From Roseomonas sp. (lineage in GTDB: Bacteria > Pseudomonadota > Alphaproteobacteria > Acetobacterales > Acetobacteraceae): 34,719 nucleotides of DNA. The notes under the pieces are model-generated. The model saw only the letters and a list, made by a program, of their open reading frames with translations, had not been told where the DNA came from and did not search any database. The stretch spans positions 1 to 34,719 of the forward strand of contig JADCES010000144.1 in the NCBI GenBank assembly GCA_020250005.1, read 5' to 3'. Positions 1 through 34,719 of the stretch are shown piece by piece; the first letter of the stretch is position 1; each line of letters begins with the position of its first letter. Made by a program: the position numbers and the translations under genes.

Positions 1-518
1 GCTTGCTGCGCGAGTGATTGCGCCGCGGCCGCAAAGCGCGGCAGGGGGAAGTGGTGCAGCCCCAGCACCAGAGGCCGGCCATTGGCCAAGCCTAGCCGTG
101 CCACACGCAGTACCGCCTTGCCCCGCCTGATGCGCAAGCCCGCCGCTACCTGCGCATCAGCGGGGATTTCGGTGATGTGCAAAACATGCCCCGCTGCTTC
201 GCGATTTTGCCGGCGAATGGTTTCCGAAAACCGTGTGCGGGGGCCAAGCGGATAATCCAGCACATCTTCCGCCACAAAGGCGCCGCGCCCCTGTTCCACA
301 CGAATGATACCCCGCGCTTCCAATTCTTCCAAAGCGCGGCGCACGGTATGGCGGTTGACGGCGAAGCGTTCGGTTAAAGCCGCTTCAGTCGGCAGCCTTT
401 CGCCCGGCTGGCGCTTCCCGCCCGAGATATCGGCTTCCAGCACAGAGGCGATCTGACGCCAGAGCGCAACACCCGCCCCGCGTGCCAGGGCAGGGTTTGT
501 CATCAAAGTTTCAACCAT
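1..518 (-). CDS. phnF: PhnF, GntR/HutC-family phosphonate regulator (3' end off window)
   Basis: This is a partial gene: the ATG is at 518 and the frame stays open to base 1, giving 172 codons. Residues 16-85 form a GntR winged helix-turn-helix with the family's usual pattern (LWRQIASVLEADI, then PGERLPTEAALTERF, then NRHTVRRALEELEARGIIRV and GRGAFVA). From about residue 95 the sequence resembles the UTRA effector-binding domain of the HutC subfamily. The gene diverges from phnG with only 72 bp between the two starts, and that gap holds a perfect inverted repeat. Known PhnF proteins repress phn genes. Divergence from a complete phnGHIJKLM operon supports the same role here. The effector is not deducible. 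The name rests on domain plus context. Confidence 0.88.
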   Translation of the reverse strand, partial: MVETLMTNPALARGAGVALWRQIASVLEADISGGKRQPGERLPTEAALTERFAVNRHTVRRALEELEARGIIRVEQGRGAFVAEDVLDYPLGPRTRFSETIRRQNREAAGHVLHITEIPADAQVAAGLRIRRGKAVLRVARLGLANGRPLVLGLHHFPLPRFAAAAQSLAQQ

Positions 519-546
519 GACTGCGCAAATCCATGGCATATCCGTA

Positions 547-576
547 TTGCATGGGGTGGCGCTTCCTGTCTATAGG
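547..576 (+). promoter_or_regulatory. Putative phnG operon promoter
   Basis: TTGCAT (547-552) and TATAGG (571-576), separated by 18 bp, resemble sigma-70 -35 and -10 boxes. The -10 box is inside the inverted repeat at 567-584. Transcription would start near 583, leaving a leader of fewer than 10 nt and no clear Shine-Dalgarno site. The phnG message may therefore be nearly leaderless. This is a pattern match only. Confidence 0.4.
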
Positions 577-584
577 TCTAGACA
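567..584. promoter_or_regulatory. Candidate PhnF operator (inverted repeat)
   Basis: The sequence is TGTCTA, six bases (TAGGTC), then TAGACA: a perfect 6-bp inverted repeat lying only 6 bp before the phnG ATG. GntR regulators bind short inverted repeats in the shared upstream region of divergent genes, and this is the only good palindrome between phnF and phnG. It overlaps the putative -10 hexamer of phnG, so binding would block RNA polymerase. Assignment to PhnF is an inference. Confidence 0.6.
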
Positions 585-590
585 AGTCAC

Positions 591-1049
591 ATGAACCCGA
601 AAGACACCCTCTCCCCCCAGGCCGCGCGGCAGAAATGGATGGCTGTGCTTGCACGCGCCTCAGCAGACGAATTGGCCGCAGGGCTTGCTGTACTGCCGGC
701 ATTGCCGGAAGCAGAGGTGCTGCGCGTGCCAGAAACCGGCTTGGTGATGGTGCGTGGCCGTGCGGGCGGTGATGGCGATGCCTTCAACCTTGGTGAAATG
801 ACCGTGACGCGCTGCGCCATGCGCCTTGGTTCGCATATCGGCCATGCCTATGTCACAGGGCGCGATCATGCCAAGGCCAGGCTTGCCGCCTTGCTTGATG
901 CAGCCTTGCAGGATGCCGCGCTGCATGATGCGTTGATGCGGGCCGTGATCGAACCCCTTGCCGCCGCGCAACAGGCAACGCGCGCGGCTGAAGCACGCAA
1001 GGCCGCCGCGACGCGCGTTGATTTCTTCACCATGGCGACAATGCGATGA
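591..1049 (+). CDS. phnG: PhnG, C-P lyase complex subunit
   Basis: The product is 152 residues, the normal size for PhnG. The N-terminal pattern RQKWMAVLARASADELAAGL and the C-terminal VDFFTM match the PhnG family as I know it from E. coli (RQHWMSVLAHS..., VDFFTMV). PhnG belongs to the cytoplasmic PhnGHIJ core, which transfers methylphosphonate to ribose of ATP and then cleaves the C-P bond. It works with PhnI in the nucleosidase step. The ATG at 591 is the first in-frame start, and starting at the next methionine would remove the conserved N-terminus. There is no obvious ribosome site before it. It is the first gene of the phn operon, and its stop overlaps the phnH start (ATGCGATGA). Confidence 0.95.
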   Translation: MNPKDTLSPQAARQKWMAVLARASADELAAGLAVLPALPEAEVLRVPETGLVMVRGRAGGDGDAFNLGEMTVTRCAMRLGSHIGHAYVTGRDHAKARLAALLDAALQDAALHDALMRAVIEPLAAAQQATRAAEARKAAATRVDFFTMATMR

Positions 1050-1621
1050 CACGCTTGACCCCCGGCTTTGCCGATCCCGTTTTGGATGCGCAGGCAAGCT
1101 TCCGCGCCATTCTGGAAGCGATGAGCCGACCCGGACGCATTCAGCGCATTGAAGCGCGCATCACGCCGCCCGCGCCGCTATGCTCTGCTGCCGGCGCAGC
1201 CTTGCTGAGCCTGGCTGATGCCGATACGCCGCTTTGGCTGGATGCCGGCGATGCGGTGGCTGAATGGCTGCGCTTTCACTGCGGCGCGCCCATCACGCCG
1301 GAGATCAGCGCCGCGCGTTTTGTGCTTGCTTGCGGTGCTGCGCCATTGCTTGAGACACTCGATATCGGCACGGATGAGGACCCGCAGCTTGGCGCCACAC
1401 TTATCCTGCAAGTGGCCGGGTTGGTGGCGGGTGATGGCTGGCGCCTGACCGGGCCAGGTATTCAGCACGAACATCGCCTACGCGTGGTTGGCGCGCCCGC
1501 TGGTTTCCTTGCGGCATGGGCGCGCAACCAGGCGCTATTCCCGCGGGGCGTTGATGTGTTGCTTTGCGCGGGCGACAGTATCGCGGCCTTGCCGCGTAGC
1601 GTCATGATTGCGGAGGGCTGA
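1046..1621 (+). CDS. phnH: PhnH, C-P lyase complex subunit
   Basis: The product has 191 residues. The N-terminus carries the PhnH pattern FADPVLDAQASFRAILEAMSRPG, and the middle and end keep GATLILQVAGL, RLTGPGI, FPRGVDVLL and ALPRS, all diagnostic of PhnH. PhnH is a structural subunit of the PhnGHIJ core complex in phosphonate breakdown and has a fold related to PLP-dependent transferases without the cofactor. Its start overlaps the phnG stop by 4 bp, so translation is probably coupled. The stop is followed after 2 bp by the phnI ATG. Confidence 0.95.
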   Translation: MTRLTPGFADPVLDAQASFRAILEAMSRPGRIQRIEARITPPAPLCSAAGAALLSLADADTPLWLDAGDAVAEWLRFHCGAPITPEISAARFVLACGAAPLLETLDIGTDEDPQLGATLILQVAGLVAGDGWRLTGPGIQHEHRLRVVGAPAGFLAAWARNQALFPRGVDVLLCAGDSIAALPRSVMIAEG

Positions 1622-1623
1622 TC

Positions 1624-2709
1624 ATGTATGTCGCGGTCAAGGGCGGCGAAAAGGCCATCAGTGCTGCCCATGCCTGGTTGGATGAAACGCGGCGCGGCGA
1701 TACCGCGCTGCCGGAACTCACTGTCGCACAAATTGAACAGCAAATGGCGCTTGCGGTTGATCGCGTGATGGCTGAAGGGTCCTGCCATGATCGCTTTCTG
1801 GCGGCGCTTGCCATCAAGCAGGCGAAGGGCGATTTGATCGAAGCGGCGTTTCTGCTGCGCGCCTATCGTACCACATTGCCGCGCTTTGGAGCCTCGCTCC
1901 CGCTTGAAACCAGCCGCATGCTGCTACGGCGGCGGATCAGCGCCACCTATAAGGATTTGCCGGGCGGGCAGGTACTGGGGCCGACCTTTGATTACACGCA
2001 TCGGCTGCTTGATTTCGCCCTTGCCGCCGAAGGGCGGGAAGCACCTGCTACGCCGGAAGTGCCAGCGGATATGGGCGACGTGCCGCGCGTGACGGAAATC
2101 CTGGCGCGTGAAGGCTTGATGCAGCGTGAAGCCATGACTGGGCATGAGCCTGGTGATTTGACGCGTGAGCCGCTCAGCTTTCCCGCACCACGCCCGGTGC
2201 GGCTCCAAAACCTCGCGCGCGGTGATGAGGGGTTTTTGTTGGCGCTTGGTTATTCAACGCAGCGCGGTTATGGCAACGCGCATCCCTTTGTGGGTGAAAT
2301 TCGCGTGGGGCATATCGGCGTTGAAGTCACACCGCCCGAGCTGGGCTTTGCCATTGATATCGGCGATATCGGCATCACCGAATGCCAGATGGTCAATCAA
2401 TTCAAGGGGAGCCGCACCGAACCCGCGCAATTCACCCGCGGCTATGGCTTGGTTTTCGGCCATGGGGAGCGCCGCGCCATGGCCATGGCGCTGGTGGATC
2501 GGGGCTTGCGCGCACGCGAATTGGGCGAGGATACGGATGCGCCGGCCCAGCAGGAAGAATTCGTGCTGTACCATTCGGATAACATCGAAGCGACCGGCTT
2601 TGTGGAGCATCTGAAACTGCCGCATTACGTGGATTTCCAGAGCGAGCTTGAAAACCTGCGCTCCATTCGCCGCGCCGCCGAGGCCGAGCAGCAGGAGGCC
2701 GCGGCATGA
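1624..2709 (+). CDS. phnI: PhnI, C-P lyase complex nucleosidase subunit
   Basis: The product has 361 residues, close to the usual length for PhnI. It begins MYVAVKGGEKAISAAHAWLDETRRG and contains LAREGLM, RGDEGFLLALGYSTQRGYG, HPFVGEIRVG and VNQFKGS, all family hallmarks. In the pathway, PhnI with PhnG, PhnH and PhnL displaces adenine from MgATP with a phosphonate, giving ribose 1-phosphonate 5-triphosphate. The gene lies 2 bp after phnH and overlaps phnJ by 4 bp (ATGA). Nothing is truncated. Confidence 0.96.
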   Translation: MYVAVKGGEKAISAAHAWLDETRRGDTALPELTVAQIEQQMALAVDRVMAEGSCHDRFLAALAIKQAKGDLIEAAFLLRAYRTTLPRFGASLPLETSRMLLRRRISATYKDLPGGQVLGPTFDYTHRLLDFALAAEGREAPATPEVPADMGDVPRVTEILAREGLMQREAMTGHEPGDLTREPLSFPAPRPVRLQNLARGDEGFLLALGYSTQRGYGNAHPFVGEIRVGHIGVEVTPPELGFAIDIGDIGITECQMVNQFKGSRTEPAQFTRGYGLVFGHGERRAMAMALVDRGLRARELGEDTDAPAQQEEFVLYHSDNIEATGFVEHLKLPHYVDFQSELENLRSIRRAAEAEQQEAAA

Positions 2710-3557
2710 CCGAAGCCGGCTATAACTTCGCCTATCTGGATGAGGCGACAAAGCGCATGATCCGCCGCGCCATCCTGAAGGCCGTCGCAATCCCTGGGCA
2801 CCAGATTCCCTTTGGCGCGCGCGAAATGCCGCTGCCTTATGGTTGGGGGACGGGCGGCATTCAGGTCACGGCCTCGATCCTCGGGCCCACCGATGTGCTG
2901 AAAGTGATTGACCAGGGCGCGGATGATACCACCAATGCGGTTTCGATCCGCCGTTTCTTCACGCGTGTTGCCGGCGTGGCGACCACGGAAGCAACGGGTG
3001 AGGCTACAATTATCCAGACGCGCCATCGCATTCCGGAAAAGCCGCTGACGGAAAACCAGATCCTGGTCTATCAGGTGCCGCAGCCCGAGCCACTCTTCAA
3101 GCTGGAACCGCGCCGGGCGGAAACGCGAAGGTTGCATGCGTTGGCCGATTACGGGCTGATGCATGTGCGGCTTTATGAGGATATTGCGCGGCTTGGCCAT
3201 ATCGCCAAAGCCTATGATTACCCGGTGATGGTGAATGAGCGTTATTTGATGTCTCCATCGCCCATTCCTGCCTTCGATAACCCCAAGATGCACCAAATGG
3301 CCGCCTTGCAGCTTTTCGGCGCCGGGCGTGAAAAGCGCATCTATGCCGTGCCACCCTATACGCCAGTGCGGAGCCTTGATTTTGAGGATCATCCCTTCCG
3401 CCCTATTCGCGCACCGCATGCCTGCGCGATTTGCGGCAGCACGACCAGCTATTTGGATGAGCTGGTGACGGATGACGCGGGCGGGCGCGCCTTCATCTGT
3501 TCCGATACGGATTACTGCCAGGAACGGCAGCAAGCGCCAAAGGCGGCCGCGGAATGA
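2706..3557 (+). CDS. phnJ: PhnJ, carbon-phosphorus lyase (radical SAM)
   Basis: The product has 283 residues. PhnJ cleaves the C-P bond of ribose 1-phosphonate 5-triphosphate by radical SAM chemistry. The four conserved cysteines are present near the C-terminus at residues 240, 243, 265 and 271 (CAIC, then FIC, then YC), with the spacing of E. coli Cys241, 244, 266 and 272. The first three bind the 4Fe-4S cluster and the last is the proposed thiyl-radical residue. The N-terminal GYNFAYLDEATKRMIRRAILKA and GWGTGGIQVTASILG stretches are also typical. It overlaps phnI and phnK by 4 bp on each side. All catalytic residues that I can check are intact. Confidence 0.97.
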   Translation: MTEAGYNFAYLDEATKRMIRRAILKAVAIPGHQIPFGAREMPLPYGWGTGGIQVTASILGPTDVLKVIDQGADDTTNAVSIRRFFTRVAGVATTEATGEATIIQTRHRIPEKPLTENQILVYQVPQPEPLFKLEPRRAETRRLHALADYGLMHVRLYEDIARLGHIAKAYDYPVMVNERYLMSPSPIPAFDNPKMHQMAALQLFGAGREKRIYAVPPYTPVRSLDFEDHPFRPIRAPHACAICGSTTSYLDELVTDDAGGRAFICSDTDYCQERQQAPKAAAE

Positions 3558-4309
3558 CCTTGCTGCTGGAAGCCAAAGGGCTGCATCTGAAATTTGGCGC
3601 CATTGCGGCTTTGGATGATGTGGCGCTTGATGTCACGGCTGGAGAAGTCGTCGCCATTGTCGGTGAAAGCGGTTCGGGCAAGACCACCTTGCTGCGCGTG
3701 CTGGCTGGGCAGATGGCACCCGATACTGGCGCGGTGCATTACCTTGGCCGTGATGTGCTTGGCATGACGGAAGCCGAACGCCGTCGTCTCATGAGGAGCG
3801 ATTGGGGTTTTGTACATCAGAACCCGCGCGATGGGCTGCGCATGGGTGTTACAGCGGGCGGGAATGTTGGTGAAAGGTTGATGGCACTTGGCGCGCGGCA
3901 CTACGGCAATATCCGGGATGAGGCCAAGGCCTGGCTGCAGCGGGTCGAAATTGATGCAGCACGGATTGATGATCTACCTCGGCATTTTTCGGGTGGCATG
4001 CAACAGCGCCTGCAGATTGCGCGCACACTCGTCACGCGCCCTAAGCTCGTGTTCATGGATGAACCGACAGGCGGGCTTGATGTTTCTGTTCAGGCGCGGT
4101 TATTGGATTTGATCCGCGCGCTGGTGCGCGAATTGGGGCTTTCCGTATTGATCGTGACGCATGATATCGCTGCTGCACGGCTGCTTGCGGACCGGATATT
4201 GGTAATGCGGCGCGGGCAGGTGGTGGAACAGGGCCTCACGGATCGGGTGCTGGATGATCCGCAGCATCCTTATACGCAGCTTTTGGTATCCTCGGTTCTG
4301 GCGGCATGA
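3554..4309 (+). CDS. phnK: PhnK, ABC-type ATPase of the C-P lyase complex
   Basis: This is a 251-residue ABC ATPase. Walker A is GESGSGKTT (37-45), the signature is FSGGMQQRLQIAR (about 145-157), and Walker B runs into MDEPTGGLDVS (168-178). The C-terminal LTDRVLDDPQHPYTQLLVSSVL is characteristic of PhnK. Although it looks like a peptide-transporter ATPase, PhnK docks on PhnJ in the core complex rather than on a permease, and no permease gene is present in this operon. The start overlaps the phnJ stop (ATGA) and its stop overlaps phnL. Confidence 0.95.
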   Translation: MTLLLEAKGLHLKFGAIAALDDVALDVTAGEVVAIVGESGSGKTTLLRVLAGQMAPDTGAVHYLGRDVLGMTEAERRRLMRSDWGFVHQNPRDGLRMGVTAGGNVGERLMALGARHYGNIRDEAKAWLQRVEIDAARIDDLPRHFSGGMQQRLQIARTLVTRPKLVFMDEPTGGLDVSVQARLLDLIRALVRELGLSVLIVTHDIAAARLLADRILVMRRGQVVEQGLTDRVLDDPQHPYTQLLVSSVLAA

Positions 4310-5004
4310 GCATTCTTCTGCGTACCGAAGGCTTGGGCAAAAGCTTCACGCTGCATCTGCAGGGTGGTACGCGCATTCCTGTCCTTGCCGATGTTGATCT
4401 TGTGGTGCGGACCGGCGAATGCGTCGCACTTTCCGGGCCATCAGGCGCGGGTAAATCGACGCTCATGCGCTGCCTTTACGGCAATTACGGTGCCGACGCA
4501 GGACGGATATGGCTTGCGCATCGCGGGGCAGAGCTTGACCTTGCCAGCGCTGATCCGCGCGCGGTGATCGAAGCGCGGCGGGAGAGTATTGGCTATGTAT
4601 CCCAATTTCTACGCGTCATTCCGCGCGTCAGCACGCGCGATATTGTCGCCGAACCCATGGTCACGCGCGGCATGGTGCGAGGCGATGCGCTCTCCCGCGC
4701 CTCCGCCCTGCTGGATCGCTTGAACCTGCCCGAACGCTTGCACAGCCTGCCGCCGGCGACGTTTTCGGGTGGGGAGCAGCAGCGCGTCAACCTCGCGCGC
4801 GGTTTTGGGCCGCGCTATCCGGTGCTGTTGCTGGATGAACCCACCGCCAGCCTTGATGCCGCCAATCGCGCCATTGTGATTGGCCTGATCCATGAGGCGA
4901 AGCAGGCCGGTACCGCCATCGTCGGCATTTTCCATGATGCCGAGGTGCGAGAAGCGGTCGCGGACCGTGTTTTCACCGTTGAACCGATGCAGGATGCCGC
5001 ATGA
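4306..5004 (+). CDS. phnL: PhnL, ABC-type ATPase of phosphonate degradation
   Basis: This is a 232-residue ABC ATPase. Walker A is GPSGAGKST (44-52), the signature is FSGGEQQRVNLARG (153-166), and Walker B is VLLLDEPTASLD. The order phnK-phnL-phnM and the stretch GYVSQFLRVIPRVSTRDIVAEP identify it as PhnL rather than a LolD-type transporter ATPase. Biochemically PhnL is needed with PhnG, PhnH and PhnI for the first step, the replacement of adenine by phosphonate. The start overlaps phnK by 4 bp and the end overlaps phnM by 4 bp. Confidence 0.94.
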   Translation: MSILLRTEGLGKSFTLHLQGGTRIPVLADVDLVVRTGECVALSGPSGAGKSTLMRCLYGNYGADAGRIWLAHRGAELDLASADPRAVIEARRESIGYVSQFLRVIPRVSTRDIVAEPMVTRGMVRGDALSRASALLDRLNLPERLHSLPPATFSGGEQQRVNLARGFGPRYPVLLLDEPTASLDAANRAIVIGLIHEAKQAGTAIVGIFHDAEVREAVADRVFTVEPMQDAA

Positions 5005-6143
5005 CCGCCGAGACAATTCTGACCAATGCCAGGCTGGTCCTGCCCGATGCGGTGCTGGATGGCACGCTGGTGCTGCGCGGTGGGTTGATTGCGGATGTGC
5101 AACCTGGCCGAAGCCACGCCGTCAGCGCGCTTGATCTGGAAGGCGACCATTTGATCCCCGGCATTGTGGATGTGCACACGGATAATCTGGAACGCCAGGT
5201 GCTGCCGCGCGCCAATGCGCGTTGGCCATCACGTTCCGCGATGATTGCGCATGATGCGCAATGTGTTGCCGCTGGCGTCACCACCATTCTGGATGCGCTT
5301 TGCCTGGGTGATCTTGGTTTCGATACGGAACGCGGGCAGACCTTTCTGGATGGTGTGCGTGATCTTGATGAACTTGCTGATCTTGGCGCGCTGAAGGGTG
5401 AGCATTTCCTGCATCTGCGCTGCGAACTGCCCGCGCGTGACATGCCGCCGGCGCTTGACCCGGTGGCGGATCATCCGCGCGTAGTGATGGTCAGCCTGAT
5501 GGATCACTCACCGGGCGTTGGACAATATCGCGATATTCCGCGCTACGCCGCCATGCGCAAGCGCCAGACTCAATGGAATGATGCGCAGGTGCAGGCACGG
5601 ATTGATAGCCTGCTAGCGCAACGTGCGGAACTTCGCGAAAAGCAGCGCAGCTGGCTGCTGGACCGCATTCGCCATCGCAACCTGCCGTTGGCATCCCATG
5701 ATGATGACACGCCGGCCGAAATGGCGCGCAATTTGGCTGATGGCATCACCATTTCCGAATTCCCCGTCACCATGGAAGCTGCCCGCGCCGCGCGGGATTT
5801 GCGCGTGGAAGTGATTGCCGGCGCGCCCAATATCGTGCGTGGCGGCAGCCATTCCGGCAATGTCGCCGCAGCTGATCTGGTGCGCGAAGGTTTGGCACAT
5901 GCTTTCGCTTCAGATTACGTGCCCGCTTCCATGCTTGAAGCCGCCTGGCGCGCGGTGGAGGCGGGCGGGATCACACTGCCGCAAGCGATTGCCATGGTGA
6001 CAGATACGCCTGCGCGCATGGCCAGGCTTGCTGATCGCGGTCGACTTGCTGCGGGGCTAAAGGCTGATCTGGTGCGGGTGCGCAGCCTTGGCGATATGCC
6101 GCTTGTGCGCGGGGTTTGGCGCGCGGGGGAACGGATTGCGTGA
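5001..6143 (+). CDS. phnM: PhnM, ribose 1-phosphonate 5-triphosphate diphosphatase
   Basis: The product has 380 residues and belongs to the amidohydrolase superfamily. It removes pyrophosphate from alpha-D-ribose 1-(methyl)phosphonate 5-triphosphate. The metal-binding VDVHTDNLERQ motif is at residues 57-67. SHDDDTPAEM, GGSHSGNVAAADL and FASDYVPASML, which carry further ligands and the catalytic Asp, are conserved. The C-terminus shows the usual GRLAAGLKADLVRV pattern. It overlaps phnL by 4 bp (ATGA). Its TGA overlaps a GTG start of the next gene, so the operon continues. Confidence 0.96.
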   Translation: MTAETILTNARLVLPDAVLDGTLVLRGGLIADVQPGRSHAVSALDLEGDHLIPGIVDVHTDNLERQVLPRANARWPSRSAMIAHDAQCVAAGVTTILDALCLGDLGFDTERGQTFLDGVRDLDELADLGALKGEHFLHLRCELPARDMPPALDPVADHPRVVMVSLMDHSPGVGQYRDIPRYAAMRKRQTQWNDAQVQARIDSLLAQRAELREKQRSWLLDRIRHRNLPLASHDDDTPAEMARNLADGITISEFPVTMEAARAARDLRVEVIAGAPNIVRGGSHSGNVAAADLVREGLAHAFASDYVPASMLEAAWRAVEAGGITLPQAIAMVTDTPARMARLADRGRLAAGLKADLVRVRSLGDMPLVRGVWRAGERIA

Positions 6144-6820
6144 CGCCCTACCGCATTGCGCTTTACTACGCACCTGAGGCGCATGATCCCTTGCATCAAC
6201 GCGCCTCGGCCTGGTTGGGGCGCGATGCTGTAAGCGGGGCAGCCCTGCCACAAAAGCCTGTCGCTGGCGCTGATATTGCGGAAATCACCGCCGATGCGCG
6301 CGGCTATGGGTTTCACGCCACACTGAAGCCACCGTTTCGCCTGCAAGGTGATGTGCAGGTAGCGCTGCAAATGGCGCGGGATTTTGCTGAACGCACCGCG
6401 CCCTTTACCCTTCCGCCGCTACACGTCACTGATCTGGATGGCTTCCTGGCGCTGCGCGAGGCCACGCCCTGCCCAGCACTGCAAGCCCTTGCCGATGGAT
6501 GTGTCATGGCACTGGATGCGCATCGCGCGCCCCCGACCGAGGCTGAGATTGCACGCCGCAAGCCGGAAAATCTCAGCCCGCGTCAACGCGAATATCTTGC
6601 AGCCTGGGGCTATCCTTACGTTTTTGCCGAATGGCGCTTTCACATGACGCTGACGCGGCGCCTGACGCCGGCTGAAAAAACCATCATCCTGCCTGCGGTC
6701 ACGAAAGCGCTGGGCGATTCGCCGGGCGTGGCCCGCAGCGTTGCGGATATCTGTGTTTTCGCGCAAGCCGCGCCGGGCGCGCCCTTTACAATCCTTGAGC
6801 GTCTGACGCTGCGCGGTTGA
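6140..6820 (+). CDS. DUF1045 / 2H phosphoesterase-like phosphonate metabolism protein
   Basis: The product has 226 residues from a GTG at 6140 that overlaps the phnM stop as GTGA. An in-frame start 24 bp upstream would lie inside phnM and is less likely. The sequence matches the phn-operon DUF1045 family. Two H-x-T motifs, at residues 59-61 (GFHATLKPPF) and 168-170 (FHMTLTRRL), are the hallmark of 2H phosphoesterases, which act on cyclic phosphates and other phosphoesters. It is the last gene of the phn operon. No PhnP-type metallo-beta-lactamase is in the window, so this protein may open the ribosyl cyclic phosphate left by C-P lyase. That role is an inference. Its 3' end overlaps the convergent phnN by 35 bp. 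Confidence 0.85.
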   Translation: MTPYRIALYYAPEAHDPLHQRASAWLGRDAVSGAALPQKPVAGADIAEITADARGYGFHATLKPPFRLQGDVQVALQMARDFAERTAPFTLPPLHVTDLDGFLALREATPCPALQALADGCVMALDAHRAPPTEAEIARRKPENLSPRQREYLAAWGYPYVFAEWRFHMTLTRRLTPAEKTIILPAVTKALGDSPGVARSVADICVFAQAAPGAPFTILERLTLRG

Positions 6821-7337
6821 GCGCGGCCAACACGCGCGCAACACCTTCTGTCACATCGGCATCATTCGTTACGCGCTCAATATCCAGCCCATCCGGTAAT
6901 GCGACCTCACGCGCCAAGCGCGCGGCGATATCGGCGGCCGTTTCGCGGCCCCGCGCGACAAGGCGCGCGGCCAGAACTTCGATTGGTGCAGAGATGTTCA
7001 GGACGCGCAGGTGATACCGCGCATTTGCTTCTGGCAGCACCGCACGGGAAAGATTGGCAATCACCACGCGTCGTGCCGCCATATCCGCTTCAATGTCGCG
7101 CGGAATGCCGTAATGCAGCCCATGCGCTTGCCAGTTTAACGCAAAGCCGCCGGCATCGCGCCGTGCGATGAAATCAGCTTCGGTCAACGCCTGATGATCC
7201 TCACCACCTGCCTCGGCGGGGCGGGTGATGGCGCGGCGCACAAAGCGAAAGCGGGCATCCTGTGCCAGGGCCAAGCGCGCGCCAGCCATCAGCGTATCCT
7301 TGCCCGCGCCGGAAGGTCCCACTACGGCAATCAGCAT
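6786..7337 (-). CDS. phnN: PhnN, ribose 1,5-bisphosphate phosphokinase
   Basis: The product has 183 residues, the normal PhnN size. The P-loop GPSGAGKDT is at residues 7-15, and the fold is that of guanylate kinases: RRAITRPAEAGGEDH, then NWQAHGLHYGIP. PhnN phosphorylates ribose 1,5-bisphosphate to PRPP, the last step of C-P lyase phosphonate use. Unusually, it is on the opposite strand from the rest of the pathway. It starts 3 bp after the stop of an HdrB-like gene, so it is probably transcribed with the iron-sulfur genes. Its 3' end overlaps the last codons of the DUF1045 gene. Confidence 0.93.
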   Translation of the reverse strand: MLIAVVGPSGAGKDTLMAGARLALAQDARFRFVRRAITRPAEAGGEDHQALTEADFIARRDAGGFALNWQAHGLHYGIPRDIEADMAARRVVIANLSRAVLPEANARYHLRVLNISAPIEVLAARLVARGRETAADIAARLAREVALPDGLDIERVTNDADVTEGVARVLAALNRAASDAQGL

Positions 7338-7340
7338 TGC

Positions 7341-8198
7341 CTAAATCGCCGGCTTGCGGCGCAATTCCGGTTCCAGCAATTGCGTGAAGACATCCGCACC
7401 CACGCGTTTCAAGGCGCCGTCATCCAAGGCGGCGCGCGGGTCTTCCGTATTGCGCAGATGCTTGTATTCATCACGAAATTCCCAGCCCGCAGAGCGCGCC
7501 AGCAGATGCACCCAGTTCATCACGCTGATGTCGCGGCCACGTTCCAACGCGACGGCTTCCCGATGGCAGGAATGGAAAATGGTGCAAAGCGTATCCGCCC
7601 CATGCCGCGCCATGGCTGCCAGATTTGCCTCATGCGCCGCGGCCAAGGCACCGGGCACGGCGGCCAATGAGGAACACATATGGCCGGGCAGCGCTTCGTC
7701 TTCGTCCACCAACTCCAGCCCAGGGATCAGGCGCAACAAACCGGGGACCAGATCATTCACCGCCACGCGCGGCTGAAACCCGGCATGGCGATGCAGCAAA
7801 ACCCGCACCGGCACCGGTTGCACAAGCAGTTTCCGCAAGGCAGTGCGGCGTTCCCAGAGAACCTCCGTCACATGCGCCGTTTCGAACTGGGCCGGCGTTT
7901 CCGGCGCCATCAGATCAGCCATGTTCATATGGCAGGAAGGGCACCAGGTGATCACCCTATCGCGCCCGGTCGCATTAAAGGCCGCAACGGTGCGCCGGCC
8001 CATGCCTTCCGTGATGCGCGCATTCTGTTCGGTTGGTGAGCCACAGCAATGTGAAGGCCCGCCGCGTGGTGCCGCATCCACGCCAACGGCTTCCAGGAAG
8101 CGTGCGGTCAGGCGCAAAACATCGCCATGGCGCAGCAGATTGCAGCCATACCAGAATACCGCGCGCTCTGCGGGCAAGGGGTTGCGCGTTACAGCCAT
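7341..8198 (-). CDS. HdrB-like CCG-domain iron-sulfur protein
   Basis: The product has 285 residues. The first half has a complete CCG motif (heterodisulfide reductase B type): Cys19, then Cys51-Cys52 in HCCGSP, then Cys86/Cys89 in WCPSCHMN. A second, degenerate copy follows, with GHMCSSLAA and FHSCHRE but with His in place of the first Cys. Such subunits bind Fe-S clusters and pass electrons in heterodisulfide reductase, glycerol 3-phosphate dehydrogenase and glycolate oxidase type complexes. The ATG at 8198 overlaps the stop of the upstream dicluster ferredoxin gene by 10 bp. phnN follows after 3 bp. The electron donor is unknown. The neighbouring flavoprotein oxidases are candidates. Confidence 0.8.
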   Translation of the reverse strand: MAVTRNPLPAERAVFWYGCNLLRHGDVLRLTARFLEAVGVDAAPRGGPSHCCGSPTEQNARITEGMGRRTVAAFNATGRDRVITWCPSCHMNMADLMAPETPAQFETAHVTEVLWERRTALRKLLVQPVPVRVLLHRHAGFQPRVAVNDLVPGLLRLIPGLELVDEDEALPGHMCSSLAAVPGALAAAHEANLAAMARHGADTLCTIFHSCHREAVALERGRDISVMNWVHLLARSAGWEFRDEYKHLRNTEDPRAALDDGALKRVGADVFTQLLEPELRRKPAI

Positions 8199-8596
8199 TC
8201 CGCTTGCTCCTGTTCCGTCAAGCCAAGCCGCGCAAAGCCCTTTACGCGTGCGGACCAGCCGCTATCGGCCTTCACCGGCACCAGCGGCACGCCATCCAAG
8301 GCGCCGCGGGCGCGCATGCTGGCGAAGCGCATCATCAGCGCGACATCCAGCTTTTCGGGACAGGCGTTGTTGCAAACCGCACTGCGCGTACAGGCGCCAA
8401 TCCAGGCGAGTGCAAGGGGCGATGTTTCTTCACCGCGCAGGAAGGCGCGCATTCCGGTTGCAACCTCGGCCGAATCAGCTTGCGCCACCCCGGTGGCAAA
8501 GCGCGCCATCGGGCAGGCTTGCACGCAAGCACCGCAGGCGGTGCAGGCTTCCGCCATGCGGGCACCTTCGGTTGCGATGCGCGCGGCGAGGCTCAT
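8189..8596 (-). CDS. HdrC/GlpC-like 4Fe-4S dicluster protein
   Basis: The product has 135 residues. The first cluster motif is complete (CTACGACVQACP: Cys18, 21, 24, 28). The second, CTRSAVCNNACP, has Cys69, 75 and 79 but Ser72 where the second Cys is expected, so it may hold a three-cysteine cluster or use another ligand. I start it at the ATG at 8596, which has GGAG 10 bp upstream. A longer frame from 8710 adds 38 residues unlike the family. It overlaps the HdrB-like gene by 10 bp, so the two products very likely form a pair. No membrane segment is visible, so a soluble electron-transfer module is likely. Confidence 0.78.
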   Translation of the reverse strand: MSLAARIATEGARMAEACTACGACVQACPMARFATGVAQADSAEVATGMRAFLRGEETSPLALAWIGACTRSAVCNNACPEKLDVALMMRFASMRARGALDGVPLVPVKADSGWSARVKGFARLGLTEQEQAEWL

Positions 8597-8776
8597 GCGT
8601 GGTTGTCTCCATCTGCGATCATGCTTTGGTTTCTCGGTAACATCGAGCAGAGAGACCTTCTTCACCACGCCCATAGGCGTAACGCTTGATGCCAAGTGGG
8701 TCGGCACCAATCTTCACCACGCTGTCCAGTAGGTTTTGCACCTGCAGCTTTTGTACCCTGATTGCCTTATCCAATG

Positions 8777-10390
8777 TCATGCGGCCATGGCCTTTGCATC
8801 ATTCAGCACCATGTCGGCGGCTTTTTCGCCAATCATGATGCAGGGCACATTGGTATTGCCGGAAGTGAGCGCCGGCATGATGGAAGCATCCGCCACACGC
8901 AGCCCGCCAATGCCATGCACACGAAGTGCAGCATCCACAACGGCCATCGGGTCGCTGCCCATTTTGCAGGTGCCAACGGGGTGATAGGTGGTCTCACCCA
9001 CCTGCTTCACCCATTCAATGATCTCCGCATCGCTTTGCCGCGCTGGTCCGGGGGCCAATTCGGTCAAGCGTAGCGGCGCCATGGCCGGGGCATACATGAT
9101 GGATCGCGCAATTTGAATCGCGCGCACCGTGAGCGCCGCATCCACGGGCGCCGAGAGGAAATTGAAATGGATCGCGGGCGGTGCCTTGGGATCGGCCGAG
9201 GTGATATGGATATGCCCCTTGCTTTCCGGGCGCATGACATGGGCGTAGCAGGTCATGCCCGATTGCGCGGCAATGCGCGGCCCATTCTGCCCTGGTTCGG
9301 TGAAGGCCGGCACCCAGCCCAGCAAAAGATCAGGGGCTTCCAGCCCTTCGCGGGAATAGACAAAGGCGCGGATGGGGGCGGCCACCGAACCCAACATGCC
9401 TTTGCCTGTCAGCGCATAGCGCAGGGCCTGCCCCACCAGGCCAAGCCCGCGCCCGCGATCATTCAGCGTATAGCCCTTGGCACCCACGGCCCAGCGTGTG
9501 CGCGGTGCGTAATGGTCGCGCAGATTCTCACCAACGCCGGGCAGCGCATGCAGCGTTTCAATGCCCAGCGCCTGCAAGCGTTCTGGCTGACCAATGCCTG
9601 ACAGTTCCAGCAATTGCGGCGAATTGATCGCGCCGCCGCTGATGATGACCTCTCGCCCCGCCTGCGCTTCCTGCGCCTGGTTGCCCTTACTGTACCGCAC
9701 ACCCACGCAGCGGCGGCCTTGAAAAATCAGTTTTTCCGCGAGTGCCCCGGTTTCGATATGCAGATTGGCGCGGCCACGGATCGGGTCCAGGTAACAAGCA
9801 GCCGTGCTCATGCGCCGGCCACCTGAGATGCTTGCCTGGCTCATGGCAATGCCATCCTGCTGCGCGCCATTGTAATCCGGGTTGTGACGAATGCCGACTT
9901 CACCGGCCGCCTTGATCAGCGCCTGAAAAATCGCCTCTCGCGGTTCGGGATTGGTGACGCGCAGCGGGCCATCCTTGCCGCGATAGGTGGCATCACCATC
10001 GCCCTGATAGGTTTCGATTCGCTTGAAGAAGGGCAGTACATCCGCGTAGCTCCAGCCGCGATTGCCCATTTGCGCCCAGGTGTCGAAATCCTGCGCCTGG
10101 CCACGCACGAAAGCGAGGCCATTGATCGCACTCGACCCGCCCAGAATGCGCCCCCGCGGCACCGGCAGGCGCCGACCATTGGTGGTGGCTTCCGGTTCTG
10201 AGGTGTAGAGCCAATTCACCGCAGGATTATTGATCATGCGCGCATAGCCGACGGGAATGCGCGTCCAGCGATAGCTGGCAGGGCCGGCTTCCAGCAGCAG
10301 CACCTTGTTGCGCGGATCGGCGGAAAGGCGATTGGCCACCACCGCGCCGGCTGAACCGGCGCCGATGATGATGTAGTCATATGCCGCCAT
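8777..10390 (-). CDS. GMC-family FAD oxidoreductase (choline/alcohol dehydrogenase-like)
   Basis: The product has 537 residues. The FAD-binding Rossmann motif GAGSAG is at residues 10-15. Both GMC signatures are present ([14 protein letters not shown] and [15 protein letters not shown]). The catalytic pair is His470 in HPVGTCKMG and Asn512 in SGNTN. The family oxidises alcohols such as choline, long-chain alcohols or polyethylene glycol. The substrate cannot be read from sequence, so betA is not assigned. The ATG at 10390 has GGAAGG just upstream. It follows the alpha-hydroxyacid oxidase by 86 bp on the same strand and lies 180 bp before the Fe-S pair, which might accept its electrons. Confidence 0.9.
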
Positions 10391-10406
10391 GACCTTCCCC
10401 TTTCCC

Positions 10407-10478
10407 GAGCATGCCTATCAATCCACGCAACGAGCTTCAGGGCAAGGTCTGGCAGTTCATACCAGTAGTGGCATGCTC
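10407..10478. repeat. 9-bp inverted repeat with long loop between oxidase genes
   Basis: GAGCATGCC (10407-10415) and GGCATGCTC (10470-10478) are perfect reverse complements separated by 54 bp. The right arm overlaps the stop codon of the alpha-hydroxyacid oxidase. In the leftward transcript this would fold into a long-loop stem between the two genes. A role in termination, transcript processing or protein binding is possible but unproven. Confidence 0.35.
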
Positions 10479-11709
10479 AGCGCATCGGGCGCATATATTC
10501 CATGGACATTTGCGATGGGTTCTGAATGCCCATCATCGCCATGTTGCGATCAATCTCCTCGGACAAAAGCCCAATCGCGTGCTTGACGCCTTCCTCACCG
10601 GCCACCGCGGCGGCACAAAGCATGGGGCGGCCGACGAAGACGAAGGAAGCACCAAGCGCCAGCGCCTTCAGCACATCACTACCGCGGCGCACGCCACCAT
10701 CATACATCACCGTCATGCTGCCGGCATCGCGCGCGATTTCAGCAAGGCTCCGCAGGCCGGAAATCGTGCCATCCAATTGCCGGCCGCCATGGTTGGACAC
10801 CATGATGCCATCCGCCCCCGCATCCCGGCACATGCGCGCATCTTCGGGGGAGATGATGCCCTTCACCACGAGCTTGCCTTTCCAGCGCTTGCGGATCAGT
10901 TCCAGATGCTCCCACGCCAGACCATCACGCGCGCCAAAGGCGCGCATCAGGGTACGGGAGACGATGGGTGGCCCACGGCCGGCATCCATATTTTCAAAAT
11001 GCGGCATGCCGTGCTTCAGCATCGTCTTGAAGAAGGTGTTCAGCACCCAGCCCGGATGCGTGATGCCATCCCAGAGCAATTGCGGCGTGGGCTTCAGTGG
11101 AATTGAATAGCCATTGCGCACATTATTTTCACGGTTGGATGAAACCTGCACATCCACCGTCAGCACAAAGGTCTTGAAGCCGGCGGCGGCCACGCGGTCC
11201 ACCAGCGGTTCAATGCGCTCAGCCTCTCCGGGCAGATAGGCCTGATACCAGGCATCCGGGTTGGCCTTCGCCACATCTTCCAGCGGGATCAGCGAAGATG
11301 CGCTCATGATCATCGGCACATTGCGCGCGCGGGCGGCTTGCGTCAGCACCAGATCACCGCGATAGGCGACCAGGGCGGAAGCGCCCATGGGCGGCAGGCC
11401 GAAGGGCGCGTCATACTCCTTGCCAAACAGCGTTGTCTTCAGATTGCGCCCGCGCGTATCGCGCAGCACACGCGGCACAAAGCCCCATTCCTGGAAGGCT
11501 TCGCGATTGTCGCGCAGTGACGCATCGGTTTCAACCGCGCCCGAGACAAAACCGCCAATGCTGCGCGGCAGATAGCGCGCGGCGGCAGCTTCAAAATCCG
11601 GCAGGCTGAGATAGCGACGCACGGAAGCCGGCGGCGGCGGCGGGCGCGTCTGGCTTAGGTTTTGCGGGGCGGTGGGCGCCTGGGCCCATTCGGGCGAATT
11701 CGCCGTCAT
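10477..11709 (-). CDS. FMN-dependent alpha-hydroxyacid oxidase/dehydrogenase (LldD-like)
   Basis: The product has 410 residues. The family's active-site signature SNHGGRQ is at residues 305-311, with catalytic His307 and Arg310. Other conserved parts are PFGLPPMGASAL, SASSLIPLEDV, WYQAYL, TVDVQVSSNRENN, VVKGI and DGGVRRGSDVLKALALGA, which together make the FMN TIM barrel. It oxidises a 2-hydroxyacid such as lactate, glycolate or mandelate to the 2-oxoacid. No cytochrome domain or obvious membrane segment is present, so the acceptor is unknown. The first 30 residues are proline-rich and probably disordered. It heads a possible unit with the GMC oxidoreductase and the Fe-S proteins. Confidence 0.9.
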   Translation of the reverse strand: MTANSPEWAQAPTAPQNLSQTRPPPPPASVRRYLSLPDFEAAAARYLPRSIGGFVSGAVETDASLRDNREAFQEWGFVPRVLRDTRGRNLKTTLFGKEYDAPFGLPPMGASALVAYRGDLVLTQAARARNVPMIMSASSLIPLEDVAKANPDAWYQAYLPGEAERIEPLVDRVAAAGFKTFVLTVDVQVSSNRENNVRNGYSIPLKPTPQLLWDGITHPGWVLNTFFKTMLKHGMPHFENMDAGRGPPIVSRTLMRAFGARDGLAWEHLELIRKRWKGKLVVKGIISPEDARMCRDAGADGIMVSNHGGRQLDGTISGLRSLAEIARDAGSMTVMYDGGVRRGSDVLKALALGASFVFVGRPMLCAAAVAGEEGVKHAIGLLSEEIDRNMAMMGIQNPSQMSMEYMRPMR

Positions 11710-11788
11710 TGAAGATTCCTTGGACTGACCTGTCTCGGCGCTTTTATTGCCCGGAATCGCGCGGCAGGCCAGCCCAAGGGCGATGATT

Positions 11789-12634
11789 TCAGCGCCAAAG
11801 CGGGCGGATCACATGCTCATAGAGAGTGAAGACCACCTCAATCCCCACCAGTACCACCACGGCGGCTTCCAGCCCCAGCGCGCGGCGCGCCTGGATCAGG
11901 GACAGCAGCGTCTGGATCGTATCGCCGATCCAGCCGAGCTTGCGTTCCAGCGCGGCACCCCTTTCGCGAAGCTCATATTCATCCGAAAGCCTGGCATGGA
12001 GGCGTTCCAATTCCGGGTGATCCCAAAGCACTTCGGGCTTATCCGCGGCCTCTACCCGCGCCAGGTTGCGGCTATGGGCGGAAAGCGCATGGCCAATCTG
12101 CCGATGCAAGGCGCGAGAGGAAAAGCGCAGCCGGCCTGCCGCGCGCAGATCGGCTACGGCGGGTTCCAGCCGGTCCAGGGCCTCGGCAATGCGGGCTTCC
12201 TGCTGGGCGAGGGCAGCGCTTTTCGCCAGCGCGTCTGCAACTACCGCGAGTCTTTCGGGCGCGGCATCACAAAGCTGGATCACGCCTTCGGCATCAACGC
12301 CGTCGCGTTCGGCGCCGAGCGCGATCAGCGCGGTTTCCTCGGCGGGGCTATCGGCGGGGTTGGTGATGCGCGGGGCAAGCGCTGCAAGTAATGCGGCTTC
12401 CTCGGCAGGATCGGCGCCGAAGACCACCACCGCGCCCCAGCGGAAGGCAAAGGCGCAGATGGGGGAGGGGGCGGCGATGGGTACGGGGTCCGCCATGGCG
12501 GTGCCGCCGGGGCCAAGGCCGCGATGATCGAGCCTTTCGCCGAGGATGACGGCGCGGGCGCGAAGCAGGGAGCCTTGCGCGGCATTAGCCTGGTCCAAAC
12601 CAGAAATTTCGATGGTACGCGGCGCGTCCTGCAT
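11789..12634 (-). CDS. RMD1/YagE-type (DUF155) membrane protein
   Basis: The product has 281 residues. The N-terminal half has the DUF155 pattern: RARAVILGERLDHRGL, then ICAFAFRWGAVVVFGAD. This is followed by a long helical part (RFSSRALHRQIGHALSAHSRNLARVEAADKPEVLWDHPELERL) and a C-terminal membrane helix (about residues 250-272) before a short tail. Relatives are yeast Rmd1 and mitochondrial RMND1, whose molecular function is unclear. The start at 12634 is kept because the conserved region begins near residue 24. No clear ribosome site precedes it. It lies 204 bp downstream of the Srf-type cluster and 79 bp before the FMN oxidase, so it may be its own unit. Confidence 0.82.
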   Translation of the reverse strand: MQDAPRTIEISGLDQANAAQGSLLRARAVILGERLDHRGLGPGGTAMADPVPIAAPSPICAFAFRWGAVVVFGADPAEEAALLAALAPRITNPADSPAEETALIALGAERDGVDAEGVIQLCDAAPERLAVVADALAKSAALAQQEARIAEALDRLEPAVADLRAAGRLRFSSRALHRQIGHALSAHSRNLARVEAADKPEVLWDHPELERLHARLSDEYELRERGAALERKLGWIGDTIQTLLSLIQARRALGLEAAVVVLVGIEVVFTLYEHVIRPLWR

Positions 12635-12818
12635 AGCGTAAGCTTAGCGCAGATTGCCGCAGGATGGTATTAAGGAGGCTTGCTGGGTCCTGCCGATCAG
12701 GATGCGCCGTGTGATGGTGTGGTGATGTCGCTTGGCAGGTGTAGAGCGGTGCGGCCAAAGCCCCTGCGGTTGCCGCTGTGATGATGACCCCCCTTAACAA
12801 TGACCCAGCCGACGCCTG

Positions 12819-12837
12819 CTTTGGCAAGGCGCCAAAG
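12819..12837 (-). terminator. Hairpin after the FGE-like gene (no T-run)
   Basis: CTTTGGC (12819-12825) and GCCAAAG (12831-12837) form a perfect 7-bp stem with a 5-nt loop, beginning 1 bp after the stop of the FGE-like gene. No T-tract follows on the minus strand, so termination strength is uncertain. The rest of the 204-bp gap (12635-12838) shows no gene that I can support. Confidence 0.35.
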
Positions 12838-12838
12838 G

Positions 12839-14518
12839 CTAGCGCCGCGAAGGCGGTGGCGAGGCCGGGGGCTGCAATACCGCGGTTAGATCGGCTATTG
12901 CCTGATCCCGGCTGGGCGGATTGCCACTGCTGACCGCGACCATGTGCCGCGCTGCGATACGCGCGAGTTCCGGCAAATACTGCACATTCTGCCCCTGCAA
13001 TTCCTGCTGCACCACATTGCCGGCATCCGCGATCCGGAGCCGATCCGCGCTGCGCCCAACCGAAAGCACAGTCCGCAGATAGCTTGCGGCCAATTCCTGA
13101 GCACGCGCTGGTTGGCCTTCCGCCTGACTGCGCAGCGCCGCTTCGATGCGCGCCATGGTATTCGTAATTTGCTGCGTGCGTTCCTGTTGCCGACGCAGCG
13201 CCGCCTGCACCTCCGCCTGCGTGGCAGCGGCGATGCGGCCCTGATCTTCCGCGAGCGTGCGCTGCGCCTGCACGGTTTCCGCCTGCACGCGCGCAAAGGC
13301 GCCCAGCAATTCGCCAAAACCCTGCGCGAGCAGGATTTGCCGGCCAATCTGCGCCGCGGCGGCGATCTGGCTTTGGATCGCCTGCATTTCCTGATCATTG
13401 CGTTCACGCTGCGCGGTACGCAAAGCCGCGCCCACACGATCAATTCCCTGGCGCAGCGCTGGGTCTGGCGTGTCATTCTTCAGCACTTCCAAAAGCCGCG
13501 CCGGGTCTTCACTGGCGGTGCCGCGCGATTGAGCCTCAGCTTCAAACGCGGCGCGCAATTGTGCGGGGCGCTGGTCGCTGCTGGTGGCAACCAAGGCAAG
13601 CACGGGGCGAAAGCCAAGGCTGCGCAGGCGAAGCGCTTCGCCATTGCGATCAAGCGGCGGCAATTCAACGCGCAGGCTTGAGCGGATCTGATCTTCCGGC
13701 GTCAGGAAATCCCCGCCGCGCGCCACCATGCCGCCCGCCTGACCATGCGGCCGGCCAACGCGATTGAGCCGATAGGGTTCCAGCACCCATTCCGCAACAT
13801 TGCCGAGTATATCGAAAATCCCAAGCGGATTGGGTTCAAGCATGCCAATGGGCCGCAACCGCCCGCCCGAGGATCTTGTGCCCTGAAACCAGACATGGCG
13901 CTGCATGCCTTCCGGCATTGGAAATACACGCGCGCTGAAATCCGCTTCTGATACCGCCGCCCCACCACGTGCGGCGAATTCCCATTCATCTTCGGTCGGC
14001 AGGCGCACGAAGGCGCGCGCATCATCGCGCATGGGCAAGGCATCACGCGCATTGCGCGCGAGCCAGGCGGAATAGCGTAGCGTGAAGCCAATCGCCTCAT
14101 GCCAAGCGATATCTGCCTGCGGCAATCGGCCAGCGGTGGCTGGGCTTGGGCAGCTTTCGCTGGTGACGGCGCTGTATTGGTCGCGCGTTACCTCATATTT
14201 GCCGATATAGTAGCGCGGCGGCGCTGCGGCATCGGCGCCTTGAAACGGACCGGCGATGAAGCTTTGGCGCAGGAATTCACTGTAATTCGTGGTGGCATCA
14301 GCCTGACCCAGCATGGCAGGGCGATCAGCAAGCAAGCCTTGGCCCAGCGGTGTGGGCACTGGGCGAAAGGCAATGGCACCGCCGCAAGGCATGGGCAGGA
14401 TCAGATCATCGGCGAGAGGTTTTGGATTCCAGAATTCCGCTGCCCATCGTTCCTGCGCTTGCGCTGCCGGAGGCAAGCTTGCCGCCATGGCGATCAAGGC
14501 GATGAATAGCTTACGCAT
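12839..14518 (-). CDS. Secreted FGE/sulfatase-modifying-factor-like protein with helical tail
   Basis: The product has 559 residues from the ATG at 14518, which overlaps the permease stop (ATGCGTAA). A longer frame upstream lies inside the permease gene. Residues 1-21 are a signal peptide (ends AAQAQ). Residues 103-308 are an FGE-sulfatase domain, with YYIGKYEVTRDQY, RLPTEDEWEFAARGG (172-186), NPLGIFDILGNVAEWV (230-245), ARGGDF and LGFRPVLA. The paired catalytic cysteines of true formylglycine-generating enzymes are absent near 273-300, so it is probably a binding rather than catalytic domain. Residues about 320-540 are Gln/Ala/Arg-rich and predicted helical. It is the last gene of the SrfB/SrfC cluster and is likely periplasmic. 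Confidence 0.82.
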   Translation of the reverse strand: MRKLFIALIAMAASLPPAAQAQERWAAEFWNPKPLADDLILPMPCGGAIAFRPVPTPLGQGLLADRPAMLGQADATTNYSEFLRQSFIAGPFQGADAAAPPRYYIGKYEVTRDQYSAVTSESCPSPATAGRLPQADIAWHEAIGFTLRYSAWLARNARDALPMRDDARAFVRLPTEDEWEFAARGGAAVSEADFSARVFPMPEGMQRHVWFQGTRSSGGRLRPIGMLEPNPLGIFDILGNVAEWVLEPYRLNRVGRPHGQAGGMVARGGDFLTPEDQIRSSLRVELPPLDRNGEALRLRSLGFRPVLALVATSSDQRPAQLRAAFEAEAQSRGTASEDPARLLEVLKNDTPDPALRQGIDRVGAALRTAQRERNDQEMQAIQSQIAAAAQIGRQILLAQGFGELLGAFARVQAETVQAQRTLAEDQGRIAAATQAEVQAALRRQQERTQQITNTMARIEAALRSQAEGQPARAQELAASYLRTVLSVGRSADRLRIADAGNVVQQELQGQNVQYLPELARIAARHMVAVSSGNPPSRDQAIADLTAVLQPPASPPPSRR

Positions 14519-15734
14519 CGCGCAGCCCCTCCGCAGGTTCGATGCGGGCAGCGCGATAGCCGGCAAAAGCGGCTGACAGCGCCGCGCCAAAAAGACTGAC
14601 CAGCAAGGCCAGCACAAGATGTTCCGGCGCAATGGCGCAAATGGCGCGCCCACCGGCGGGATTGGCGCCACCCAAGGGCAATCGGTTCACCAGCCCCGCC
14701 ACGCTCAGCGCCAGCAGGCTTGCCAAGGCAGCACCGGCAGCGGCGATGATCAGCGCCTGGATCAGCGGAAACACCACAAGATCACGCCGCGAAAGCCCGA
14801 TCAGGCGCAATAGTGAAAGATCACGCTGTTTGCGTTCCACATTGGCATAGAGCCCAACCCCAAGTGACACCAGATACCCAACCCCGCCCAAGCCCGCGAG
14901 CAAGGCGAATAGCAGCGTGAGACTACGATCAAGGCTGAGTAGGCTTGCCACCTGTTCCGCAAGCGTTTCAACATCCACGCCCTCGCGCCGCAGATCATGG
15001 TCAATGCGCGTCACATCTTCCAACCGCCGCGCATGGGCGCGAAAGCCGGCAAAAATCCGTACAGGATCATCCGTGATGTCGGTAGCGGTTGCGGAAGGCG
15101 GCAGTACACCATCGGTGAAACCATCCACCAACAACAGTGTCTTGAGGTCCACAAAGACACCATCTCGCCCGAAGGCGCTTGGGGGTGCGATGGCAGCGAC
15201 AGTTACCGTGAGATTCAATACCTCACGCGCGCCGGCATCACCGCGAATGGCGCGTAACGTCACCTGCATGCCTGGTCGCAGATCGAGCCGTGCCGCGAAT
15301 GAAGCGCTTGGGATGATTTGATTCGGCGTAATGCTCGGCAGGCCATGCAGCAAGGGATCACCCGCGGCGGTGGCAAGCAATTCCGCGCGTAGCACCGTGC
15401 CGGGGCGCGTCGGGTTTTCAAACCGTGCTTCGGTATTCAGGCTGCGGATGCGCGGGATGACAAAGGCGATATCAGGTCGCGCGGCAAGGCGCGTGAGGAA
15501 CGCCGCATCGAAATTGCGATTGGCGGCGTTTACGACCATGCGGCTGCGCGGATTATCAATCAGCTCCGCGCGCAGCCCATCAATCACGCCCTGCTTCAAG
15601 CCAAACAGCACGATAAGCGGCGCCAGCACTGCCGCCAGACCAATCAGCGAGCAAAGAGCGAGCGTGCGTTCATGCAAAAGATCACGCAGCGAAAGCCCGC
15701 ACAGCAGCCCGGTGTGAGAAGGGCTTCTACTCAC
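14511..15734 (-). CDS. ABC transporter permease, FtsX/MacB/LolC type
   Basis: The product has 407 residues from a GTG at 15734, which overlaps the ATPase stop as GTGA. The topology is one N-terminal membrane helix (about 24-46), a large extracytoplasmic domain (about 47-265), then three helices near the C-terminus (about 272-294, 318-345, 368-392). The cytoplasmic turn ERKQRDLSLLRLIGLSRRDL is typical of FtsX-like permeases, as is the end GYRAARIEPAEGLRDA. Members extract lipoproteins, export peptides or transmit force to periplasmic enzymes instead of importing solutes. It pairs with the ATPase just upstream. The substrate is unknown. The context suggests it serves the VWA and FGE-like periplasmic proteins. 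Confidence 0.88.
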   Translation of the reverse strand: MSRSPSHTGLLCGLSLRDLLHERTLALCSLIGLAAVLAPLIVLFGLKQGVIDGLRAELIDNPRSRMVVNAANRNFDAAFLTRLAARPDIAFVIPRIRSLNTEARFENPTRPGTVLRAELLATAAGDPLLHGLPSITPNQIIPSASFAARLDLRPGMQVTLRAIRGDAGAREVLNLTVTVAAIAPPSAFGRDGVFVDLKTLLLVDGFTDGVLPPSATATDITDDPVRIFAGFRAHARRLEDVTRIDHDLRREGVDVETLAEQVASLLSLDRSLTLLFALLAGLGGVGYLVSLGVGLYANVERKQRDLSLLRLIGLSRRDLVVFPLIQALIIAAAGAALASLLALSVAGLVNRLPLGGANPAGGRAICAIAPEHLVLALLVSLFGAALSAAFAGYRAARIEPAEGLRDA

Positions 15735-16486
15735 GCCGGCGCGCCTGTGGTTGCGCGGCCAAGCCAGGAACGCCCTGTGCCTTGGTTGGCTTCCGTGCGG
15801 ATTTGCAGCAGCGCAAAACCATGACGCGCGGCACGATCCGGATCATGCGTCGCCAGGATCAGCGCCGTATCCTGCGCGCGCGCCTGTTCCAGCAGCAGGG
15901 CCATTACCGTATCGGCCAGGGCGGGATGAACACTCGCGGTTGGTTCATCTGCCAGCAGGATTTCCGGGCGATGCGCCAAGGCGCGGGCAATCGCCACACG
16001 TTGCCTTTGCCCAACGGAGAGAGTGGCCGGCATTCTCTCGAGCAAAGACGCAATCTCAAGCCGCGCCGCCAAGGCTTCGATATGCGCGGGATCAGGCCGG
16101 CCGAGCACTGCCTGGCTGAGAGCGATATTGCGCCGAACAGAAAGAAACGGCAGCAGCCCACCTGTTTGCAGGATATAGCCGAAATGCGCGGCACGAATGG
16201 CGGTCAGGCGGCCTTCGTCGTGGGCACGCCACAGGGCGGCAAGGTCTATTACCTTGCCATCGCGCGGCGTCAGGAGAAATTGCGCGGCACTTGATGGGCG
16301 CCGCGCCAAGGCCAGCAGATCAAGCAGGGTGGATTTGCCCGAACCGGAGGGGCCGATCAGCGCCACGGCCTCACCACGCGCGATCGAAAATGCCTCGATG
16401 GTCAGTTCAAAGCCTAGCGCACCACCTGGTGCCTGATGGCGAATGATCACATCTTGCAGCAGCAGGGTTGGTGCGGGTCGGTTCAT
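15731..16486 (-). CDS. ABC transporter ATPase, LolD/FtsE/MacB type
   Basis: The product has 251 residues. Walker A is GPSGSGKST (45-53), the Q-loop is YILQTGG, and Walker B is ILLADEPTAS. Two deviations stand out: the signature is LSVGQ (156-160) instead of LSGGQ, and the D-loop reads SVHP instead of SxLD. The H-loop ATHD is normal. The ATG at 16486 has GAGGG 5 bp upstream, at the end of the VWA gene. It is followed directly by its permease. It would power a mechanotransmission-type ABC complex in the inner membrane. Confidence 0.9.
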   Translation of the reverse strand: MNRPAPTLLLQDVIIRHQAPGGALGFELTIEAFSIARGEAVALIGPSGSGKSTLLDLLALARRPSSAAQFLLTPRDGKVIDLAALWRAHDEGRLTAIRAAHFGYILQTGGLLPFLSVRRNIALSQAVLGRPDPAHIEALAARLEIASLLERMPATLSVGQRQRVAIARALAHRPEILLADEPTASVHPALADTVMALLLEQARAQDTALILATHDPDRAARHGFALLQIRTEANQGTGRSWLGRATTGAPA

Positions 16487-16494
16487 GCACGCCC

Positions 16495-18444
16495 TCAGGG
16501 CAGCGCATCGAGCGGCACGGGATACATCGCCTCACCGGGATTGCGCCCGCCATCGAAGCTCACCCAAAGCGAAGGCTGGCGATTGAATTCCTCATAAAGG
16601 CGGAGCTTTGCTTCCAGCGCATTGACGATTTCGGTGCGCCGCCCGGCACCCATGCTGTTCCATTCTTCCTGCGTGAATTCCATGATCTGGCTTTGGTAGG
16701 GCAGGTCCTGCAGGAACTCGCCAAAGGCGCCGCCCAGGCGTTGGAATTCCGCCATGCGGCGTGGGTCGCGTGCGGTGGCGGCGGCGGCGGCGCGTACGCG
16801 CTCGAAGAATGTCTCGGGCGAAAGGCGCGCGGCCGCCTGAGCCTGGATGATGCTGCGCAGCGTATTCGCCAGATCAGAAAGCTGATTGCGCGTCAGCAGT
16901 ACACGCACATCCAAGGGCCGCCTTTCAGGGCGCGGATCAGCCGGGTTCAATTCCTGATCCAGCACGAAGCTCCGCACCACATCGGGCGCGGTCTGCTGCC
17001 TTTCGCGCCCCAGATAAGAAAGCCGCATAGCAGTGCCGACAATCTCCGCCTGTTCGGCGATGCGCCTGTCAGCTGCGCTTTGCGGCGCGCGGATACCGGC
17101 GATGGGTCGGCCGACGGCGGCGGCAACTTGCGCGAGCAGCGCATCGGTCAGCGCATCCACGGTCTGGCCGAATTGGTTCAGATTGCCTTCATTGATCGGG
17201 TAGTAGAGTTCCCCCGCGGCACCAAAGCGCGTGAGTTCACGGTATTGCCTCTCGGCGCGCGCATGATTGTTGCGCCCTTCCGGTGTTTTCAGATGGATGG
17301 CGTAGATCGCGACCTGCTTCGCTTCGGATTGCGCCAATTGGCGCATTTCTTCCGGGCCCATCTGGGTTTGTGCGCGCGGGTCCTTCGCATCCCGCGCGCC
17401 GGCATCCGTGATCAGAATAACGAAACGCCCGCCATATTCCTGCCAGGGCACCTCATCCAAAGCTAGCTTGATCCCAGCGAGTGAATCCTCATCAAAGCCT
17501 TCATTGCTCTCACGCGCTTCGGCGAGTTGCGAAAGGCGGGGCAAAATTGCATCCGAAGCCTCAGCCAAGTCGGGCAAGGACACCATGCGCGTCACATATT
17601 CAAGCCTGGGATTGCCACCCATATGGTCACGGAAGGCCACCATGCCGAAGCGGAAATTGTCACGCACTGCGGTATCGCGAATGCGATCTACCACGCGCTT
17701 CAAAGCTTCCCGCGTGCGGTCAATATAGGGCCCCATGCTGATGGTGGTATCCACCACAAAGACAACAGCGCCGCGATAATTGCGCAGCGCATCGGGGTCA
17801 GCGGGTGGCGGGGGCGCAGCCTGGGCAGGGGCGGAAATCACTTCCAGCAATCGCGCTTCCTGCGCTGCCTCATTTTCCACACGCTGTGCGGAGAGTATAG
17901 GTAGCAGGTAGAATTGCCTGGTGATGTCGATGAAGTTTTCGGGTTCCAGCGCAATCACCGGCCCTTCGGTATTCGCCCGCGCGGCTTCGCGCAACCGCGT
18001 AGCCTCTGCCGCGCCGCCGCGTGTATTCAACCAAAGCGCGCGGGGCGTTTCCGCATCACGGAAGAACATGGCGCGGTCGCGCCCGGCTGGGTTGTTGAAA
18101 GCCAGCACCATGGTCTGCTTCCAATCCATGGTACGTTCGGCACGGACCCAGCCCTGCGTGCGACCATCCTGTGCTGCGCCAATTTCAAGCCAGCCATCGG
18201 CGCCGCTGCCCTGGCGCGCATAGACATAGAAAACACCAAAACCCGGCGTTGGCTGGGAAGGCGCATTCGCATCTGGCCGTTCGGCGAGGCGCGCGCCCGG
18301 GCGCAGGATCACGCGTTGGAATAGCGTGGCGCGCCCTTCCATGAGCAGCGGCTGCCGCACCGGCTGTTGCGCGCTGATTTCCGCAACCGACACGGCGCAA
18401 AGAAACCCAAGCGCAAGAACCCAAAGCCCGCGACGCAACATCAT
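16495..18444 (-). CDS. Secreted von Willebrand factor A domain protein
   Basis: The product has 649 residues. The N-terminus is a signal peptide (about 1-25, ending EISAQ). Residues 30-105 look like an SH3-type domain (LRPGARLAERPD, then DGWLEIG, then GWVRAE). A von Willebrand A domain spans about 225-440. Its metal-site motif is DTTIS at 232-236, a D-x-T-x-S form of the usual D-x-S-x-S, followed by MVAFRDH and ILITDAGARD. Residues 440-649 are mostly helical, with no recognised domain. The ATG overlaps the upstream stop (two ATGs in tandem). The ATPase gene follows after 8 bp. VWA domains bind protein partners through Mg2+. Here it probably acts in the periplasm within the SrfB/SrfC cluster. 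Confidence 0.85.
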   Translation of the reverse strand: MMLRRGLWVLALGFLCAVSVAEISAQQPVRQPLLMEGRATLFQRVILRPGARLAERPDANAPSQPTPGFGVFYVYARQGSGADGWLEIGAAQDGRTQGWVRAERTMDWKQTMVLAFNNPAGRDRAMFFRDAETPRALWLNTRGGAAEATRLREAARANTEGPVIALEPENFIDITRQFYLLPILSAQRVENEAAQEARLLEVISAPAQAAPPPPADPDALRNYRGAVVFVVDTTISMGPYIDRTREALKRVVDRIRDTAVRDNFRFGMVAFRDHMGGNPRLEYVTRMVSLPDLAEASDAILPRLSQLAEARESNEGFDEDSLAGIKLALDEVPWQEYGGRFVILITDAGARDAKDPRAQTQMGPEEMRQLAQSEAKQVAIYAIHLKTPEGRNNHARAERQYRELTRFGAAGELYYPINEGNLNQFGQTVDALTDALLAQVAAAVGRPIAGIRAPQSAADRRIAEQAEIVGTAMRLSYLGRERQQTAPDVVRSFVLDQELNPADPRPERRPLDVRVLLTRNQLSDLANTLRSIIQAQAAARLSPETFFERVRAAAAATARDPRRMAEFQRLGGAFGEFLQDLPYQSQIMEFTQEEWNSMGAGRRTEIVNALEAKLRLYEEFNRQPSLWVSFDGGRNPGEAMYPVPLDALP

Positions 18445-19454
18445 GGCCAGAATTCCCTCAGCGCAGTTTCCGCCGTGCCATTACCAGCGCGCGCCTGCTC
18501 CTCAAGCCAATTCCTGAGCGCAGCACGCGGGGCTTGCGCAGCCGCATCACCCCTCTGCACCGCATCGCGGTAATAGCGCGCCGCCGCACGCGGATCTGGC
18601 GCGCGGAAGGGACGACCGGCAACAAAACCAATCGGGTCATAAAGCCGCGCGACAGCGGTCAGCGCCGGCGCATGGCCGCGTTCGCCAGCTTCTTCGAACA
18701 AGACCAGCGCATCATCATGCCGACCGGCGGCCTGACGCCTGAGCGCCGCCGCGTGGATGGCGGCAGCGTCGGCTGCGGATTGCACCAGATCGCGCAGGTT
18801 CATGCCATCGCTGCGTTCCAGCCAGGGGCGTTCCGCCGTGACTGGCGCGGGTGGCGGTGCCGGTGTTGCGACGGGCGCCGGTGCCGGTGATGGCGCGGGG
18901 GAGGAACCGGTGAACCACCAGACAGCGCCACCAACCGCCACCAGCAACAGCAAGCCGATACCGGCAAACAAGGGCGCGCGCGAGGCACCTTCGTGCTTTG
19001 CGGGTGGCGCAACATCTTCGCGCGGCGGCGGTGCGGGCGCAGGCGCTGGTGCGGGCGGTGCGGCAGCAACCGGAGGAGGCTTCGGCGCCATTTCCGGATC
19101 TCGTGGTAGCACCGTTTCTGGCGGCAAGTCGCCATCGAAAACATCAATATCGTCGGGCCAAAACAGACTTGCTTCCAAAGCCGCTGCCGGTAGCAGAAAC
19201 ACCAAGGGGCCCGGTTCCAGATGCCGCGTCAGCCTTGGGCCGATCACTAGAACGGTGTCAGCCCCTTCCTGACGGACTTCGACCGGGGTCAGTTTTTCTT
19301 CCTGTACCTGCCAACCACGCCGGCCAAGATTGGCCGCGGCATAACCTTCCCTCACAATACGAAAGCCGCCATCGCTCGGCGCCTGCACACCCTCAAGCGT
19401 GATGCGCGCATGGCCTAATGAAAAGCGCCGATCATTTTCAACGCGCGGCATCAT
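18441..19454 (-). CDS. Single-pass membrane protein with Pro-rich linker and Sel1/TPR-like tail
   Basis: The product has 337 residues. No family is recognised with certainty. Residues 1-115 are a soluble domain with beta character (RFSLGHARITLEG, VLVIGPRLTRHLEPGPLVFLL). Residues about 120-160 are a Pro/Ala-rich linker, and residues 161-182 form one membrane helix. A second Pro/Ala linker is followed, from about 215, by helical repeats of Sel1 style (ALVLFEEAGERGHAPALTAVARLYD, then ARYYRDAVQRGDAAAQ). With an N-in orientation the tail would be periplasmic. By position it could be the local counterpart of SrfA, since it sits beside SrfC and SrfB, but I cannot confirm homology. It begins 26 bp after SrfC and overlaps the VWA gene by 4 bp. 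Confidence 0.72.
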   Translation of the reverse strand: MMPRVENDRRFSLGHARITLEGVQAPSDGGFRIVREGYAAANLGRRGWQVQEEKLTPVEVRQEGADTVLVIGPRLTRHLEPGPLVFLLPAAALEASLFWPDDIDVFDGDLPPETVLPRDPEMAPKPPPVAAAPPAPAPAPAPPPREDVAPPAKHEGASRAPLFAGIGLLLLVAVGGAVWWFTGSSPAPSPAPAPVATPAPPPAPVTAERPWLERSDGMNLRDLVQSAADAAAIHAAALRRQAAGRHDDALVLFEEAGERGHAPALTAVARLYDPIGFVAGRPFRAPDPRAAARYYRDAVQRGDAAAQAPRAALRNWLEEQARAGNGTAETALREFWP

Positions 19455-19480
19455 GCGGTGGGGCCTTTTTGCTTCATGTC

Positions 19481-22111
19481 TCAGGCGGCCACCTTGCGCA
19501 GGCCACTCAGCAGGCTGCCAAGCCGGGCATTGGATTTTTCATCAACCATGGCGCCGCCCGCGCCGCGCACATTATCTTCCACCAGGCGCACAAAAGCGAC
19601 AGCCCAATCAACGTAGAACGCCGCATCATAGGCGATGGGTGTTTCGGAAAGGCGTGGCATGTCATCGGCGGGCGCTGGCGGGCGAATGAAAATGCTGCGC
19701 CCTTCGCGCCCGGCCTTGGGGCGGGCTTCGACGGGCATTTTGTCAAAGCCCATCCATGTCACGAAATCATTGATCGCGCGTTCGGCAATCATCACCGGCT
19801 TCAGCAGCCGATTGGCCATGGATTCATTATAGGCAGCCTCGGTCCGCATTCGCGCGGCGATGTTTTCGCGCAGCTTCAGGCGCCGCGCCCCGGCTGCGAG
19901 TTGCGCAACAAGTGTGGCGATGGCCTCGCGATCCATGCGGAACAATTCGGGGCTGTCATTGCGCGCGGCGAAGCGGTGCATATTCTGCAACCATTCTGCC
20001 ACCGCGGCTTCGGCGAAAAGATCGGCCTGATCGCGCGGGCCTTCTTCCGCTTCGTCAACCGGGGCGGCAGGCGGTGGATCATCCTCAAACAGCGCTTCGA
20101 ATTCGCTCCGCAATTCGCGCGCCGTGGTCTTGCGCCCGACAGGTGCGGTCACGGCCGAAGGCGTCTCAGCCGCAGCCAATTGCTGGCGGCGGAACAGTTC
20201 GGCCAGGGTTTCGCCCTGCACCTGCAACTCGCGCAGCAGCAAGCCGAAAGCCTGGGCTTCCGCGCAAGCGAGTAATTGCCGCCCGACCAGTCGCGCCTCT
20301 GCCCGCCGCTTGGCCAATTCCGCATCCAGATCGCCGGAAACATGATAGCCTTCCAGCCTTCCCGCCATGCGCTTGGCAAGATCACCAAGCTGGCCTTCCA
20401 CCTGCCGGCGCTTGAGCGCGGGGTTGCAGACGGGGCGGAGCTTTTCGGAAAGATAGCCAATGCCACCATCATTCAAGGCCATGCCCGCTTCCCAGGCGCG
20501 TTCAGGATGGGCGAAGTGCTTTTGCACATCCGGGTTGGCGAGGAAATTCGCCTTCAGTCGCGCTACACGTTCCGGATCGCGGAAGCTGATTTCACGACCA
20601 TTCGCGTCATAATCCAAAAGCCCCTTGTTCAGCACTTCAGGGTTGCGCAGCCAAAACGTATTATTGAAGGGCTGGCCCGACACCCATTCCGATGGCCAAT
20701 CATGGCCAAGGCCCAGGAACTCGAAAATCGTTGTCTTCACCCGTGTGGACCAGCGTTCCACATTGTCTTCAGCGCCGCCTTTGATCTCAAATTCCATGTC
20801 GAACATAGTCAGCACCAGGAACAAGGCGACATCCTGGCCCTTTCGCGCCTCTGGCGTGGCGCCATGCGTGCCATCAATCCAGTTTCGCACCATGGCGGGC
20901 ACGGTGCGCACTTCCTGGTTGCTGTGCTTCAGGCAGAGCAACATGGAAGTCAGTTCCTGTTCCGCCAGATAGCGCTGATAGAGATAGGCAACTTTGCCGC
21001 GCCTGAGCAGCATGAAAAGATCGCTCTGCGCCACTTCCTCGGCCTTGGCGGCGTTGTATTTTTCGCGCCCGCGCGCGCCGGGGAAATCCAGCAGATCGGT
21101 ATAGTCAAAGAAATCGAAGGGCTTGTCTTCAAGCTGCAACTGCAATTCGGCCACAACCGCCGTCAGCACCGCGCGCGGCAATTCTGCGCGGCGCCCGGCG
21201 CGGGTCGCCACCGGCACGGGATCACCATCACCCTTGCCGAGATACGACATCGTCTCGACATCAATGATGCTCTGCGCCTTGGGCGCCACTGCCAGCATCG
21301 GGCAGCAGGCTTCTTCCGGAAAATCGAGCTGCGCCAGGGCCTGAACTAATTTCAGCGCAGTCGCTGTCATGGTTGGCGTATTGTTCCAAAGCAGCCCGTA
21401 AAGCTCTACCCGATCGGCAATGGCAAGCCGCGGCGCCAGGCTTTCAATCTCCCGCCAAGCACCGGGCTTCAGCGCCAGATGGGTCGGGTGGTTCAGGAAA
21501 TAGCGTTCGAAATACTCGAATAGATCATAGATATCATCTTCATTCAGCCGCCCCACTGCCGCCGGCGCGGCCTTCGCGCGGGCTTTTGCCAGGCTTGCTT
21601 CGATCATACTGCTGTCAAGCGGGATCACCGTGTCACGGTCAAAATCCTCCATGAAGGCATTCGCCATGATTTTCACGATGTCGGTTTCAGACAGCATGCG
21701 GCAGACCACGGGCATGCCAGGCAGGCCGGTCACTGGGCGCGTCGTGAAGCGCGTCACCAGACCGGTTGATTCCTTGCCACCATCGGGATTGATGTCGCGG
21801 TTGAAGCCGCGCAGCTCCTCCCCGAAGCGGATCGTAGTGGGCTTGCCTTCCTTCCGCGCTAAGGAGGCGATCAGATAGCTTTTCCCCTGTTGGCTTGGGC
21901 CAAAGACGGAAACGCACATGGGCCGGCGCGCAGCATTGGCAAGCTTGCGCGCGCGCAAGCCTTCACGGCGAAAATCGCGCGCCAAGGCAGGGCCTTCTTC
22001 GCGCACCACATCGCCCGCGCCAGCAATCCATTCAATCGCGCCTTGCGCGGCAGCCGCCACCGTATCGCAGCGATGCGCCAGGGCTTCGTTTTCGGCATTC
22101 GGTGTTGTCAT
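19481..22111 (-). CDS. srfC: SrfC-family large P-loop GTPase-like protein
   Basis: The product has 876 residues from the ATG at 22111, with GAGGA 8 bp upstream. A longer frame would overlap SrfB. The N-terminal half is a GTPase-type domain: Walker A GPSQQGKS (71-78), a possible switch threonine in ESTGLVTRFT (114-123), the G3 motif DFPG (342-345) in DLLDFPGARGRE, and a TMFD (435-438) at the G4 position instead of NKxD. This layout resembles dynamin-like GTPases. The C-terminal half is helical with charged segments. The family is named after Salmonella SrfC, where its biochemical activity is not established as far as I know. It is cytoplasmic, 10 bp downstream of srfB, and probably works with it. 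Confidence 0.85.
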   Translation of the reverse strand: MTTPNAENEALAHRCDTVAAAAQGAIEWIAGAGDVVREEGPALARDFRREGLRARKLANAARRPMCVSVFGPSQQGKSYLIASLARKEGKPTTIRFGEELRGFNRDINPDGGKESTGLVTRFTTRPVTGLPGMPVVCRMLSETDIVKIMANAFMEDFDRDTVIPLDSSMIEASLAKARAKAAPAAVGRLNEDDIYDLFEYFERYFLNHPTHLALKPGAWREIESLAPRLAIADRVELYGLLWNNTPTMTATALKLVQALAQLDFPEEACCPMLAVAPKAQSIIDVETMSYLGKGDGDPVPVATRAGRRAELPRAVLTAVVAELQLQLEDKPFDFFDYTDLLDFPGARGREKYNAAKAEEVAQSDLFMLLRRGKVAYLYQRYLAEQELTSMLLCLKHSNQEVRTVPAMVRNWIDGTHGATPEARKGQDVALFLVLTMFDMEFEIKGGAEDNVERWSTRVKTTIFEFLGLGHDWPSEWVSGQPFNNTFWLRNPEVLNKGLLDYDANGREISFRDPERVARLKANFLANPDVQKHFAHPERAWEAGMALNDGGIGYLSEKLRPVCNPALKRRQVEGQLGDLAKRMAGRLEGYHVSGDLDAELAKRRAEARLVGRQLLACAEAQAFGLLLRELQVQGETLAELFRRQQLAAAETPSAVTAPVGRKTTARELRSEFEALFEDDPPPAAPVDEAEEGPRDQADLFAEAAVAEWLQNMHRFAARNDSPELFRMDREAIATLVAQLAAGARRLKLRENIAARMRTEAAYNESMANRLLKPVMIAERAINDFVTWMGFDKMPVEARPKAGREGRSIFIRPPAPADDMPRLSETPIAYDAAFYVDWAVAFVRLVEDNVRGAGGAMVDEKSNARLGSLLSGLRKVAA

Positions 22112-22121
22112 GGCCTGATCC

Positions 22122-25097
22122 TCACGGCACCGAAAGCGCGCCGGTGTCGCGCCAATAACCCGCCTCACTGCGTTCGGTTTGCAGGCGCAGGCGCACGATG
22201 CCACGGTGCTGCGGGTCGCCCTCGGCATCCAGGATTTCGTCTATGGTAAAATCCTCCCGTAATTCTTCTGCATCCGCGCTTTCGGGGTCTATTTCCGCGC
22301 GCTGGATGGAAAGCTTCAAGGGCAGCTTCAGCCGCGGCACGTTATCCGGATTTGCATATTCCAGAATGTAAAGCCGGCTCGCGGTCCAGCGTTCCAGATC
22401 CAATTGGCGGAAGCCAAGAAAAACCGGCGCGCGGAATTCCATGGTGAATTTCACATCCTGCGATGCGCCCGGCGCTTTTGATAGCGCCGCATCCGGGTCC
22501 TGCAGCAACACATTCTGCCGAAGGATCTGCCCCGAAATCTCCATCCGGCCGAGGTATTTGGCGGTAGAGCGCATGGCAAGCCGGCTGGTACGCATCAGGA
22601 AGTTTTCCAAACGCCCCTCAGCCACGGCGCAAAGCATGGCACCCACAGCCGCCGTAGTTTTCGGATCATCCACGCGTCCGGCAGAATCGCGGAAAGGATA
22701 CCAGCTTCCGGCGCGGTAGCGATGCATGCCGACAATGCGATGCGGCGGCACGGGCATCTTGGCCAGCACCATGTCAAATATCGCGCGCAGCCTGGATGGC
22801 CTGCCGGACAGCAGCAACCAATCGCAATCAAAGGCATAGACCACTTCGCAAAGATCAGCGATCACCTGGCCAAGCGCTGCCTGTACAATCGCATCCACAC
22901 TGCCCGCCGCCGCTGCCATTTCCACTTCAAGCAATTGGAATCCGGTAGCCCCGGCACGCGCCGCCTGTTGTTCGAAATAGCGCAAGGGTGCGGCCACATC
23001 GCGGCCATGCAGAATGGTGGCGAGCTTTTCGCGCAGGAATTCGCCGGAAGCGCGTTCATCTATCTTTTCGTAGCCATGCAATATCGCAAGCCCGATCGGT
23101 TCCAGCACTTGCGCCACGAATTGCCGGCGCAAATGCCGTTCCAATTCGCTTTGCGCCCCGCGATCCCCGCCCAGCACTTCACGGAGCAGCGCCTTCGGGT
23201 CACGCGCCCCGGCTGCACGCAGGCTTTCTTCAAGCTGCGGCAGGACGATGCTTTGAATGACTTCCTGCAACACCTCATCGCCCGCGATGCGGAAGCCTTC
23301 GCGGAAATTCTGATGCGGTTCAATTTCCTGCCCGGCTTCGGCGGAATAGGTGCAGATCATCAAATCCGTGGTGCCGCCACCAATATCAATGCTCGCCACG
23401 CGCAGCGATGGTGCCTTGCCATAGCCCTCGCGCGCACGCCCCGTCAGCGCAAAGAAGCTCGCCGGATCGCCACGCAAGCGCTGACTTGCCTCGGTATACA
23501 GGAATACCAACTGCGTTGCCGTCGCTTCATCCAAATTGGCGATGATGCGCGGTTCCGGCGGCGGTGCTGCGGCGCCAGGCGCGGCATTGCCCCAGCCCAT
23601 CATATCCCAGGCAAGGCGCACTGCCGCTTCAGCGCGATGGCGGAAAATGCGCTGTTCCGCGAGCGCCATGGCCGGCGGCATGGTCAGCAAAATACGCCGC
23701 AACCGGCGCGGCACATCGGGGAAGCTCCGCGCATAGCGGGTTTCGACCGAATTGATTTGCGATAGCGCCTGCAACAGGATTTCCGCGAGCAGGAAGCTCA
23801 TCAGCGATGATCGGCTGAAGCGCGCGCGCACGGCGGGTTGCCGCGGCGCGCCACCTCGGCCGCGCGGCTTGGCACGCAGGACTTCGCCTTCTTCCGTCAC
23901 CCAGGCCATGAAGCTGCCACTGACCGGCGGTTCAGTGGTCACGCCATCCGCAGCCATGCCATTGAAGCGCCAAACCTGAGTCGTCGCTCTTTCATCCCAA
24001 AGATAGCGCTTGGGTGAAGATAGGCCCGTTGCCCCTTCATTGCCGCGCGCGGCAGCAGAAAGCCGCACCGCTTCCGGGCCGACGCGGACTGGGCTCAGCC
24101 ATTGAAAGGCATTGCCGCGCCCGGAACGGCGGCTGAGCGCATCCTTGCCGAAACTCGCGCGTGCGAATTCCACACGGCTTTCGAAGGGAAAAGCATAACC
24201 CAATTCCGGCGCACTCAAATCGCGTAGCTTCAGGGGATAGCTGTTGTTCAGATTAAGCCGGCTGTCGCGTTCATCTTCCACCAGAATGCCGCAGGTGCGC
24301 GCATTGCCGATATCCAGCACCAGATCAACATTGATCGGTTCATAGGAACGGCTTGTGGAAACCACGTCCACCAACTTCACGCGCGGCAGGATGCGCGCTT
24401 CGCTCAGCAATTCCAGCAGCGTGATATAGCGCGCCCAATGTTCGCAGGCGCGCTGCTCATCCTCAGGCCGCGGGCGCCGGCCACTGGCCAGGCGCATTTC
24501 CTGCAAGACTTCTTCAAGCCACTGGATCAGCCAGGGTTCATTCATGAACCAGCTTGTCTGTTCCCGGTCTGACACAAAGGTGAATTCGCCGGCGCGTTCG
24601 CTATCGGCGGGCGAAATCGCGGTATAGGGGCGGCCTTCTTCACGCGCGCGCAAAGCCGTATCGAAGGCCAGCACGGCATGATGCGTATGGCCTTCCTCAT
24701 CCGGGGCGGAAAGTGCGGTGATGCGCAGCCGCGCCCAATTGGTCGGCCCCTTGTCATAGACTTCCTGGCCAGAGGCACCCACAGCCGCCACACGGAAATA
24801 GGGCAGCGGCAACCAACGCCCCAGGATGAATTCCAAAGCCTGGCCGCGGCCGATCTGATAGATTTCCTCATCCGGCGGGCTGCGCCCACTGATCGGGTCC
24901 AACAGTGCGCCTTCGCCGCTTTCTGTCAGGCGCCGCAGATTTACGAGGCCAACGCTCGCCGGATCAGCGCCGGGCGGCAGCGGCTGTTCCCAGAAGGAAC
25001 GCGGCGCGCGCGGCAGGCGGTCCAGGTTGAACCGGATGTCAATGAATTGCAGACCGGTCTGCGGCACCAGGCTGATGATTTGCGGCAGGCCCTGCAT
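22122..25097 (-). CDS. srfB: SrfB-family actin/Hsp70-fold ATPase-like protein
   Basis: The product has 991 residues, about the length of Salmonella SrfB. Three motifs of the actin/Hsp70/sugar-kinase fold are readable: phosphate-1 LDIGNARTCG (261-270), phosphate-2 SIDIGGGTTDLM (569-580), and adenosine LLLSGRPSRL (761-770). The first 255 residues are an added N-terminal region. The last 140 residues are beta-rich and end in an acidic stretch. It should bind ATP in the cytoplasm. It is the first gene of a seven-gene minus-strand cluster, with srfC 10 bp downstream. The ATG at 25097 lies right after TTTTGAAGA, which gives only a weak ribosome site. The Srf name rests on family recall and the SrfB-SrfC pairing. 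Confidence 0.87.
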   Translation of the reverse strand: MQGLPQIISLVPQTGLQFIDIRFNLDRLPRAPRSFWEQPLPPGADPASVGLVNLRRLTESGEGALLDPISGRSPPDEEIYQIGRGQALEFILGRWLPLPYFRVAAVGASGQEVYDKGPTNWARLRITALSAPDEEGHTHHAVLAFDTALRAREEGRPYTAISPADSERAGEFTFVSDREQTSWFMNEPWLIQWLEEVLQEMRLASGRRPRPEDEQRACEHWARYITLLELLSEARILPRVKLVDVVSTSRSYEPINVDLVLDIGNARTCGILVEDERDSRLNLNNSYPLKLRDLSAPELGYAFPFESRVEFARASFGKDALSRRSGRGNAFQWLSPVRVGPEAVRLSAAARGNEGATGLSSPKRYLWDERATTQVWRFNGMAADGVTTEPPVSGSFMAWVTEEGEVLRAKPRGRGGAPRQPAVRARFSRSSLMSFLLAEILLQALSQINSVETRYARSFPDVPRRLRRILLTMPPAMALAEQRIFRHRAEAAVRLAWDMMGWGNAAPGAAAPPPEPRIIANLDEATATQLVFLYTEASQRLRGDPASFFALTGRAREGYGKAPSLRVASIDIGGGTTDLMICTYSAEAGQEIEPHQNFREGFRIAGDEVLQEVIQSIVLPQLEESLRAAGARDPKALLREVLGGDRGAQSELERHLRRQFVAQVLEPIGLAILHGYEKIDERASGEFLREKLATILHGRDVAAPLRYFEQQAARAGATGFQLLEVEMAAAAGSVDAIVQAALGQVIADLCEVVYAFDCDWLLLSGRPSRLRAIFDMVLAKMPVPPHRIVGMHRYRAGSWYPFRDSAGRVDDPKTTAAVGAMLCAVAEGRLENFLMRTSRLAMRSTAKYLGRMEISGQILRQNVLLQDPDAALSKAPGASQDVKFTMEFRAPVFLGFRQLDLERWTASRLYILEYANPDNVPRLKLPLKLSIQRAEIDPESADAEELREDFTIDEILDAEGDPQHRGIVRLRLQTERSEAGYWRDTGALSVP

Positions 25098-25133
25098 TCT
25101 TCAAAACCTTGAGGCTAAAAACAGATACTTCCC

Positions 25134-25162
25134 AATATGCCGTTCAGCCCCGCCCGGCGCAA
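25134..25162 (-). promoter_or_regulatory. Possible promoter of the srfB cluster
   Basis: On the minus strand TTGCGC (25157-25162) and CATATT (25134-25139) are spaced by 17 bp inside the 89-bp gap between the M23 peptidase gene and srfB. Both boxes match the consensus only loosely. It is the best candidate in the gap. Read-through from xseA and the peptidase gene is equally possible. Confidence 0.28.
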
Positions 25163-25186
25163 CCAAAGCCTTGCTTTTGTTGGGGG

Positions 25187-25999
25187 TCAGGCGGGCAGCA
25201 CCACCGGCTGCGGGTCCAGCCATTGCAGGAACCAGGATAGGCTGAAATGCAAATGCGGCCCGGTCACACGGCCCGTCATGCCGATGGCGCCGATCCTTTG
25301 CGCCGTGGCGATACTCTCACCCTCGCGCACCGAGATTTCCGACAGATGGGCGTAAAGCGAATTCACCCCATGGCCGTGATCCAGCACAATCAATTTGCCA
25401 AAGAAATGGAATTCATCGGCCAAAGTGACGCGCCCGGCGGCGCTGGCCAGCACCGGCGTGCCGGTGGGGGCGGCGAAGTCCAGCCCGTAATGGGGCTGGC
25501 GCGGTTGGCCGTTCAAAATCCTTTGGCTGCCGAAAACGCCCGAAATCCGGCCGGGGGCAGGGCGCACAAAGCCCTCGGCAAAGCCGGTCAGGGCGGTTTC
25601 AAGGGCGCGGATCGCGGCCAGTTTCTCCCTTTCGCGGGCAATGCGCGCCAGGGTTTCGGCATCCGGCGTCACCTGCGCCGGGGGTAGGCCAGAAATGCGC
25701 TCAGTCGGCCATTCGCGCTTGGCGATGTTCAACACGCGGGTTTCTGCCGCGCCGCTGAGGGCCGTGATCACCAGCCGCGCCTGGGCGGCATGATCGCGGC
25801 CAAAGCCAAAGGCGAAATCCCCCGATGGCGAGACCCTGACCGCGCGGCCATCCAGCGCCAGCCTGGTCCCCGGCGCGGCGCGGCCAAGCACAAAGCCGCC
25901 CTGGGTCAGCGCGGCCTCATTCAAGGTGACAGCCCGGGCCGGCGCTGCCAGCAGCAAGGCGGGTGCTGCGAATAGCAGGCGGCGGGGCAGGGCATTCAT
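25187..25999 (-). CDS. M23-family (LytM) zinc metallopeptidase, secreted
   Basis: The product has 270 residues from the ATG at 25999, which shares a base with the xseA stop (TGATG). A GTG one codon earlier is possible. Residues 1-23 are a signal peptide (RRLLFAAPALLLAAPARA). The catalytic LytM domain occupies about 150-265. Zinc and catalytic residues are present: His170 and Asp174 in PHYGLDFAAP, His218 in YAHLS, and His249/His251 in PHLHFS. It should therefore be an active peptidoglycan endopeptidase. Residues 110-140 are helical. Cell-wall remodelling is the likely job. It is coupled to xseA but lies immediately upstream of the SrfB cluster, which encodes an FtsEX-like ABC pair. Confidence 0.9.
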   Translation of the reverse strand: MNALPRRLLFAAPALLLAAPARAVTLNEAALTQGGFVLGRAAPGTRLALDGRAVRVSPSGDFAFGFGRDHAAQARLVITALSGAAETRVLNIAKREWPTERISGLPPAQVTPDAETLARIAREREKLAAIRALETALTGFAEGFVRPAPGRISGVFGSQRILNGQPRQPHYGLDFAAPTGTPVLASAAGRVTLADEFHFFGKLIVLDHGHGVNSLYAHLSEISVREGESIATAQRIGAIGMTGRVTGPHLHFSLSWFLQWLDPQPVVLPA

Positions 26000-27420
26000 C
26001 ACAAAAGGCGTCCTTGGCGCGTACCATCGGCACTGACGCCCACTTCGCCATCGGCGAAGGTCAGGCGCAAGGGCTGGCCGGGGGAGATCGCACCCGCGGC
26101 CACCACGGGCGCGCCCTTGGCATCGCGCACCAGGGCAAAACCGCGCGCCAGGACCGAGGTATAGGAAGCGCTTTCCAGCCGCGCGGAAAACCCTTCCAAC
26201 TGTGTCCGCCTTTGCCGCAGCGTGGCCAATACCGGCGCCGCCGATAGCCGCGAGAGGCCGGGGGCTGCCGCCAGCCGATCCCGCCGCCGCGCCCAGGCGC
26301 TGCCAAGCCGGAGGCTCAGCGCTTCAACCGCCGCACGGCGCGCCAGAATGCCTTCGCGCGGATGAGGGATGCGGATCGCGGAAAGGCGTTGCGCCCGCGC
26401 GGCGAGGCTGGCGCTGGCAGCGCGCGGCAGTCTTTCACCCCAATCATCCAAGCGTTGCCGCGATTGCGCGAGCCGCGCCGGCACATCCGGCAGGCCGCGT
26501 TCGGCACGCAGCAGCCGAAGCCGCGCGGTATTCACCAGACCCGAAGCGGCCTGCCCAAGCCGCGCGCCGGTTTGCATCAGCGCGGCGGAAAGTTCTGCCC
26601 GTGCTGGCACGGCCAGTTCGGCGGCGGCGGTCGGCGTCGGCGCGCGGCGGTCAGACGCGTAATCAATCAGCGTCGTGTCGGTTTCATGGCCGACGGCGGA
26701 AATCAGCGGAATGGTGCTCTCAGCCGCGGCGCGGATGACGATTTCCTCATTGAAGGCCATCAGGTCTTCCAGGCTGCCGCCGCCGCGCGCCACAATCAGT
26801 ACATCGGGGCGCGGCACGGCACCGCCCGCCGGCAGCGCAGAAAAACCCCTGATGGCAGCGGCAATCTGTTCCGCCGCGCCCTGGCCCTGCACCGCGACCG
26901 GCCATAACAGGATATGGCGCGGAAAACGCCGCGCGATGGTGGTGCGGATATCCTGAATAACCGCGCCTTTTTCGCTGGTGATCACGCCAATCACGCGCGG
27001 CAATAACGGCAAAGGGCGCTTGCGGGCCTCATCAAATAGCCCTTCTTCCAACAGGCGTTTGCGCAGCGCTTCAATCCGCGCCAGCAAGGCGCCTTCGCCG
27101 GCATATTCCAGCCTTTCAATCACCAGCTGGTATTTTGACCGATCCGCATAGGTGGAAATCCGGCCCGTCGCGATCATCTCCACGCCATTTTCCGGCATGG
27201 TGCCGATATTGCGCACCGAGCCTTTCCAGATGACGGCTTCGATCTTCGCTTCCTGATCCTTGAGCGAGAGATAGATATGCCCGGAAGGATAGCGCTTCAT
27301 TTCGGTGATTTCGCCGCGCAGACGTAACCGCCCGAAAGCGCCTTCCAGCGTGCGGCGAATGGCGCCCGCCAGATCGGCGACGCCATATTCGGGGGTGTTA
27401 TCCGGCCGGGATTCGTCCAT
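25999..27420 (-). CDS. xseA: Exodeoxyribonuclease VII large subunit
   Basis: The product has 473 residues (E. coli XseA is 456). The N-terminal OB-fold runs over about residues 10-110 (LRLRGEITEMKRYPSGHIYLSLKD, then IEAVIWKGS). The conserved catalytic region follows: PLPLLPRVIGVITSEKGAVIQDI, DVLIVARGGGSLEDLMAFNEE and PLISAVGHETDTTLIDYASDRRAPTPTAAAEL. The rest is a long helical arm. The enzyme degrades single-stranded DNA to oligonucleotides with XseB, which is not in this window. The ATG is at 27420. The stop overlaps the peptidase gene. A 9-bp hairpin separates it from the upstream regulator gene. Confidence 0.97.
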   Translation of the reverse strand: MDESRPDNTPEYGVADLAGAIRRTLEGAFGRLRLRGEITEMKRYPSGHIYLSLKDQEAKIEAVIWKGSVRNIGTMPENGVEMIATGRISTYADRSKYQLVIERLEYAGEGALLARIEALRKRLLEEGLFDEARKRPLPLLPRVIGVITSEKGAVIQDIRTTIARRFPRHILLWPVAVQGQGAAEQIAAAIRGFSALPAGGAVPRPDVLIVARGGGSLEDLMAFNEEIVIRAAAESTIPLISAVGHETDTTLIDYASDRRAPTPTAAAELAVPARAELSAALMQTGARLGQAASGLVNTARLRLLRAERGLPDVPARLAQSRQRLDDWGERLPRAASASLAARAQRLSAIRIPHPREGILARRAAVEALSLRLGSAWARRRDRLAAAPGLSRLSAAPVLATLRQRRTQLEGFSARLESASYTSVLARGFALVRDAKGAPVVAAGAISPGQPLRLTFADGEVGVSADGTRQGRLL

Positions 27421-27442
27421 CGGCTAAGGCTAGCCGGGATCG

Positions 27443-27463
27443 GGGGCTGATGTAATCAGCCCC
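27443..27463 (-). terminator. Perfect 9-bp hairpin between XRE regulator and xseA
   Basis: GGGGCTGAT (27443-27451), a 3-nt loop, and ATCAGCCCC (27455-27463) make a perfect stem 17 bp past the stop of the XRE gene and 23 bp before the xseA ATG. No T-run follows on the minus strand, so it may be an attenuating or transcript-stabilising stem. It is the strongest structure in this gap. Confidence 0.5.
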
Positions 27464-27479
27464 AGCGCTGAAGGTCCGA

Positions 27480-27941
27480 TTATTCGCCGGCCACACCACT
27501 CCGCGCCACGGCCTGGGCCTGGGCGGCAAGGGCGCGCGCCATTTGGCTCAGTGCTTCCTGGTGCTTGTCATTGTCAATCAGCGCAAAATTCCGCGCGAGT
27601 TCCAGGCACATGCGCTGGCGCTGAGACATCGAAGGGTCCGCGCTTTCGGATTTCAGCCCTTCGAAAAACCAGGAAATCGGTACGCCCAGAACCTGAGCAA
27701 TGCCGTAAAGCCGGCCTGCGGAAATGCGGTTCAACCCGCGTTCATACTTATGCGCCTGCTGATAGGTCACGCCGATCATCTTGGCCAATTGCTGCTGCGA
27801 CAGGCCAAGCATGGTGCGCCTTTCGCGAATGCGCGCCCCCACATGCTTATCGGCTGCATTAGCCCTTTGGGAGGAGACCACTTCGGCGATGCCGGTTTCA
27901 GCCTGCCGGAAGGATTCTGCAATTTCGACGATGCTGTCCAT
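27480..27941 (-). CDS. XRE-family helix-turn-helix transcriptional regulator
   Basis: The product has 153 residues from the ATG at 27941, with GAGGAA 8 bp upstream. A TTG one codon earlier is also open. Residues about 33-95 are a Cro/C1-type HTH: IRERRTMLGLSQQQLAKMIGVTYQQAHKYERGLNRISAGRLYGIAQVLGVPISWFFEG is the familiar alphaproteobacterial pattern, given here with positions 36-93 in mind. The N-terminal 30 residues and the C-terminal helices (ALARNFALI region, Ala/Gln-rich end) are variable. The target is unknown. A 15-bp palindrome just upstream of its ribosome site could be its own operator. It lies between phaR and xseA, on the same strand as both. Confidence 0.88.
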   Translation of the reverse strand: MDSIVEIAESFRQAETGIAEVVSSQRANAADKHVGARIRERRTMLGLSQQQLAKMIGVTYQQAHKYERGLNRISAGRLYGIAQVLGVPISWFFEGLKSESADPSMSQRQRMCLELARNFALIDNDKHQEALSQMARALAAQAQAVARSGVAGE

Positions 27942-27958
27942 CAACCCGATTCCTCAGC

Positions 27959-27973
27959 GGGGCATCATGCCCC
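27959..27973. promoter_or_regulatory. 15-bp palindrome upstream of the XRE regulator
   Basis: GGGGCAT, a single C, then ATGCCCC form a perfect palindrome 18-32 bp upstream of the regulator's start codon, just beyond its GAGGAA ribosome site. HTH regulators of this type often bind such palindromes in their own control region, so autoregulation is plausible. It could equally be a small RNA hairpin in the leader. Confidence 0.4.
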
Positions 27974-27976
27974 CTA

Positions 27977-28047
27977 CTGAGTGCGGATTATGCGCAGTAT
28001 TGGTGATCAACCGGTGAATAAGTGGCTCAAAAATTCAACGCACTCAG
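27977..28047. repeat. 9-bp inverted repeat with long loop downstream of phaR
   Basis: CTGAGTGCG (27977-27985) and CGCACTCAG (28039-28047) are perfect reverse complements separated by 53 bp. The right arm overlaps the phaR stop codon. The layout resembles the repeat at 10407-10478, also between two minus-strand genes with one arm on a stop codon. The sequences of the two pairs differ. Confidence 0.33.
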
Positions 28048-28640
28048 CCTTTGCTGCGTGATTTCAGCGCCGCCAATTCACTGCGCAGTGTCTCAATTTC
28101 TTTTTTTAACGCCTCGGTTTCATCGCTCGGGGCGTTTTCCTCGCGTCGCGCGAAAGGGGTAAACAGGCTCATCGCGCGTTCCATCATGGCGATATTCTGC
28201 TTGCCCACTTCCTGCATATTCGGAACACCCGCCGGGAAGGGCATGAAGCCGCCCATGGTCTTGGTCAGCGTATCGCGCATCTGTTCCTGCTGTTGCGAGA
28301 AGGACGCCATGGCCGCTTCCAGATAGCGCGGCACCAGCGATTGCAGATTATCGCCGTAAAGCCCGATCAATTGCCGAAGCACCGAGGTGGGCAGCATATT
28401 CTGGCCCTTGCCTTCCTGTTCCACGATGATCTGCGTCAGCACGCTCCGCGTCAGGTCTTCGCCGGATTTGGCGTCATAAACCACGAAATCCCGCCCATCG
28501 CGGACCATGGCGGCCAGGTCATCCAAAGTGACATAGGATGAGGTTTCAGTGTTGTAGAGCCGCCGATTCGCGTATTTCTTGACAACAATCGGGGGCAGCG
28601 CCTTCTGCTCGCCGGGTTCAGGGGATTGACGACCAGACAT
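28044..28640 (-). CDS. phaR: PhaR, polyhydroxyalkanoate synthesis repressor
   Basis: The product has 198 residues. The N-terminal PHB/PHA accumulation regulator DNA-binding domain is unmistakable (VVKKYANRRLYNTETSSYV, then TLDDLAAMVRDGRDFVVYDA, residues about 19-57). It is followed by the second conserved domain (LTRSVLTQIIVEQE, then LPTSVLRQLIGLYGDNLQSLVPRYLE) and a C-terminal coiled coil (TEALKKEIETLRSELAALKSR). PhaR binds both DNA and PHA granules and represses phasin and other PHA genes until polymer forms. It diverges from the PHA synthase genes with 137 bp between starts, in the expected place to control them. Confidence 0.96.
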   Translation of the reverse strand: MSGRQSPEPGEQKALPPIVVKKYANRRLYNTETSSYVTLDDLAAMVRDGRDFVVYDAKSGEDLTRSVLTQIIVEQEGKGQNMLPTSVLRQLIGLYGDNLQSLVPRYLEAAMASFSQQQEQMRDTLTKTMGGFMPFPAGVPNMQEVGKQNIAMMERAMSLFTPFARREENAPSDETEALKKEIETLRSELAALKSRSKG

Positions 28641-28777
28641 GGGTGCTTGCCTCGGCTTCTTCGGTTCTGGATTGGACCTAGCACGTTACATAACGCAAAG
28701 CGAAAGCCTGTTGCAGTGCAAAAACGCGCCCTTCGGGTCATATCGCGCCGGGGCGGATGCGGCTATAAGCCTGAGGG

Positions 28778-29179
28778 ATGGCTGGCCCCGAGGATCTCGA
28801 AAAGCTTGCGGAAGACTGGATCGCGCTCTGGCAGAGCGAGGTGGCCGGGCTCGCCGCCGATCCGGAATTGGCCGAAAGATGGGCGGCCTTTGCCTCCCTC
28901 GGCGCCGCGTGGCTCCGCGCCGCCGCCCAGTTCAGCAAGCCTTTTGCGCCAGGTGCCACCCAGCATGACAGCGCCGCTTCGCCGCCGCGGCCCGCGCCCG
29001 CTGCCGCTCCATCTGGGGCTGGCGGGGATCCGGGCCATGGCGGCAGCGGGGGCGCTGCCCGGGATGCCATGGCCGAACGCATCGCCACCCTGGAACGGCG
29101 CCTGGCCGATCTCGAAAGCGGGGCAGGCGGAAGCCGCGCGAATCAGCGCCGCCCTCGCCAGCGCCGGCCACGCGCCTGA
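28778..29179 (+). CDS. Small PhaE-like partner of PHA synthase (probable)
   Basis: The product has 133 residues. The N-terminus is helical and Trp-rich (LEKLAEDWIALWQSEVAGL, then PELAERWAAFASLGAAWL). A Pro/Ala/Gly linker (about 60-95) follows, then a short coiled coil MAERIATLERRLADLES (98-114) and a basic tail. This layout resembles truncated PhaE subunits of class III PHA synthases, with a helical body and a C-terminal heptad segment. That is family-level recall, not proof. GAGGG touches the ATG, and TATAAG lies at 28764-28769, so a leaderless transcript is possible. Its last 215 bp overlap the start of phaC in another frame. A frameshift or an unrelated small protein are the alternatives. 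Confidence 0.6.
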   Translation: MAGPEDLEKLAEDWIALWQSEVAGLAADPELAERWAAFASLGAAWLRAAAQFSKPFAPGATQHDSAASPPRPAPAAAPSGAGGDPGHGGSGGAARDAMAERIATLERRLADLESGAGGSRANQRRPRQRRPRA

Positions 29180-30197
29180 GGCGTTTCGCGGCGCGGTTCT
29201 GAACCGGCTGCTGCGGGCGGATCGGGCGCTGGTCGCGGGGCTGGCGGCCTATCGGCGCCATCCTTTTGAACGTCAGGCCCCGCCAGTGCCGGCCATTTGG
29301 GCCGAGGAAGACAGCAGATTGCTGGATTATGGCGGGCAGGGGCCTTGCGTGGTCTTTGTGCCCTCCCTGGTGAACCGCGCCTATGTGCTTGATCTGATGC
29401 CGGAAGCTTCCCTGCTGCGCTGGCTGCCGGGGCAGGGGTTTCGCACCCTGCTGCTGGATTGGGGTTGGCCCGGTGAGGCTGAGCGCCACTTCACCCTGAC
29501 CGATTACATCGCGGGGCGGTTGGAACGCGCGCTGATGGCCGCGTCAGGCCCGGTGATCCTGGCAGGGTATTGTATGGGGGGCTTGCTTGGCTTGGCGTTG
29601 GCGTTGCGTCGGCCCGATTTGGTGCGTGGCCTGGCGCTGCTCGCGACCCCTTGGGATTTCCATGCGGGGCCGGATGGTGCGGCGCGGGCGCGTGCTGCCG
29701 CTGCCGCCCTGCCGGGGCTGGAAGCGCTGATGGAACCAACCGGTGCGCTGCCGGTGGATGTGCTGCAAACCCTGTTTGCCAGCCTTGATCCCTTTGGCAT
29801 TGCCGAAAAATTTCGGGGCTTTGGCCGGCTTGACCAGGCATCCCCCGCCGCGCGGCGCTTTGTGGCGCTGGAGGATTGGTTGAATGATGGCGTGCCGCTG
29901 GCCGCCCCGGTGGCGCGGCAATGCATTGGCGGCTGGTATGGGCGGAATGAACCCGCAAGCCTTGCTTGGCGCGTCGCGGGGCAGGTGGTGGACCCGGCGC
30001 TTTGGCAAGGCCCGGCCTTTGCTGCCATTCCGCATCGGGACCGCATTGTGCCGCCAGCTTCTGCCCTGGCGCTGACCGGCCGCTTGCGTCAGGTCAAGCT
30101 GCATATGGCGCCGGCGGGGCATATCGGCATGGTCGCCGGCATTGCGGCGGAAACCGCCCTGTGGCAGCCCTTGCGCGACTGGATGCGCGGTTTGTGA
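28965..30197 (+). CDS. phaC: PHA synthase, small (class III-like) PhaC
   Basis: The product has 410 residues from the ATG at 28965, with AGGTG 10 bp upstream. The frame is open further upstream, but that part does not resemble protein. The N-terminus RRRGPRPLPLHLGLAGIRA is typical of this short PhaC type. The alpha/beta-hydrolase core has the lipase-like box GYCMGG with catalytic Cys203, then Asp359 in IPHRDRIVPP and His386 in APAGHIGMV. The length is far below class I enzymes (about 590), as in class III or IV synthases that need a small partner. It polymerises 3-hydroxyacyl-CoA into PHA. It overlaps the PhaE-like gene and precedes phaA. If the start were at 29064 the overlap would shrink to 116 bp. 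Confidence 0.85.
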   Translation: MTAPLRRRGPRPLPLHLGLAGIRAMAAAGALPGMPWPNASPPWNGAWPISKAGQAEAARISAALASAGHAPEAFRGAVLNRLLRADRALVAGLAAYRRHPFERQAPPVPAIWAEEDSRLLDYGGQGPCVVFVPSLVNRAYVLDLMPEASLLRWLPGQGFRTLLLDWGWPGEAERHFTLTDYIAGRLERALMAASGPVILAGYCMGGLLGLALALRRPDLVRGLALLATPWDFHAGPDGAARARAAAAALPGLEALMEPTGALPVDVLQTLFASLDPFGIAEKFRGFGRLDQASPAARRFVALEDWLNDGVPLAAPVARQCIGGWYGRNEPASLAWRVAGQVVDPALWQGPAFAAIPHRDRIVPPASALALTGRLRQVKLHMAPAGHIGMVAGIAAETALWQPLRDWMRGL

Positions 30198-30242
30198 TAC
30201 CAAGCCGCAAATGACCCATTCTTGAGGAAGGATATCCCCCCA

Positions 30243-31415
30243 ATGACTGAAATCGTCATCGCTTCTGCCGCCCGCACGCCGGTTGGCGCCTTCAACGGGG
30301 CTTTTGCCTCTCTGCCCGCGCATGCGCTGGGCACTGTCGCCATCAAGGCCGCCATGGAACGCGCCCGTATTGAGGGCGCGGAAGTGGATGAGGTGATCCT
30401 GGGCCAGATCCTGGCCGCCGGCGCGGGGCAGAACCCGGCACGTCAGGCTTCCGTGAATGCCGGCATTCCGGTGGAACACACGGCCTTTGGCATCAATCAG
30501 CTTTGCGGCTCAGGCCTGCGCGCCGTTGCCTTGGCAGCGCAGCAAATCGCGACCGGCGATGCGCGCATTGTGGTGGCGGGCGGTCAGGAAAGCATGACCC
30601 AGGCGCCGCATGCGCAGCAGCTGCGCGCTGGGCAGAAGATGGGCGATCTTTCCCTGATGGATACGATGCTGCGCGATGGGCTGATGGATGCCTTCCATGG
30701 CTATCACATGGGCAATACGGCGGAAAACGTCGCCCGCGCCTTCCAGATCACGCGCGATGAACAGGATCAATTCGCCTTTAATTCGCAGCGCAAGGCGGGC
30801 GAAGCCATGGCGGCGGGCCGTTTCGCCGATGAAATCACGCCGGTGACGGTGAAGGGCCGCAAGGGCGATGTGGTGGTTTCCAGCGACGAATACCCGAAGC
30901 CGGATACGACGCTTGAAATCCTGGGCAAGCTGCGCCCGGCCTTTGCCAAGGACGGGTCTGTCACTGCCGGCAATGCTTCCGGCATCAATGATGGCGCGGC
31001 GGCGGTGGTGGTGATGACGGCTGCTGAAGCCGCCAAGCGCGGCATTACGCCGTTGGCGCGCATCGTGTCCTGGGCAACCGCCGGCGTTGATCCTTCCATC
31101 ATGGGGACTGGCCCCATCCCGGCATCGCGCAAGGCACTCGCCAAGGCGGGTTGGAAGATTGATGATCTTGACCTGATCGAAGCGAATGAGGCTTTCGCCG
31201 CGCAGGCCATTGCCGTGAACAAGGATCTTGGCTGGGATACCAGCAAGGTGAATGTGAATGGCGGCGCGATTGCCCTTGGCCACCCAATTGGTGCTTCCGG
31301 TGCGCGCGTGCTGACGACCCTGTTGTTCGAGATGCAAAAGCGCGGCGCGAAGAAGGCGCTGGCGACGCTTTGCATCGGCGGCGGCATGGGTGTTGCCATG
31401 TGCCTGGAGCGGTAA
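30243..31415 (+). CDS. phaA: Acetyl-CoA C-acetyltransferase (beta-ketothiolase)
   Basis: The product has 390 residues from the ATG at 30243, with AGGAAGGA upstream. A TTG 21 bp earlier is unlikely. Thiolase catalytic residues are all present: Cys88 in [11 protein letters not shown], His347 in [13 protein letters not shown] and Cys377 in [11 protein letters not shown]. The length matches biosynthetic thiolases. It joins two acetyl-CoA into acetoacetyl-CoA, the first step of PHB synthesis. Its position 45 bp after phaC supports this role, though a general thiolase (atoB) function is possible. No phaB reductase lies in the window. A strong terminator follows. Confidence 0.93.
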
Positions 31416-31441
31416 GCCGCTTCTTTCGCGTTTTGCTGAAC

Positions 31442-31484
31442 GAAAAAGGGCTCGCCGGTATCGTTCCGGCGAGCCCTTCTTTTT
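31442..31484. terminator. Strong bidirectional intrinsic terminator
   Basis: AAGGGCTCGCCGG (31446-31458) and CCGGCGAGCCCTT (31466-31478) form a perfect 13-bp stem with a 7-nt loop. A T-run (CTTTTT) follows on the plus strand and an A-run precedes it, which becomes a T-run on the minus strand. It can therefore stop both phaA and the convergent dehydrogenase gene. Confidence 0.93.
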
Positions 31485-31501
31485 GCGCTGTCTTGGCGTG
31501 A

Positions 31502-32575
31502 TCAGAACTTCGCCACCGCTTCGGCAATGGCGCGGCCAACATCCACCGTACCGGCCTGCCCGCCCATATCGCGCGTGCGCGGGCCGCCTTCCGCCAGCAG
31601 CTTTTCAATCACGGCCAGTATCGCATCGGCCGCCTGCTTTTCGCCGAGGTGTTCCAGCATGATCGCCCCCGACCAGATCTGGCCGATCGGGTTGCAGATG
31701 AATTTGCCGGCAATATCCGGCGCACTGCCATGCACGGGTTCAAACATCGAAGGAAAGTGCTTTTCGGGATTGATATTCGCACTCGCCGCAATGCCGATGG
31801 AACCCGCCACCGCCGGCCCAAGGTCTGACAGGATATCACCGAACAGATTGGACCCCACCACCACATCAAACCAATCCGGATGCTGCACGAAATGGGCGCA
31901 GAGGATATCAATATGGAACTGATCCGTCGTGATGCCCGGATAATTCTTCGCCATTTCGGCAAAGCGTTCATCCCAATAGGGCATGGTGAAGGTGATGCCA
32001 TTGGATTTCGTGGCACTCGTTACCTTCTTGCGCGCGCGGGTCTGGGCCAATTCGAACGCGTAGCGCAGCACGCGATCCACGCCGATCCGGGTAAAGACAC
32101 TTTCCTGGGAGACGAATTCGCGCTCCGTCCCCACAAACATGCGCCCGCCGCTTGAAGAATACTCGCCTTCCGTATTCTCGCGCACCACGATGAAATCAAT
32201 ATCCTTGGGGCCACGGTTCGCGAGCGGCGTGGTCGCCCCCGGCAACAACCGACATGGGCGCAGATTCACATATTGGTCAAAGCCGCGGCGGATCGGGATA
32301 AGCAAACCCCACAGCGAGACATGATCCGGCACACCGGGCCAGCCGACAGCGCCCAGGAAAATGCTGTCACTGTCCTTCAGCCGATCCATGCCATCATCCG
32401 GCATCATCTTGCCGGTCTTGGTGTAGGTTTCGCAGGACCAATCGTAATGCGTCAGTTCCAATTCAAAGCCGAAGCGCCGCGCCGCGGCATCCAGCACGCG
32501 AAGCCCTTCGGGCGTGGTTTCCTTGCCAATGCCATCCCCAGGGATGACGGCGATGCGGTGCTTGCGTGTGGCCAC
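31502..32575 (-). CDS. Tartrate/D-malate dehydrogenase family (TtuC/DmlA-like)
   Basis: The product has 357 residues from a GTG at 32575 with AGGAG 7 bp upstream. It belongs to the isocitrate/isopropylmalate dehydrogenase superfamily: IAVIPGDGIGKE, then LRPCRLLPG, then VVRENTEGEYSS. It also has ATKSNGITFTMPYWDERF and the metal and substrate region SNLFGDILSDLGPAVAGSIGIAASANINP, then FEPVHGSAPDIAGK. The LRP-C-R and GVPDHVSLWGLLIPIRRGFDQY segments point to tartrate dehydrogenase/decarboxylase or D-malate dehydrogenase rather than LeuB. It is an NAD- and metal-dependent cytoplasmic enzyme. The exact substrate cannot be decided. It ends at the shared terminator. Confidence 0.88.
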   Translation of the reverse strand: MATRKHRIAVIPGDGIGKETTPEGLRVLDAAARRFGFELELTHYDWSCETYTKTGKMMPDDGMDRLKDSDSIFLGAVGWPGVPDHVSLWGLLIPIRRGFDQYVNLRPCRLLPGATTPLANRGPKDIDFIVVRENTEGEYSSSGGRMFVGTEREFVSQESVFTRIGVDRVLRYAFELAQTRARKKVTSATKSNGITFTMPYWDERFAEMAKNYPGITTDQFHIDILCAHFVQHPDWFDVVVGSNLFGDILSDLGPAVAGSIGIAASANINPEKHFPSMFEPVHGSAPDIAGKFICNPIGQIWSGAIMLEHLGEKQAADAILAVIEKLLAEGGPRTRDMGGQAGTVDVGRAIAEAVAKF

Positions 32576-32642
32576 GATGATCTCCTGCCCTTGCCTATGG
32601 GTCAGTCATAACGCGGGACGCGGTGTTTGCCAGCCCCGCCCC

Positions 32643-33746
32643 TCAGGGATCGGGGGCTGCTTCCTCAGCGCGCCAGGCCTTGAGAAGCCCATGTGCCACG
32701 GCAAGCAAGGCAGGGCCGATGAAGAGCCCGAGAAAGCCAAAGGCGATCAACCCGCCAAAGACGCCAAGGATGATCAGTGACAACGGCATTTCGCTGCTGC
32801 GTTTGATCAGCAAGGGCCGTGCGATATTGTCACTGCCCGAGACGATGATCAGCCCCCAAAGACCCATGAAGATGGCCCAGCCGATCTCAGCCTCACTATA
32901 AAGCCAGGCGGCCGCGCCCAGCCAGGAAACCACCACAAGCGGCCCCAGAACCTGGCTGATGGAAAAGATCATGGTCAGGAAGGAAAGCACCGCCACACCG
33001 GGAACGCCCGCAATCGCAAGGCCAATGCCCATCAATGCCGCCTGGATGATGCCAGTGCCCACAATGCCCCAGGCCACGCCGCGCACCGCGCCTTCGGCGG
33101 AAGCCACGGCATTGCGGCCCGTCTGTCCCGCGAGGCGCCCGGCGATGTCATGCACCTCATGCGCCAGCTTGTCGCCATTTACCCAGAAAGCGGTGGCGAC
33201 AATCAGCGCCAGCAGGATCTGCACCACGCTGGCCGCTGCCGCCTGGCCGATATCTACCAAAAGGCTGGTGATGCGCCCGGCATAGGGCGCCAGCAATTCG
33301 GAAAAATCACCCTGCACATGCAGCAATTGCGGCCACCAATTGCTGACGGCGCCGCCAACAAACGGCAAGCCGGTAAGCCATTCCGGCGGCGCTTCCGGCA
33401 GGTTAGCCAACAGTTCCCGCGCCACCCGCGACGCCTGGGCAATCTGCCCGCCAAGCTCCGGTGTCAGCGCCAGCGCGGGGATGGCGACGGCAAGCACCAG
33501 CAGCAATAGCATAAGTGTGGCTGCGATGCCCCGCGGGATGCCGCGGTTGACCATGGCATCACGCAATGGCCAGGTGCCGATGGCGATGAAGCCACCAAAG
33601 GCGATGGCAAGGCCGAAGGGTTCCAGAACGCGGATCACGCCGTAAAGCAGCAAGGCCAGCAGCAGCAAAACCGCCGCCCTTTCGGCCAGCATGGCGGTTT
33701 GCGTATGGCGCGTGGGCGTGGGCCCGGGCGATTCGGCGTTGGACAT
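32643..33746 (-). CDS. AI-2E family (PerM/TqsA-like) membrane protein
   Basis: The product has 367 residues from the ATG at 33746 with AGGAG 6 bp upstream. A much longer open frame upstream (to 34151) runs through the oppositely oriented transporter gene and is rejected. About eight membrane helices are visible. They have the family layout: two pairs near the N-terminus, a soluble helical part (about 95-150), then a C-terminal half with GTGIIQAALMGIGLAIAGVPG, GPLVVVSWLGAAAW, DNIARPLLIKRSSEMP and ILGVFGGLIAFGFLGLFIGP. Family members include putative autoinducer exporters and Na+/H+ antiporters, and the substrate here is unknown. It lies 67 bp upstream of the dehydrogenase and diverges from the ABC gene. 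Confidence 0.9.
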   Translation of the reverse strand: MSNAESPGPTPTRHTQTAMLAERAAVLLLLALLLYGVIRVLEPFGLAIAFGGFIAIGTWPLRDAMVNRGIPRGIAATLMLLLLVLAVAIPALALTPELGGQIAQASRVARELLANLPEAPPEWLTGLPFVGGAVSNWWPQLLHVQGDFSELLAPYAGRITSLLVDIGQAAAASVVQILLALIVATAFWVNGDKLAHEVHDIAGRLAGQTGRNAVASAEGAVRGVAWGIVGTGIIQAALMGIGLAIAGVPGVAVLSFLTMIFSISQVLGPLVVVSWLGAAAWLYSEAEIGWAIFMGLWGLIIVSGSDNIARPLLIKRSSEMPLSLIILGVFGGLIAFGFLGLFIGPALLAVAHGLLKAWRAEEAAPDP

Positions 33747-33928
33747 GATTGGCTCCTGCAAGAACAAACAAGCATAGACCGGACGCCAATGGAAAGTTTT
33801 CCGGCTTGGGAGAAGGCTTGGCGCGCTGGCGGAGGCTGCCAAGGTAGTGCCCTGCCACGCCGCGCCATTGACGAAAGGCCCATCAGCCCCGAGGCTTCCC
33901 CAACATTGATGAAGAGGAGAGAGCCGTG

Positions 33929-34719
33929 ATGATCTTGAAGGTGCTGCTTCTTGCGGCCGGCTTGCTGGGGTTGTGGGCCGCGCCCGCTCAGGCGCAGCGC
34001 AATCTGACCATCGGTGCGCAATCCGCCCCTTCGGGCATGGACCCGCATTACCATTCATCCAACCCCAATAACGCCATTTTGCGGCAGATTTTCGAAACCC
34101 TGGTGGATTTCGATACCTCTGGCCGTCTGGTGCCGCGGCTAGCCGAATCATGGCGTGCGATTGATGATCTCACCTGGGAATTCAGGCTGCGTGACGGCGT
34201 CAAATTCCATGACGGCACGCCCTTCACGGCTGAGGATATTGCCTTTTCCTATGCGCGCGTGCCGACCATCGCCAATAGTCCAGGCCCCTTCACGCCCTTT
34301 GTGCGCAGTATCGCTGCCATCGAAATCCCGGAACCGCGCCGCGTGCTGATCCGCACACGGGAACCCAACCCCTTTCTGGATTGGGATCTGTCAAATATCA
34401 TGATCCTTTCGCGCAGCCTGCATGCGAATGCGAGTCTGGCTGATTTCAATACGGGCCGCGCCATGATTGGTACCGGCGCCTATCGCCATGTCAGCTACAC
34501 GCAGGGTGAAAGGCATGAAATCATCCGCAACACAGCCTATTGGGGGGAGGCGCAGCCCTGGGAAAGGGTGGTGACGCGCTTCATCAGCAATGCCGGCGCG
34601 CGGGTGGCGACGTTACTCTCCGGCGATGTGGATTTGATAGATTTCGTCCCCGTGCAGGATGTGCAGCGCCTGACCAATGATGCGCGGCTGTCTGTCTTTG
34701 GCGTCGCCAGCAATGGCAC
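33929..34719 (+). CDS. ABC transporter substrate-binding protein, family 5 (3' end off window)
   Basis: This is a partial gene with 263 codons present. The ATG at 33929 has AGGAG 9 bp upstream. A GTG one codon earlier is equally placed. Residues 1-23 are a signal peptide (LLLAAGLLGLWAAPAQAQ). The mature part starts NLTIGAQSAPSGMDPHYH and continues IFETLVDFDTSGRLVPRLAESW, then FRLRDGVKFHDGTPFTAEDIAFSY and GTGAYR, which are diagnostic of SBP family 5 (dipeptide, oligopeptide, nickel and opine binders). It should be a periplasmic binding protein, with permease and ATPase genes probably beyond the window. The ligand cannot be predicted. A 182-bp gap with no supported gene or strong promoter lies upstream. 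Confidence 0.92.
   Translation, partial: MILKVLLLAAGLLGLWAAPAQAQRNLTIGAQSAPSGMDPHYHSSNPNNAILRQIFETLVDFDTSGRLVPRLAESWRAIDDLTWEFRLRDGVKFHDGTPFTAEDIAFSYARVPTIANSPGPFTPFVRSIAAIEIPEPRRVLIRTREPNPFLDWDLSNIMILSRSLHANASLADFNTGRAMIGTGAYRHVSYTQGERHEIIRNTAYWGEAQPWERVVTRFISNAGARVATLLSGDVDLIDFVPVQDVQRLTNDARLSVFGVASNG

Follow-up and report, generated by a model that had tools for sequence, protein, structure and literature searches.

SrfB and SrfC are labelled 'virulence factors' of unclear function in the available text of PMC3608642, and in Roseomonas sp. their genes head a compact run of genes for membrane and periplasmic proteins. What would such a unit do, and which way would a signal cross the envelope? 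We addressed this question in a window of 34,719 nucleotides, the whole stretch of DNA analysed (assembly GCA_020250005.1, contig JADCES010000144.1), by comparing each gene and its surroundings with those of other genomes, plasmids and described systems.

The seven-gene operon and its two cytoplasmic NTPase-like proteins

Positions 12839-25097 hold seven open reading frames, all on the minus strand, with gaps of 10, 26, -4, 8, -4 and -8 bp, figures that assume ATG starts at residue 40 of the longest SrfC frame and residue 52 of the longest FGE frame. The first gene, g1 (22122..25097), encodes SrfB, a predicted actin/Hsp70-fold ATPase of 991 residues (PF07520, 969 bits), and the adjacent g2 (19481..22111) encodes SrfC, or Virul_Fac, a P-loop GTPase-like protein (PF10139, 770 bits; start at M40, with the first ATG at 22228). 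The third, g3 (18441..19454), encodes a single-pass linker with an N-terminal domain, a Pro-rich stretch, a transmembrane segment and a Sel1-like C-terminus, and g4 (16495..18444) a protein with a Pfam VWA domain and a hydrophobic segment at residues 2-20 at its N-terminus. These are followed by an ABC ATPase, g5 (15731..16486; ABC_tran, 91 bits), an FtsX-like permease with a GTG start, g6 (14511..15734; FtsX, 36.6 bits), and an FGE-fold protein, g7 (12839..14518; FGE-sulfatase, 93 bits), which starts at M52 of its longest frame (GTG at 14671) with a signal peptide recognized by eye. Upstream lie an M23 peptidase gene and xseA, and downstream a DUF155 gene; elsewhere in the window, 28044-31415 carries polyhydroxyalkanoate-type genes (a PHB regulator, an alpha/beta hydrolase with a weak PhaC match and a thiolase).

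A sequence-only reading had treated these nearly gapless genes as one unit, and this held: the gaps were reproduced, and the order recurs in other classes. All seven genes were present in 20 of 20 fetched loci of the same genus, and the same order is common to loci of Alpha-, Beta- and Gammaproteobacteria and one Desulfovibrio, so the linkage is more than chance. The closest named relative among the matches listed is a Roseomonas MAG, with 98% identity in SrfB. Two departures were seen: one same-genus genome has ~1.7 kb of extra DNA separating the linker and VWA genes (L106, 12657-14339), possibly an insertion, and genome G265 has operon genes split over two contigs (L078, L280), in an altered order and with the linker present twice. 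A promoter consensus scan was uninformative (3 sites, 3.8 expected). Terminator-like sites numbered 28, more than the 17.2 (sd 4.4) of shuffled sequence. Several of them fall within the operon, for instance in the ABC gene (16306-16282) and where the linker gene begins (19444-19425); these consensus matches would be a mild point against one unbroken transcript.

SrfB contains DIGN, DIGGGTTD and LLSGRPS, which we take to be the actin-type phosphate-1, phosphate-2 and adenosine motifs; the actin/Hsp70 set is thus complete, and its core residues are invariant across 22 homologues. SrfC carries GPSQQGKS (Walker A), DFPG and LTMFD, and across 58 homologues G110, G115, K116 and P383 are invariant and D381 and G384 are conserved in at least 90%. 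Where GTPases carry a TKxD-type motif, with its G4 lysine, SrfC has LTMFD and lacks the lysine, and GTPase-like is the description that its motifs suggest. The DFPG motif, which we take to be dynamin-like, led us to consider a dynamin label, and SrfC may possibly be of that type. PDB profile searches returned nothing significant for SrfB and, for SrfC, dynamin-1-like and GBP proteins below significance (E 0.46-1.9); both fold assignments therefore rest on motifs. Neither protein has a predicted transmembrane segment. In Xenorhabdus, SrfA, SrfB and SrfC co-precipitate, and SrfB was also resolved as a larger complex (PMC6950479). In Salmonella, mutation of srfC impairs swarming and leaves swimming normal (PMC4219756). 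How far these results carry over to the Roseomonas operon is uncertain.

Periplasmic genes, linker and the place of the kinase

A g4 profile built from 27 sequences and run through 398 genomes of the phylum gave 17 matches at E 1e-5 or better, 15 of them strong. Six of the 15 strong genomes fall in one family (f194), in which the open frames are 1017-1189 residues long; this family is probably Pseudomonadaceae, because one member (G436) adjoins Pseudomonas lopnurensis in the tree. We took 20 kb around each of the six matches and found T6SS loci in which the g4 profile covers ~620 residues in the C-terminal part of kinase fusions (706-712 bits), while g5, g6 and g7 match at 296-305, 413-437 and 347-354 bits, near full length and with their order preserved in six of six. 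A Pfam scan of one such locus placed Pkinase (PF00069) at the N-terminal front of the VWA protein, PP2C, TagF, IcmF, DotU and VasE/TssK to one side and a Gly-zipper protein past the FGE gene, and phmmer recovered this protein set in the other five. Gene by gene, we take the arrangement to be PpkA, TagT, TagS, TagR and TagQ. That naming agrees with the roles described in the available text of PMC11881912 and PMC3608642. An annotated T6SS cluster on Tistrella mobilis pTM1 holds T6SS genes together with PP2C, kinase, vWA, ABC, FtsX and SUMF1 genes.

These profile matches are strong evidence that g4-g7 are relatives of a sensor module made of the periplasmic region of PpkA, here minus the kinase, with TagT, TagS and TagR. 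In P. aeruginosa, outer-membrane damage is sensed via TagQRST-PpkA, which is required, and T6SS assembly is triggered near the damage (PMC11881912).

In g5 the Walker A, signature, Walker B and H-loop motifs are intact. PDB matches of g7 are FGE-fold proteins including PorK, and a PDB search with g4 alone gave nothing at E 0.01. The formylglycine-generating enzyme uses a catalytic cysteine pair. We considered g7 as a catalytic FGE and rejected it, the pair being absent; because the fold region has a single cysteine (residue 174 of 610), g7 is probably a binding protein.

The ABC pair had been read as FtsEX/LolCDE-type, with which it shares an ATPase and an FtsX-like permease, but membership was rejected: the curated LolCDE, FtsE and MacB cut-offs are all missed. 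What similarity there is to DevA/LolD/FtsE and LolC models, below cut-off, would suit a pair that exports lipid, lipoprotein or peptide with the VWA and FGE-like proteins as periplasmic partners. We consider this improbable given the missed cut-offs and given that TagT and TagS of T6SS loci are matched instead, at ~300 and 410-440 bits.

No kinase domain was found by Pfam in g3 or g4 of the window, nor in 27 g4 and 32 g3 homologues. As those homologue sequences had been trimmed, we searched whole frames, and 120 of 121 SrfB loci (some of them duplicates) gave no kinase match; the sole match is a separate gene in a Desulfovibrio locus that lacks g4 (L143). One g4 homologue on a Klebsiella plasmid (H63) is annotated as a serine/threonine protein kinase; the scanned g4 homologues have no kinase domain.

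The linker itself gave no Pfam match above cut-off. It has one strong hydrophobic segment, residues 160-178, and Sel1 matches occur at the C-terminus in 10 of 32 family members. On Tistrella mobilis pTM1, which encodes kinase and VWA protein separately, the linker profile aligns with the final part of the kinase (residues 358-471, 71 bits), and in a second genome carrying the Tistrella genus code (G067) it matches kinase residues 364-463, again at 71 bits, across the Sel1-like region and excluding the Pro-rich part. The C-terminus of the window linker by itself scores 35 bits against the G067 kinase. The linker thus looks like the membrane anchor of the kinase carrying a different cytoplasmic head, a reading whose whole basis is the periplasmic end common to the two proteins.

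Set beside TagQRST-PpkA of the Pseudomonas T6SS, the Roseomonas operon keeps the order of VWA periplasmic region, TagT, TagS and TagR, and its genome encodes a candidate TagQ-like lipoprotein. It differs in having no kinase domain and no adjacent PppA, TagF or T6SS genes, in having SrfB and SrfC as cytoplasmic partners, and in encoding VWA protein and membrane anchor separately, as Tistrella also does.

Profiles found neither a TagQ-like nor a SrfA-like gene in the window, where the M23 peptidase occupies the place upstream of SrfB. Another contig of the same genome (C11) carries a TagQ-like candidate (130 bits) with an LPAC lipobox-like start, judged by eye, and a Gly-zipper; three genes matching a SrfA profile directly precede it in the same orientation, the successive genes being 15, 6 and 87 bp apart, the row spanning C11 10049-15130 (L299 7050-12131). 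These SrfA-like proteins carry a strong hydrophobic segment. Genomes G005 and G015 have the same order as C11, and in the sister genome G004 the SrfA-like genes immediately precede SrfB; the simplest account would be an operon divided in two in this lineage. Because TagQ and SrfA are both unlinked in the Roseomonas genome, their membership in the system is put forward by inference.

Of 70 loci with SrfB and g7, some of them duplicates, 39 carry a TagQ-like Gly-zipper protein according to a profile that was itself seeded from such matches, 28 adjacent by a simple rule and 11 elsewhere or overlapping. Of the loci that gave no such match, 7 are too short and 24 lack the gene, 18 of these being the window and its genus.

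Spread, T6SS linkage and other outputs

All 35 same-genus genomes, the window's own included, gave a SrfB match, as against none of the 24 other genomes of that sample; three of the 35 matches (G009, G018, G030) are partial and lie at contig ends. SrfB is core-like in the genus. Across 385 genomes of the class (own included), SrfB occurs in 22 and g4, at E 1e-5, in 25. Of these 25 g4 matches 23 are strong and two weak (25-29 bits), and one of the 25 is a fragment at a contig end. Both genes occur in 19 genomes, with g4 on another contig in G105, G265 and G404; three have SrfB only (G100, G314, G392) and four strong g4 only (G035, G067, G196, G294). In the phylum sample of 398, SrfB exceeded the cut-off in 21 genomes and strong g4 occurred in 15, with 8 holding both, 7 g4 only and 13 SrfB only. 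Co-occurrence by Fisher's test, uncorrected for kinship, gave p ~2e-25 for the class and ~7e-8 for the phylum. As the search scores few candidates per genome, absences are lower-confidence.

A set of at least 70 named loci was also scored; two with weak SrfB matches (L190, L191) were dropped, and 57 of the remaining 68 had at least 9 kb downstream. Among the matches listed, these 57 SrfB loci carry SrfC in 56, the linker in 40, VWA in 36, ABC ATPase in 36, permease in 35 and FGE-like protein in 32. The sequence-only reading would have been refuted had srfB and srfC never co-occurred with the VWA, ABC and FGE-like genes in related genomes, but they do: among the matches listed, 32 of 57 loci have all of g4-g7, 4 have some and 21 none. 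Those 21, which include enteric-type, Sinorhizobium, Methylocapsa and Bacteroidota loci among the matches listed, mean that SrfB and SrfC can occur without the sensor, and so it cannot be their input in every case.

Of 72,556 plasmid records, 142 match SrfB and 125 match g4, with 114 being Klebsiella by name in each search. Enterobacter sp. 638 pENTE01 and one K. pneumoniae plasmid (L292) are annotated SrfA-SrfB-SrfC-linker-vWA-ABC-permease-SUMF1-hypothetical, and a plasmid of the acetic acid bacterium Gluconobacter albidus carries SrfB through SUMF1 plus a TagQ-like gene. Plasmid carriage, patchy spread and the pairing of NTPases with a VWA protein would all be at home in an anti-phage or other conflict system, and defence was one of the roles first suggested. 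We regard this as a poor fit to the remaining evidence and unlikely, since PADLOC gave matches of ATPase type only (the best, the ABC ATPase to mad3, at 87.7 bits) and SrfB has the core-like distribution described above.

The proximity of srfBC to tag and ppkA genes is already known: srfB, srfC, tagQ, ppkA and ligA, mostly with tagR, tagS and tagT, were described in one neighbourhood in host-associated Deltaproteobacteria in 2013 (PMC3608642). Those neighbourhoods resemble the present operon in grouping srfB, srfC, tagR/S/T/Q and 'ppkA', mostly without T6SS genes. In the available text of that paper, ppkA is taken as a kinase and SrfC export is proposed, whereas here g4 is kinase-less in the examined loci, the linker is the likely anchor, and the spread extends to Alpha-, Beta- and Gammaproteobacteria. 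In an open-access literature search, outside which most subscription papers fall, neither the missing kinase nor the anchor homology nor a tubulin-linked form turned up, and two papers, PMC3608642 and PMC7146990, mention SrfB together with PpkA. A 'ppkA' T6SS cluster of P. syringae, in the available text of PMC7146990, may be the same operon type, a SrfB gene being tabulated there with T6SS genes.

The enteric srfABC operon shares the SrfB and SrfC families but has SrfA upstream, where Roseomonas has its SrfA-like genes on another contig. Many enteric-type loci have no g3-g7 (for example L110, L111, L113 and L154-L156), and others have them (L119 and L163; Enterobacter sp. 638 and Klebsiella plasmids). 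A further parallel is with the FtsZl1 tubulin-like/VWA/GTPase/OmpA systems of Makarova and Koonin 2010 (PMC2875224), which likewise set a cytoskeleton-like NTPase beside a VWA protein and are predicted to remodel membranes; the NTPase here is the actin-like SrfB, and the words Srf, PpkA and TagS do not occur in the main text of that paper.

The sensor genes also occur with another cytoskeleton-like protein. In two genomes carrying the Tistrella genus code, a Tubulin_2 protein of ~1000 residues and a small linker directly precede them (L277 5121-8835 in G067, 192 bits; L278 5062-8868 in G196, 194 bits), and G067 holds both a kinase-linked and a tubulin-linked sensor. This arrangement may represent a third type of output. 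At L275 and L245 the sensor is present, and SrfB, kinase and tubulin are absent among the part of the genes scanned. In a Desulfovibrio locus (L143 17222-23117), SrfB, SrfC and the linker are present and g4-g7 are absent; the genes that come next encode FHA, VWA-FHA, PP2C and kinase proteins.

A search for TssK (PF05936), the single T6SS marker used, gave no match in the window's own genome (325 contigs, 97% complete). Within the genus, 13 of 35 genomes have TssK. Of 24 other chosen SrfB genomes, 10 have it, two of these by partial matches, and 14 lack it, among them two 2.0 Mb assemblies of 1-2 contigs; the operon thus recurs where TssK gave no match.

In a tree of concatenated g4-g7 from the 53 of 82 loci that have all four genes, T6SS-linked modules lie in two places. 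Placing them in one clade was rejected under LG+G4 (p-AU 0.0033; 6 rows against 47) and, with fewer rows, under LG+C20 (p-AU 0.017; 4 against 36). This suggests at least two pairings of the module with T6SS, a result that the tree suggests rather than proves because of long branches and uneven composition. A single clade of all SrfBC-linked modules was rejected with Desulfovibrio L159 included (p-AU 0.00025) but not without it (0.148).

The proposed route from envelope to SrfB and SrfC

We favour, with somewhat better than even confidence, a kinase-less relative of TagQRST-PpkA in which sensing of envelope disturbance drives a SrfB/SrfC response that replaces kinase-T6SS signalling. An outer-membrane TagQ-like lipoprotein, encoded elsewhere in the genome, would detect the disturbance together with the periplasmic TagR-like and VWA proteins, and the TagS/TagT-like pair would spend ATP either to pass the signal on or to reset it. 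The single-pass linker would convey it to the cytoplasm and engage SrfB, the actin/Hsp70-fold ATPase, and GTPase-like SrfC, whose nucleotide-driven assembly at the inner membrane would form a local response, probably envelope or surface remodelling. What the sequence shows is which parts are there and in what order, that the kinase is missing, that linker and kinase have a C-terminus in common and that the operon recurs where TssK gave no match; the stimulus, the direction of the signal, the SrfB/SrfC assembly and the response are our inference.

The domain matches agree with the envelope-spanning unit that had been proposed from the sequence, in which a membrane linker and an ABC pair stand between two NTPase-like proteins in the cytoplasm and the VWA and FGE-like proteins in the periplasm. 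The proposed direction fared less well: the NTPases had been pictured as signalling outward, and because g4-g7 match the TagT/TagS/TagR/PpkA-periplasmic module, an outside-in sensor is more likely. A secretion role is likewise weakened by the lack of a TssK match in the genome and by an ABC pair below the LolCDE and FtsE cut-offs.

SrfA, SrfB and SrfC could instead be effectors or a tripartite toxin whose export the tag and VWA genes trigger, as the proposal in PMC3608642 that PpkA may trigger SrfC export and the reported cytotoxicity of purified Xenorhabdus SrfABC (PMC6950479) would have it. We give this little credence for the Roseomonas operon: SrfB and SrfC have conserved NTPase motifs and no predicted transmembrane segments, the genome's SrfA-like proteins have a strong hydrophobic segment, the kinase is absent from 120 of 121 SrfB loci, and TssK is missing here and in 14 of 24 other SrfB genomes. 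That the operon regulates a T6SS encoded elsewhere in the genome is least likely of all, for although g4-g7 match the sensor of T6SS threonine phosphorylation and TssK does occur in some genomes of both samples, the locus has no kinase and its own genome, like those 14, the two 2.0 Mb ones included, gave no TssK match.

The favoured reading, a kinase-less envelope sensor acting on SrfB and SrfC, ties two proteins labelled as virulence factors to relatives of a sensor with a known stimulus in Pseudomonas, and this tie makes their function directly testable by outer-membrane damage assays. It also makes tag- and ppkA-like genes unreliable markers of T6SS, and a sensor of wider use may count the familiar T6SS trigger among its roles. 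More tentatively, and against our own leaning, TagQRST/VWA could serve Proteobacteria in general as a plug-in envelope sensor, its cytoplasmic output being swapped between kinase-T6SS, SrfB/SrfC and a tubulin-like protein, with the T6SS pairing having arisen more than once. If true, bacteria would have in this plug-in sensor their own version of outside-in mechanosensing coupled to cytoskeletal filaments.
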